Under the pieces are notes generated by a model that was not told where the DNA came from, searched no databases, and saw only the letters and a program-made list of their open reading frames with translations. 64,000 nucleotides of DNA. Origin: Halichondria panicea. Lineage: Eukaryota > Porifera > Demospongiae > Suberitida > Halichondriidae. Where the stretch lies: the NCBI RefSeq assembly GCF_963675165.1, contig NC_087386.1, positions 4,346,169-4,410,168 of the forward strand, in the 5' to 3' direction. Position numbers and translations under genes: made by a program. How positions within the stretch are numbered: the first letter of the stretch is position 1; each line of letters opens with the position of its first letter. Shown piece after piece: positions 1-64,000 of this stretch.

Positions 1-639
1 CATATCGATTTTCAGTCTAATGATTATTCCAACTTGATTTCTGTAATCGATTTTCAAAAATTATGGCAAGGCAGACAGAAAAATCGTTGGGTGCATATCC
101 AAGGCAAGGGTCTTTCGACCAAGGTCAAAGCATCAGGCGACCATGCATGCAGGGATAAGATAGAAAAATCATTGTGGGAATACCCAGGGTCTAACCCACA
201 GGAAGAGGGAGACTTGGCGAGCTGCCTGCAGCTCATTCACTGGCTCACCTTACGGTGACAACAGTAGGGGGCAGCGAGCCCGTACATCAACACCTGGATA
301 CAATATTTCTCTGTGTACACCGAACGAGCAATTCAATGCTTATGTACATAGCCTCAATGGGGAAACTAAGCAAAAGATTCAGGCAGGTGCAGCGCATCTG
401 CCACGGCTGTGAAGATCAGAGGAGCTGACCGCATCCCGAAAGTCAAGACGTTGAATTGTCTTTTTCCAGTTCACCCCGAGTAGGGGTCGGTCCTCCGGGT
501 GTATGGGCACATTACGCTGTCAAGTTAATTATGCACATCATGCGATGTATGGCATTTATCACAGCTCGTTTTAACTTTGTAGTTTCTGCCTCCCACATTA
601 GGGCCCTGGGGGGTGGACAATACACTAGCGGATACCGGA
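1..639. other. Repeat-like stretch before recombinase relic
   Basis: No gene is supported here. A 74-codon open frame at 34-258 (+) has no domain I recognise. The stretch lies immediately upstream of a decayed tyrosine-recombinase reading frame and may be the 5' part of the same dead element, but nothing in it proves this. Confidence 0.25.
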
Positions 640-1605
640 CAATGCTATCCTATTTCATTCATTCTCTCTACCCCAGCAACCCCTATCCCTCGGTGGAGCT
701 GCTCATGGCTAACCAGACCAGATTGGACATCGCAGCATTGGACCAGGCTGTTAGGTTAGCTCCATCCACTCAAAGAACTTACGCTCCGTTACTATTTAAT
801 TTTGCACCTCCCAGTATATGAATATTAATTATGTCAGTATGTGTCACTTTTGTCAGGAAACGGCATTTCACATGGATCCATCAACTGTCGACAATTGAAA
901 CATGCAAATTACGCAAGACGGGCCAGACCAAAAATTAGGAGGGAGTGATTAGAGGCATCAAAGCTGAAGCATGCAAATAAGCAACCGAATCTTACACCGG
1001 AAATTTTGCGGGCAGTTTGGGAATGTGATAGGTCGAATTCCGACCATATATCATGGTATGGGCAGCATGCTGTGTGGCGTTCTTCGGGGGTTTTTTATCG
1101 GGAGAAATCACCGTCCCTTCAGAGGAGGGAGGGTATGATCTGGCGGTTTATATGAATTTGGCAGACGTGTCGATAGACAGCTTGTCCAACCCTCCACCCT
1201 AAAACTACGTCTGAAGCATCGAAGACGGGCCCCCTTCGAAAAGGGATAGAAATTGTGTTGGATCGAGCCGAAGGCCCGCTCTGCAGCACTCTTCTAGCTA
1301 TTCGGGGACAAGACCCGGAGTTTTTGTTCAGGTTTGCCGACGGTCGCCTATTGTCAAAGACTCGGTTCGTGGCTACAGTCCAGGAGGCCATGACAAAAGC
1401 TGGGCTGCAGGCCAAGGATTATGCAGGTCACTCGTTTCGTATAGATGCAGCACCGACAGCCGGGGCACGTGGGATCCGATTCGACCATAAAAATGTTGGG
1501 TAGATGGGAGAGTTCAGCGTACCAGTTGTACGTCCGGACACCCAGATCACTTAGTTGCAATATCGGCAGTGTTATGTCCCCCGTGAACGTCACCCCACGA
1601 AAGTT
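640..1605 (+). pseudogene. Tyrosine recombinase relic (DIRS- or Crypton-like element)
   Basis: Conceptual translation in shifting frames gives the layout of a tyrosine recombinase. An N-terminal core-binding segment ends in APSTQRTYA near 780. A middle segment covers about 990-1250. The catalytic part at 1255-1600 carries FADGRLLSKTRF, then GHSFRI (H-x-x-R type box) and, after a frame change near 1470, LGRWESSAYQLYVR with the nucleophile tyrosine region. Several frameshifts and stops (for example near 830, 930, 1150 and 1470) show it is dead. This recombinase type is carried by DIRS-like retrotransposons and Cryptons. No reverse transcriptase or terminal repeat was found, so the class is left open. 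Confidence is high for recombinase homology and low for element type. Confidence 0.75.
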
Positions 1606-2184
1606 TGACATTTGGCAGCTCAGAGTAAAACTCTAGTTGGCCTTTGGGATTTTATTATTTTGATTCGTCACTTATCATTGTTGATAGTTGTGGTTTTCCT
1701 ATGAGGTTTCGTTTAGGTAAGGTTAGGATATAGAAGTGCTCATCCAAGCGGTAAGACCTCATCAATCAGGTATGTAATAGGCAGCCATGCGCAGGGGGGT
1801 CTTGCCGGCGAAAGAGTAAATAATTCCCTTAATTATTAGAGTACCTAACTGGGTTACTGAAGTTGCTAAGGGAATTAGCGAAGGTACTATAGTTGCATAC
1901 CGGGCTGCCTACAGGGGACCAGCTTCCTCGGCCAAGCTCCGGGCAGGTTAGCAAGCAATCTGAACTGTTAAAGAGAGCAGAAATTCCATCATCCTCGAGA
2001 CAGACCGCAAAATTAGTCATGATCATTAGATTCAAGGTGAGGTCATTTTTTAGCCGTGGCTATTTTCTGAAATGATAATGCACTGTCCCCAGGGTGGCCG
2101 AATTAACAAGAGTCTACGTATATATGTACGTGGAGTTAACTTTTCATGTCAGTGATCAATGCTTTTTAAAGCATGCACACATAA
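1606..2184. other. Repeat debris downstream of JMJD4
   Basis: No gene seen. The part at about 1960-2120 is a decayed copy of the family-B MITE: it shares the segments around CGAGACAG, the GTGAGGTC block, and an end reading CGAATTAACAAGAGTCTACG. It lies just past the JMJD4 stop codon (minus strand), so it may fall in the 3' UTR. Confidence 0.45.
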
Positions 2185-5100
2185 TTAAGAGGATAGCATG
2201 ATTACATTCGGAATGAGACTATAAAGAGTGCACAATTCATAAAGTTTGAACAACACTAGAAAGATTCTATCTTCTCCAATGTTAGGAAATTCCTCACAAA
2301 ACAACTTTTGAATGTGACAAATTGGCAACAATTCAGTTAATTTCTTCTGAAATTCATCTTTTTCGTATTTTAGTGAAGACATTACCAGGTCCATGCCATC
2401 TTCATTTTTAGCAGTCTCAAACTCAGAGGGAGATTCTAGAAAGGTAACAGTTTCCAAGGAATTGGATAACGTCTCTCGAATCAGTGTGTGCAGTGAAAAG
2501 AAGCCTTCGTGCAGTTTCGAGGTTGGGGTTAGAATTTCTTTGAGTTGATTTAGTCTTGATAGAGCAACGATAGAAAGCAGCTGCACAAACTCCCAATAGT
2601 TCATCCCAGCACTCGCCTTCAGCACAACCTACATGTATTGAGAGCATTACACAACGGCGGTCAGAAATTACACGGGAAAGCCTCAGATCAAATTTGTAAA
2701 ACCATGCATATAATTGTGATGCATCTGTAACAGCATTGTGTTTTGTTTAAATGCATGTGCTATAATATAGATTTGGCAGTGAAATTGTCTCCAAATCAGA
2801 GGTAATTCAATATACAGCACTAAAGGACAATAGTCAGCTCCAGAGCATAATATATATACCTGACACTGCTCCTCCCAGCTGTCCATTAATCGACAGTCCT
2901 CCAACTCTCGCTTTACCTGGAGAACATAAAATGGGCAACTTGTATAATTATATAGAACTACTTAATAATTACATCTGTATACAGTGGACTCTCGTTAATC
3001 GGGCCACCCTTCGGACAGTGCGGCTTGGCCGGAATAGCGAGGTGGCTATATTTCAGGAAATAGCCGTGGCTTAAAAACGACCTTACCTCAAATCTAATGA
3101 CAACTTTTTCAGTTCTTGTCTCGAAGATAATGAATAATTCTGCTCTCTATTGAAGTGTAATACAATTTTATCTGCCAAACCACACCCGAAACGGCCGTAA
3201 TAAACGTACATTGAAAGCCTACTTTGGGGCATGCAGCCAGCACTGGCCAGTATATAGCGAGTGGCCGTACTTAAAGTCGAGTTTTGTGCAGTAAACATAT
3301 AATTATAGAAACATAATTATAGCTAGCATTCCATGCCAAACTAAATGGCCGGTAGTATCGAGGTGGCCGCACTTCAGAGAGAGCCGGAATAGCGAGAGTC
3401 TATAATACAGTACCATGCCTGACTCAGGATAGAGTAATGAGTAATAAGTAGCTGTTAGAATAAAGTTCCCGTACCATTTGCATTGCATGTCACGTGTTAT
3501 AGTTAGAACATGGGCATGAGTTATAGTGTCCCAAAGCTCGAGGGTGTAGCCCGAGGGATGAGGGACACTATAACCATAGATACCGAATGCACATGTTCTT
3601 AGATCCCAAAACCTATTGGCTACTAGAAATGCACTAGCTTAGCAACAGTCAACCTATATATAAACAGCCAACCTAGCAACTGCATCATTTCTTTTGTATC
3701 TGAAGTTGGCATCTTTGTGTCTCTATACTAAATCTGTGGTCTCTATTCAAGTCAACCCTGTCAAGTTCCTCCACCTCAGTTTAGCGGCTCGTACTATACT
3801 CTCACATTAGCGAAAGGAAGACACTTAAGCAGCAAACAAGCCCAGTAAACGAGCGGCTCCTATACTACTCGATCTAGCTTAAACAAAGCCAAAGATCCCA
3901 GAACTTCCATACATCCAGCTCCTCCCCCATGCAGCCTTGCAGCCAAAAAGTACAGCACACTACCCAAGAAACGAGCGGCTCCTACTACTCTCGAACAAAG
4001 ACAAAAAATACTCAAGAGCTTCTCTTTTCCATTCTAGTTCTGTTATTATGTTACTAGACAAAGCATCTACCTACAATAATATATCTTGTAAATGACAATA
4101 CAATGTATAATGTTGTAGTTTGTAGCCCAGAGCAATCTATAGTACCGGTACTATAGCTCATAGTTCCCTGCTAATACACTTATGACAAGTAATATATACC
4201 CATGCATGTATCAATATCTGCTAGATCTACTGCTAATACCTTATATAGCAGGTATATTGCGAGGATATAAACTTTCACGGTTTTCGCTGATTAAGCAAAA
4301 ATTTATACCCACAAATAGTATCTCATGCACCAAAAGACCACGAAAATTAAGTATGCGATATCCTTTCTAATAACGCTGTGGCTGCTGCATCGGCGCCGGG
4401 ATGGAACATCGCTAGCTTGGAGTACCGGTTCCGGGACTATAGATTGTAACGGCACCGAATCCAGACTGAGCTAAACACACACGTGTAAAATAACTAGGGA
4501 AACATGGAAGATGCCGTTGGAGATGAATTCCCAAGCCTTGAAGAGCTGGAGAGAGCCTTAGATAGGTATATAAGAAGAAAAACTATGTTGATTTATGGCG
4601 TAGAGATAGCCGAACAATTGCTGCGACTCAGAAAAGAGGGCCCTTGAATGCGGAGCTCAAGTATTAGTATTGCTGCATCCATGGTGGCCAATCGTTTAAA
4701 GAGGGACTGGGAAGAGAAGCTCATCGTAAGTCAGGTTGTAAAATTTGTATCTAAAATTGTGAAGAATAATGGCGCAAGTCTTGTTACTAAACAATCATGC
4801 TTCAGCCATTGTAATTGCATGTTGCTTTCCTATATAGTACGTTTAAACAAGACTGCCCAGCGCACATTTATATGAAGATTAACCCTGCTGGTTCGGCTCT
4901 ACAAGTGCGAAGTATTAAAACTGAACACAATCACGTAACATCTCACTGACGGTACGAAAATGTTTACGAAATGTTGATGTATACGTGTGATGTGTTTGCG
5001 TTATGTGTTTTTCACATGCTATAGTTATTGTATACGCATATAGGAGTTATTCAAGCACTTGCCCATGCAGTAAGCGTAAACTACCAAGTAATGTTCGAGC

Positions 5101-8100
5101 CAAAGCCAGTAACCTTCTACAAATGAATGCTAACAAAAAGATGGTACAAATGCAGTTGACTGGTAAAGTGATACTCCTTAAAGACCTGGCCAATGTTGTC
5201 ACTTCAGCAAAGCAAAGTGACACCAGGAATAGTGTTATATAATATATAAGCCCGAGGGATGAGGGACACTATAACCATAGATACCGAATGCACATGTTCT
5301 AACTGATTTAGATCCCAAAACCTATTGGCTACTAGAAATGCACTAGCTTATCAACAGTTCAACCTATATAAACAGCCAACCTAGCAACTGCATCATAATT
5401 ATCTTTTGAAAACTAATATCTAAAGTAGGCATCTCTGTGTCTCTACTAAATCTGTGGTCTCTATTCAAGTCAACCCTGTTCCTCCACCTCAGTTTGATGG
5501 ACAAAATTACAGTCCTAGCTCCACCAACAAAACGGAAACATCCAGCTCCTCCCCCAGTTTTGCAGCAAACAAGCCCAGCACACTTCCCAAGAAACGAGCG
5601 GCTCGTACTACTCTCACAAAGCGAAAGGAAGACACCTAAGCTATAATTTGCAGCAAACAAGCCCAGCAAACGAGCGGCTCCTATACTACTCTTGAACAAA
5701 GCGAAAGGAACTTTAGGAAGAAGCCAAAGCTAGAATCCCAGCACTTCCATACATCCAGCTCCTCCCCCATGCAGCCTTGCAGCAAAAAAGCACAGCACAC
5801 TGCCCCAAAAACGAGCGTCTCCTACTACTCTCGAACAAAGCCAAAAAAAGAAACTAGAGCTTCTATTTCTGCTATTATATTACTAGACAAAGCATCTAGC
5901 TACAATAATTTTTATGTTATTACATGTGTATCTTCTTGTAAATCACAATACAATGTACAATGTTGTAGTTTGTAGCCCAGAGCAATCTATAGTACCGGTA
6001 CTATAGCTCATATAGTTCCCTGCTAAATACACTCAAATGGGATCTAAATAATTATATACGTTAAGTATTATAAGTTAATAATATACGTTAAGTATTAGTG
6101 TGGCAAATTTGATGATTTCCCCTAACTTTAAGGAAAGAAGTTGCATGCCCCCCCCCCCCCCCAGCAAATAGAGGCATAAAATTAATGCTGATGCTTCAAA
6201 TAATGCTCTTTGTGATTTCTTCAGGTGCGTCTGTTAAAGTACGTTGTGATGCTGACAAAAATCTTAAAGGAATATTTTTTCAAGATCAGGCAATGATGGA
6301 AGCATATCCAGAACTTGTTGGTATAGACACTACTTACAAGTTAATTACTCAAACTTCGTTTGCCAGTGTATTTAATGCTCTGTGAAGATTCTAATGGTTT
6401 GAGTGAAATAATTGCTGTATGCCTATTGGTCCAAGAAGATGTAAAAAGTATGACATGGATGGTCAAGTCCTTCAAGAAACTTAATCCTCAATGGAGAAAA
6501 ATTCGTATCATAGTGGGTGACAAAGATATGGGTGAGAGGGACGTCCTGAAGCAGTGTATATCAAATGCCAGTGCATGTTCTTATCTGTCTTTTCCACACC
6601 TTAAGAAACTTCAGAAGGGAAGTGACATGTGAGAAAATGGGAATAACTTTGGGACAAAGAACTGTATGTTGGATCTATTGCAGAAGCTTTGCTATGCGCA
6701 TACCGAGGAAGATTACTCTAAACTCTACTCTCAATATCAGAGCTCTGCCCCTAGAGAAGTCGTAACATACTTTAAGGAGAATTAGGTATTGGGAATAAGA
6801 TCAAGTTGTGGGAATTTTCTAAATAACAGACTGGAGTCCACAAATGGCAAACTATAAAGCAAGTGATATAAAGCGTTGCAGCTCTCTCGAAGAATTTATT
6901 GAACCAAACGTGACCACAAAGCTGCTACAATGTATCAAAAGGTCAAGGTGCATCCATTTTCTCTTGACAGTCCACAGAGTGATTACTCCAGATTTCTCAC
7001 CAGCTACGCCCCTGAGTATGTGCTTAAGCAATTAAGTCAAATTGACAAAGTAAAGGATATCAAGGACGAGAATGGACAATATTCAGTAGAAATATCCGAG
7101 GGAGTCCGGGTCGTGACTTTTACATCCTGTGAATGTATTTTTAATCGTTCTATGATTCTTCCCTGTCGTCACATTTTTGCACTTCGGCGAAAAAGTCCAG
7201 CAGCCATTGTTTTCCTCAGAACTTTGTGATAAATGATGGACATCACTGTATTACGACGAGACGCAGCGGTTGTTCTCATCATAATTATATAACAAAGCTA
7301 ACTATTGAAGTCACGACTACCTCGAAATAATATCAAAGAAAACTGAGTCAGAATCAAAAAAGTTAGAAAACTAAAGCAACCATCATAACAGCCCAACTTG
7401 CTTCAGTTGCTAGTGAAGTTTCAAATGTGCATTTTAAAAGGCGATTAGGTCTACTTGAAGATCTTTTGGTATGGTGGTAAAGATCAAGCTGCTCTCACAA
7501 AGTCAAGCACTGCATGCATGATCCCCCCTCTGCATGAGGCAGATTCGTCATGTCAGTCATCTACAAATACGGCTGGTGCAGTAAGTAGTGCATCAGGCAT
7601 CAAGGCTCCCCCAGTAATGAAGAGAAAGGACCGACCTAAGGGGCATGAGTTGACAACAATTGGCCTTCCTTCGAAAAAGCTAAAAAGCTAACTACTGGAA
7701 AGCCATGCATGCACTTTCAGCAACAGCAAGAGTCACTCAAGGAAAGAACAAGGTACATGTACACACACAAAGTTTCATATACTATTGGATTCCTTGTTAA
7801 AAAGCGCTTCTATCTATATCCCAGGCATACTTGTCAACTACATAACTTCCGGGGCCGATCTCAACGCAAATAGACTCTCTCAAATAGACTCTCTCATGGC
7901 TGGTTGAAGAAAAGGTTGCAAGGAAAGCTCTTAGAGAGGGAGTACTTATTGATGGAGATCAAGTGGCCAGGAGTGCATGCCAGAGAGTGCCTAACTCAAT
8001 TGCTGATGAAAATATCGATATTTTCTTGGTGCGAAGACACTTTACTTTATGCTTGGGCCGAGACTTGTTGAAGATGTATTTAAGCAGAAGCTGAAGAAAA

Positions 8101-11100
8101 TGTGCTTGACTTACATCATGTTACCCATGACCTCAATACAGATCTGTCTATTGTGTATTGCTTGCGAGTCGGGTCAGGTGGCATATACGGCACCGGGTGT
8201 AATTTTGAAGGGGGAGGGGTTCAGGTTAGCTTAGGGAAAATAACAAAAATTAGGGCGTTTCCACATCTGGTGCCGTATATGCCACCTGATCCTGCGCCAC
8301 TTCAAGTGTGTATAGGACTTACTAAACCAAAAAAAAAAAAAGTGGTTTTAAATTATATGCACAAGCAAAGCTACAAGTGATTAGCAGTTTATGGTTGCTT
8401 TTTTGTGTACTATTGTATACAGTGTATAATTATGCTTCGGTGCGCATGCGCAAGCGAGGTATACGGTAGTGTGTTTGTGTGTGTGTGTAGATTGCTACAG
8501 CTGCTCAAGGATGAATCAAGTGCAAGTAAGAGTTTCTATAGGCTTCTAGTCATGTTTACTTGGATTTTAATTCGTGGATTTGTAAAATAATGCTCTCGAG
8601 TTATGCTTAGTTTTGCTTACTTTGAATGCCATTGCAGCCTTTCAGAAGAGCACGTAGCCAAACTTGTTTACCGAATGCTGCTACTCTACTTAGTAGTTAG
8701 TTCTGCACTAGAACGCTAGCTATTGGTAGCTGCAAGAGTGAGAAGAGAGCTGCAAGGCTCTGCAGACGGCAGCCATTCATTTTAGACTTGAACTTTTGGC
8801 ATCGATCGTTTTTAACAACAATCATTGTCGATCATTACCAACTCCTTGAGTTTGCTTAAAGCAGCTTTATGTTATGTAGCTTTGGCATCTCCACCGAGGC
8901 ATCAGCACCTGCGGTATGGGGGGTGATCAGTGCCAAAACCTCCAGTTCTTTTTATTTAGTACTAACATTATTTGCATGGTAAAGTTCTACATACAAATGA
9001 CACGCTCTCTCTTATTTGCATGTGAAGTTCTACATACAAATGATACTCTCATTTGCATGGTGAAGTTCTACATACAAATGACACGCTCTCTCTTGTTTGC
9101 ATGGTGATAATCTACATACAAATGATAGTCTCATTTGCATGGTGATAATCTACATACAAATGATACTCTCATTTGCATAGTGAAGTTCTACATACAAATG
9201 ACACGCTCTCTCTTATTTGCATGGTGATTTTCTACATACAAATGATACTTTTCTTTGCATGGTGAAGTTCTACATATAAATGGTACTCTTATTTGCATGG
9301 TGAAGTTCTATACGATGAAAGTTCTACATACAAATGAGAAGTTCTACATACAAATAACGCTGCATGGCAAATGATATAAGCTTTGTTAGTTTTACAATGA
9401 CACTCTCATAATTATATATTTGCATTGACTTGAAACCACTCCCTTTTTCATCTATAAGGAAGGGCTCGGATGAAAAAGGGAAGGTTGGAATACAATTAGA
9501 ACAAACCACTATAACTACATAATGTGTGGGTGTTTATTCAGCTTTGATCCCAGACCCCGTCAGAAATGTATTTTATACTCGAGGCTATATAGCAACAGAA
9601 ACAGTACATGCGTGAGTGGTGGCACGCAAGTTGTTAGGACGTTAACATTGTGGGAGCGTGACATTCTTCACGCATGCCCCTATAGGACAACTGTAAATTT
9701 ATAGTGAAGGAGGACACAATTAACATTATAGTATAGACGGACATTTTAAGTAACATATCAACTACGCGTTGGACACGCCCGCTCATGTGGCAATCCTTTT
9801 TGGTCACATAAGTGGGCGTGTCCAATAACGGAGTTAAAAAAATTACTCTCTCCCCTGAGCCTTTTCTTAGGTGAAAAGGAGTAGTTTCCAGTTTAGCAAA
9901 TTAACTATGCAAATGCGAGAGTATCATTTGTATGTAGAGCTTCACCATGCAAATGAGAGTATCATTTGTATGTAGAACTTCCCCATGTAAATGAGAGTAT
10001 CATTTGTATGTAGAACTTCACCATGCAGATGAGAGTATCATTTGTATGTAGAACTTCCCCATGCAAATGAGAGTATCATTTGTATGTAGAACTTCACCAT
10101 GCAAACAAGAGAGAGCGTGTCATTTGTATGTAGAACTTCACCATGCAAATGAGAGTATCATTTGTATGTAGAACTTCACCATGCAAATAAGAGAGAGCTC
10201 GTCATTTGTATGTAGAACTTCACTATGCAAATGATTTTAGTACTAAATAAAAAGAGCTGGAGGTTTTGGCACTGATCACCCCCCATACCTGCGGTGCTTT
10301 CATTATTCTTAGTGTTCTAGTCTTTCAGCGAAAGTTCTGTAGTGAACACTTTACTTTATTGTATTAACGATCTTTACCATTATTGATTTCTGTAGTCACC
10401 TTTACCAGTTTTCCGTTATTATATCATGTTACGTAATACGCAATAGAATTTAATCACGCAATGCGCTACTACTTTATTCATCTCTTTGTAGTCCTACCGC
10501 ATTGCCTCTTTTTGTGATTTTTACTATTCTTTTGTTAGCCTCTGTACTTAGACGCACACACCCTGTTTCTGTCTCATCATTCATTTCACTTTATGTTTGT
10601 GGACAAGAATTTAGAATGAAATATTATTAGTAACTAAACTACTAAATTGGTGACCTCGACGTGATCCAAATGGTAACTTCTCTCAGCCCAACTCGCCCAA
10701 GCTTCTCCCCAGACGTCCCAACATGACACTGGAAGGCGGAGAACCGGCCCTGCCAGAAGCTGCAGCAACCCTCTCTGCAGTCTCCATCAAACTACCCCCC
10801 TTCTGGCCGGCAGATCCTGAAGTTTGGTTTGCGCAAGTGGAGGCACAGTTTACCACCAGGCGCATCACCACTCAGAAGACCATGTTTGACCATGTGATCA
10901 GCTCACTCAGCCCCGAATTTGCTACTGAAGTCCGTGATCTACTCCTCCGACCTCCCACAGACAACCCCTACAACACACTCAAGGCAGAACTCATCAAGAG
11001 GACAGCTGCGTCTGCCCAGAGGAAACTTCAACAGCTCATCAGCGGCGAGGAACTCGGCGACCGAAAGCCTACTCAGCTCCTCCGCAGAATGCAACAGCTA

Positions 11101-14100
11101 CTGGGTGATCAACTGGGTGCTGACGCAGACACCAACGCATTCCTCAAGGAACTGTTCCTGCAAAGACTCCCTGCGAATGTCCGTATGGTAATAGCTTCGG
11201 CAGATGTCACCACAGACCTCGCCAAGCTAGCAGACATGGCGGACAAGGTACTTGAAGTTGCTACACACCCGAACACTGTCTCTGCAATACGACACTCGCC
11301 AAACATGGATGAGGTGGAAAAACTCAAGGAGGAAGTGACACGCCTAGCTGACCTTGTGGCCTCACTTACCTCAACTCACAGCCGTGGTCGCTCCCGAAGC
11401 CACTCTAGACATCGTCGCCCTCGTAGTCCCGCTCCCCTGGACTCTCAACAAGCCCCAGACAAACCCCTCTGCTGGTACCATCACAAGTTTGGAGAGGAAG
11501 CACGAAAATGCCAGGAACCATGCAACTGGGGAAACTCTCAGGCCGGACCCTAGTGGCGACAAGTGTCACCGGCCCACCTTATAGTTGCCTATTTTTTGTA
11601 AGTGATGCACACACTAATACACGATTTTTAGTTGATACAGGTTCGGAAGTCAGTGTCATTCCCCCAAACCCCACTGACCGACGACGTTCTCCCGATTCCC
11701 TCACTCTCATGGCCGTAAACGACACACCCATCCGCACTTATGGGAAACGCTCCCTCACACTCAACCTCGGACTCCGACGCTCACTACCATGGATTTTCAT
11801 CATCGCTGATGTTCAGAAACCAATCCTCGGTGCTGATTTCCTCAAACATTTTGGTTTGATGGTTGACATGTCCCACAGAAAACTTGTAGACACACACACA
11901 CACCTCCACATTCAGAGTATCCACTCTGCGCACTCCTCGCTGAGCGCAACACTGTACCCAAAGGACACTACCAACCCCTACCTCACCCTCCTTTCGGATT
12001 TCCCCTCACTCACACAGGTTGCTGTCTCCGATGCACCGGTCAAACACAACATTTCCCACCACATTGAGACTACAGGACCACCAACCTCAGCCCGTCCCAG
12101 ACGTCTCGCCCCAGATCGTCTCCGTGTTGCAAAGAGGGAATTCGAGCACATGCTCCAGCTGGGCATCATCAGACCTTCTTCTAGTGCCTGGGCCTCCCCA
12201 CTCCACATGGTTCCTAAGAAGACTCCTGGTGACTGGCGCCCCTGTGGTGACTACCGTGCTCTCAACCGTTCAACAGTGCCTGATCGGTATCCTGTCCCCC
12301 ACATCCATGATTTTTCTTCCTCTCTACAGGGTTCCACTATATTTTCTAAACTGGATCTCGTACGTGCCTACCATCAGATTCCTGTGGCCCCCTCGGATGT
12401 ACCCAAGACAGCGATTACCACACCCTTCGGACTGTTTGAATTTGTCAAGATGCCATTCGGCCTCAGGAACGCTGCCCAAACATTCCAACGATTTATGGAC
12501 CAAGTTCTCCGTGGGGTACCAGCCGCCTATGCCTACATAGACGATGTTCTCATTGCCAGCCCCACCCACGATCAACACCTCAAGGACTTGCAAACTGTTT
12601 TCGAACGCCTCTCTGCCAACGGTGTGGTTGTCAACCCCAACAAGTGCCTACTTGGTGTGACCAGTCTGGATATCCTTGGACACCACATTGACCAACACGG
12701 TATCACCCCTCTCCCAGACAAAGTGCAAGCTGTTCGGGAATTTCCACAACCTCAATCTCAACGCCAACTCCGGCGCTTCATTGGACTTGTGAACTTTTAC
12801 CATCGTTTTCTACCTCACTGTGCTGACCTTATGCAACCACTTCACTCCCTCATTTCGTCAGCCAAACCCAAAACCCAAACACTCACATGGAACGATTCAG
12901 CTCTGGCCTCCTTCAACGCAACCAAGGATGCCCTTGCTAACGCTTCCCTCCTCTCTTACCCTCAACCTGATGCCCCCCACCTATCTCATGACCGACGCAT
13001 CCGACACTGCTGTTGGCGCAGTTCTACAACAGAACATTAACGGCAAATGGAATCCCATCTCGTTTTTCTCCAGGAAGATGACTCCAGCTGAAACCCGCTA
13101 CAGTACCTTTGACAGAGAATTACTCGGTGTTTACCTCGCCATCAAACAGTTTCGCCATTTTCTCGAAGGACGTCTCTTCCATGTTCTAACCGACCACAAA
13201 CCCCTGACGTACGCACTGAACGTGCGATCCGATCGACATTCGCCACGACAAGCACGACACCTCGATTACATCGCTCAGTTCACCTCAACAATCAGGCACG
13301 TCAGTGGTACGGACAATGTAGTTGCTGACGCCCTGTCTCGAATTGAAACGAATGCCCTCCTCTCTGGCCAACCCCCTCAGGTGGATTTTGCCGCCATGGC
13401 TAAAACACAAGCCACTGACCCACAAATCCGTGCACTCCAATCCTCACCATCCTCAACTCTCGTGGTAGAACCAGTCGCCCTACCGGACTCAACCGACCCT
13501 CTCTATTGCGATACTTCCATTGGCACCCAAAGACCCCTGGTTCCGCAACCATGGCGACGAACTGTGTTCAACTCCCTCCATGGTCTCTCTCACCCAGGAA
13601 TTCGTGCCACTCAGAAACAAATTACTGCTCGATTTGTTTGGCCAGGCATAAACTCAGATGTTCGTCGCTGGACCCGCTCCTGTGTACAGTGTCAACGAGC
13701 GAAAATCCAACGACACACAACAGCTCCACTCACACCCTTTCCAACACCTGACAACCGTTTTGATGTCATCCACATTGACTTGGTTGGACCACTCCCGCCA
13801 TCACATGGATACACATACCTCCTAACCTACGTTGATCGATTTACTCGATGGCCCGAAGCCATTCCTCTCAATTCCATCACCGCAGAAGCTGTGGCAAAGG
13901 CATTCCTCAGTGGTTGGATCTCGCGATTTGGGGTACCATCCACCATTGTGACAGACCGCGGACGACAGTTTGAATCTCGATTATGGAGTAACCTCACCTC
14001 TCTACTTGGTTCCAAACGCTCTCGAACCACCTCATACCACCCTCAATCCAACGGAATGGTTGAACGTTTTCATCGGCAACTCAAAGCCGCTCTCAAGGCC

Positions 14101-17100
14101 CAACCTCAACCAACGGCTTGGATGGATACTCTACCTCTCATACTTTTAGGTATTCGGACTGCACTGAAAGAAGACATCTCCGCCACCACAGCTGAGATGG
14201 TCTATGGCACCACCCTTTGTCTGCCCGGTGAATTTTTCTCTCCTTCACCAACTAACTCTCTGCCAGACCCCTCCGAATTTATCAACCAGCTCAAAACACA
14301 CTTTCGGAATCTACAACCAATACCTACCCGTTCCACCAATAGAAACTCTCACATTCCTGACGGACTAGCGTCAGCCACACACGTGTTTGTTCGCCATGAT
14401 GCTGTTCGGAAACCACTCCAACCACCTTACGACAGACCATTCTGTATTATCAAACGAACTGATAAACATTTCACCATCGATCTTAACGGTCGCCACGATA
14501 CAGTCTCCATCGACCGCCTCAAACCAGCCCACATCGAATTTTGATCCTCAACTACCCTCACAAACAATACCAATACGACTACATCCACACCAACCGCTAA
14601 TTTGAACACTTCTTCGTCTCAAACCCCACCACCCACTCTCTCTACTCGTTCTGGACGTCAGGTACATTTTCCGACATACCTTTCTCATTCCGTGTCCTAA
14701 TGCACTGGGAGGGGAGTGGTGTAGTGAACACTTTACTTTATTGTATTAACGATCTTTACCATTATTGATTTCTGTAGTCACCTTTACCAGTTTTCCGTTA
14801 TTATATCATGTTACGTAATACGCAATAGAATTTAATCACGCAATGCGCTACTACTTTATTCATCTCTTTGTAGTCCTACCGCATTGCCTCTTTTGTGATT
14901 CTTACTATTCTTTTGTTAGCCTCTGTACTTAGACGCACACACCCTGTTTCTGTCTCATCATTCATTTCACTTTATGTTTGTGGACAAGAATTTAGAATGA
15001 AATATTATTAGTAACTAAACTACTAAAGTTCATTATTTTATTGACCCTCAAAATAATCATATACCCGCTATAATAATTATACTCCCAAGTAGACTGTATT
15101 TTCAATCTGCTAGTGCTCCCATGCAGCGTAGCAAGCAAGTTTAAAGCATGGTGGTCAGGGAAACTGTTAATTCTAGTCTTGGAACATTCACATACAGCGG
15201 TGAATTTTACCTAAAAAAAAAGGTCATTACTTATCCTGATCGCTTGCTTGCAACGGCCTTGCTATAGTGACTGGCATCATGCATATACAGTAGACTCTCG
15301 CTATTCCGGCTCTCTGAAGTACGGCCACCTCGATATACCGGCCATTTGGCTTGGCACGGAATGCCAGCTATATGTTTACTACATAAAACTCACCCTAAAG
15401 TACGGCCACTCGCTATTCCGTTTACCGGCCAGTGCTGTCTGTCCCAAACAAGGTTTTCAATGTAATTTTATACGTATATTACGGCCGGATATGACGTTTT
15501 GGGTGTGGTTTAGCAAATAAAATTGAATTACACTTAAATAGAGAACAGAATGATTCATTATCCTACATTATCCTCGAGACAAGAACCGCAAAAGTAGTCA
15601 TTAGATTCGAGGTAAGGTCGTTTTTAAGCCGCGGCTATTTCCTGAGATGCAGCCACCTCGCTATTCCGGCCAAGCTGCATGGTCCCAAGGGTGACCGGAT
15701 TAACGAGAGTCTACTGTAGATAGAAGAGGAAGAGGGATTGGTAACGGAAGTACCCTCGTGTAACATCCGCTTTACCCGCGGTTTAATCGAGGCTGTGTCA
15801 ACAAGCTAAGCTGTGCTGTAGGGCGTGGTCCGGCTAGGACAAGCTAATGGCCTATTTTCTACACACAATGCATAATATACCACAAGCAAATATGCTCAGT
15901 CTGTGCAACTCACTCATATTTAAAGGTCTATACCTATTTTAGCAGTTATAACCAGCACGCTTACACGTTTTAGCAATACAAGACTATAAATAGCAGCTGT
16001 TCGCCTAAAACTTTACTTGGATGTCCCTTTTTACTGGGTGTGGTCAGTCATTAGCAAGTGCTACACGTGGCTCACAGACTGGGCGTGTTATAAATTGCTG
16101 AAAAAGATTATGTCTCAAGAAAACACAACATTCTTATTTTGAGCGAGTTACCCGGCAAAATAGCCTCGTTTATAGGGCGTAACGCAGATAGTTTTCGAGG
16201 TTTTACGGCAGATTCAATGTAAAATGATTACATGAACTGCTTCCGTCACCAATCCCTCTTACTCTTCTATTTATGCTGGCAAGCAGTGAGAGGCTGAAAC
16301 TTAGTGAGGCTGAAGCATGCAGAACGGGCTATAAGATATAATTAACTTCCTTGTTTCTGAGGTTATTATTAGTAGGCCTATAAATAGACTACTATAAATA
16401 ATATAGTGATTGTCCAAATGGCATCCAGCTCTGGATCTAGAGTTCTTCTGTCTGGTGGCTATGACTGCCAGTTTCTACAAGAGCCTCCTGATGACCTCAA
16501 GTGCTTGATATGTCTGTGTGTGGCCAGAGACCCCTTACAGCATGGAGACAAAGGATGTGGGAAAATCTACTGTAGACAGTGTATCACAGAGTATAAAAAG
16601 AAGAACAACAAGTGCCCAAACTGTCGTAGACTAATTGTGACTTTCAGAGATGTTCGAAGTAAGAATAGACAAGCTAGCCAGGCTCATAATTTGAACGTTG
16701 ATTTTTGTCATCACGTACTATCTCATGCAGGTGAAAGAGACATTCAGTCACTGAAGGTGAAGTGCCAGAATAGTGAGTGTCTGTGGGTAGGAGAACTTAG
16801 ATATCTCGAAGAACACCTCAAGACGTGCGATTACACAAAACTACTTTGCCCAAACAAATGCAAGCAAATAATTAGAAAGCGGTCTATTGAGAATTCAACA
16901 ATTTGGAAAGTCATTAAAGTATATCGCAAGGATCTTAGAAGGCATCTCAAAACAGAATGCCCACAACGTCAATTTGAGTGTCCTCACTGTCACAAAATTG
17001 GGAAATATGAAGATATCACCGGATGGCATACTAGACATTTTTGTCCCAAGGTAAAAATCAGGTGTCCTAATTCTCCAGATTGTGATAAAACTTTTTTGAG

Positions 17101-20100
17101 GGAAATGAAAAGTGAACATGTTTCTATTTGCCCTTATCAAAAGCTTATATGCAAGTACAAAGAATTTGGTTGTACAATGAAACCATTTCGCAAAGACCTC
17201 AAGGATCACGAGAATAACAACAAGCTGCACCTTCGTATCACCATGGATACCCTGCTGGCGGTACAGACACAGTGTAGAAAGTGGACAGAAGAATGCAGTG
17301 TATTAAGGGCACCAGACAATTCAACTGCCAAACAAGCTCATCGGATAACATTTAAAATGAACAATTTCAGAAAATGGAAAGAAAAGAGGAAGAAATTTCA
17401 TAGCCCGTCCTTTCATACTCATCCAGAAGGATATAAAATGATTATCGAAATCAAAGCGTACGGTTTTCTAGAGCGCAAAGGTACACACATCTCAGTATGT
17501 ACCTACGTAATGAAAGGAGAATACGATGATCAACTCGAGTTCCCTTTCCAAGGTACCTTAAAAATTGAACTACTGAATCAACTGCAGAATAGTAATCATC
17601 ACCAACAGTCTTACGAAGGTTCTAGATTGGGTGCTGAAAGAGTAACAGATCGCGAAAAGGCTTTTTACCCGTTTAGCAGCGTGGAAGCATTTATACCGCA
17701 CACTGAGCTTGAGCTCAACACCACCACTAACTGTCAGTACTTACTGAATGACACACTAATTTTTAGAGCTTCTGTTGAAGTGCCTTCTTATAAGCCTTGG
17801 TTACAATGCACTGCATAATGTATTGTGCAATTGTTATTTCTGTAGTGTCTTTTTACTGTTATTATGGTACGTATAATAACACTATTGCCAAAGTAACACT
17901 CCAGCCTACATGTAGTACAATTATACACATGCATGTACCGACGTACCAATACCAGTTCATTCTGTAGATGTGACCACATGTACCCAATGCCACAAGAGTT
18001 AGTCCAGTTGTGATTAATGGAGAGGGTGTCCTCAGTGTTTCTCACTTGGTGATGCCATCCACTGCATGGAGGGATACAGTAGGAATAAAAGTAGAGCAGC
18101 ATGGACTAATTGCTCCTGTTGATACATGGTAAATAAGAGGAGCGTAAGTAATTGGTTACCAAGGCCAGCCACCAACCAATGAGAAATAAGCTACATAATA
18201 TCATAATTGTTAAGAAGGGGAACATGCATGGCAACATAATTCATCCAAAAAATATGTTCCTATTATGCTCAAATATGCCAGCTAATAGGGATTATAGGCA
18301 AACAGTATACACACAATAGATACACACAATAGCTAGAAGGGAAAGGGAAAAGTTGACATTGACTGACTGCTCGCCTTGGGAAATGATATGATGGAGAGGC
18401 TATTGGGATAGAGACACTTCATGTATACTCTAGAGATGGCTCAGATGAGTGCAACTATGCTCAGAAAAAATTGACAGGGATTTAGCAGCATGCAGAGAGT
18501 ACCACTATTATAATTATATTCCATTGAAGTAATAATTACACCTCACCTTGGAACAAAGATGATCTCCCCTGATCTCTGCACGACTCGTATGGGCCCACAA
18601 GATTTGTGTACATTAGGATACAGCTCTTTATTCTCCAGCTCTCTACTGGTAACGTCGAATGGCAGATGACCAAACTTGTCTTTGAGAAGCTCCTCCTCTC
18701 CCGGTGGGAAGAGCAGCCACTCTTTGCAACCACACACGTTGGCAGACCAGCTGTATGATCTGTGTGTGTGTGTGAGAGAGAGAGAGAGAGTGTGTGTGTG
18801 CAGGGGGGGGTTGTTTGGAGACAACGGTATCCAAGATGCATGTACATGTATATTGAGTTGTACTGTTAGGTCATTAGGTACAGAACGTAATCCTACCACC
18901 ATACAATCAGGTTAGTGCATGGTAGGCAATTAATCTGTATTGTCACAGACCACATGTTAAATGATTACCTGAACACATCAGCATGAAAAGGAGTCCTGTG
19001 AAGATTTAAATTAAATAATTATACATTTTAAGTACTTGCTTACCATGTTCCTTTGGGACCAATGTATACAAATCTGTAATCATCCGAGACATCCAATCTT
19101 GCAGACCACACTTCATTCAGCCAGTCACTCTTGAAGAAGTCAGGTACAGTGTACGCCTTGTAGTTGGGAAAATCTCTACAGAATCAGTAATGATTTATTA
19201 TTTATATCTATGTAAGTACTCCGCGTTAGGAGTTGTCGATATGCATGCACTGTGATGTATTTCATGAGAAAAACTGGACAAATCTGGGTGGAAATTTCTG
19301 TGAGAACACCTGATGGAATGGTCATCAAAATCAGCTTAGGGACCCATCCATACATACACATGTGTGACTTTACTTGGTGAAATGCCAGTCCTTGAGATAC
19401 AGTGTTCCGGATTTTCCCTTTGACCTCCACCAGTGGGCATATTCCTTCAGTGTCATCTCAGTTTTACGGTGAGTAGAGAATTCAACACAAGAGCAATCAG
19501 CCACAGGGACTACTACATGTCCTGGGGGGGGGGGGGTGATGTGTACATACTAGATCGCCATGACGAAACAGTATTGAACTGAAAGTGTAGCCCTGGGTCA
19601 CAAACACCATTTATAGTAAAACGGTATACTTATCTATAAGCAAGTCACCTTCTATGGCCCAAAGTCTCCAGTATAGTTATATTTATAGCCTGCCTGTGCT
19701 AGCAAGGTCACAACGAGATCGCCTGATCGCTTGATCTGATCACAATGTTTATCAAGATCAACACCATCCACTCGGCTATTGTTGGGATGACCCGCATATT
19801 ACCGCGATTTACCTAGGGATTACTGCATTTTTCGCATTTTAAAAGAGGTTGCTATAAAAGACCTCAGCTACGGCTCGTAATTGTAGTATATAACTGAGCT
19901 TCTACCAGATCTACCAGGCTTGTTTTCACATTAACTGATCTGCTTCAGAGACTAATATCAGGTCACAAATTGTAGCAATTCACCAAAATGTTCCTCCAAA
20001 AAGTCTATGTTAGGTGTGTCGCCGACATTCCTCCATTCTTGCCGTGCCTTCCATCCTCTAGTGAAGGACTCTCCAAACACACAAGGACGGTTGGGAAGCA

Positions 20101-20182
20101 GATTCTCCTCCAAAAATGTCAGAAAGTTTCCAGAATCTGGAAATCTTGATATCAGGTCAGTTCTGTCCATCATATCATGCAT
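2185..20182 (-). CDS. JMJD4: JmjC dioxygenase JMJD4, eight exons
   Basis: JMJD4 is a 2-oxoglutarate/Fe(II) oxygenase; in mammals it hydroxylates a lysine of translation-termination factor eRF1. I assembled the exons (minus strand): 20182-19984, 19521-19374, 19175-19044, 18995-18969, 18759-18547, 18061-17947, 2916-2860, 2628-2185. All junctions are GT-AG and phases match throughout, giving 444 residues, close to the usual family length. Motifs: N-terminal [30 protein letters not shown]; iron ligands H and D in TPFHADVF, carried by the 27-nt exon 4; [15 protein letters not shown]; distal His in VPSGWHHQV followed by TLSINHNW. The last two exons supply the helical C-terminus ([19 protein letters not shown]). 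The start is the first Met at 20182; a second Met three residues on is also possible. The oddity is intron 6, about 15 kb and full of other elements. The identification is firm; splice sites are inferred by reading. Confidence 0.9.
2981..3412. repeat. Family B MITE (TA target, CAGTRGACTCTCG termini)
   Basis: The copy starts TACAGTGGACTCTCG and ends CGAGAGTCTATAATACAGTA, so the ends are inverted. The body matches the copy at 15288-15716 in opposite orientation. Terminal CAGT and TA target resemble Tc1/mariner-pogo type MITEs. There is no coding capacity. Confidence 0.7.
3490..4180. repeat. Family C repeat, divergent copy
   Basis: It begins with an inverted-repeat block (GTTAGAACATGGGCATGAG, then GTCCCAAAGCTCGAGGG, mirrored by CCCGAGGGATGAGGGAC). 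It continues with the same order of segments as the copies at 5248-6040 and 35990-36838, ending near CCGGTACTATAGCTCATAG. It is more decayed than those copies. Confidence 0.7.
4504..8110 (+). pseudogene. FAR1/MULE/SWIM-type transposase relic (ZSWIM1/3-like)
   Basis: Read in shifting frames, this encodes the parts of a Mutator-like transposase in order. From ATG 4504 an N-terminal segment leads to a FAR1/FLYWCH-like zinc motif: [13 protein letters not shown] near 4670, then CPAHIYMKI and RSIKTEHNH near 4850-4940. The segment [19 protein letters not shown] lies at about 5115-5170. The MULE DDE domain at 6230-6630 includes [14 protein letters not shown] and [12 protein letters not shown], each with a candidate catalytic Asp. 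A SWIM finger [15 protein letters not shown] is at about 7128-7172. A C-terminal [16 protein letters not shown] is at about 7632-7680, and a tail runs to about 8045. Many stops and frameshifts, plus a family C insertion at 5248-6040, make it dead. Such proteins also occur as domesticated ZSWIM genes, but this copy is broken. Confidence 0.75.
5248..6040. repeat. Family C repeat inserted in the MULE relic
   Basis: Closely matches 35990-36838 in inverted orientation. It starts at CCCGAGGGATGAGGGACAC and ends near CCGGTACTATAGCTCATATAG. It lacks the left arm of the terminal inverted-repeat block present in the other two copies. The interior holds a 61-codon frame at 5454-5639 with basic, Ser/Pro/Thr-rich sequence ([16 protein letters not shown]) and a near copy of part of it just after, which looks like a captured exon. 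A C15-16 run lies downstream near 6150. Confidence 0.7.
8172..8294. repeat. Small inverted repeat (hairpin MITE)
   Basis: CAGGTGGCATATACGGCACC near 8177 is mirrored by GGTGCCGTATATGCCACCTG near 8290, with about 75 bp between the arms. No coding content. Confidence 0.65.
8432..8915 (+). repeat. Family A repeat (5' part), interrupted by a MITE
   Basis: Starts at TATGCTTCGGTGCGCATGCG, then a GT-rich run, TTCTATAGGCTTCTAGTCATG, and ends at CCACCGAGGCATCAGCACC. The same order is seen at 34533-35095, 38087-38717 and 49201-50560. Short inverted ends (TGCCTCGGTG and CACCGAGGCA) suggest a non-autonomous DNA transposon. The tail (GCGGTGCTTTCATT) reappears at 10291, after the inserted MITE. It contains an NRF1-like palindrome TGCGCATGCGCA. 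Confidence 0.7.
8916..10286. mobile_element. 1.37-kb non-autonomous transposon with 9-bp TSD and subterminal repeat arrays
   Basis: Perfect terminal inverted repeats start ATGGGGGGTGATCAGTGCCA and continue through AAACCTCCAG. The target duplication ACCTGCGGT is present at 8907-8915 and 10287-10295. Removing the element restores the uninterrupted target seen in other family A copies. Inside each end is an array of about 35-45 bp units containing ATTTGCATGGTGAAGTTCTA and its reverse complement (8970-9360, and 9905-10235 in opposite orientation). The centre (9370-9890) has a hairpin GGACACGCCCGCTCATGTG / CACATAAGTGGGCGTGTCC. A 9-bp duplication fits Mutator-type elements. There is no transposase frame. 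Confidence 0.85.
10338..10645 (+). repeat. 5' LTR
   Basis: Starts TGTAGTGAACACTTTAC and ends AACTAAACTACTAA, 308 bp. The 5' TG is canonical; the 3' end does not show the usual CA. A one-base uncertainty at the 3' boundary depends on whether the TSD is read as 4 or 5 bp. Confidence 0.9.
10648..10665 (+). promoter_or_regulatory. Primer-binding site
   Basis: TGGTGACCTCGACGTGAT lies two bases after the 5' LTR, the expected place. TGGTGACC resembles the complement of a tRNA-Trp 3' end, the primer of CsRn1-type elements. The tRNA assignment is from family knowledge and was not checked against a tRNA in this genome. Confidence 0.65.
10723..11553 (+). CDS. gag: Gag of the CsRn1-like retrotransposon
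   Basis: A 276-residue structural protein that packages the element RNA. The N-terminal half has the retrotransposon-gag look ([20 protein letters not shown], then a helical core ending near [16 protein letters not shown]). An Arg/Ser-rich stretch (about residues 222-238) precedes a zinc knuckle of form C-x3-H-x9-C-x3-C ([18 protein letters not shown]) in place of the usual CCHC. The frame is open from ATG 10723 and overlaps the pol frame by about 46 nt in a relative -1 frame, suggesting frameshift expression of pol. Confidence 0.9.
11508..14544 (+). pseudogene. pol: Pol of the CsRn1-like retrotransposon, one frameshift
   Basis: Domains in order: aspartic protease with [14 protein letters not shown] (near 11620-11665); reverse transcriptase from about 12090 with [15 protein letters not shown] and the YIDDVLIAS active site (near 12530); RNase H starting [14 protein letters not shown] (near 12985); integrase with an HHCC zinc finger (H and H near 13580-13590, CVQCQ near 13682), a DDE core from [11 protein letters not shown] through TDRGRQFES and [15 protein letters not shown], and a C-terminal module containing [10 protein letters not shown]. 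The frame changes once, between 11508-13040 and 12820-14544, at six Cs (12973-12978). All catalytic motifs are otherwise present. No chromodomain is seen after the integrase. It is a young copy with a single disabling change, or a sequence error. Confidence 0.92.
14704..14719 (+). promoter_or_regulatory. Polypurine tract
   Basis: ACTGGGAGGGGAGTGG directly abuts the 3' LTR, the usual place for plus-strand DNA priming in LTR elements. Confidence 0.75.
14720..15026 (+). repeat. 3' LTR
   Basis: 307 bp, matching the 5' LTR apart from one missing T (CTCTTTTGTG versus CTCTTTTTGTG) and one C for T just downstream. It is followed by the target duplicate AGTTC. Confidence 0.9.
15288..15716. repeat. 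Family B MITE, well preserved
   Basis: Termini CAGTAGACTCTCGCTATTCC and GGATTAACGAGAGTCTACTG are inverted and flanked by TA on both sides (15286-15287, 15717-15718). The interior repeats CCACCTCGATATACCGGCC-like segments. No coding capacity. The TA target and CAGT ends suggest a Tc1/mariner-pogo relative. Confidence 0.8.
15720..16271. repeat. MITE upstream of the TRAF-like gene
   Basis: Left arm ATAGAAGAGGAAGAGGGATT, continuing GGTAACGGAAG, is mirrored on the right by CTTCCGTCACC and AATCCCTCTTACTCTTCTAT, about 31 bp with two mismatches. It occupies most of the 5' flank of the TRAF-like gene. The stretch 16272-16417 between it and the start codon shows nothing else. Confidence 0.65.
16418..17818 (+). 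CDS. TRAF-like RING finger protein with MATH domain, intronless
   Basis: A 466-residue protein from ATG 16418 (MASSSGSR); an upstream in-frame GTG at 16406 is not a plausible start in an animal. Domains: RING finger at about residues 28-72 ([11 protein letters not shown] through [18 protein letters not shown]); TRAF-type zinc fingers at about 110-270 (for example [47 protein letters not shown]); MATH/TRAF-C domain from about residue 310 to the end ([15 protein letters not shown] onward). This is the TRAF family layout: RING E3 ligase activity plus receptor or partner binding through MATH. There is no coiled coil of the length in vertebrate TRAFs. It is a single open frame nested on the opposite strand inside JMJD4 intron 6. 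It could be a retrocopy or a member of the sponge TRAF expansion; the ligand is unknown. Confidence 0.88.
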   Translation: MASSSGSRVLLSGGYDCQFLQEPPDDLKCLICLCVARDPLQHGDKGCGKIYCRQCITEYKKKNNKCPNCRRLIVTFRDVRSKNRQASQAHNLNVDFCHHVLSHAGERDIQSLKVKCQNSECLWVGELRYLEEHLKTCDYTKLLCPNKCKQIIRKRSIENSTIWKVIKVYRKDLRRHLKTECPQRQFECPHCHKIGKYEDITGWHTRHFCPKVKIRCPNSPDCDKTFLREMKSEHVSICPYQKLICKYKEFGCTMKPFRKDLKDHENNNKLHLRITMDTLLAVQTQCRKWTEECSVLRAPDNSTAKQAHRITFKMNNFRKWKEKRKKFHSPSFHTHPEGYKMIIEIKAYGFLERKGTHISVCTYVMKGEYDDQLEFPFQGTLKIELLNQLQNSNHHQQSYEGSRLGAERVTDREKAFYPFSSVEAFIPHTELELNTTTNCQYLLNDTLIFRASVEVPSYKPWLQCTA

Positions 20183-20532
20183 GGAAGGTAAATTAATGAT
20201 TATAATTATTAAGGTAAAGATGGTTCAAATAAAAACATACTATTGGAAACAATCCTCCTATATCGAATTTTAATACTGTAACAACTAGTGTTCAAGCTGG
20301 CGCTGTGCTAATGCCTCTCGCCATGTTTTTGCTTTCGCTCAAAAGTATTAATAATTATGATTTCAAATTGACAAAATAGGTGGTAGCAAATTGAATGAAC
20401 ATTAAACACCGTAACAAATAATACAAATTGAAAATAATGTGATAATAGAGCACATTGCTCGCATGTTTAGGTATGTGTGTGGGTGTGCATGCGTCCATGT
20501 GAGTATGCATGTGTGGTACGTGTTTGTTGGTT

Positions 20533-20600
20533 TGTGTGTGTGTGTGTGTGTGCGTGTGTGAGTGTGTGTGTGTGTGCGTGTGTGAGTGTGTGTATATGTG
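20533..20600. repeat. TG microsatellite
   Basis: Tracts of (TG)n broken by CG and AG units, between JMJD4 exon 1 and the next upstream gene. Confidence 0.85.
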
Positions 20601-20683
20601 GTATAATTACATGCATGTGTGCATGGTAAGTAAATGTGTGTACGTGACTATGACATCAGAGAGAAACACTGTGTGTGAAAAAG

Positions 20684-21155
20684 CTACTGTTCATTGTCGG
20701 GATCAATGCTAAGATCAAGCCTTAATCTCTTTGGTGCAGAGTAAGGGCAAGTATGAAAGTTATCTCCGTCTTGGCAATTTTCACAGAGGTAAAATCCAAT
20801 GATGCCTTCATCAAATTCGAAATCAGGAATATCTGGGGCGTACACATACCAGGGCTTGATACGTGATTCCTTTGGTGTCTTGATATCAACTGTTGACCAT
20901 CCGGGCACTTTGTTGAAGTCGTCAGCTGCTGGATTGTAGTCACATGCGTACGTTCCGTCGGGTGTTTCGTACATGTAGGGTTGTAACAGTTCTCTAAGCA
21001 CTAATGACTCCCAGTAATCAGATGATCCGCAATATGAGGAGTGGGAAAAAAAGATATTTTGTTTTGTTTTGTGGCTTACCAGGACCACAAAAAGAATTGA
21101 TTTCTGCCAGGATCTGGGTTAAAATGGAGTCTCTCACACGTGGTAATGAGCGCAT
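20684..21155 (-). CDS. Small two-exon protein of unknown function
   Basis: Exon 1 is 21155-21080 (ATG to CCTG|GTAAGC); exon 2 is 21000-20684 after acceptor CATTAG. The phase-1 junction is consistent and gives about 130 residues. The protein starts MRSLPRVRDSILTQILAEIN and ends acidic. Near the C-terminus it has a CxxC followed by another Cys (CENCQDGDNFHTC), which might bind zinc, then a basic PKRLRLD. I do not recognise the family. It lies about 0.5 kb upstream of JMJD4 on the same strand. The proposed start codon lies inside the NRF1-like palindrome of an adjacent family A-prime repeat. The open frame also extends unspliced to 21088, so exon 1 is the less certain part. Confidence 0.45.
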
Positions 21156-21553
21156 GCGCAGGAATAAGGGGTGTGTCGGCAAGTTACAAGAAATTAAGAA
21201 TGGCTACTAGCTTCTTTAGCAGCTCTTTCTGACTCTTGTAGCTAACAAAAAGCTAGCGCTTTAGTGCAAGGCTAACTTATATGTTGAATAGAAAGTTTGT
21301 GCGAACAGATGGTGCTATAAAAGATTCTGAAGAGACTGCAACATCCTTCAATGTGAGTCACTAGCCATAACTCGAGAAAGAAGCTTTAGTTTGCTAATCC
21401 ACGAATCAAAATCCAAGAGATCGTGGCTAGAAGCCTATAGAAGCTGTCAGTTTTTGTTGTATTGCAACTGTTGATCAGTTACAGCTGGAATACACACACA
21501 CACACACAGACAGCTTTACCGTATCCCTCGTGCGGCTACGCCTCGAGGCATAA
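21144..21553 (-). repeat. Family A-prime repeat, reverse orientation
   Basis: Reverse complement of the copies at 38718-39240 and 52206-52717: GCTTCTATAGGCTTCTAGCC, TTTGATTCGTGGATTAGC, a GT run, and an end reading GCCTCGAGGCGTAGCCGCAC. It carries AGCGCATGCGCA at its left end, overlapping the start of the small gene. Confidence 0.7.
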
Positions 21554-22115
21554 TGATTTACATGTAGAAGTGCATGCATGGACATGCAATCGCACTCAAT
21601 TCTATTTTAACACCGGCATGGTCCCAGGTGAATACCTATACATACTTCGCTAAGTTGTCTAGTGTATATAGACATGAATCAATAAGTGGGTGTTGACCAC
21701 AGTACATACAGTAGATAATTACCCTATAATTATGATAATTATGTGGGCAACATAATTATATGCACCCACTGATTGATTCTTCATAACTATTGCAAAACAC
21801 ACTCCAGAACAAAACTTGAGTATAGCCCAGATTCCTGTCGTCCCAATGTGCCGGAAGAGAACCGGTATATAATTATATGCCCATCTATAATTGCACCGAC
21901 TATGCTCAATTTGCATTGCATAGTCCCGGGAGATGCGTGTGTGCGCTGCATGCATGGATATAATTATAGTAGACATATAACCTTGCTGAATTTAGCAGCT
22001 TGTATATGTCCGGCTTAAGCCGCTATAATAGATATACATTGCATAATTATTACAATACTCCTCAAATATATTCAGTCCATGCACTCATATTAATTCAATA
22101 CACCCAATCATGGAA
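21554..22115. other. Intergenic stretch, AT-rich
   Basis: No gene or further ankyrin exon is visible. Several AATTATA-rich short palindromes occur; nothing more is supported. Confidence 0.4.
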
Positions 22116-25100
22116 TCAGCAACTATATATATACATACAAACCCTATTATAATTATACCAATGTATGTGACTCACATTAGTCTTGATATGGACATCAGCC
22201 TTGGCCTCCAACAATATTCTAACAACTCCACAATAACCTTTGTGAGCAGCCACTATCAATGCAGTTGCTCCATCCTGTACATGATCATGATGGATGCAGA
22301 TTGAGCAGCAAGTGAACACACATGCACTATCTATAGTACTCACAAAAAGTCACATTAATTTTGATAAATCATGAGAAACCACCATGCATTTAACTATATT
22401 TATAGCGTCTGAAATGTGCAGTATATAATACACATAATGTTTACTCACTTTGTTTTGAATATCCACATTGGCTCCAGCATCGATTAGTAAGCCCACACAT
22501 TTCTGGTGACCATTGAAACTGGCTATCCAAAGAGGACTCTGTCCCGACTGTGTACATTCATGCATTAACAAAAGTATTTGCATTTATTCATTGGCTAAAG
22601 AACATAAACGAGTGCATGCCCGAAATAACATGCAATCTACATAAATAATGGGTGCTGCATGATATAATTACACCGTATAATTATATAGCAGGTAATTTTC
22701 GTGGTGCAAATTTTCGTATGAACTTCCCAATTACATATTTCGTATTTTAAATATTCGTACAGCTCAGGATAGTGACGTTGACCTATTGCAGTACAATAAT
22801 TTCATATTTTAATTTCGTATAAATAATTATAATGATGCTCTATATATACAACGAAATATACGAAAATTTCCACCGTACGAATAACCGTATAATAGAGCTA
22901 TATTATTACATGAACTAATTTACCATGGAATTGCATTGATCGTAACAATTATTATAATAGCGCGCAACAAACAACATAGTCATGTAATTAGTGATGTGTA
23001 ATTTTTTGCGAATGATTAGTTCGAAAATTAGCTACGTATTACTTTTTCATTCACCGTACTCTTACAACGTTAAATTGCAGTGACGTGAATGCCACAGCTC
23101 ATTAATTATTATGACCGATTGACATAATTCTACTAACATGGTTTATACATGTAAAAAGAACGAACGATACTGTGAGATCACCTTTGACTGAGTGTGTACG
23201 TTAGCCCCAGATTTAGTAAGGGCAAGCACAACCCCATCATGTCCATTGTCACTGGCCCAGTAAATAGCAGTCTTGTTACACTGAAAATCAATTAAAGCAT
23301 TAACCAACACAGTAGAAAAATTCCACTCACCTCATCTGCCTGATTTGGATCAGCCCCACACTCCAGTAGCTCTTGAACCACACCCACATTACCAGTTTTG
23401 CAAGCCTCAAGAAATGACTGGGAAAAGTATATGGTATATGCAATACACTGCTATAGGAACATAATTATGAGCGTTCTCAGCAGCTACACTGAGTACAGAT
23501 ACTCCATGCACTCACCATTGTGGGTCTGGGACACAGCTCTCTGACTGAGCTGATCACTTCCTCAACTGATGGTCTCTGCTCGGGGTGGTCGTGAAGGCAG
23601 CGAACAACAAGAGGATAAAGAGCGTGTTTCTCACCCATTTTGTCACTAATGATAGCAGATTTTCGTCGCATGAGCTCGACTTTACCCTCACTAATGTACT
23701 TGGCATGGTTTCGATCTTCTCGAGGTATGTTGAAGACATTAGGAAAGTATCCGATAACAGTGTGAACGATGAGATGACCGAATGAGAAGATGTCCAGCTT
23801 GGTAGTATAGATAGGGTATTCATCGTAGCACTCGGGAGGCATGTATTTTGGATTTCCAGGAATGTTTGTCAGAAAATGAGTTAAACGCTCCTGTTCAATG
23901 AATCTGGACATTCCCAAGTCTCCGATCTTGGCTGTGAGACCCTCAGTGAGCAGGATGTTGGGAGCAGTGAGGTCACGATGGATAAGGGGAGGGGTCAGAG
24001 AGTGAAGGTAGCGAAGACCTTTGGATACATCATACAGAATACAAATTCTAGTAGTGAGATTCGTGTCTGGCTTTGTTTCAACGAAATCAGCCAAGTCCGA
24101 ATAAAGCCTCTCCATTAGGCCACTCCAAGTGATACTCTGGTTTCTGGTCCACCGCCTGCATCAGATTTTATTCTTGGATTTCTATCTCATTATCTCTTTC
24201 CTTGGCAATCTGTTGTAGAAATTACAACAATGGGTAAGGAATCGTTATGATGAATTAGATGAAGTTGTATGTGAGCTCCTCCCTGACAAACAAACTGTAG
24301 TCTAGGTAACCGCCTTATCAGTCAAGTAGGCTAAAAATCTGTGTCCTTTGATGTAAGCTTTGATGTCTCTTTGTGCATATGTAGTTGTAAAAAAAAAAAA
24401 GAAACCTTTGACTAGCTAGGAAGAGTAGCAGCAGTAGGCAGCAGTAGTAGTAGCAGTGCAAGCAGGACTAGACTAGATTAAAAAGTTGGTGGAAAGAATA
24501 ACTGACCGTTTGGACGTCACCTGGCTGCCAGACTTTCATCTGGACTCTTCCCCCTGAGTAGCTGGCCTTTCTCTAAGCCACAAAACTGAGCAAGAAGCTG
24601 AAGAAGCAGCTAGACAGAGACATGTACCTAGCCTTGAGAATTGGGAGGCGTGGCTCAACTAGTTAGCCCAGCCCAGAGGAATTGTTACCGTGGGTACTGA
24701 ACAACCGTAGAAGTAGGGCTACCCCTGGCTTTACTGAATTAACTAGCTGTGTCTGCTGTCTAGTTGGACCAGATTTAGCTAGATAATGGGGTAGAGAATA
24801 GTTGAGCGGTGCTGTGTGTAGCTTGAACTGTACTGGCTGGCAAGAATCTAGTAAGCACCCTATGCACTGATAACTCGTCAGAATGGAGGGTATGTTCTAG
24901 GGATCTGGACAGCTGTACATCCAAAGGAGCCAGGGAGTGCCAATCATCTTCTCCCAGTCTCTGACACGCTAAACAAAAGGAGCTAGAACTGGGAGTCCCA
25001 GCTAGAATTGCTAGCCGGATCTAGACTAATAGAATGACTTGGAGGCGTGGTGAGGCCGGATCCACACTAATTGATCGACCTAAAGACGCTCCTGTTCCAG

Positions 25101-25622
25101 ATTTCACGAATGGCAAGGAAAGGGTTATTGGATTTCTATCTCATTATTTCTACTACGCATGCGCAGAATGGTCCATGCGGTACAAAATAGTGTGATAATG
25201 ATATTCATTTGCAAAATAATGAGATTCATAAGGTGAAATTGATAATGACATAATGAGAAAAACCGCCCGCCCGCATGCAATTAGAAAAACTTCAGGACCA
25301 GAAACCAGAGTATCACTTGGAGTGGCCTTATCAAACTGATGTCGTTCTTATCACGGCCGTAATGAACGCCAACAAAGCCGACCACATTCGGGTGATCCAA
25401 GCCACTCAAAATGCAACACTCCTTGCGAAACTTTGCTACAATGTTCTTCTTCTGTCCATGGGAAGGTTCTTGGAGCAAAATATTATGGAGCTTCTTAGCA
25501 ATGCAGAGTCTTCCATTCACAGTCACTCTAAAGACATAGCCATAAGCCCCTGAGCCTGCTTTGTTTTCATCCTGATCTAATCCTTCTACCTGAACTACTA
25601 GATTGTCGAGCTTCACCTCAGC
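22116..25622 (-). CDS. Protein kinase with C-terminal ankyrin repeats, split by a transposon
   Basis: Coding parts (minus): 25622-25329 (N-lobe), 24115-23516 (C-lobe), then ankyrin exons 23417-23331, 23280-23182, 22547-22449, 22274-22176, with read-through to a stop at 22116. All junctions are phase 0. The N-lobe has GSGAYGYVF and the VAIK-type lysine in CIAKKLH, with Glu in FRKECCIL. The C-lobe has catalytic HRDLTAPNILL, a DLG in place of DFG (KIGDLGMSR), YMPPE and DIFSFGH. Residues for activity are present. Each full ankyrin exon encodes one 33-residue repeat (for example GATALIVAAHKGYCGVVRIL). The N- and C-lobes are separated by the element at 24118-25327; without it they join in frame as DISLI-MERLYSDL, about 445 residues in all. 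The kinase type looks TK/TKL-like. The substrate is unknown. A first Met at 25640 lies in an adjacent inverted repeat, so 25622 is preferred. Confidence 0.72.
24118..25327. mobile_element. PIF/Harbinger-like non-autonomous element inside the kinase frame
   Basis: Perfect 33-bp terminal inverted repeats begin GGCCACTCCAAGTGATACTC (24118-24150 and mirrored 25295-25327). TTA on the plus strand flanks both sides (24115-24117, 25328-25330), a 3-bp target duplication typical of PIF/Harbinger. Deleting the element and one TTA rebuilds an open kinase hinge. The interior has no transposase frame. It carries in its ends a possible donor (CAA|GTGATA, intron start 25316) and acceptor (ACCAG|AGT, exon start 24136) that would splice in frame. 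Confidence 0.82.
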
Positions 25623-25633
25623 CATTAAATTTG

Positions 25634-26897
25634 CAACCATAGATACTGTACACTCCGTGGATGTGAAACACTTCCGCCCACTACCAAAAGTCCTGAAACA
25701 CTCATTGCAACGGATGACACGGACCCAGTATCCGGAATTCCGTATAGTATACGGAATCTACTGCATGGATACAATAATAACAGTAACTACGTGTGAGTGA
25801 TTGGATAACTGAAGCTCCCAGTCCAAGTTCTTCCAGTGCTAACTGATTATCTGCGCAGGGAGAGCCAAGAGAGATGTTCATGAATGAAAGTGGAAATGCA
25901 GAAATCATATTGGAACCTGATCTAGCTACATGTACACTGCTGACTTAATTTTTGTGATGACATTGTATATATAGCACAGCATGTATGCACACAGAATATT
26001 ATATAGGCAGGCATCCATGCACGGAGATAGACTTAGTAATAGACAACTAAATGGACAACTAAAACTGATTTAAAGTTGAAGGAGGATTCTTCTTCGTCTT
26101 ATCGCTACTTGTGCTCGTACACTTGTTTGTTAGTCTTGCATCAGGGAATAATTATGCTCCTTTCCGCTTCCTTTGGTGATAGAGCATTACCTAAATTAAA
26201 AAAGTATGTTAGTAATAATAATTTACTCAGGCCGCTGTTGTACGATCATGTATGCATTATCATCATACAGTACATTTGTATGAGTAAACATGTTCACCAC
26301 AAAAAGACACGCTTTCCTGAAATAACAAAACATTTACTGAGGGTCAAAATAGATTCTCCTGGTATAAGGACATCTATATTATTGAATGACCACATCATTT
26401 AAGTGATGGAGCTTTTTGTTGGCAAGATCGCCTAACCACAAGATAGGTACTGTTGAACACCTATTTTTGACCTATCATTCAGTTTGCTGCTAGCCTTATA
26501 CATTTCCTTAAGTACTGAACACATTCTCCCAGTACTTCACTTCATAGACTAACAGGAAAGCAAAGCGAAATGTTCCAACCATAAACCCAACCAAAGATCG
26601 CCTAACCACAAACTTGTCACCTAGTAAGTTACAGACAAAAATGAGCTCCAAAAGGCTATCCACTAATAATGTAGGCTCAATATACATGCTCTATGATAGA
26701 CTTACCTCCCACCTACGAGTACAGCAAGCCTTCTCCTCAACTGAAGCCACAAGTGCGCAGCTGTGCAAGAAAAACAACACTAAAAGTGTCCATTTCTGCA
26801 GCTGGGTGCCGTTGCAGTGAGTGAACACAAATACTCCGTAATCTACCCGTATACTACCTACGTTTCACATCCACGGAGTGTACAGTATCTATGTTGC
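25634..26897. repeat. 1.26-kb inverted-repeat element upstream of the kinase
   Basis: TTGCAACCATAGATACTGTA, continuing through CACTCCGTGGATGTGAAAC at the left, is mirrored by GTTTCACATCCACGGAGTG and TACAGTATCTATGTTGCAA at the right. Imperfect inversion continues inward (CATTGCAACGGATG versus CCGTTGCAGTG). No convincing coding content; frames such as that at 26076-26402 look random. The left terminus covers the first possible ATG of the kinase gene. Confidence 0.6.
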
Positions 26898-26900
26898 AAC

Positions 26901-27484
26901 TAGCCTCGGTCCCAGGCCGATTTTTTTTAATAGAACGAAGTTGAAAAATACGGCCTGGTATTGATTGTATCTGGGCGTGGCAGGAACCGGAAACCAAAGC
27001 AGAGATTCTTCACACTTTGTTTCCTGTCATATTTCACCGTATAAGTTTAATACCGTAATTTAGCTCCGTGTATGCTCTGAAGTAACTGAAATCTAGCCAT
27101 AGATTATCTAGCTAGCTAGCTACTGCAAGTTTAAGTTGTTCAGATTAACGTATACATTGTCTGCTTCACAAGAAGGCCCCACTCTCATTGCAGAACAGGC
27201 CCAGCTCTTGTCAGAAGGAAGAAACGTCTTTGCCATGGTTTTCAACATGGTATGGCAAGTCTCTTGCTTTCACTCACTGCCCTTTGTGATGGACTACAAA
27301 CTAGTACTAGTAGTAGGTAGGACCAACACTGCCGGCCCATGTAGATAGGTGTGTTGTTCTTGCAAATCTCTCTGCTTCTTGTTTTTTGGTTCCTAACCAC
27401 GCCCAGATACACGCCCAGATACAATCAACACCAGGCCTAGTTGTCGGCCTAGCTAGAAACAACTCGGGCTGGAATCGAGGCTAT
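26901..27484. mobile_element. TAGCCTCG-family DNA transposon with 8-bp TSD
   Basis: Ends TAGCCTCGGTCCCAGGCCG and, inverted, CTGGAATCGAGGCTA; the arms extend about 100 bp (shared TTGATTGTATCTGGGCGTG). The 8-bp duplication GTTGCAAC is at 26893-26900 and 27485-27492. An 8-bp TSD fits hAT-type elements. Related ends occur near 29935, 36900, 49717, 54055, 55590 and 56282. Confidence 0.75.
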
Positions 27485-27492
27485 GTTGCAAC

Positions 27493-28250
27493 CAACAGTG
27501 AGTTACTGTCCAAAAGCCAAGGGCGTATCCTTTTACTTTGCGCATGCGGATGTAACGTGTGGGTGTTTTAACATGTGCGACCAGCCTGGAATCCTGTGAC
27601 ACAATCTAGAGAGATCATGAGCTGAGATCAGTTTGGCTAGCTGTGGAGTGGTCTAGATGTATTAGACACTGAAGTGTATATATACTCACTGCTGCAACTA
27701 GTCTAGATCTATATATAGAGTCTAGACTAACTCTAGAGTCTTAGTGTCTAGTGTCTAGAGTCTATAGACTCTACTTGGAGTCAACTGGTGGAGACTCAGA
27801 GGCCGAAGGCCTCATTTGAACATCAACAACAAGTACATGAAGAGTTGCCCGAACTGTGCAGCTTCAATGGGGCACTATGGAAATGCTCAGGAAGGTATAA
27901 TGTAGTAACCTTAAACCATGCTTTGGGGGCGAGTTTCATGGGACTTGAGCATTATATTCATGCATGGTATGGCCTAATACCAATTTAATTGTAGACTCGC
28001 AAGCTGTTCGCCTGCAACAGTGACGGCTTGTGAGTCTAATTTAATTGGGGGCAAGTTCCTTGGGTTAAAATGAATGCTTGACTGGTCTCATGTAACATTT
28101 TTGAGGTTTGTGGTGTTCGATGGTTGGGGCAGCTGTATAGACAACCATGCAGTCAGTACTGCATGTATGTTGGGTTTGATTCACTGTGATTATATAGTTG
28201 TGCACAATGCATGAGGGTGTGCTATACACGTCATGGTATTAAAACAAACA
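27493..28250. other. Gene-free stretch
   Basis: It contains many short repeats of GTCTAGA/CTAGACT (27650-27780) and an inverted segment around AGACTCGCAAGC / GCTTGTGAGTCTA (27995-28040). A frame at 27788-27988 has a possible CPNCAAS motif in another phase but no recognisable domain. No gene is supported. Confidence 0.35.
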
Positions 28251-28322
28251 AACTACCCCTTGAATAAGACGGTCACTTGAGTGTTTTTCTCGATGCATAC
28301 ATGGGAGAAGCAATAGACCAGA

Positions 28323-29560
28323 TTAGTGAATGCAGGGGATTCCGCTGGTCTGGCTACAATTCGTGATCCGCTGTTTATAATTTTCATAGCTATATACACT
28401 TGCAGTGGAACCTCCATATTATAACCAAAACCTCCATAATTAACGAACACCATTGGAATAGCCTTTTGGCCGTTATAAAGATGTAGTCTTTGTTGAGAGG
28501 TTTGAATTGCCAACCACGTAGTCAATTCCTGCTGTAAACAAATTTTGAGCTTTGCTAACTGCTTCTCTAGCCCATTCAAACTTTGAAAAGACTGTAGGAA
28601 CGAGCTATAGCTAAACAGGATTATTAGCGCTTACTCGAATACTCTGGGCAGTTAAGGCCTGGGTCAGGCACTGATAAGATTAATTTTATTCATTGCCTAC
28701 ATTTTATGTAGATCATGTAGATCATGTAGTGTTAATGAGATTCATAATGTTTATTAATGTTATTCATTGCATGTGACGTCATAAGGTCAATGTATTTGCT
28801 TAGCTAGCTGCTAGAACTATTATAGATTATCTTTGGCAACAAATACGGCGGACTTAAACAAGGTAAGAGTAGCTGTTTAGGCCCTCAAAAGATAGATTAT
28901 GTTGTTATGATTATGTTTCCTTGATGGGAAGTAAAAATGTCCAAAACTTTCTTAGCTATGCTAGCTTCTTTAGCTCTGACAGCCACCCTAGAGGTAGGCT
29001 ATTTTGTGTATCTCAAGAATACAATAACTCCTACTCTTCCCATCAAGGATACTAGTACCTAGCTATGAGATGTTCATCTAGCCTTGTTTTTGAAGCTTGA
29101 TCTTGGCATCTTCAACGCCGTATTTGCACTTCTCTTTCTGAAAGTGGCATGACGTCATCATCATTTATGGGACTAATTAGCATAATTGAATTAAGCTAAT
29201 TAGTTTTTTGGAAAAAGAAAACATTGAGCTTCATTTTGGATCATTTTGAAGCAGCATACACTGTATATTGCAAATAATACAGCAGTATGAACATAGTATA
29301 AATTTTGGTGTTAAAATCTGGACCCGGGCCTTAAGTGCGCAGAGTATAACTGCAGGTTTTTTGTACTCAAATTGAAGCGCTTTTCCAATTATGCGAAGGA
29401 TATTAGAATTGATTCAGCCATAGATAGTAGTGAATGCAGGGGATTCCGCTAGTCTGGCTACAATTCGTGATCCGCTGTTTATAATAATTTTATTCATATA
29501 GCTATAATTATACAGTGGAACCTTCATATAATTATATATAATTATAACCAAAACCAAGAG
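28323..29560. repeat. Duplicated CAGTGGAACCT repeat flanking an inner MITE
   Basis: About 125 bp at 28323-28450 (GTGAATGCAGGGGATTCCGC to CAGTGGAACCTCC) recurs in the same orientation at 29428-29540. Between them, about 28638-29346, is an element with inverted ends (CTGGGCAGTTAAGGCCTGGG and GGGCCTTAAGTGCGCAGAG). The CAGTGGAACCTC end is of mariner-MITE type. The 108-codon minus frame at 28253-28579 is repeat sequence, not a gene. Confidence 0.55.
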
Positions 29561-29862
29561 TTCATTAGGAAGAGTGCGCAACTCCACTTAAAACCATAGG
29601 GGGCGTTTCTCCAACCTTACGTCGCAACCACATGCTGTTGTATAAACAAATTTGCAATGAATAACATAGTGATGATTGCGATAATTATCACTAATGTTAT
29701 TCATTTACAACTGCCAGTATAGAAAGGCAATCGAGTTACTAATTTTATTCATTGCCTTTCCTGCTAGTTGCGGTTACAACAGCCAGTATCTGTGACGTAA
29801 GATAGGAGGAATGCTTTTTGTGTACAGTCTATTGGAGTTGCGTACTCTTCCTAATGAACTTT
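29556..29862. repeat. MITE with AGTTCATTAGGAAGAGT ends
   Basis: AAGAGTTCATTAGGAAGAGT and GCGCAACTCCA are mirrored by TGGAGTTGCG and TACTCTTCCTAATGAACTTT. It splits a CAGTGGAACCT-type repeat. Related ends occur near 31228 and 32276. Confidence 0.65.
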
Positions 29863-30277
29863 TGCCAAAACCTGCATAACGAACACCATTTATATATGAT
29901 TCAGCTAATTTATATCGCTAGCTTGTACATAGCCTCGATTCCAGGGGCCGATTAAAATACGGCCTGGTACCTATTGCATGGTGATAGGGCCTTTTTACAT
30001 CAGCTTAGCTCTCTATTGCGTTGGCTTTCACACAATAGTCTGAAGCCAGAAGAGGCTCTCATCTACCTCTATGACGGTTGTATGGTCAGGATGTCTTACC
30101 TTGATCTGTACAGGCTATGGGAAATGTATGGTGCCTCCTTGCTACTTGCGAAGACAACCCGGCTATAGGACCATCCTAGACGTAGATGAGAGCCTCTTCT
30201 GTCTTAAAACTAGTGTTCAAGCCTTCTAGACCAATGCAATAGACGGCATAAGCCACAGCTTCACAGAACTCAGTCAT
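29863..30277. other. Repeat debris
   Basis: A single TAGCCTCGATTCCAGGGGCC end with GATTAAAATACGGCCTGG lies at 29933-29972. The 64-codon frame at 29974-30168 has a palindromic counterpart (GAGGCTCTCATCTACCTCTA versus TAGATGAGAGCCTCTTC). No gene is supported. Confidence 0.4.
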
Positions 30278-30711
30278 ACACAGAGAAAAAAGACGTGCTG
30301 ATTTAGCACAGAAAACCATGCTAAACGAATGTCTCCAGTTTTAGCACGTTTGCACATGTGCTAAACAACCTGATGTGCTAAACCGGCGGCACATGTGCTG
30401 AATTCTAATGTGCTGAAACAGTTGTGCTGATTGTATTGTGCTAAATCAATTTCAAACATTAGAAACAACAATACATCAATACAGTATTAAAATTGTATTA
30501 AACAAACGATGAGGATATACAAAAGTGAAAGGTTTTTTTAAACATGGTTAGTTAACCATAGCAAGTCTGCACTCAGTTCACTGCAATTGTAAGACACTGC
30601 CTTTGACTTCTCAGCATCACCTGCATGCGTGAAGTAGAAAAATATGTCACATAAAGCCAGTAGAATTATAACAATAATTAAAGTGCGTATAGATTAGGTA
30701 CATAACATCAG

Positions 30712-31130
30712 TCATGGCATGAACAAAGTAAGGTTGTTCCACCCCCCTCTCCACTGATAGCATTCACTAGTCTGTTGACAGGAGGTGGGGTTATTCACAG
30801 CATTGCAATGTTATTATGGGGCGAAATAAGACATCACTAACGTTTATTCATCCATTCATAGCATGAATAAAGTAAGGTTGTTCCACCCCCCCCCCCTCTC
30901 CACTGATAGCATTCACTAGTCTGTTGACAGGGGGTGGGGTTATTCACAGTATTGCAATGTTATTATGGGGCGAAATAAGACATCACTCATCCATTCATAG
31001 CATGAATAAAGTAAGGTTGTTCCACCCCCCCCCCCCTCTCCACTGATAGCATTCACTAGTCTATTGATAGGTGGTGGGGTTATTCACAGCATTGCAATGA
31101 AACTTATAATTATTATGGGGCGAAATAAGA
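30712..31130. repeat. Three tandem copies of a ~140-bp unit
   Basis: Each unit contains AAAGTAAGGTTGTTCCACCC, a C run of variable length, CACTGATAGCATTCACTAGT, GGTGGGGTTATTCACAG and TTATTATGGGGCGAAATAAG. Copies begin near 30717, 30860 and 31000. The C run grows from 6 to 12, typical of slippage. Confidence 0.85.
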
Positions 31131-31227
31131 AAAGCCTTTGCTGTGATCCATGACAAATGCCGAGTGCATAAAACAGTACATGAGGCAAAAGCAAAGAATT
31201 GTAGCTACAGAAAGAGTCATATAACAC

Positions 31228-32276
31228 TAGGACCAAGAGGAAGAGTACGCTACTCCAATAGACTGTACCAGAGATACAAAAGAAAGGGGATTGGAAACGA
31301 CCGCCCACGCCCTATGTAAAAGGACTGACATCCGGTGAAGCACTCCGTGTAATTATTGCGCTCGCAAATAATTACATGGAAAAGTTTTGTATCCCTGGTT
31401 TCTAGCTCTCCTATCCACTAGAGATCACTCAGGGCCTGGGAGATACTTGAGAGAAGTAAGCTTATACCACTGACAAGCTCTAAGTCCGTTGTCTTTACTC
31501 TGTTTCCAATTTTTTTGAGTTTAGCTTGAATTACTCTATGTCAACTTTTCTCTGTCCCTCCTGTGAAGTCAAAACAGCAAAGGACATTGCTTGACTTGGT
31601 TATTATGTATCTAAGTGCTACATAGAATGGCTTCATGCTATAAATAAGCTGTACTGTTCATAAACGTTTGCAGTATAGTCCTTTAAACTGCTTTAGTATA
31701 CTTTTAGACACACCACGGGCCTGTCCCTCCTACGACTTCATAGTAAAGGCTATTTCTTCTTGCATAGCATTTATTTGTCTAGTAATAGTGGCTGCGTTGC
31801 TTAGTCGACTTTTTAGAGCTAAATTCTCTTTACTTTTTAGAAAAATCAACATTAAAAATGATCAATTTCACTGTTTCTATGTACAGCACATTGTAGAGCA
31901 GTCAAGACAGGTAATGAGCATGCTGACTATAAATATAATCCTTTGTAGTTTTAGCCACGCCCTATAACGCGGAATGCTTCACGCAAAAATTTCGTAAAAA
32001 TTTCGTTTCCAATCCCCTTTCTTTTGTATCTCTGACTGTACACAGGAGGCAAACTCACTATTGCATGTAACCACAGCCACTTGAGATACAACAATAACAA
32101 TAACAATGCTGATAAGAAAAAGCAATTAGTGGTAATCATCACTAACTTTTATTCATCCATTCATGCAGATAATTTTAAGATTTTACAGTTTATACAACAG
32201 CATGTGGTTGTGATGTAAGTTAGACAGAATGCTTACTACGGTTAGTGGGAGTTGCATACTCTTCCTAATGAACTCT
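31228..32276. repeat. Nested inverted-repeat element
   Basis: The outer ends (AGGAAGAGTACGCTACTCCA near 31240; GGGAGTTGCATACTCTTCCT near 32265) are inverted. Inner arms (GAGATACAAAAGAAAGGGGA near 31270; TCCCCTTTCTTTTGTATCTC near 32030) are also inverted. A shared GCCCTATGTAAAA / GCCCTATAACGCGG area follows. No coding content. Confidence 0.55.
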
Positions 32277-34532
32277 CATTATAGTCGTTTTTACGCACAA
32301 TTAAGTTTGCGAGACTATGATAATGCAAGAGTTCTTGTTGTGCTATTATAGAGCAGCATCAATATTCGGGCCCATCAATTATCTCCTATAGAGAGCAGAT
32401 TGAGAAGCTGTCTTCCACCGACAATACTCGTTGTAAGGGCTAAACAACAAAGCTTAATACGAAAGTTTAATTAAACTGCGTTGTCCTATATAATATATCG
32501 ATAGAACTGTTAGCTGAATAGGAACAGCTACAGCTGCAAAGCCGACAGAGACAATATGCTACAGGTGGCAGTATTGATTTGCATTAATTTGGACGTGTGT
32601 GGCAATCGAAAATCGTTTTGTGCACAAGGAAATTTGGGATTTCCGTAGCAGCAATTTTTATCAATTATGAGCTTACAAAGTGGTAAATATAAAGTCCCCG
32701 TTCCGTTTACGTAGTACGTGCATAATACACTGATACAGCGCAAATTAAACGCTAAAAAGGACGCTCAAGATAAGAGCTTTTTTCTGTTGTTAAAATTACT
32801 TTGGCCACCCATGCAGCTATAGTAATCATGACATTTTGCAGCTTGCTAGCTTTGCTACATGTAAGTTAGCTATAGCAGTTATGCTAAGTAGTGCAGTGAA
32901 TGGTGCGTTCTATTTCTTGTTAGATCTATGTAGAACTATAGGCTAAGCATAATTTAGCTGGGTATAACCATAATTATATATGTTACTAGAGGATTGTCAC
33001 TTTGCATTCATAAACACAGCACACCACATTTATAAAGTGCAATGGTATATAGCAACAGTACAGTAAAATACGCTTTTAATACAGTATCAAAACGGAAACG
33101 CTTTAAACGTACTACGTAAACGAAATGGGATAATTTATTATATTGACCGCTATATACGTATATAGGCAGATAACTATACTTGAAAGGGAACTATACTTGA
33201 GAGGGGCTTTAAGTCAAAGTATGGTATACTGTTGCAATTGTTTTTTTGGGTGAAGCCACTATACCATTAAATTAAAACATTGTGGCAATACAGCAGCATA
33301 ATAATACATACCTCCAATTGTGTCGATACTTTACAGTGGTCTGGTCATACAAGGGTGTCCAGTATAATGCTCTCTCCAACACGTGTCACTTTCAACATCA
33401 TCCTGGAATATGTTTTTTCACATCAATTCTTACAACAATAATCATAGTGCCTTCAAAAAAGTACGACCACCATTTTGAAAGAACTTTAGACGTGAGAGGG
33501 AATTAGGGGAACTTTTGCGAATGGCGTGGTTTCCCTCTGGGCAGTTGGCGTCTCACAACTATAATGTACACGTGAAAAGCAGTAGATCTAGTATGTACAA
33601 TAATTATAAATGTACAATGTACAATATAATTATATTGAAACATAGCATCAAGTATGTACAGCATATAGCTAAGTAACTAGTCTAGCTACGATACTCGAGG
33701 TGACTAGGATTGTCTCTTTGTTTGTTTTTTGCAAAACGTATACTTGCAATGTGCAACGGTAAATTGCAACGCTTTTAATACAGTGTAAACGTACTGGCGT
33801 ACTACATAAACGGAACTTATATTGACCGCTTACTGCATCTATACAATAAAAGTGCAACGTACGCTATGACAAGTACAGTCGAAAGCGGCAGTGGTTCTTG
33901 GTCAGACATGCATGCAATGAAACTAAGTTTTATGTGTTAACGAATAGCTATAGCGCTCCGGACATTCACCGGGACCAGAGTAGTCTCACAGTAAAGAAGC
34001 CAGAACTCAAGCGTGGCTGTATAGTGCGCATTTGATGTATCAAGCTTCAAAATGAAACTGTATTTAGCTAGCTTCAATGCATGTGTACAAGGTTTAATTT
34101 ATACTTCTTAGCTTTTACCCAACTAAGCTTTTTACCATTTGAAAATCTGTCAAAACAAATCACTTTTTTTGCTGAGGCTATCTATCCTAGCTAGCTGTAA
34201 ACGCAGTGCCATGGCATCCAAGTGAAAATACACACACAAACAAACACACTTACTATACAGTCTTTCTTCTAATTACAGCGCCGCTAAAGATTTTCAGTGG
34301 CGCACAAGAAAACCATAATTCCAGTTCGGCACTTATAATATTATTTAGAGTGGTGCTTTAGCAACGTAGAGTACTCTAGTATAGCTGTTTCCACGAGGCT
34401 ATCAGATCAGTTGTACATGTAGCCTCGAATTAAGGATGCGTTATTTCTAATTATGTAAGCGCTAGCAACTTGGCGCTTAATTGGATAATTTATTTTGTGA
34501 ATTTGGCCCTTCAATTAGAGTGGCGCTGTAAT
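32277..34532. other. Gene-free repeat-rich stretch
   Basis: Related pieces around ACGTACTACGTAAACG, CGCTTTTAATACAGT and TATTGACCGC recur near 32700, 33070-33150 and 33775-33830, suggesting an old fragmented repeat. No frame here looks like a protein domain. Confidence 0.4.
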
Positions 34533-35095
34533 TATGCCTTGCGGTGCGCATGCGCAAGCAAGGTATACGGTAGTGTGTTTGTGTGTGTGTGTGTGTAGAC
34601 TATTTCAGCTGCTCAAGGAAGTGCAAGTAAGAGTTACTATAGGCTTCTAGTCATGTTTTCTTGGCTTGCTATTTGTGGATTTGCAAAATAAAGCTTCGTT
34701 CTCGAGTTATGCCTAGTTTTGCTTACTTGGAATGCTATTGCAGCCTTTTCAGAAGAGTCCGTAGCAAAACTCGTTCACCGAGTGTTGCTACTCTACTTAG
34801 TAGTTAGTTCTGCACTAGAACGCTAGCTATTGGTAGCTGCAAGAGTGAGAAGAGAGCTGCGAGGCTCTGCTGACTTACAGCCATTAATTTTAGACTTGAA
34901 CTTTAGGCATCAATCGTTTTTAACAACAATCATGGGTCGATCACTACCCACTATTTGAGTTTCCCTGCGATTGCATGCACAGCAATAATAATTATCATCA
35001 ATCAATGTGTGTATAAAAGCTAGCTATTAGTAGTTTTATGTTATGTAGCTTTGGCACCTCCACCGAGGCATCAGCACCCGCGGTGCTTTCATTAG
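34533..35095 (+). repeat. Family A repeat, complete copy
   Basis: Runs from ATTATGCCTTGCGGTGCGCA through a GT run to CACCGAGGCATCAGCACCCG and CGGTGCTTTCATT. It shows the uninterrupted form of the target into which the 9-bp-TSD element at 8916 inserted. It carries GTGCGCATGCGCAAG. Confidence 0.75.
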
Positions 35096-35989
35096 AAGAA
35101 GTAAATAACTCACTTATTGTGCTATGAAACTTGGGCAATATAAGCTTCAATTGGTATCCACTTTGTTGAGCCCCATTCAACCTTTTACTTGCTTGTCCTT
35201 CCTGCATAATTATTACAGGGTGTCATACAGGATTTTAAAGTAGAGGGGGGAAATATAAGGCATTCTTTTAAAAAAAATCAACTGCATGTTATTTCAATAC
35301 CCTGGTTAGTATACAGGCTATGGATACTCAGTCATACACCATTACTAATACCTGAATGCAAATTTTAGGGGGGGGGGGGGGGGGGTTGGAGCCAGAGGGG
35401 ATACTCCCCCTGTGTACTGTATGACACCCTGGTACAATAATTATTATACAATAGCTGTGTAATTAGATTGTACAGCATTGTTCAGCATGTTGAGGGAAAC
35501 TTACCTAGTTCCACAGTTTTGTCAAACAGCTCTCAAACCATGTCTAAACTCAACTTATTTTCTTCTTTGCAAGAACAGCAAATAAAAAAAAAGTCTTTGT
35601 TGCTATGCAGCTACAGCTGCACATCTGTTGTACTGCATGCCCTTATTTGGTACTGAAAACAGCACACTGTGCTGAATTAGCATGTGTACCTGTTTCAGCA
35701 CACCCATTACATTTAGCACAGTCCATTTAGCACATTAATTGAACATCAAAATTACAAGCCATGAAAAAGCACACCAATACAACACGTAGGCTGTGCTATA
35801 TGCCTACAAAACAGCACATGTAGTGTGCTGAATCACTGTTTAGCACACCACGGTGCTAATCATTATAGCACACGCTCAGGGTCTAAAACAGCACACCTCT
35901 TTTCTCTGTGTAGAGATAAAGTATTACGGAAGATAATAATTCTTAGTAAACGGACTAATTTCCTGTGTAATTTACTAAGGTTTTACGTT

Positions 35990-36838
35990 CTTAGATCCCA
36001 TTTGAGTGTATTTAGCAGGGAACTATGAGCTATAGTACCGGTACTATAGATTGCTCTGGGCTACAAACTACAACATTGTACATTGTATTGTGATTTACAA
36101 GAAGATACACATGTAATAACATAAAAATTATTGTAGCTAGATGCTTTGTATAACAGAACTAGAATGAAAGAGAGAAGCTCTAGTTTCTTTTTTTGGCTTT
36201 GTTCGAAAGCAGTAGGAGACGCTCGTTTTTTGGGTAGTGTTCTGTGCTTTTTTGCTGCAAGGCTGCATGGGGGAGGAGCTGGATGTATGGAAGTGCTGGG
36301 ATTCTAGCTTTGGCTTCTTCCTAAAGTTCCTTTCGCTTTGTTCAAGAGTAGTATAGGAGCCGCTCGTTTGCTGGGCTTGTTTGCTGCAAATTATAGCTTA
36401 TAAGTGTCTTCCTTTCGCTTTGTGAGAGCCGCTCGTTTCTTGGGAAGTGTGCTGGGCTTGTTTGCTGCAAAACTGGGGGAGGAGCTGGATGTTTCCGTTT
36501 TGTGGGTGGAGCTAGGACTATAATTTTGTCCATCAAACTGAGGTGAAGGAACAGGGTTGACTTGAATAGAGACCACAGATTTAGTAGAGACACAGAGATG
36601 CCAACTTCAGATATTAGTTTTCAAAAGAATAATGATGCAGTTGCTAGGTTGGCTGTTTATATAGGTTGACTGTTGCTAAGCTAGTGCATTTCTAGTAGCC
36701 AATAGGTTTTGGGATCTAAATCAGTTAGAACATGTGCATTCGGTATCTATGGTTATAGTGTCCCTCATCCCTCGGGCTAAAGCCCTCGAGCTTTGGGACA
36801 CTATAACACATAGATACCTCATGCCCATGTTCTAACTA
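35990..36838 (-). repeat. Family C repeat, reverse orientation, complete
   Basis: Inverted relative to 5248-6040 and very similar to it. The right end is a palindromic block with arms of about 55 bp around CATCCCTCGGGCTAAAGCCC and GAGCTTTGGGACACTATAAC. It carries the same captured-exon-like frame (36391-36576 minus). It lies about 400 bp upstream of the Death/Roco gene start. Confidence 0.75.
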
Positions 36839-37237
36839 TAACGTAGTACAATTACCCATATTCTGGGTAATTTGAAACCGTATTTTACTCGGCCTTGAAT
36901 TGAGGCTAGCTTGTACAGTGCATGGCATAGCTGTAATTATATCCATCTGGAATGACTCTCTGGGCATATGCTGTTTGTCTGATCATGCTGAGAGAATGTG
37001 AGACAAAGATGAGGTCTTTTTGTTCTGCAGTTCCTGATCAATATGATAATGAATCTGTAAAATATGAACTGTAACATAATAGATCCAGTTAGAGTTGCCT
37101 TGCTTGCTCACTTTCTAGCTAGCTTACGAGTTAGGTCTCATCACAGAGACATCCAGTTTTACTGGGTGGGGCTCAAAAATAACTGCATTTTAGGAGCATT
37201 CTCGAATATAAGCGTATAGAGCTCTGCTATTGACCCC
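36839..37237. promoter_or_regulatory. 5' flank of the Death/Roco gene
   Basis: It contains a decayed TAGCCTCAATTC-type repeat end (about 36880-36910, reverse). No TATA box in a convincing place. An NRF1-like palindrome CGCATGCG lies at 37243-37250, just inside the coding start. Confidence 0.3.
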
Positions 37238-40200
37238 ATGAGCGCATGCGTAATAATCCAGTTTCTATACAGTATTCTTTTTGGTATTGTTTTGCATGGT
37301 ATGTTCCCATTCCTATATATAATTATAATTATTATAGCAACTCAATTTTACATGTGTCATAATTATTTAGTGCATGCATGCATGTATCATTGTCCATTGT
37401 ACCACCCTCTTTCTCTAGGTTTTGTTCAGACCATTAACTGTACTGCACTCCCGATGGAGCAATATTTGTGTAAACTCTTCTCTGATCACAAGGAGAAAAG
37501 AACATGCTTTCGGACAGAGTTGAGAAAGTATCGTAACAGCAACAAACGTTGTTTAACAGATATAACCTGGACAACCGGTTTGGACAAGACACCACAAATA
37601 TTGGAGGTGGATTTTTTGTTGCTGATTATAGCTGGAGATATCGAAACTAACCCTGGCCCTGTTCTTACAACACTGACACTCTCAACTCTTCATGAAGAAT
37701 TAGTTGAGTTGACTAATCCACGTCTTTTTGGTGAACACTTGGGCATTCCTCAGTTGGTATTGGACAAACTTCATCCAAATGGTATGTGCTATGCATGCAC
37801 GCATTAAGTATTAGCAAGGGCGTATGAGAGAAGAGGGCATGCAACTCACTATTAGTCCAACGTGCGAGTAAAAACTTTATTCGATCTATTTATAGCTATC
37901 TGCTACATGTACTTTACACAAAATCAGACACACCTACAATCTATTTTTAGATATTACTGTACTTTTCCAGTAAATTCCACCGCCCACTTACAGTTTTTGC
38001 TCGCAAGCTGTTGCATGCCCTCTTCTCTCATACGCCCTTGGTATTAGTTAATGCACTGTTGCGAGTGCTCTCTATATACATGTAATTATGCCTCGGTGCG
38101 CATGCGCAAGCGAGGTATACAGTAGTGTGTTTGTGTGTGTGAGTGTGTGTGTGTGTGTGTAGGCTGCTACAGCTGCTCAAGGATCAATTAAGTGCAAGTA
38201 AGAGTTTCTATAGGCTTCTAGTCATGTTTACTTGGATTTTAATTCGTGGATTTGCAAAATAATGCTTCGTTCTCGAGTTATGCCTACCGTAAGACCTCGA
38301 TTTAAAGCGACACTTTTTACTAATTACGAAGCCAGAGGTCGCTTCTTTTGGAGGTTGAAAAATTATATTGAAGTCCTGGTGTCGCATATTTAGAGGGTCA
38401 CATCTAATTGGAGGTAACTTTACAGAGTCTACTTGCCTCGATTTTAGGCCGCTTAGAAACACTGATTTTCCAGTGGGCTACAATCGAGGCTAGGGAGTGG
38501 CTACATTTAGAACGTGACATTAAAAAATAATTGTCAACGCAGCTGTCGCTACTTTTAGAGGTCAGAAAATTGCTGAAGCTCCTGGGTGTCGCATATTTGG
38601 AGGTTCGCCTTAAATCGAGGTCTTACGGTAGTTTTGCTTACTTGGAATGCCATTGCAGCCTTTCAGAAGAGTGCGTAGCGTAACTTGTCCATAGAGTGTT
38701 GCTACTCTACTTAGTAGTTATGCCTCGAGGCGTAGCCGCACGAGGGATACGGTAAAGCTGACTGTGTGTGTGTGTTTGTGTGTCTGTTCCAGCTGTAACT
38801 GCTCAACGGTTGCAATGCGACGAAAGCTAACAGCTTCTATAGGCTTCTAGCCACATTCTCTTGGATTTTGATTCGTAGATTAGCAAACTAAAGCTTCTTT
38901 CTCGAGTTATGGCTAGTTTGACTCACATCGAAGGCTGTTGCAGTCTCTTCAGAATCTTTTATATCATTATCTATTTGCACAAACTTTCTTTAACATATGA
39001 GTTAGCCTTGCACTAAAGCGCTAGCTTTTTGTTAGCTACAATAAGACTCAGAAAGTATCTGTTAAAACAGCTAGCTAGCTAGCAGTAGCGAGCAGTAGCC
39101 ATTTGTGAAATTGATCTCTTTGGACACACCCTTTAATTATTCCTGTGGATGTAATGCGCATGCGCGCTCATTCCCCATGTGTGAGAAATAATATCCAAGA
39201 TCCAGATCATCCTCCTGGCAGAATCATTTTTTTCTTGAGGAGGTGGCCGCATTTCCAGGAAATAACCGTGATTCTTAATGAATCATTATGCTCTCTGAAA
39301 TAACCGTGATTCTTAATGAATCATTATGCTCTCTATTTGCCAAAATGTCATATCTGGCCATATTAAAAACTTTGTTTGGGGGCAGCCAGCACTAACCAGT
39401 ATACAGAATAGCGAGTGGCCGCATTTCAGGGTGAGTTTTGTGTAGTAAACATCTAGCTACTAGTATTCCGTGCCAAACCAAATGGCCGGTATATCGAGGT
39501 GGCCGTACTTCAGAGAAAGCCGGAATAGTGATAGTCTATACTGTCAAAAGTACAACTACTCACACGTTACAGTGTGGATTATAAGAAATCTGACAGGAAC
39601 TGACTTATGTCAGACCATATATCCAAAATGCTCTGTCATTGTAGTTTCTTGTTCTGCCATGACTGTCGCAAGGCCCGACTAATGAGGAAAGTCTAGGGTC
39701 TGATGCCCTGAGACATGGATCTACCATGCATTATTATTTATAGCTCATTGACGTTCATTCTGATAAAATATGATATAAATAATTATGACAGTCTAATTAT
39801 TAATATACACAAGTCAAAGTTTAGTCATTGAACCATCCTATAAAGTATTCAGCCAGTGAAATGGTTGACTCATCTTCATCAGGACTGGTTGTAGATGTGC
39901 TTGTTTTGCTCAGATTCACAACACAGTCATGGTAGTGTTTGGTGATCTTTCTCCAGTTCAATGGACTTGCTACATTAAACTTGTCTCTTAGGCTGTTTGA
40001 CAGCTAAATGCTGAGAAGAGTGACGGTTAGAGGGCATAGCTATAGCTACTTTGCACTGTAATTAGAATGATTCTGTTGCCATCCGAACCCACTGACCCAT
40101 GGACATTTGCGATCGATTGGTATATTATAGGCAACGACTGATCTGTATCAATAACAAAAAAACAGGCATCCTCCCATCATGTCTATAATTAATACTTCTC

Positions 40201-43200
40201 TCCTAATTTCATGCAGACGTCATCAAACAGAAAAATACCCTGCTTCAGTACATTGCTAATAACCATGAACTGTACGAATTTGATTGGGAGAAAATCGCTG
40301 ATGCTCTTGATAAAATGTCATTGAGAGACCTGGCCACGGAGCTGAGGTCTAAATATTGTCAACATGGTAATGATTTTGTTATGGTTATGTGGTGCTAAAG
40401 TTATTACATGATAGATTTCCAAATTATGTATGTCATTGTAGATCATTCATCTTCAAGTGATGAGTATCTTTCAGCAGAAGAGCCCCCTTCAAGTGATGAG
40501 CATCATTCAGCAGAAGAGCCCCCACCGGTGCAATTATGTGAGTTTCTAATACGTATAGTAATCATTTGTGATATGTACTACCGCCCACCCCCACTTTTGA
40601 AAGAAAGTTTCTGCATTGGCTAATTTGCCTTGAGAATATGCCCACCAGGAAGTGATGCATTTATTTTGTCAGTGAGCAGTTGTCAAGAAAAGGTTTAGTT
40701 TATTAGTTATAGCTCAGACAATTTTCTTGTGTAGTCGACAAAATCTAGCTCTTCGTGGTCATTGTGACAGTGGTACAGATGTAGAAGGTGCACAGTCGGC
40801 AAGCACAAACCATGGCAACTTTAGGGCCTTGCTAAACTTCAGACAGGCACAGACTCCATAGTATCATAATAATAATTAGTGTCAGGCTTTGTAGAACAAT
40901 TATACATGCCTGTATAATAGCTCTCTCCCCATCCGGCACAGTAATCCGTAGTGCATGGATGCGTGGGGAGCACAACCTGCATTACTATTTTATTATTGTG
41001 ATCATAAACTTGTTTATAGATGCATGAACTCTATTACCAACTGTACAGCCCCGACACCATCATCTCAAGTACAAACTCCAGTAATTCCAGACCCTGTTCC
41101 TTCTCAGCAGCTGACCAAGGATTCAATAGCAGCTACGAGCGCTTCAATGTCAGACTCTGCAACACTGGATATTTCCACACTGAGTACATCACTGTTTTTT
41201 GCAATGATTATAATTTTATTGGTTTTATGATTAAGGGGCTTATAATAATCAGCTATGAACCACCTCAATGCTAATTATTATACTGAAAAATGCATGGTTT
41301 TATTTCCTATCTTAAAGGTTTGTTGAATGGCTTTCGGATGTTTTAAGAGAGCCATTTTTAATTGATCAGACTTTATGTAGTTTACGAATTAGGCTGCGGT
41401 GTATCATCATGAAGCTGTATGTATATACTTTTCAATTATATATGCAGCTGATCTGCCAAGAGTAGGATTTCAAGAACGGTTTCTAGTGCCAGACTCTGTT
41501 CCATCTCAGCAGCCTACCGAGGATGCACTAGTGCCAACTAGGACTTCATTATCAGTAGCACTGGGTCCTCCTGGACCCTCACCAAGTATACCAACACTAG
41601 TAAATGAAAAAGGTGACTGTAATACATTATATCGGCTTGAGAATAATTATACAGTTTCAATACATTGTACTGTAGAGGAGGTACGACAATGTAATTGAGT
41701 GTTCAATAAGTATTCTGTGCCTGCATTCAGGATAGGATCACTGCCAACATCTGAGCCTTGGTTGTTACAACAAATCTAATCTCTACTTGTAAAACTCTAG
41801 CTATACTAGCCAGCAACAAATTTACAGAGTTTTATGCTCTATAAACTTGTCTCTTTATGGCGCTTACTTGCCACCAGTTGAACGTCGTCATTGGAATGCA
41901 TTTTTAACGACTTCTTTCTTCTCTGCTATTTCTTGCCTTCAATAGCAGCCACGTGAGCTTAACCGTGTGTCGTACCTCCTCTGATTGTACTGTTATAATA
42001 TATAATTATACATACTTAGATGAATTCGAATGTATACATGCATGCAGGTCAGAATATTCACTGCAATAATATAATTATTATTCTTGTAAATAATATTAAC
42101 AATAATCTAATAATACTAAATATGGCCTTCAGTTGATTATATATACTCAATTGTGTTACTAATAATTATTACCCGAAATGAAATGTTTTATCAATTCGGC
42201 AAATCTATATAGGTGAGGTTTGCCAATTATAAAGCGCACCTGGTAATGCACACACGCATGCCGTAGTTCCCACGTACCCAATTTGCGCAGTTGCAGGTGT
42301 GACACTGACAGAGGAGCTCTAGCTGTGTGAGAGGCTAGGGATATATAGATGGAGTATAGTATAGGATAATCATTGATCTGCAAAAAAGACATTCAGAAAC
42401 ACTGAGGATCGTTTACTCTTTTTCATTCGCCTAATTGGATTTTGTTCCCGTTGGAATTATAAGTACTTCCCAACATTTTTGGTAGCTCTTGTGCTCTTCC
42501 ATTCTCCTCCACAGCATAGAGTGCTTGCTATGCTCAACAGTGTATAGGCGTACTTCATTCTTGGCGCAGATTTCTTTAACAAGTATTTTTAACAGTTATA
42601 TAATAATTATACTTTTGAGCTCTGTCGACTTTTGGAATTATCTCTCCTATAATAATATGGAAGATTCTTAATGACTGAGGGCACTAAATCTCTCCTATTA
42701 TTAATATGGGAGATTCTTAATGACTGGGGGCACTACTATATACTCTCTTATAATTATTACTTTAGGAGAGGTTTAGTGCCAAGCATTAAATGTTTCTTAT
42801 ATGGTATATAGGAGAGCTTTAATGCCAATGGACATTAAAGCTCTCATATATACCTAGGGAAATTGTTTAATACATGCAACTGCATGCGAACCATATAATT
42901 ATATGGTTATATATATCCATGCATGCATGCACGCATGCATGCATCGACTGTACAGAATTGTGCATGCACACATGCATCCAATCTCTCTGCATGCACACCA
43001 TATAATTATGCATACCCTTCTTTATGTGCATTGAAACCCAATTGAACGCATTCGCACCTATGATGCGCATTGCGTGCCGAATGTGTACGCAACCTATATA
43101 GTTATACTTTTCTGTGCAGGTATTCTAATGCTAATGAAAAGACACAATGTCACTGATAAGCAACTCAACACTGAAATAAAGGAAGCTGATTTCCCCCACT

Positions 43201-46200
43201 TGGCTGAATATTTTGATGGGATTGAGCTCTATATTTGCAAGATGGGTTTGACTCCTTCTGAACAAGGCGATGTGAAACTGAAGGGAAATCACAACATTCA
43301 AGCTGCAATGATTATGTGCTTGTCTTACTGGCGAGGACACAATCCTTCGAAAGCGACATACAAATCTCTGTTGAGCATCTTAGTGAGTCTTGATAAAGGA
43401 TTGATAGCTGATCATGTGTGTCAGTACGTGGCTGGGAAAAATGGTGAGTATTATACTAACGAGTTATTTTTATACGTATAGCAACTGTTTATGTGAGCCT
43501 CATCCACAATCACAGATTATTAATGTGGTGATTGTTATTATAACTGATATTCGAATAGAGCATAACATATACACGTATATATATGCATGCCTGTATATTA
43601 ACATATACACGTATATATTATATGCATGCCTGTATATTAACACATACTCAATGCTGTACCAATCATCACCAGTGCATCCATGTAATCTATACATAATTTT
43701 ATGCAGTCCCTAAACAAAAAAATCTATCTCTTACAACAGCTGAAAGGCCAAATCTGTGCCAATCATCGGATTTTAATATGAAGCGAACGTATGTGCGTTT
43801 TGCTTGTGGCTGTGATCACTGCTCTTTACTGGATCGTGTACTAGGGAAAAAATGCCCTAATCAAGAACAGTATCCATTTCCTAAAATTGGTTTTAGTCAA
43901 GAGTTGTCTGACGATGTGATCTGTGATTTAAACAGATTTAAAGAATCTCTACTGAACCAATCAAGAAGAATTCATGGTATGTTTCTTGAATTAATGACCC
44001 ACACATTCGAAACTCTAAAGAAGAGGAAAGTGGATATTGAAAATGTGAAGTATTATCTGAGATCACTATTTCCCCTTGATTGGCGTTTTCTGGCTATACT
44101 CTCTCAGGAAGAAGTAAATCTATCTGGTGATTTCAACTCTGTGCAAGATTTCTATAAACTTAGTTATTTTTTGCAAGAAAGATACTGTACTTGGTACAAC
44201 TATGATTTGATAGCACGGCTGCGGAAAAAATTTCTTTTTCGGAAGAAAGATTCGAAATTAGAGAATTATGAGAGTTCGTTTAAAGATATTGTCTATCGTA
44301 GATGTTTTCTTTATTTAGACAACGGTGGTAAAGCCCCCAAATATCAGACCGAAGTTGTTTGTAAGATTGATATTGATTATAAAGAATTGTCACAGCCACT
44401 AATTGAACACTTAACGAGTGTGTTTGCCAACGCTATTGGTTTGGGTAAGTATCATTTGGTTTTCAAAAAAGTTATAGAAGGTTGTACTGAACTAGTGTTT
44501 CGAGCACCTCAATACATCATGAAGCTAAAGAAATTATCACCGTATCAGGTGCGTAGCTTAAGAGAACATAACATTATTGCAGTCAGAATCGGTGATCGGT
44601 ACCTCTTTAGACATGATCATGGCTTACTCAGCGCTTGTGAAAAAAACTTGGAACTTTTAGACAAGGTTAAAGTTGATGTATCTCCTTGCACACTGTGGAC
44701 GGGTTTGCATAATGGTCAACCATGCACTGTTTTAAAGTATGAGGCAGAAGAAACCAAATCAAGCTACACTGAGTACGCTCACTACATTCTGGAAAACAAA
44801 CACGAGCATGTAGTGAAAGCCGATTGCATACATTTGGATGACGAGCTTTCACATAATCCAATAATTGTACTTAGACAAGTACATTTGAAGACAATCAATG
44901 ATTATCTTTCTTCATCTCGTAGTGCCTTGTCTGAAATGGAACAGCTTTCATTTTTATTGGACATTGCTAAGGGCTTTGCTAGTCTACAGAATGATACTTC
45001 TGCCTATTTCAGAGGAACTGAAAACTCAGTTTTTATACACGTTGAAGAAAGTATTGGCAACTTAATTGCACAGTTTTTCCCTGTGTATAAGCAATCATAC
45101 TTTCCACGTGCTCAGGAGTACGCAGCCGCAGTATCTTCAGCAGATTTGATATGGCTTAGAAGAACAACAATTTTGTTAGATCGTGAAAGCAATGATGAAA
45201 AATCGGAGCTACCCGAGAGTCATGTACTATACAACATTTTTAAGCACAAGTGGTTGTCAGATGATGAGCGTTTACGCCCTCGTGATGTATCACAAGTTGC
45301 TAAAGAGGTTGAATACATTCGAGGTAAGTCAGCAATATTCAAGAATATTGTTCACATAATTATAACTATGTAATTTTCTCACCGTAGATTTGGAGAAGAC
45401 AAGGCTAGAAATGATTGATGTAGTAAGCAACTCGGAGTTTCAGGAAGTATCACATTTGAATATGATCCTTATCGGGCACACTGGAGTCGGAAAGACCTCA
45501 ATTCGAAAGCATCTACAAAACCTTTTATTTGCCAAGAATGAAACCAGTACTATCCTATTTGAACATGAGCTTCTATTTGTACAAACAGTTGAATTGTTGC
45601 CTGATACCAATATCCCAGTTTTCCAACGTAATGATGCAGTATACAGTAGTGAGAAGGATAAGGTGTTTCTTACTTTGTGGGACACAGGGGGCCAGCCAAT
45701 GTTTCAGGATCTTCTTCCTTGCTTCGCCAAATTCAGATCCATTTATGGCGTTGTGTTTCGTATCAGTGATTTTTCGAATGATTCTAACGCTGTTACAAGA
45801 CCCACTTGTCCACTTGAGAGCGAAAGTGAATCTCCATATACTTGCAAAGAGTACATTAAACGATGCCTTGCTTTTTTGGAGTTCTTTGCATTTGATATGA
45901 ATCAAAGGTTTATTCAACTACCTAATGAAGTAAAAAATGCATTGTTTCAAAATGCTGCTGATGATATAAGCCTTTTTCCTAAAGTCGCTTTAATTGGAAC
46001 TTTTAAGGACAAGATGATGCAAGACAATGCCGTAAGGGGAAAGTACAATGATTTCAAGAAAAATTTGCTTCCAACTAATTTTGTTGAAAGGTCCCTTTGC
46101 CCAAGCTATGATGACACTGTGTTTGAAGTAGACAACACTAAATCAGGAGATTCCTGTGAAGACCCTGGTATTAAAGATTTACGTGAGAAGATAATCACGG

Positions 46201-49200
46201 AAACGCAGCTCACAAAGACAAAGATACCTTTGAAATGGATTGCATACAAACTTGACTTGGAAAATGAATCACGATTACAACGGCCCTGCACAGGCATTGT
46301 AACCCTTAGTAAAGCTAACGAAATAGCAAAGAAGCAGCAAATCAGCTCAAGTGCAGCTCTAAGTTATTTTCATGAACTAGGAATATTTCTGTGGTACCGT
46401 GAGACAGAATCTCTAAACAGTTATGTAATTGTGGAATCAAGACATCTGCTATCTATTCTAGGCACTCTTCTTAACCCAAAAACATTCATTAGTTTCCCTG
46501 GTGAATGGAAAAACCTTCAGGAACATGGCATACTGAATAATGATGTCGGTTTTACGCTTCTTGACGAGACTATGAGCAGGACAGGGGTTGATCGTGAATG
46601 GATTTTTAGCTTTTTTAGAGAGCACCACCTAATAATGAACTTGTCAGCTGAAGGCTACTTCATTCCCTCTCTACTTCAAGTACTCCCGATTTGTTCAAAT
46701 CCTTTCCACATTTGTGATGCAATTTGTTCTATGTGCACCCTCCTCCCACAAGCCAAAGATATGGAAGTAGCCCCATTATTTTTAGTGCCTAAGTGTAAGT
46801 GCATACCACCTGGCTTTTTCCCTCGACTAATGACAATGCTTGCTGGAATTCAAGACGGCGAGATAATTTGGAAGATATCAGTAAGCACGATGAGCTGCAA
46901 AAACGTGGTTTCATTTATTGTAGGTGGTAACGCTTTCCTTGTTTTCACTGAATTCATTGATTGTATTCGAATCTACTGTACTTCTGTTCCTAGTGCAAGC
47001 ATTTCCCAATTGCTGTGTAGAGGCATCTTGCGTCAAATAAGAGCCCAAATTGAGCGGCTCTTTTTGGAGAGTAGTAGCCTTCCAATCATAATTACATTCG
47101 CTTGTCCTTGCTCCAAGTCCCTTCATTTTTTACCTTCTGTGCCGGCTAACTCGCATGATAAAGTGATTTGTACTGAGCACCCAGGATATGTTTTTGAACC
47201 TTGTGAAAGTCATCTGAAGTGGCTACAAAAGAAAATTACTTTAGATAGAGGTAAGTTTAAAATGTATACATGCAACAGAAATGTACATTCCTCATGTGCA
47301 GATGCTGAAGAACAGCTCAAAATTGCCCTGAAAGAAGGAGGAGTGGACGTACTTGTATCAACAGTGCTGTTTGTGGGATCTAACTTTTCTGATCAGATTG
47401 TAATGGATGACAGAGAATCTGGTTCGACAAGTATTTCCAGGTTTTTCATTCTAGAAGACAACAACTTAAAATTATTACAATCTGAAGTTGTAGAAGCATT
47501 TTTAGCGAGTAACGCAGCCGAGTTAAAGCAAAAGTTTCCGAGTGATCAAGATAGTTCATGTGATCCACCCAAGACTGAAGCCTCTGCAAATTATATATCA
47601 GAATCGAAAGATTACTTGCCCAAGGCTGAAACGTCTGCAAATGATTTATCAGAATCAAAAAATTTTTTGCCCAAGGCTGAAACGTCTGCAAAGGATTTAT
47701 CAGAATTGAAAGATTTCTTACCGCACAAACAACACAGTCCACTTAAGTCTTATGCTGTCAATGAACCACAGCAAATTGCTGGAGATGATGAACATCATAT
47801 TACAAAACGCGAGGAACATAGCTCACCTGCATCTACATCTATGCATATCCCAACTGATCAGCTAACACGTAATAAAAGTCGCATAGTCACATTAATGCAA
47901 GGTGCTAGTGATGAGCTACAAAGTCTCCATTTAATGAATGCAATAGAGTGTAAGCATTCTCTTATCTTAACAATTTTACCATTGCTTACTCCGCAACTAT
48001 CATCTTTCGGTATTCTTGATGTTCAGTTCACAGCGGAGATGCTTGAAAAATTTCCAGATATTTCTGAAAAATGGATAGTAATAGCTCCATCATTGATGAA
48101 GACTTCAAAAAATGAAATTGATCTCGTAGAAAACAGTCCACATAGGCATAAATTTGCTTTAAATTTTTCTGGTGGAGTTCTTTTTTCTAGTCATGAAGAA
48201 GTTTTAAAAGTTTTGAGGACTTTGCGTAGCATGAACAAAGAACAGATTCCCTATTCTTGGTTTTATCTCTGGAGTTTTGTTAAAAACACACTTCAACTAA
48301 ACAATTCAAAAATAATTACTCTTGATACTGTTATTCGCATTTCAGACACTTGTGGTATCAAGTCTGGTCAGCAGCTACAGGACGCTCTTGCATATCTACA
48401 TAAATGTGGTCTGCTAATCTACTTTAAAGATATTCTCCCCAATGTTATTTTTGAAGATGTCTCCTTGCTCATGTCTTTAATGATTTCTTTGCTCAAAAAC
48501 ATTAAATATACTGGGCTACTTACAGATACTGACTTTCATGCTGTTCAAAATGTTTATGATAGTATTTTTACATATGATAATGTTATAAAGCTACTCAAAG
48601 GGTTATGCTTACTCTCTCAAATTAGCTCGCATCAGTTCTTAATGCCATGTGTTCTCACAACGTCTCTAAGCCCTCAAGATTTGAGTATCTATTGCAAAGA
48701 ACCTTGTCTTGTAGTTCAACACCCAATGGCTACCAACGTTTTTGGATTTTTGATCTGCTTTGTAACGTCTCAAGAAAGCAGCGACTTCTGGCCATGGAAA
48801 ATACTCACAAATCCGAATACGGGAGATCCAGTTTGCATATTTTCAAACTGTGCACAGTTTTCTCTGCCTGGATATGATTGTATGATAACATTGTTTGCAT
48901 CTAACTCATGTGTTAGGATTTATACTGAGTACAAGAATTATCAACCACCTTTGTTTCTGATCAAGACAGCTGTGATTCGTGGGATTGAAAAAGCATGCAA
49001 ATGTTATCAATTGGAATCGCTGGCTTGTGATGTTGGGTTTAATTGCATTTGTGGTTCCACAGACATTGAGCATAATATGATTTGGCTTGAACAAAGTTTG
49101 ATATGTTCTTTCAACTCGGAGCAGACTTTTAAGCTGTCACAATCACAGCAACGCTGGTTTGATGAAGGTATGTAAGTATACATTACACCATGCAAGTGTA

Positions 49201-51757
49201 TTATGCCTCGGTGTGCATGCGCAAGCGAGGTATACTGTGTTTGTGCATGTGTGTGTCTGTGTGTGTGTGTGTTTGTCTGTTTGTAGATTGCTCTAGGGAT
49301 CAATGAAATGCAAGTAAGAGTTTCTATAATTATAGGCTTCTAGTCATGTTTTCAATTCGTGGATTTGCAAAATAATGCTTTGTTCCACCAAGTTATGCCT
49401 ATAGTTTTATTTACTTGGAATGTGATTGCAGCGTTTTCAGAAGAGTGCGTAGCAAATCTTGTCCATGGAGTGTTGCTACTCTACTTAGTCTGCACTAGAA
49501 TGCTAGCGATTAGTATGGCTGCAAGAGTGAGAAGAGAGCTGCAAACTCCGTTGATGCAGCAGTCATTAATTTAGAATTGGACTTTTGGCATCGATCGTTT
49601 TTACAATCACGTTGATCATTTCCCACTCTTCGAGTTTCCCTGTGCATGCAGCAAAATTAAAATGTTCATCATGATTAGTGTTTGTGTAAGCTATTGCTAA
49701 TAGCTATAGATCTAGTTAGCCTCTATACAGGCTCTCCTTTTTCTCTTTTTCTGTTCTTTATCACAATCGTTCAATAAGATAAAATACTGTATTAATCGTT
49801 CAATGAGATAAAATACGGTATTAATTGGAGGAATAAAGAAAGAAATAGACGTAGAGTTAGAAAAAAGGATAGTCTGTATCGGGAAGTCGCGTGAGGGTAG
49901 AAGGGTGAAAATAAGTGTTGGCATGCTGAGCTAGAGATGTTGGGCTGCCCACGCAGAGATCTATGACTAATAAAGCAGCAAGCTGGACATGGACTTGGAA
50001 CTGGAAGTTTGCAAGCACTATAGCTAGGTATACCTTAGGCTTAGCTATGATCTACTAGTCTAGATTGAATTTGCAATTGTTTGTTCAGATTCTATCAGAC
50101 TATCACCTTTTCTTGTGTGTTTCTACATGCTATATAGTCTATAGTTAGATCAAGAATAGCTTATAGTCATCATTATCATATAGCAGGTACGTAGCTACTG
50201 CCACCAGAGCTGGCCACACTGGTTCTCTGATCTGACTTGCAGCACAGCTTGGTGTTGTCTCAGTACAACTCTGAATGCGTGGGAGAATACCTTACGTTAC
50301 GGTTATGGGCTGCATATCGCCCACGTTCATAAAAATCCTCGCGATTTCCCAAACCAGGCCTTACTTTTTCTTAACTCTACGCCCATTTTCTTTCTTTACT
50401 GCCTCACTATGTCTTTCTTATGATTTATGGATGAACAGTGACAACAGCAAGAAAAAGTAAGGCCTGGGAACGAGGCTAAGAGATCTAGTTATTATAGCTT
50501 TATGTTATGTTAGCTTTGACACCTCCACCGAGGCATCAGCATCTGCGGTGGGTGCTTTCATTATACTGGCATTTGAATACCAACTTTGTATTACAGGTAT
50601 TTCTTCAGATGATGATTCCATAACAGTAAACAGAATTTTTAGAAAGTTCTTAGCTCGGTCTGAAGTGTGGTATGAAGTAGGAATGGAACTTGGTCTTGAC
50701 ACTCCAACACTGTCACGAATATCATTGAGGTACCAGAATAACCCGGATCTTGCCTTAATGGAAGCTGTCCGACAGTGGTTCAAGAAAACTGATAACCCAC
50801 AACTTCTCGATGCATCTCTTGCACTTGAACAAGGTATGAATTGTGCATGTATATTAAGTATCTATAGTCATTATGGTATCACACTGCATGGCAAGACTCT
50901 TTGGTTTCTGTGCAAGTTCCTCGCATGACCGTATATATACATTATATAATAGTAGGAGTGTATGAAGAGAGTATCCAACTGTAGCAGTTGTAGTGTAAAC
51001 CATGTTGCGGTACAAGTATGTCATACCACGTCACTACCAGACCGCATCTTAAGTGGATGCGTAGGTGTAGTGGTTAATTAGTTAAAAATGATATCAGCAC
51101 ACACACGTGTGGTTTGTACCTCCAGCCCACATTTAATTTTATTCATGGCTATACAGTTTACACAACTACAAGTGTTAGTGACGGATTCAGTCCGAGATTT
51201 AGAATAGAATGTGTGTGAGAGTCGCATACTCCTCTTTAATATAACCTGTTACGCTGAAGGAGATTCTTTTGTGGATATTCGGTGGCACTATTCATACACT
51301 CCTGATAATAAATTAAAGACAACTTGGATGAAGTTGATTGCAGAAACTTTGTTTTTTGAGCAAGCTGTTCAGCATCAACGTAACAAGCTAAAATAATAAC
51401 AAGTATCTCGTTGCATGCCAACTTGGTAAAAATATCAGGGACAAAACTTTGGGCGTTTCCCTGCGTGGTTCTTTCAGTGCAAGGACAACTTATTATTATG
51501 CCTCTTGTGGTCATCCCTGCAGTAGTATCACTCCTCACAGTGCCCAGCTCTCAAACGTGCACCATGCACATTAAACTTCCTGCATATGCACTCACTATGA
51601 TCACAATTTATACATTGAGCCCCGTTCATTTATTCGATACTGATCGAGCTAGTGCGTAAAGCTGTTTTATATCGTTATACCAGGCTTTCCCATGCTTGCT
51701 AAGCTTTATTGGAGTTTAGTAACCCAGCTCAACAGCAACCTTGAGAATCCAAGGTAA
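37238..51757 (+). CDS. 2A-Death-Death-pseudokinase-Roc/COR-COR-Death protein
   Basis: Exons: 37238-37298, 37419-37781, 40217-40366, 40442-40537, 41049-41183, 41448-41612, 43120-43443, 43707-45323, 45388-49167, 50597-50833, 51684-51757; all ten introns are phase 1, about 2,333 residues. Residues 1-20 are hydrophobic, signal-like. A 2A-like GDIETNPGP is at 93-101. Death domain about 110-190 (FDWEKIADALDKMSLRDLA). Ser/Pro/Glu linkers 191-323. Second Death-like domain 324-431. Exon 8 holds an uncharacterised region then a kinase-like fold (VLKYEA lysine; no HRD or DFG), so probably a pseudokinase. Exon 9 has the Roc GTPase: GHTGVGKTS at about 1000, LWDTGGQP at about 1068, GTFKDK. A COR-like region follows, then a low-complexity repeat and a second COR-like half without GTPase. 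A Death-like end follows. Likely a signalling scaffold in immunity or cell death (inference). The final exon may continue, since its stop overlaps a donor. Confidence 0.75.
37634..37660 (+). other. 2A-like translational recoding motif
   Basis: GDIETNPGP preceded by a hydrophobic LLLIIA fits the D-[VI]-E-x-N-P-G/P consensus exactly. In known 2A sequences the ribosome skips the Gly-Pro bond, releasing the upstream product and continuing translation. Here the upstream product would be 100 residues and the downstream one would begin at Pro101, just before the Death domain. 2A-like motifs are established in some non-LTR retrotransposons and in sea-urchin NLR-type genes. Confidence 0.85.
37815..38040. 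mobile_element. 226-bp MITE in intron 2 of the Death/Roco gene
   Basis: Ends CAAGGGCGTATGAGAGAAGA and TCTTCTCTCATACGCCCTTG, with inner GGGCATGCAAC/GTTGCATGCCC. A 7-bp target duplication GTATTAG is at 37808-37814 and 38041-38047. Confidence 0.8.
38087..38717 (+). repeat. Family A repeat, 3'-truncated and interrupted
   Basis: Begins ATTATGCCTCGGTGCGCATG and follows the family A order, but is split by the MITE at 38287-38628. It runs directly into a family A-prime copy at 38718, so its 3' third is missing. Confidence 0.7.
38287..38628. mobile_element. 342-bp MITE inserted in a family A repeat
   Basis: Ends CCGTAAGACCTCGATTTAAA and TTAAATCGAGGTCTTACGG, with TA on both sides (38285-38286, 38629-38630). 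Removing it and one TA restores GCCTAGTTTTGCTTAC, the sequence of intact family A copies. This is mariner-type targeting. Confidence 0.85.
38718..39240 (+). repeat. Family A-prime repeat
   Basis: TATGCCTCGAGGCGTAGCCG, a GT run, GCTTCTATAGGCTTCTAGCC and TTTGATTCGTAGATTAGC, with a GCGCATGCGC palindrome near the 3' end. Shared with 52206-52717 and, reversed, 21144-21553. Confidence 0.7.
39241..39545. repeat. Family B MITE fragment
   Basis: Contains the CATTTCCAGGAAATAACCGTG and ATGGCCGGTATATCGAGGTG-type segments and ends GCCGGAATAGTGATAGTCTA. The left terminus is missing, and a 38-bp piece (AAATAACCGTGATTCTTAAT onward) is tandemly duplicated. Confidence 0.65.
39821..40003 (-). CDS. Candidate terminal exon, unknown product, antisense in an intron
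   Basis: A 60-codon open frame on the minus strand follows a consensus-like acceptor (CATTTAG|CTGTC) and ends in TAA. It has non-repetitive protein-like content (LNWRKITKHYHDCVVNL and SLAEYFIGWFND). No start codon or upstream exon was found, and I do not recognise it. It lies inside intron 2 of the Death/Roco gene, just upstream of exon 3. It could be a chance frame or a gene relic. Confidence 0.25.
   Translation of the reverse strand: MSNSLRDKFNVASPLNWRKITKHYHDCVVNLSKTSTSTTSPDEDESTISLAEYFIGWFND
42655..42850. repeat. Degenerate repeats of GGGAGATTCTTAATGACTG
   Basis: Three to four related units (ATGGAAGATTCTTAATGACT, ATGGGAGATTCTTAATGACT, and inverted variants GAGAGGTTTAGTGCCAAGCA and GAGAGCTTTAATGCCAATGG) sit in intron 6 of the Death/Roco gene. 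The rest of that intron (41613-43119) shows only AT-rich and GCATGCAT-rich sequence. Confidence 0.55.
49201..50560 (+). repeat. Family A repeat in an intron, interrupted by a TAGCCTC element
   Basis: Starts at TTATGCCTCGGTGTGCATGC. The 3' end resumes at 50482 (TCTAGTTATTATAGCTTTAT) and runs to CACCGAGGCATCAGCATCTG. It lies wholly inside intron 9 of the Death/Roco gene (49168-50596). Confidence 0.7.
49717..50481. mobile_element. TAGCCTC-family transposon inserted in family A
   Basis: Starts TAGCCTCTATACAGGC and ends GGCCTGGGAACGAGGCTAAGA. The 8-bp duplicate GATCTAGT is at 49709-49716 and 50482-50489. Inner AACCAGGCCTTACTTTTTC / GAAAAAGTAAGGCCTGG are inverted. No transposase. Confidence 0.72.
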
Positions 51758-52205
51758 GTAGCAGCTTCCTTGCAGACGGACAGTTATCACATATATATAA
51801 CGTTTTCTTCTGGACTCTTTTTTCTTTAGCCAGTCTGAGGTCTTATTCTGTGAAAACAGTATCATTGACTCTAATGCTATATGACGGGCATTAGGTTTCT
51901 GCAATAACATTCTATCAAGATTGGCAAAATCTCTCTCAGGATCAACATTCGTCTTTGGAACCGACAATGTTTCTGATATCACTGCAGGGTCTTGAACGTA
52001 GTGGAACTCGCCGCCTGGCAAATAATCAATTAGTAACCGTTCAATGCAAACAATAGCTGGAGAATTTCTTGCACAGCATCACAGCATCACCCTGGTCTGT
52101 TGGTTGGTACAAACAATCCATAACATCATCCTGAAAAGAAGTTGTGGTGGGGAAACAGCAATGCTTTGTTATCTAGCGCAGGCTGAGCATCTTCGCTCCA
52201 TTTTT

Positions 52206-52717
52206 ATGCCTTGAGGCGTAGCCGCACGAGGGATACGATAAAGCTGACTGTGTGTGTCTATGTGTCTGTTCCAGCTGTAACTGCTCAACGGTTGCAATGC
52301 GACGAAATTTAACAGCTTCTATAGGCTTCTAGCCACGTTCTCTTGGATTTTGATTCGTGGATTAGCAAACTAAAGCTTCTTTCTCGAGTTATGGCTAGTT
52401 TGACTCACATTGAAGGCTGTTGCAGTCTCTTCAGAATCTTTCATAGCATCATCTGTTCGCACAAACTTTCTATTCAACATATGAGTTAGCCTTGCACTAA
52501 AGCGCTAGCTTTTTGTTAGCTACAATACTCAGAAAATATCTGTTAAAACAGCTAGCTAGCAGTACAGTAGCCATTAGAAATTGATCTCTTTGGACACACC
52601 CTTTAATTATTCCTGTGGATGTAATGCGCATGCACGCTCATTCCCCATGTGTGAGAAAATAATATCCAAGATCATATCCAGATCCAGATCCTCCTGGCAG
52701 AATCATTTGTCTTGAGG
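52206..52717 (+). repeat. Family A-prime repeat
   Basis: TATGCCTTGAGGCGTAGCCG through GTAATGCGCATGCACGCTC to CCTCCTGGCAGAATCATTTG. The closest copy is 38718-39240. It lies within the broken transposon-like gene. Confidence 0.7.
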
Positions 52718-53268
52718 GCCTGGTATATAAGCCACAAAACACTACCATATAACAATATAGATAACAATATGCATGTACACAGGTCTTTTCTTCTTAGATA
52801 TTATATACACTGAACTACAGATCCTGGAATAATCAATTTTCTTCTTGAGGTCCTGGTAAGCCACGTAATTAACAACAATAGATGCATGTAAATAAGTCTT
52901 TTCTTCTCAGTGACTTTATATAGATAAGCTAACTTTAATATAAAAGAAACTAATAATTATAACACTCTAATACTGAAAGCAAAAACATGGTGAGAGGAAT
53001 TAGCACAGCGCCAGCTTGAACACTAGTTGAAACATGTCTCTCATTTTTGTGCAGATGTTACACATTTGCAAAATAGATATAGATGGTGTTTGCAAGAATG
53101 GTTCTATCACAAGCTTATCCATAATGCAGCCAGCAATAATGATTAAGGGTGCTGCCATGGTGGTTTAACAAATATTGCAGCATGTGACCTCAGATAAAAA
53201 CTCCCGCAGCGTCATAAAATAAGATGTTAATCGGTTTCCAACAGTGGTATTTTCTGTACTCTTAAATA
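52718..53268. other. Gene-free stretch
   Basis: A short direct duplication (CACTGAACTACAGATCCTGG and ATCATTTGTCTTGAGGGCCT-like pieces, TCTTTTCTTCT) near 52700-52910. No gene is seen. Confidence 0.35.
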
Positions 53269-53495
53269 CCGTATAGCGGGAAATTTTCGCGGGTGTAAAT
53301 TTTCGCTAGTTGGCTTCAGAGCCCTCAGCAGAAATTTTCGTGGGTTCTAATATTCGCGGTTCAATGCCGGGAAACCACACCCACCAATAGCTTTGCATGT
53401 GAAATTACCAGTGCGTGGGAGTTTATCCCGGTTTTAATTTTCGTGTTAACGCGAAAATGTGTACCACACGAAAATTTCCCTCTATATAGATATGG
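53269..53495. repeat. CCGTATAG-type MITE
   Basis: Starts TACCGTATAGCGGGAAATTT and has internal inverted AAATTTTCG / CGAAAATTT blocks. The right end is eroded. The same family as 59880-60090; a more distant relative is at 22670-22890. Confidence 0.6.
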
Positions 53496-54054
53496 TATGT
53501 TCGAAAATGTGTGGAGCAGCCAGCTTGCTCAGACCCCCTATATAGTAGAACGCTTTACAAGCAGTTCTGACAAGATTCCGTGTGTTCGGGAGCCCTTAGT
53601 CCCAAAGGTATTTCCTCCTCTTCAATAGTTGATTTCAAAATCTCCTCAGCTGCTTCTGCCAATCCGACGAGAAAATGCAATCTGCAAAAAAATTGTTCAT
53701 TCGAATTATCTGTTCTTTTTCTCTCGTAGTACGTCATTTGTTCCCACCCGGCTACAACATCAGGGAGAATGCTGGGCTCTATAGTCGCTAAGGACGGAAG
53801 AGAACAGATTTTCAGCAGCATGTCGATCTGACATCGCATTCTTAAGTTTCGAGACAATAAGTGATGAAACACTTGATTCACCTAGCTCCTTCCGGATCAC
53901 ATCTAGATCATCCAGGATTTCAATTAGTGTATCCAGTGCATTCTGAGCCGATCCTGAAAAACGTGTCTAAGACCGAGTAGTGTCAGTAGTTACAACATCA
54001 AAATAATGTTGCCCATGTTTAGTAGTTTCATCACTCTGCAAGGTATATACACAC

Positions 54055-56282
54055 TAGCCTCAAATCCATGCCGATTAAAATATGGCCTGGTGTTCATTGC
54101 ATGGGTGTTAGTGCATGCGCTAAATTTATTGTTGATAATAAAACGGAAAATAAGAGAATACGTTATACCGCATGGTTTGTAGGACATTAAAACAACAGAG
54201 AGCTAGAGATGGCTACCGCAGAATCCTTATCCTGCAGGACTTGCTGCAGTTTCTTGTCTTCTTATTGCTTTGCAGTGTTCCTCAGATCTTACAGAGAGGC
54301 TCAGCAGAATCACAGACTTTCCAATAACTCCAGATGATAGTCTCTCCCACCATAATTATTTGCAGGCTTTGCAACAGAAAGTTTCTGTCAGCAGAGTCAT
54401 TTATAGTTCTAGCCAAGGCTAGCTATGAGAAGAGAAGGGCACTTCCACCCAGGCCTCTCACAAGTGTCACTGGCAGCCCAACGAGTACTCGGCTCCAAGA
54501 AAGATATCCAAAGACACTAGTGGGTGGGGGTTTCTCCACACACACACACACACACGTAGCAAGACCACCATTAGCTAAGCGTCAGACCGTTGGAGCCGCT
54601 GGAAGGCGACTCTGTTTCCCCGTCCAACAAGAGTAATATAAAAACAAGAGTAAGATGAGTTTCAAAAATTACCGTTAATTAATTTTGTTATTCACTGCTC
54701 CATGTGAATGAGATGTGCGCTGAGGGATCGGAGCAACGTTATACTCAAGCAACTTCTGTTGAGACTGCCAGTACTCAGCAACCCAATGGTAGATCTCTAT
54801 ACCTGCAGATGTGTTATATAAAATTAAATAGCTGGAATTGAGTGCACACTACAGACTACAAGTGCCAGCACTCCTACTGACAAACAGTCCGTCAAGGTAT
54901 AATTGTACGGTAATAATCATGAGTCAAACGCACCACCAAGTAAGAGGGCGGTGTGTACAGTAGTCGTTAGTCCTGACCTGGAGAAGATGCAGGGCTGTTT
55001 TTTCTACTCCTCGTCTCAGGAATGATGTTGTGGCTCTTGAAGGAGCGTAACAGGGTGATGTGTGGAGTTCAATCTTATCTCTCGTGCGCCCTCTTTTTTA
55101 CCCACATCCAGAAAAAGGTCTGTGTGTTTTTGTGTGCGCCGTGTATAAAATACATAATTATGTACATTTATCACATGGTAAGTACAGTGATTATTCAATT
55201 AAATCTAAATTTAGGCTTGGGCCAGGCTAAACTACATCAATGTGACCCTCAGCTACGAAGCGATACTAAAACGTGTCAAAAAGATCAGTGCATGAGGGCC
55301 ATACCAAAGTGCTAGACAAGTGGTTGAGTGAGGGGGCATTTGTAAAATCATCATACAAAACTGCGTAGACAGTAGAGCACATGTAAAGGCACTATGTTTT
55401 AACGTACAATTGTGATGTATATTGTATCTTGTGTACATTTTTTAAGGAGACCCTCCAAATATGCAACACTATCAAAGTAGCACTTGCTCAAGCTGTGTTG
55501 TTTTATATGTCTCGTCCTAAAATGATGTAGCCCCTTATTGTAATACATGTAGTTCGTATTTTAAAGTGGCCTGGAATAGAGGCTAGTGATTCCCTACAAG
55601 GACTTTTAAAAATAATGTTTCTGCCTCAAAAAGTAGCCACCCCTGGGGATTTGTAATAGCATTGCCTCAAATCGAATAAATACTGTAACCACTCTTGCTT
55701 ACCACTTATACGCACAGTGTGCTTCGTCAACAGCGACTGCCACTACAGAGTCACAGAGGGGACGTTGGGCCAGGAGCTGCTTCTATGCTTCTCTGCCAAG
55801 GAGTGCCTCGGGAGCACTATAGAGGAGAGAGAATCAACCCTCGGACACGTCACTCACACTAGCAAGGAGGTCCTTCTCGACATCTATGAAATGAAGGATT
55901 GGTGTTGACTGTAATAATGCACTAAGTTCAGGCCATTAATATCATCAGTTCCTAGATTCTTTAATATAGCTATCTAGATCTACATCTTTAATACCTTTGT
56001 TTCCAGACAATATAGCAGCAGAGACACCCCTCTTCCGGAGGCCTGAGACCTGGTCTATTATCAGAGACACTAGTGGTGACAGCACCAGCAAAACTCAACT
56101 CTTGTAGAGCTAGAGCTTGTCCGTTTCAGTGAGCAGTTGGAAGCACAAAGACTTGCCATAGCCTGTGGGGAACCAAGCAAAGACATCATGATCATCATAC
56201 AGGTGGATGTGCAGCGCATGTGCACTAACACCCCTGCAATGAACACCAGGCCGTATTTTAATCGGCGTGGATTCGAGGCTAA
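54055..56282. mobile_element. 2.2-kb TAGCCTC-family transposon inserted in the transposon-like gene
   Basis: About 70-bp inverted ends (TAGCCTCAAATCCATGCCGA at the left; the mirrored right end reads TAGCCTCGAATCCACGCCGA). Target copies ATACACAC (54047-54054) and GTACACAC (56283-56290) differ by one base. Removing the element joins the split reading frame (SQDDG to SDETTKHG). The interior (54126-56200) has no transposase I recognise; short frames such as 55717-55908 are unexplained. Confidence 0.78.
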
Positions 56283-57367
56283 GTACACACCATCATCTTG
56301 AGATAACTCCTCACCAATTCGAGCTTGAGCACATGTAAGGCATTCCAACAACATATCACATACAGCTGTTTTTTGGGGTAGGCGGTCAACCTCTTTATGA
56401 GCGATGTTCCTTAAAATACTTTCAATTACCAGTTGCTTACACTGACATTTAAGGACAATAATTCGTAACAACAGTTCGTACATCATTGGTGTACTTCCCT
56501 CTTTCAAAAGTAATAATCCTATCACTGGCATCAGATAAAATATCTTGTACTTAATTCTCTTTTAGCTTCTAGTGACTTTATTTCATGCGCATGCAGTAAC
56601 TGTTCTTTGCGCTCGGCTTCTTTGCGCTCGGCTTCTTCGGAGACAGCAGCAACTTCCTCAAAATTAATATCACTTGGTTCCATGTACTTCGTTTTCCAGT
56701 ATAAGGCTCTATGACGAAGACGATAAAGTTTTCCCTAAGTTCACGAATTTTTTCTTCTAACCTCATAGTTTTTTTCTGTAAACCATGTATTGTTTGCTTG
56801 TCTTCCTGAAGTTGTGTATCCTGTTCCAAAATTATTACTTCTTTTCTTTTCAACTTATTTTGGTGATTTCTATGGACAGCATATGTTTTCACTTACGTGA
56901 TTTCTCTACAAGGTCCTTTAATTCAGTACAGGATGAGCAACTGGATTCATCTATTGGGAGACAATCACTTTACCACATGCCACAAACACATTAGGTAATT
57001 CATTATTCTGATTAAGAAAATCAGCGATCTTAGACGACTTTTCATCACACGATGGTATTTTTTTGAGTTTGGTTAGCTTTGCTGAAAGACATACAACACT
57101 CTGACGTAGAGATTTAATAGATCGACAACTTCCAAACAGTGAAGATACCCGTCTCCAGTGTAATGTAGTATAGGTACACGAAGAATTTCCGTTTACAAAA
57201 AATTGAATAGTTAATTCCAACATAGTTCGATTAGTCACTTTTGAGCGTGGTATATTTTCAATATCGCTACAACTGTCAGAATCACCAGCAACAGCCAAGA
57301 GAAGCTCCGGAAATAACCCCATTTCCGACAGAGAAGGGTAGCGTTCCGAAAATGTAAGTTCTGCCAT

Positions 57368-58094
57368 TGGGTAGTGAGTCTATACGACTATATAGTGTAG
57401 CTGCAATAAAAAATAGGCACATAGAGTAAGGGGTATTTTGAGACATCAAAATTGATGACCCCTATCTTGCAGTATTCTTGAGGGAGCAAAATAGTCTACA
57501 CAACCATGGTCAATAATGTAAGCAAAAAATTCCATAATGCATACACAGGCCTACAGCTCCAAATTTCTTTTGGCTAAAGAGGTAGTGCATTAAAATAATG
57601 CAGAAAGAATAGCTGAAGTACTAATTATCATCTCATAATTGGTACCGTCTAACAGTGCCCTCTTCTATACTCTATAAATACAAATTCTCTATTTAGCGAA
57701 TCCTAAACACTACAAGGAGCTGAACAAAGCGTGCCAACCATGTGTGCTGGAATGCCTTTTGAGTATCTACTATGTTTCATTGTAAGATTAACATGTATGT
57801 TCTCTATACACGCACAAAAACATTGAAAGGACATCATTTACTAGCCTAAAACTAATGCTTCACTCATTAGTTGCTTTAAACAGAGCTCACCATTGAAATT
57901 AGCACCCCAAAGAACCCCTTATAGTCCATCCAATCATAGCGAGATCATGCAGAACTGATGCTAAAGTGATTGTGCCACAGCTCTGTTCTTATTTACAGAG
58001 GAAAAAATTTCTGCTTCCAGAGTCGCTACAAAGGTTGTTCCCCAATGGTATTCGTTTTATGGAGGTTCCACTGTATAAAACTGAAACAGCAAAT
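57368..58094. other. Gene-free stretch
   Basis: Upstream flank of the transposon-like gene. A TTTATGGAGGTTCCACTGTA mariner-MITE end (reverse) lies near 58055-58075. Nothing else is supported. Confidence 0.35.
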
Positions 58095-59188
58095 CCAACG
58101 TGACTAGAAGCCTATAGAAGCTCTTCATTGATCATTTAGCAGCTATAAAGCAGCCTACACACACACACACACACTACTGTATCACTTGTGCGTACACACC
58201 GAGGAATTACACAATACAGAAGTCTCACGACTTATTATAGATTCTAATAGATTTCTAGTAGATTTAGCACAATAGGAGTAATTGCTAGCAAAGCAACTAT
58301 AGTTTTATCATTGTATAGCTGTGGCTTTATGTATATATATAGGTTACCGTATTATTATAATCTGGTTAGTAAGCGCATGTGCCTATATAGGGATAGGGTC
58401 CAGAAAGTGTCTAGTTTGTTCAAACAGCTCATTTTTGTGTCCACACACAATCACTCTATACCCCAGCTAGTCTCATGAATTAGCCGCCCTTCCATGGAGA
58501 GTTTGTCTGAGCACTTTAGTCTAGAGGTCATTGCACAATGGAATTGTCATTATGCCTCGGTGCGCATGAGCAAGGTAGACAAATATCAGACCATAGCACA
58601 AAGTGGTCAGTCATGAAGTTGAAATGTGCAGTCCTTCTCACTCTAAAAGTAGCCTCAGTATAGCTTGTCTCTCACTTTTCTTGCTGGAGCTAGCTATCAT
58701 AGCATATGCATGCACTGCAAAAAATGACTATTTCAATCAATCACATGATATTTTCCGTTTGAACATGACATTTTCCGTTTTTTATCTTATTGAAATAAGC
58801 CACGTGATAATTCTGCCCGGTCAATTTGTGACCGAACGTTGGAGTCTCTAGTCTGTCATCAAGCTATACTGATCGGTTTTTGACCAATATCCGACCGTTA
58901 TAATCCTCACTGGTGTTCTAGTGCAGAGCTAACTACTAAGTAGAGTAGCAACACTCGGTAAACAAGTTTGGCTACGCACTCTTCTGAAAAGGCTGCAATG
59001 GCATTCCAAGTAAGCAAAACTAGGCATAACTCGAGAACGAAGCATTATTTACAAATCCACGAATAAAATCCATGACTAGAAGCCTCTTGCACTTGATTGA
59101 TCCTTGAGCAGCTGTAGCAGTCTTCACACACACACACACGTAAACACACTACCATATACCTCGCTTGCGCATGCGCACCGAGGCATAA
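58095..59188 (-). repeat. Family A fragments, reverse
   Basis: Two reverse fragments (58095-58205 and 58917-59188) contain CTAGAAGCCTATAGAAGCTC or AAAACTAGGCATAACTCGAG, AC runs, and the end ACCTCGCTTGCGCATGCGCA. A short forward end (TTATGCCTCGGTGCGCATGA) is at 58551-58570. The intervening 58570-58916 has no supported gene; the 82-codon frame at 58603-58851 looks random. Confidence 0.6.
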
Positions 59189-59216
59189 TTAAGGTGCTTT
59201 GCCTGGACTAAATGTA

Positions 59217-59862
59217 CTTGTTGCCCAGTGAATGAGCAGATCAAAGCAGTCCAGTGCCGCTCTGTATATGGCATGTTGCATCACTACCATAGCAACCATA
59301 TATAATGCAACTGATTTGTTGTGTGGGAAAAGCATAGCTATAATGAGTTCATGCCTTCCGCATTTCTTATTTTGATACCACAAAAAAGTGAGTTGTAGGA
59401 ACAATATAAAAGAGATCATTCCAACTTTTGTCCAATATGCGGTGACTTGTTAGCTTTGATGTGCCTGGCTTCACTGTGCAATATGCCATATATTTGCACT
59501 GGTTTCTTTGATCTTTTGCTCAAACATGCAACAAGTATTAGTTATTGCCCAGCCAGAGTGCAACATGCCATATATTGCACTGGAGCAATATAATGCCCGA
59601 GGGCTTTATGTCATCCAGTGCAATATATGGCATGTTGCACGAGGGTGCCTGCAATAACTAAAGAAATCTACTGCATTTACACACAGTGCAAGTGCATATA
59701 ATCCAGTGCATTATGCCATATAATGCAGTGCAATATATGGTAGCCATGGCAGTGATGCAACATGCCATATACTGAGCACTGGATTGCTTTGATCTGCCCA
59801 CTCACTGGGCAACAATTATAATTATGGCATTTGCACTGTGTGTAAATGCAGTAGAATTTGTA
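59217..59862. repeat. Nested inverted repeats with ATATGGCATGTTGCA units
   Basis: The outer arm at 59217-59310 (GTTGCCCAGTGAATGAGCAG, ATCAAAGCAGTCCAGTG) is mirrored at 59735-59815. An inner arm at 59664-59700 (CTACTGCATTTACACACAGT) is mirrored at 59825-59858. Units of ATATATGGCATGTTGCAC or its complement recur at least seven times. No coding content. Confidence 0.75.
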
Positions 59863-59879
59863 AGACTTCGTGCAAGATA

Positions 59880-60090
59880 CCGTATATAGTGCGAAATTTT
59901 CGAGGGGCTTAATTTTCGCGGATTTCATGGGTTAGAATCCTACACGAAAATTGAATTACCTGCTATAACATGCATAGATTTAAAGGCGTGGCTTCCGGTA
60001 AGCAGTCATTCCGTGAACATTGTGCAACGAAATAGCTTTTAGAGGCTAATCCACGAAATATAAGTGCCTCGAAAATTTCGCGCTATACGG
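59880..60090. mobile_element. 211-bp MITE, CCGTATA ends, TA target
   Basis: Starts CCGTATATAGTGCGAAATTT and ends AAATTTCGCGCTATACGG, flanked by TA on both sides (59878-59879, 60091-60092). Mariner-type MITE. Confidence 0.8.
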
Positions 60091-60686
60091 TATCTGCTTT
60101 TGGGACCCCTACCCTCCCAGCCAATAACTCATTTGGTTCCTTTTATAGGCTACTACCTGTTGCACTAATTATGGTAAGAATTTATTACGAATTCACTAAA
60201 ATTCACACAAAACACATGTCCTACAATTAATAGGGAACAACTTGACCAATCAGAAGAGTTTGACGTCATTGGGCAACAAGTTAGTTATTGCAGGCGCCCT
60301 GCGGCAATAACTTATACATGTATATATAGTCGTGTGATTTGTATATAGGCATGCTGTACATAATTATAGTTACATACCATAAGTGGGTTTTTCGTATGGT
60401 GGATATTTTCCCATTTTTCGTATTGTAGAGCATCATACGAAAGTTAATTTAACATCACTATCGTAATCCCGAGTTGTACGATACTGGGCAGGATATACGA
60501 AAATTTACAGCAAAGAAAATAACCTTTATATAACAAACATAGCATGTAATGATCAGTTTATCATGCACATGTATCGTTCTCTTTCGTTGGTGTGTGACAT
60601 CATAATAATAACAGCCATGTTGACAGTTCTGAAGTATTACATAATTATACTAACACCACTGGCGCATATACACACATCCTGTTTAG
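60091..60686. other. 5' flank of the second Roco-like gene
   Basis: Contains a TTCGTAT-rich MITE-like block (60380-60510) related to 22670-22890. No Death-domain or linker exon was found, so where the second gene starts is unresolved. In-frame ATGs at 60563 and 60617 precede the exon and would add a hydrophobic leader. Confidence 0.35.
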
Positions 60687-63600
60687 AATCGAAGCGGTTG
60701 TTTGATGAGGCAATGAAGCATGGACACCACGTCTTGGTCAACATTGTCAACATGCTTGTGTTTGGACCGGCGGGAACAGGAAAGACCAACCTCAAGTGCC
60801 TGCTAACTGACAAGCCCCCTCCACTACAGCGAGACAGCACTCCTTGTATGGAAAAGCCAGTACGCATTCGACCAGTGTCCAACACAAAATTCAAGTCAAC
60901 TGGAAGGGGCTGGGAAGAGATGTCTCAGCCAAAGTTGCTCAAACTACTAGCTGAAATCATTGCCAAGTTACCAAAAGAAAGCACCGATCACCTAGTTCGA
61001 AAAATCACTGATCTCTCCATGGCATCACGGATTGCCAATAGCTTGAAGAAAATGATGATGGCATTAAGGATTCCCAAGAGAATGACCACAACCAAGCCAA
61101 CTTCTGGTTCCAAATTGAGCCCATCGACGAACGATTCCGATGAACTTTCTGGCTCTGCAAGAATGTTGGACAAAGCCATCGATGAAGTGATAGCGAGTGT
61201 AGTGAGTGGTGTGGCAGAAGAGCTGCCAGCCACACAGGGAACTGACCAACTGTCGAGCAGTGACCAGCAAGAAGGAGAACTGTTTGATTCCAACTGGGTG
61301 TATGTTACCGACTGCGGCGGCCAGCCGCAATTCCACGACGTCAGCCCTCTCTTCATCAAGCACATTTCGGTGGCGTTGATAGTCCTGCGTTTGATTGACG
61401 AACTCTCCAGTTTCCCTTCTGATGAGTACTACAAGGATGGGCAGCTTGTTGGTAGTCCTCATGCATCTCACATGACCCTCGGGGAGACACTTCAGAGTCT
61501 GATTCGATCGATTGAGTCCCATACCTCACAAGATAAGAAGCCGAAGATGATCTTTGTGGGCACATTCTTTGATCAGCTGAAGAGCTCGGATATACTTATC
61601 GAGAGGAATAAAGAGATTCTCGACATGCTGCCACCCGATATCAAGAAGCTATTGGTGTACGAAAATCTTGGATTGAACAATCTGATTTTTGGTCTCAACA
61701 CAATCAGCCGAGAAGAAGATTCACTGGCCACTGCCAATAGGATTAGAATTGCTATTGAGCGCTCTATTCCGTTACAAGTCAAAATTCCCATCTGGTGGTC
61801 CTTCTTGGATTCACTTCTCCAGAGTTTGTCTGCCAGTCTCGAGCGAGGTGTACTAAGCATTGGAGAATGTCTCCAATTAGCCACTCGATTTGGTTATTTG
61901 CTCAAAGATCTTGAAGCTGCTCTGGTCTTCTTTGACAACGTGTGTATAGCGCACTACTATCCCTCCATTCTCCCCAACACAGTGTTTGTGGATGCCCAGA
62001 TTCCACTAGACAAGATCACCGAGCTCTCACAACACGCCATCTTCCTGAGGAATGCACGCTCTACTGTTAGCCCAGAAGGGACAGACGCCGAATGGAAGAG
62101 ATTTCGAGATGAGGGCATAATCACTTTAAAGTTTCTACGATTCTTCAAGAAGCATTACGTTGAAGGCACCTTTTCTCCAGAAGATATGCTGTTGATCATG
62201 AAAGATCTTCTTGTGATTGCTCCCATTCCTCTAGTGGAGTCCACTACCTACCAAGCCGAGTTCTTCATGCCATCTCTACTCACATCGATCCCACCTGCTG
62301 AGCTAGACAAAATCCGTTCCTCCTTCACAATATCACCCCTCGCTGTCTACTTTCCTAGTGGGTGTATTCGCTCTGGAGTATTTTGCTGTCTAGTTGTGGA
62401 TGTGATCAAGAGGTTGGACTGGAAAGTTTTACTTCCTTCAGGGAAACCAATCTGTTTTGCTAAAAATTGTATCCAGCTAAGAATTCCCAAGCACCCGTAT
62501 ACCGTGGCTCTGATCGACTCCTTCTCGTATATCGAAGTGTACATTGACGTCCCTTTTCCTTTACGCAATGAAATATGCCCTACGATTCGCAACGAAATTT
62601 TAAGCAGCATTAAATTGTCCTGTCAAGCGTTGCATTACAACAACGACACACCCGAGACAGGCATCTTTTGCCCATGCAAGAAGAGCACTGGAAGCAAATT
62701 GCACCTTGCTGATCTGAGCGAACGAAAGGACTATTGGATATGCTCCCAGGAGGCACGTGTGTATGGGAAGCTCAGTGACGAACATAGAATCTGGCTGGAC
62801 AATAGCGAAGGTTTAGGTGAGTATAATAATTATAGTGGTCAGTAATATTGACATTTATGTTTCTCTATGTTAGGTGAACCATCCTCTGTTACGAGAGATG
62901 TCACTGAAAGAACAAGTGATCAGCTGCAATACCCCGGTAATTACGTAACAGTATATGTAAACATTTGCAGTTCTATTAGTTTTGGAACTTAACTAGCTAG
63001 TACATAGTTACTTAATTAGCAGATTATTTGTTAAAGTTAAGTAAAATGTGTATCAAATAATTTAAAGAACGAGTGATCATCAGCCTTGTATGGTAATTGA
63101 CAAATGTACTACAAGCGTAACTGCTGTGTCTTGCTTTTCCTCAGGTAATTCTGTAATGGAAGATGTGTGCTTGAAGACTGAAGTACATGTGCATGTTCAT
63201 GATCAGCGAAATACTTCTAGTAAGCTTTGTTTTGCGTTTTTTTATTTTATAAATTTTCCCTCCTCAGACCCTGCAATGGAACATGTGGTCAATAAAACGA
63301 GTGATCAACATACCAGTAAGAAAATGTCAATTGGTCAACAAGTTATTTCGAGTTTGAAAGTTTAATTTTTTTCCTGGGCCTAATAATAACGATTTAATCT
63401 TTTACATATATCTTTTCTTCAGGTGAATTGTCCTCTGTTATAGTAATGGAAGATGTGTGCAAGGAGACTGGAGTGAGGGACCAACAACTAGATCAAGAAA
63501 TCCCTGAGAGTGACATCATTCTAATCGCGGAGAAATTTCCACACCTGCTGAGCGTGCACAAGGTAGGCAGTACTCTAAGTCATATACTGTACTTACTTAC

Positions 63601-64000
63601 ATAATTATCATTTTTACATTTGGTAAGGGATTGAGCATATTGTACTGGAACCCCTCAATTGTATTCCCATTTGAGTTTCCTCTGGAAGGTATTTACAAGG
63701 GGGCAACCCTCACCAAATTAAACACTGGTTGATCGTTGCTTTTGTACAGGTTTTGACAATTGACGATCTGCAACATGTTTACGAGACTCTACACACTGCA
63801 CATGCAAGTGCCAGCCCTCACTGGTTGAATCTGGGATTGGCTCTAGGTCTCAGTCATTTCATTCTCACCAATATCGATACCGGAAAGTATCGTGGCGATA
63901 ATGTGTCGTGCTTGCGTGAAATGTTGGTTAAGCTCCTGAGTACACAAGTTGTAACATGGAGTCTCCTGTCAGACGCTCTCAAAAAGCCCACAGTGGATCT
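60687..64000 (+). CDS. Roc/COR-like GTPase with linker exons and Death domain, 3' incomplete
   Basis: Exons: 60687-62816, 62874-62936, 63145-63219, 63268-63315, 63423-63562, 63750 to the window end. Junctions are phase 1 except the last (phase 0). The large exon (about 709 residues) has P-loop GPAGTGKTN at residues 27-34, a switch motif VTDCGGQPQFHD near 208, VGTFFDQ as the base-recognition region (NKxD not canonical), then a COR-like region. The C-terminal part (CFAKNCIQLRIP through KLSDEHRIWLDNSEG) matches the end of exon 9 in the neighbouring Death/Roco gene, so the two are paralogues. Four short exons encode related linkers (GNSVMEDVC, VIVMEDVC, NKTSDQHT). The last exon begins a Death domain (HWLNLGLALGLSHFILTNI). 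It probably acts as a GTP-switch scaffold recruiting Death-fold partners (inference). The acceptor at 60686 fits the phase-1 pattern; an upstream exon is probable but unseen. Confidence 0.75.

Follow-up and report, generated by a model that had tools for sequence, protein, structure and literature searches.

Does the Roco-type gene in this stretch of the Halichondria panicea genome carry a 2A/StopGo element ahead of its Death-type domain, and could that element separate the receptor from an N-terminal leader? We analyzed the whole 64-kb stretch of DNA (the window) and searched the genome for related sites. All features below lie on the plus strand. The sequence GATATCGAAACTAACCCTGGCCC at 37637–37659 encodes DIETNPG(P) and is the sole match in the window at up to one mismatch, while a mean of 0.01 matches per shuffled window was obtained from 100 shuffles. 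The complete core DIETNPGP (37637–37660) was annotated from the pattern match, its conservation in paralogues and the splice model; it lies in frame within proposed exon 2 and conforms to (D/G/C/N)(V/I)ExNPGP, the pattern we applied for a 2A/StopGo element. The break is predicted between the glycine at 37655–37657 and the proline at 37658–37660. Directly upstream, the hydrophobic lead-in FLLLIIAG (37613–37636) resembles the L-rich class ending in (A/S/C)G described by Li et al. (2026; PMC12846837; this and the other papers below are cited from excerpts). By our own rule, as distinct from the motif scores of that study, its last six residues LLIIAG are L-rich with AG before the D. The original prediction of GDIETNPGP with a hydrophobic lead-in matching the 2A consensus thus holds as described.

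The exon model of the gene is based on consensus splice sites, reading frame and paralogues. Proposed exon 1 (37238–37298) comprises an ATG and the hydrophobic leader MSACVIIQFLYSILFGIVLH and ends at a GTATGT donor at 37299. Proposed exon 2 (37419–37781), preceded by the acceptor CTTTCTCTAG and followed by a second GTATGT donor at 37782, contains a linker, the 2A and the first half of the Death-type domain, the second half being encoded by proposed exon 3 (40217–40366, acceptor TTTCATGCAG). The donors of exons 1 and 2 are both in phase 1, and the proline following NPG becomes residue 101 of the spliced model, in agreement with the earlier placement of the motif 100 residues into the protein. 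The first 19 residues of the spliced product have a mean Kyte-Doolittle value of 2.25, and from its sequence the exon 1 leader is plausibly a signal peptide.

Immediately after the core begins the first half of the Death-type domain (37661–37781, VLTTLTLSTLHEELVELTN...). With both halves joined over exons 2 and 3, Pfam Death matches at E = 0.0028 and 18.2 bits, which is below the gathering cut-off of 22.6; a Death profile seeded from other loci of this genome (see below) matched 0/9 Roco exons. Further downstream, an open frame at 43035–43481 gives a second weak Death-like match (E = 0.053, below cut-off) and one at 43697–45373 a weak kinase-like match (PF07714, E = 0.00038, below cut-off). 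The latter lies within the Roco gene and is possibly a degenerate kinase or pseudokinase. A 1269-aa open frame at 45366–49175 then encodes a Roc GTPase domain (Pfam E = 2.0e-9) followed by COR-A (E = 1.2e-17), with two COR-A stretches listed inside it, so that the Roc-then-COR order of a Roco protein is present in a single frame. Of the Death-Roc-COR protein first proposed, the Roc and COR-A parts are supported by Pfam, and the Death-type part scores below the cut-off.

We consider it probable that a working 2A splits the leader chain from the Death-Roc-COR receptor and gives the receptor a dual fate, in a design common to at least eight families. In the proposed mechanism, a ribosome translating the spliced mRNA would often fail to join Gly100 to Pro101 and would release an N-terminal chain of ~100 residues made up of the hydrophobic exon 1 leader, the linker and the 2A. 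Translation would then resume to give a Death-Roc-COR protein that starts with proline and lacks the leader. When skipping fails, the full-length protein would retain the leader, which would direct it to the ER or anchor it to the membrane. As skipping would occur often and the leader would be kept upon failure, one mRNA would yield both receptor forms: a soluble cytosolic receptor, accompanied by the leader chain, and a minority of receptor on the membrane or secretory route. The lead-in, and perhaps the translocon as well, would determine the ratio of the products. In vivo, 2A activity is inhibited when some upstream sequences are translocated (de Felipe, 2010; PMC2978324), which might serve to tune this ratio, and the efficiency here may be low for the same reason. 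Ribosome skipping at the window 2A is likely from the sequence, and from the model we infer the dual localisation of the receptor, the efficiency of skipping and the signal function of the leader.

The 2A is not confined to this gene. Genome-wide, the DNA pattern D[VIM]ExNPGP gave 116 matches (71 + 45) and a control pattern read backwards gave none; a chance motif was set aside on this difference and on the window shuffles. Sorted by leader, the 116 sites comprise families A (Roco, 9), B (45), C (11), D (19), E (11), F (2), G (2) and H (3), 7 LINE-type sites and 7 others. The eight families A–H hold 102 sites with a phase-1 donor after the core. This donor was found by rule in B (45/45), C (11/11), F (2/2), G (2/2) and 10/11 sites of E, and by eye in the eleventh E site (L009) and in D (19/19). 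For H (3/3) the rule took the first GT, and a likelier donor further on is also in phase 1. The true Roco donor falls after the first Death half; the rule gave phase 1 in 9/9 Roco copies, having taken a different GT in L002–L004. Donor phases were read from genomic sequence, and the leader families represent perhaps eight independent cases, not 102. The 2A noted earlier in one Roco gene is indeed there, but it is no lone oddity: it belongs to one family among at least eight in the genome. The same N-terminal design, with an exon closing in phase 1, would thus front at least eight Death- or CARD-led families.

Some sites share sequence upstream of the 2A. The motif WR(A/V)R(I/T)GL occurs near the N-terminus in families D, H and F, shortly behind a Met and before differing hydrophobic 2A leaders (seen at L137 and L138 on contig C5, L140 on C15, and L010 and L011 on C1, among loci whose upstream sequence was long enough to read). 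The segment VVDLSWTG-FPC-LGWRGSA is common to clusters B and C and is followed by what appears by eye to be a TM-like stretch (L135 and L136 on C14; L017–L020 and L023 on C2). At L077 and L078 (C16), L080 (C17) and L037 (C6), 2A cores are followed by long open frames without an assigned domain.

Outside the Roco family, a Death- or CARD-type exon follows the 2A at 87/93 sites in the seven other families. Using a seeded Death profile, a Death-type exon was found downstream in B (42/45), D (17/19), E (11/11), H (2/3) and at L073, that is, at 73/79 sites when B, D, E, H and L073 are pooled. The distance from NPGP to this exon is mostly 69–173 bases, with a few cases of 303–366 or 1038. A second seeded profile detected a CARD-type exon in C (11/11), F (2/2) and G (2/2), together 15/15, and in none of the other families. 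Both profiles were seeded from some of these same loci. Searched against PDB, the Death profile matched FADD (E 0.0016) and PIDD (E 0.0043). The AF2 model of the E-family Death domain at L036, built with 27 relatives, has a pLDDT of 95.2, and its best Foldseek matches are the Death domains of FADD, RIPK1 and ankyrin (query TM 0.61–0.79, E 0.05 or worse). Pfam gave no CARD match on the CARD-type exons and the CARD call was made by fold: the model (pLDDT 94.5) aligns with the CARDs of Apaf-1, CARD8 and NLRC4 at a TM of about 0.7 and E above 1. The E-values are weak, and it is the consistent family of fold matches that supports the Death and CARD assignments of these models.

The bodies of these genes differ. 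NACHT frames were found further downstream in B (at L021) and F (at L025), and by position in H, and an ankyrin frame in D (at L022). One B-leader site (L034) has a Roc-like GTPase match below cut-off. The GTPase-like frame of family C gave no Pfam match over the cut-off, and no body was identified among the downstream frames of family E. From their order and strand, the downstream frames and the 2A appear to belong to one gene. In family G, the order at L026 is 2A, CARD-type exon, astacin/matrixin-like metalloprotease frame and, at a greater distance, a frame for a dynamin-type GTPase; L026 and L062, both at 4.93–4.95 Mb on contig C7, each show a 2A and then a CARD-type exon. NACHT scoring covered 102 of 265 candidates. 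When the 22 of the 102 scored NACHT that lie on contigs and strands near a 2A were compared with 51 of the 116 sites, 12 lay no more than 5 kb downstream of one, and a limit of 5.5 kb gave 13. None of the listed 2A sites falls in the large NACHT clusters of C7, C13 and C14 (5.4 Mb).

To follow the 2A exon within the Roco family we carried out a whole-exon protein search of the genome (131 Mb, 39 contigs), in which places were found by the exon and not by the motif. Nine places were obtained at E below 1e-11, namely the window, three copies on the same contig at 93% identity and five divergent copies at 46–59%. D(V/I)ETNPGP is kept in 9/9 copies, and core residues differ only in that the window group has I where the divergent group has V. 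The search for the motif in paralogues called for by the original prediction thus found the core in all eight other exon copies, conserved at the protein level. Pooled Nei-Gojobori estimates for the five divergent copies gave pN 0.000 and pS 0.314 for the core; with only seven synonymous sites per pair and non-independent pairs, this constraint is strong in direction but not exact in size. The corresponding values of pN and pS were 0.058 and 0.130 for the lead-in, 0.096 and 0.170 for the linker, and 0.184 and 0.383 for the Death half. An exon 3 equivalent lies close behind the 2A exon in the divergent paralogues, including L027 and L028.

COR-A was found at 60 places in the genome, of which 12 follow a same-strand 2A core at a distance of 3.8–18.0 kb: in the four tandem copies, on C12, on C6, at 1.21 Mb on C10, and on C11 beside L033. 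The other 48/60 have no listed 2A within 20 kb, and most Roco-type loci therefore lack it. At L033 (C11, 4.571 Mb), another Roco-type locus, COR-A lies 3.8 kb beyond the core and a Death-like frame gives E = 0.0046, below cut-off; the different 2A leader of this locus marks a second Roco lineage.

Gaps in the linker provide better evidence of coding than its pN/pS, which alone is 0.56. Among the five divergent copies, gap lengths are multiples of three in 29/29 pairwise cases (pairs not independent), compared with 19/55 immediately upstream of the acceptor and 17/33 after the donor, the latter stretch including the next exon. The linker thus behaves as coding sequence, as it also would if skipping were near-complete and each mRNA gave two separate proteins, one of them a small chain that is secreted or membrane-bound and the other a cytosolic receptor, while full-length protein would be negligible. 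In several families the pre-2A chains are quite different from one another and by eye rich in TM segments, for instance in F (L010, L011) and in the segment shared by B and C, which fits such a two-product gene, as does the activity that Li et al. (2026; PMC12846837) reported for the L-rich class. Linker length, however, varies freely, as is also expected of a mere tether, and the sea-urchin SpNLR2A6 shows about 80% recoding, so that a fused form remains. We find near-complete skipping possible but rather unlikely, and prefer a partial skip that leaves some full-length receptor.

The same gaps bear on where translation starts. If the main mRNA began downstream, at the ATG at 37454 or past the 2A, the leader or even the whole 2A would rarely be translated. 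There is a possible acceptor 11 bases further on and the ATG at 37454 is in frame; moreover, a search for exon 1 in the divergent Roco paralogues gave nothing convincing. A scan of L001 and L003, two of the four tandem copies, showed in L003 an exon 1 equivalent that is in frame, MHELHALIIQFLVFGIVF/G, and whose donor and phase are unchanged; the first residues of exon 1 vary between tandem copies. The linker gaps are in frame throughout the five copies, which speaks against a downstream start, and translation from 37454 would in any case run through the 2A. We regard this explanation as improbable. MALVV as the sole start in the divergent copies is likewise unlikely because the linker before it has in-frame gaps only.

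Families B–E were collected by the core motif, so low core pN there proves little; their conservation was dropped as proof of selection, and the Roco search and two leader searches not based on the core alone were used instead. With the B leader, 47 places were found at E 1.3e-10 or better, 45 with the strict core and two (L124, L125) with N at the first core position (p12), for which Li et al. (2026; PMC12846837) tested an active example. All 47/47 places thus keep a core within the set of that study. With the D leader, 22 places were found at E below 1e-6; the core is kept in 19 and broken in 3, two of the three broken ones contain stops, and L057, one of the 19, has a stop in its leader.

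Our hexapeptide rule (at least 3 of 4 residues LIVMF, then A/S/C, then G) fits 101/102 sites of A–H, 7/7 of the other sites and 4/7 of the LINE-type sites. Hexapeptides of this kind are similar in sequence to motifs 2 and 6 of Li et al. (2026; PMC12846837), who report an active example of motif 6 and pair L-rich hexapeptides that end in (A/S/C)G with a D as the first core residue. As both LLIIAG and 101/102 of the A–H sites fit a class with an active example, skipping would be expected. The lead-ins also differ in hydrophobicity. In Roco copies the best 19-residue Kyte-Doolittle value has a median of 1.25 and reaches 1.6 in 1/9, whereas medians in the other genic families range from 1.63 to 3.06; values of at least 1.6 were found in B (23/45), C (8/8 with enough frame), E (11/11), F (2/2), G (1/2) and H (3/3). 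The Roco lead-in being only weakly hydrophobic, membrane targeting of the window gene would rest on exon 1.

Most families do have hydrophobic leaders, and the motif might be kept merely because it closes a signal or TM segment, with no ribosome skipping. We know of no need of a signal or TM segment for an NPGP core. It is this core that forms the fixed part in the families found by more than the core, and the Roco lead-in is not clearly a membrane segment. Six C-cluster copies (L129–L134, contig C2, 7.77–7.86 Mb) retain a leader like LLVLAFCLLLQCG followed by GDVKPNPGP, with K for E, a type of core not listed as active in the excerpted text of Li et al. (2026; PMC12846837); these copies fit a role of the leader as a membrane or signal segment. 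On balance a signal or TM role without skipping seems very unlikely, and a working 2A remains our preferred explanation.

Seven sites are of LINE type. At L012, L014 and L032 an N-terminal 2A is followed by a PHD finger and an endonuclease, with a reverse transcriptase at L032; a PHD finger was also found at L016. L070 was assigned by its likeness to L032. L015 and L079 were judged by eye alone, and Pfam detected nothing in the piece adjoining the L015 core. Although such elements with an N-terminal 2A exist in this genome (L012, L014, L016, L032), we set aside as highly improbable the idea that the exon is a chance relic of one that landed upstream of the gene, since the LINE-type sites lead into PHD/endonuclease frames with a Death/CARD exon at 0/7 (two sites with only 469 bases to search), the window gene continues into Death and Roc-COR with no PHD/endonuclease-RT frame after its 2A, and protein-level constraint on nine Roco exon copies is not what a decaying relic would show. 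The 2A itself may still have come from a LINE long ago.

Only tentatively would we extend the working 2A to a general rule, in which a phase-1 2A leader exon spread or re-evolved over at least eight Death/CARD-led receptor families and acts as a general switch between membrane-tethered and free forms in the innate immune repertoire, Roco GTPases included. If the sites work, translation recoding would set where many immune-type receptors go, and the purpose of cellular 2A could be tested by setting weaker leaders against stronger ones within a single animal. Among the open-access papers searched we found none on 2A in Roco genes or in sponge receptors. A study by Rao et al. (2025, Cell Rep 44:115822), reportedly on eukaryotic and viral 2A sequences to judge by its title, may already list some of these families. 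Subject to such overlap, the scale and breadth of N-terminal 2A in this genome, with Roco, ankyrin and CARD-led genes, appear unusual and were not found in print. The excerpted text of a paper on sponge NLRs (PMC12909245) makes no mention of 2A. That no description existed holds as far as we found for Roco genes, but a similar architecture has been published for sea-urchin NLRs (Roulston et al., 2016; PMC4981915), and 2A in sea-urchin NLR-type genes is, as first stated, established. A 2024 paper also places 2A in some cellular NLR sequences (PMC11512398).

The closest known system is SpNLR2A, the N-terminal 2A-like signal sequences on NLRs of Strongylocentrotus purpuratus (Roulston et al., 2016; PMC4981915). 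In both systems the 2A is N-terminal and precedes a Death domain (in the window gene, a Death match below the Pfam cut-off) in immune-type genes of a large family, the lead-in is hydrophobic, and only part of the family has the 2A (in the sea urchin about 35%, 85/241). In the sea-urchin model, skipping gives a cytosolic product and failed skipping a product on the secretory route (PMC4981915). The sea-urchin genes, however, are NLRs, with 14 entries carrying a 26-residue 2A at the very N-terminus (PMC4981915), whereas the window gene has a Roc-COR body in place of NACHT, which is present in other 2A families of the same genome; Roco, ankyrin and CARD-led genes also carry the 2A here, the pre-2A chain is longer and the donor of the 2A exon is in phase 1. 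APE-type non-LTR retrotransposons have a 2A with the same core (Odon et al., 2013, cited through PMC12846837 and PMC4981915), and this genome also contains elements in which a 2A precedes PHD, endonuclease and RT frames; the window gene differs from such elements in having Death and Roc-COR, not PHD/endonuclease frames, after the 2A. With viral 2A/StopGo (Li et al., 2026; PMC12846837) the sites share the core D(V/I)ExNPGP and the L-rich upstream class ending in (A/S/C)G before D, but here they stand near the N-terminus of cellular receptor genes and not in a viral polyprotein. The survey of Li et al. (2026; PMC12846837) describes StopGo as only rarely employed by cellular genes, and against this background the sponge genome holds about 100 genic copies tied to Death/CARD-type domains.
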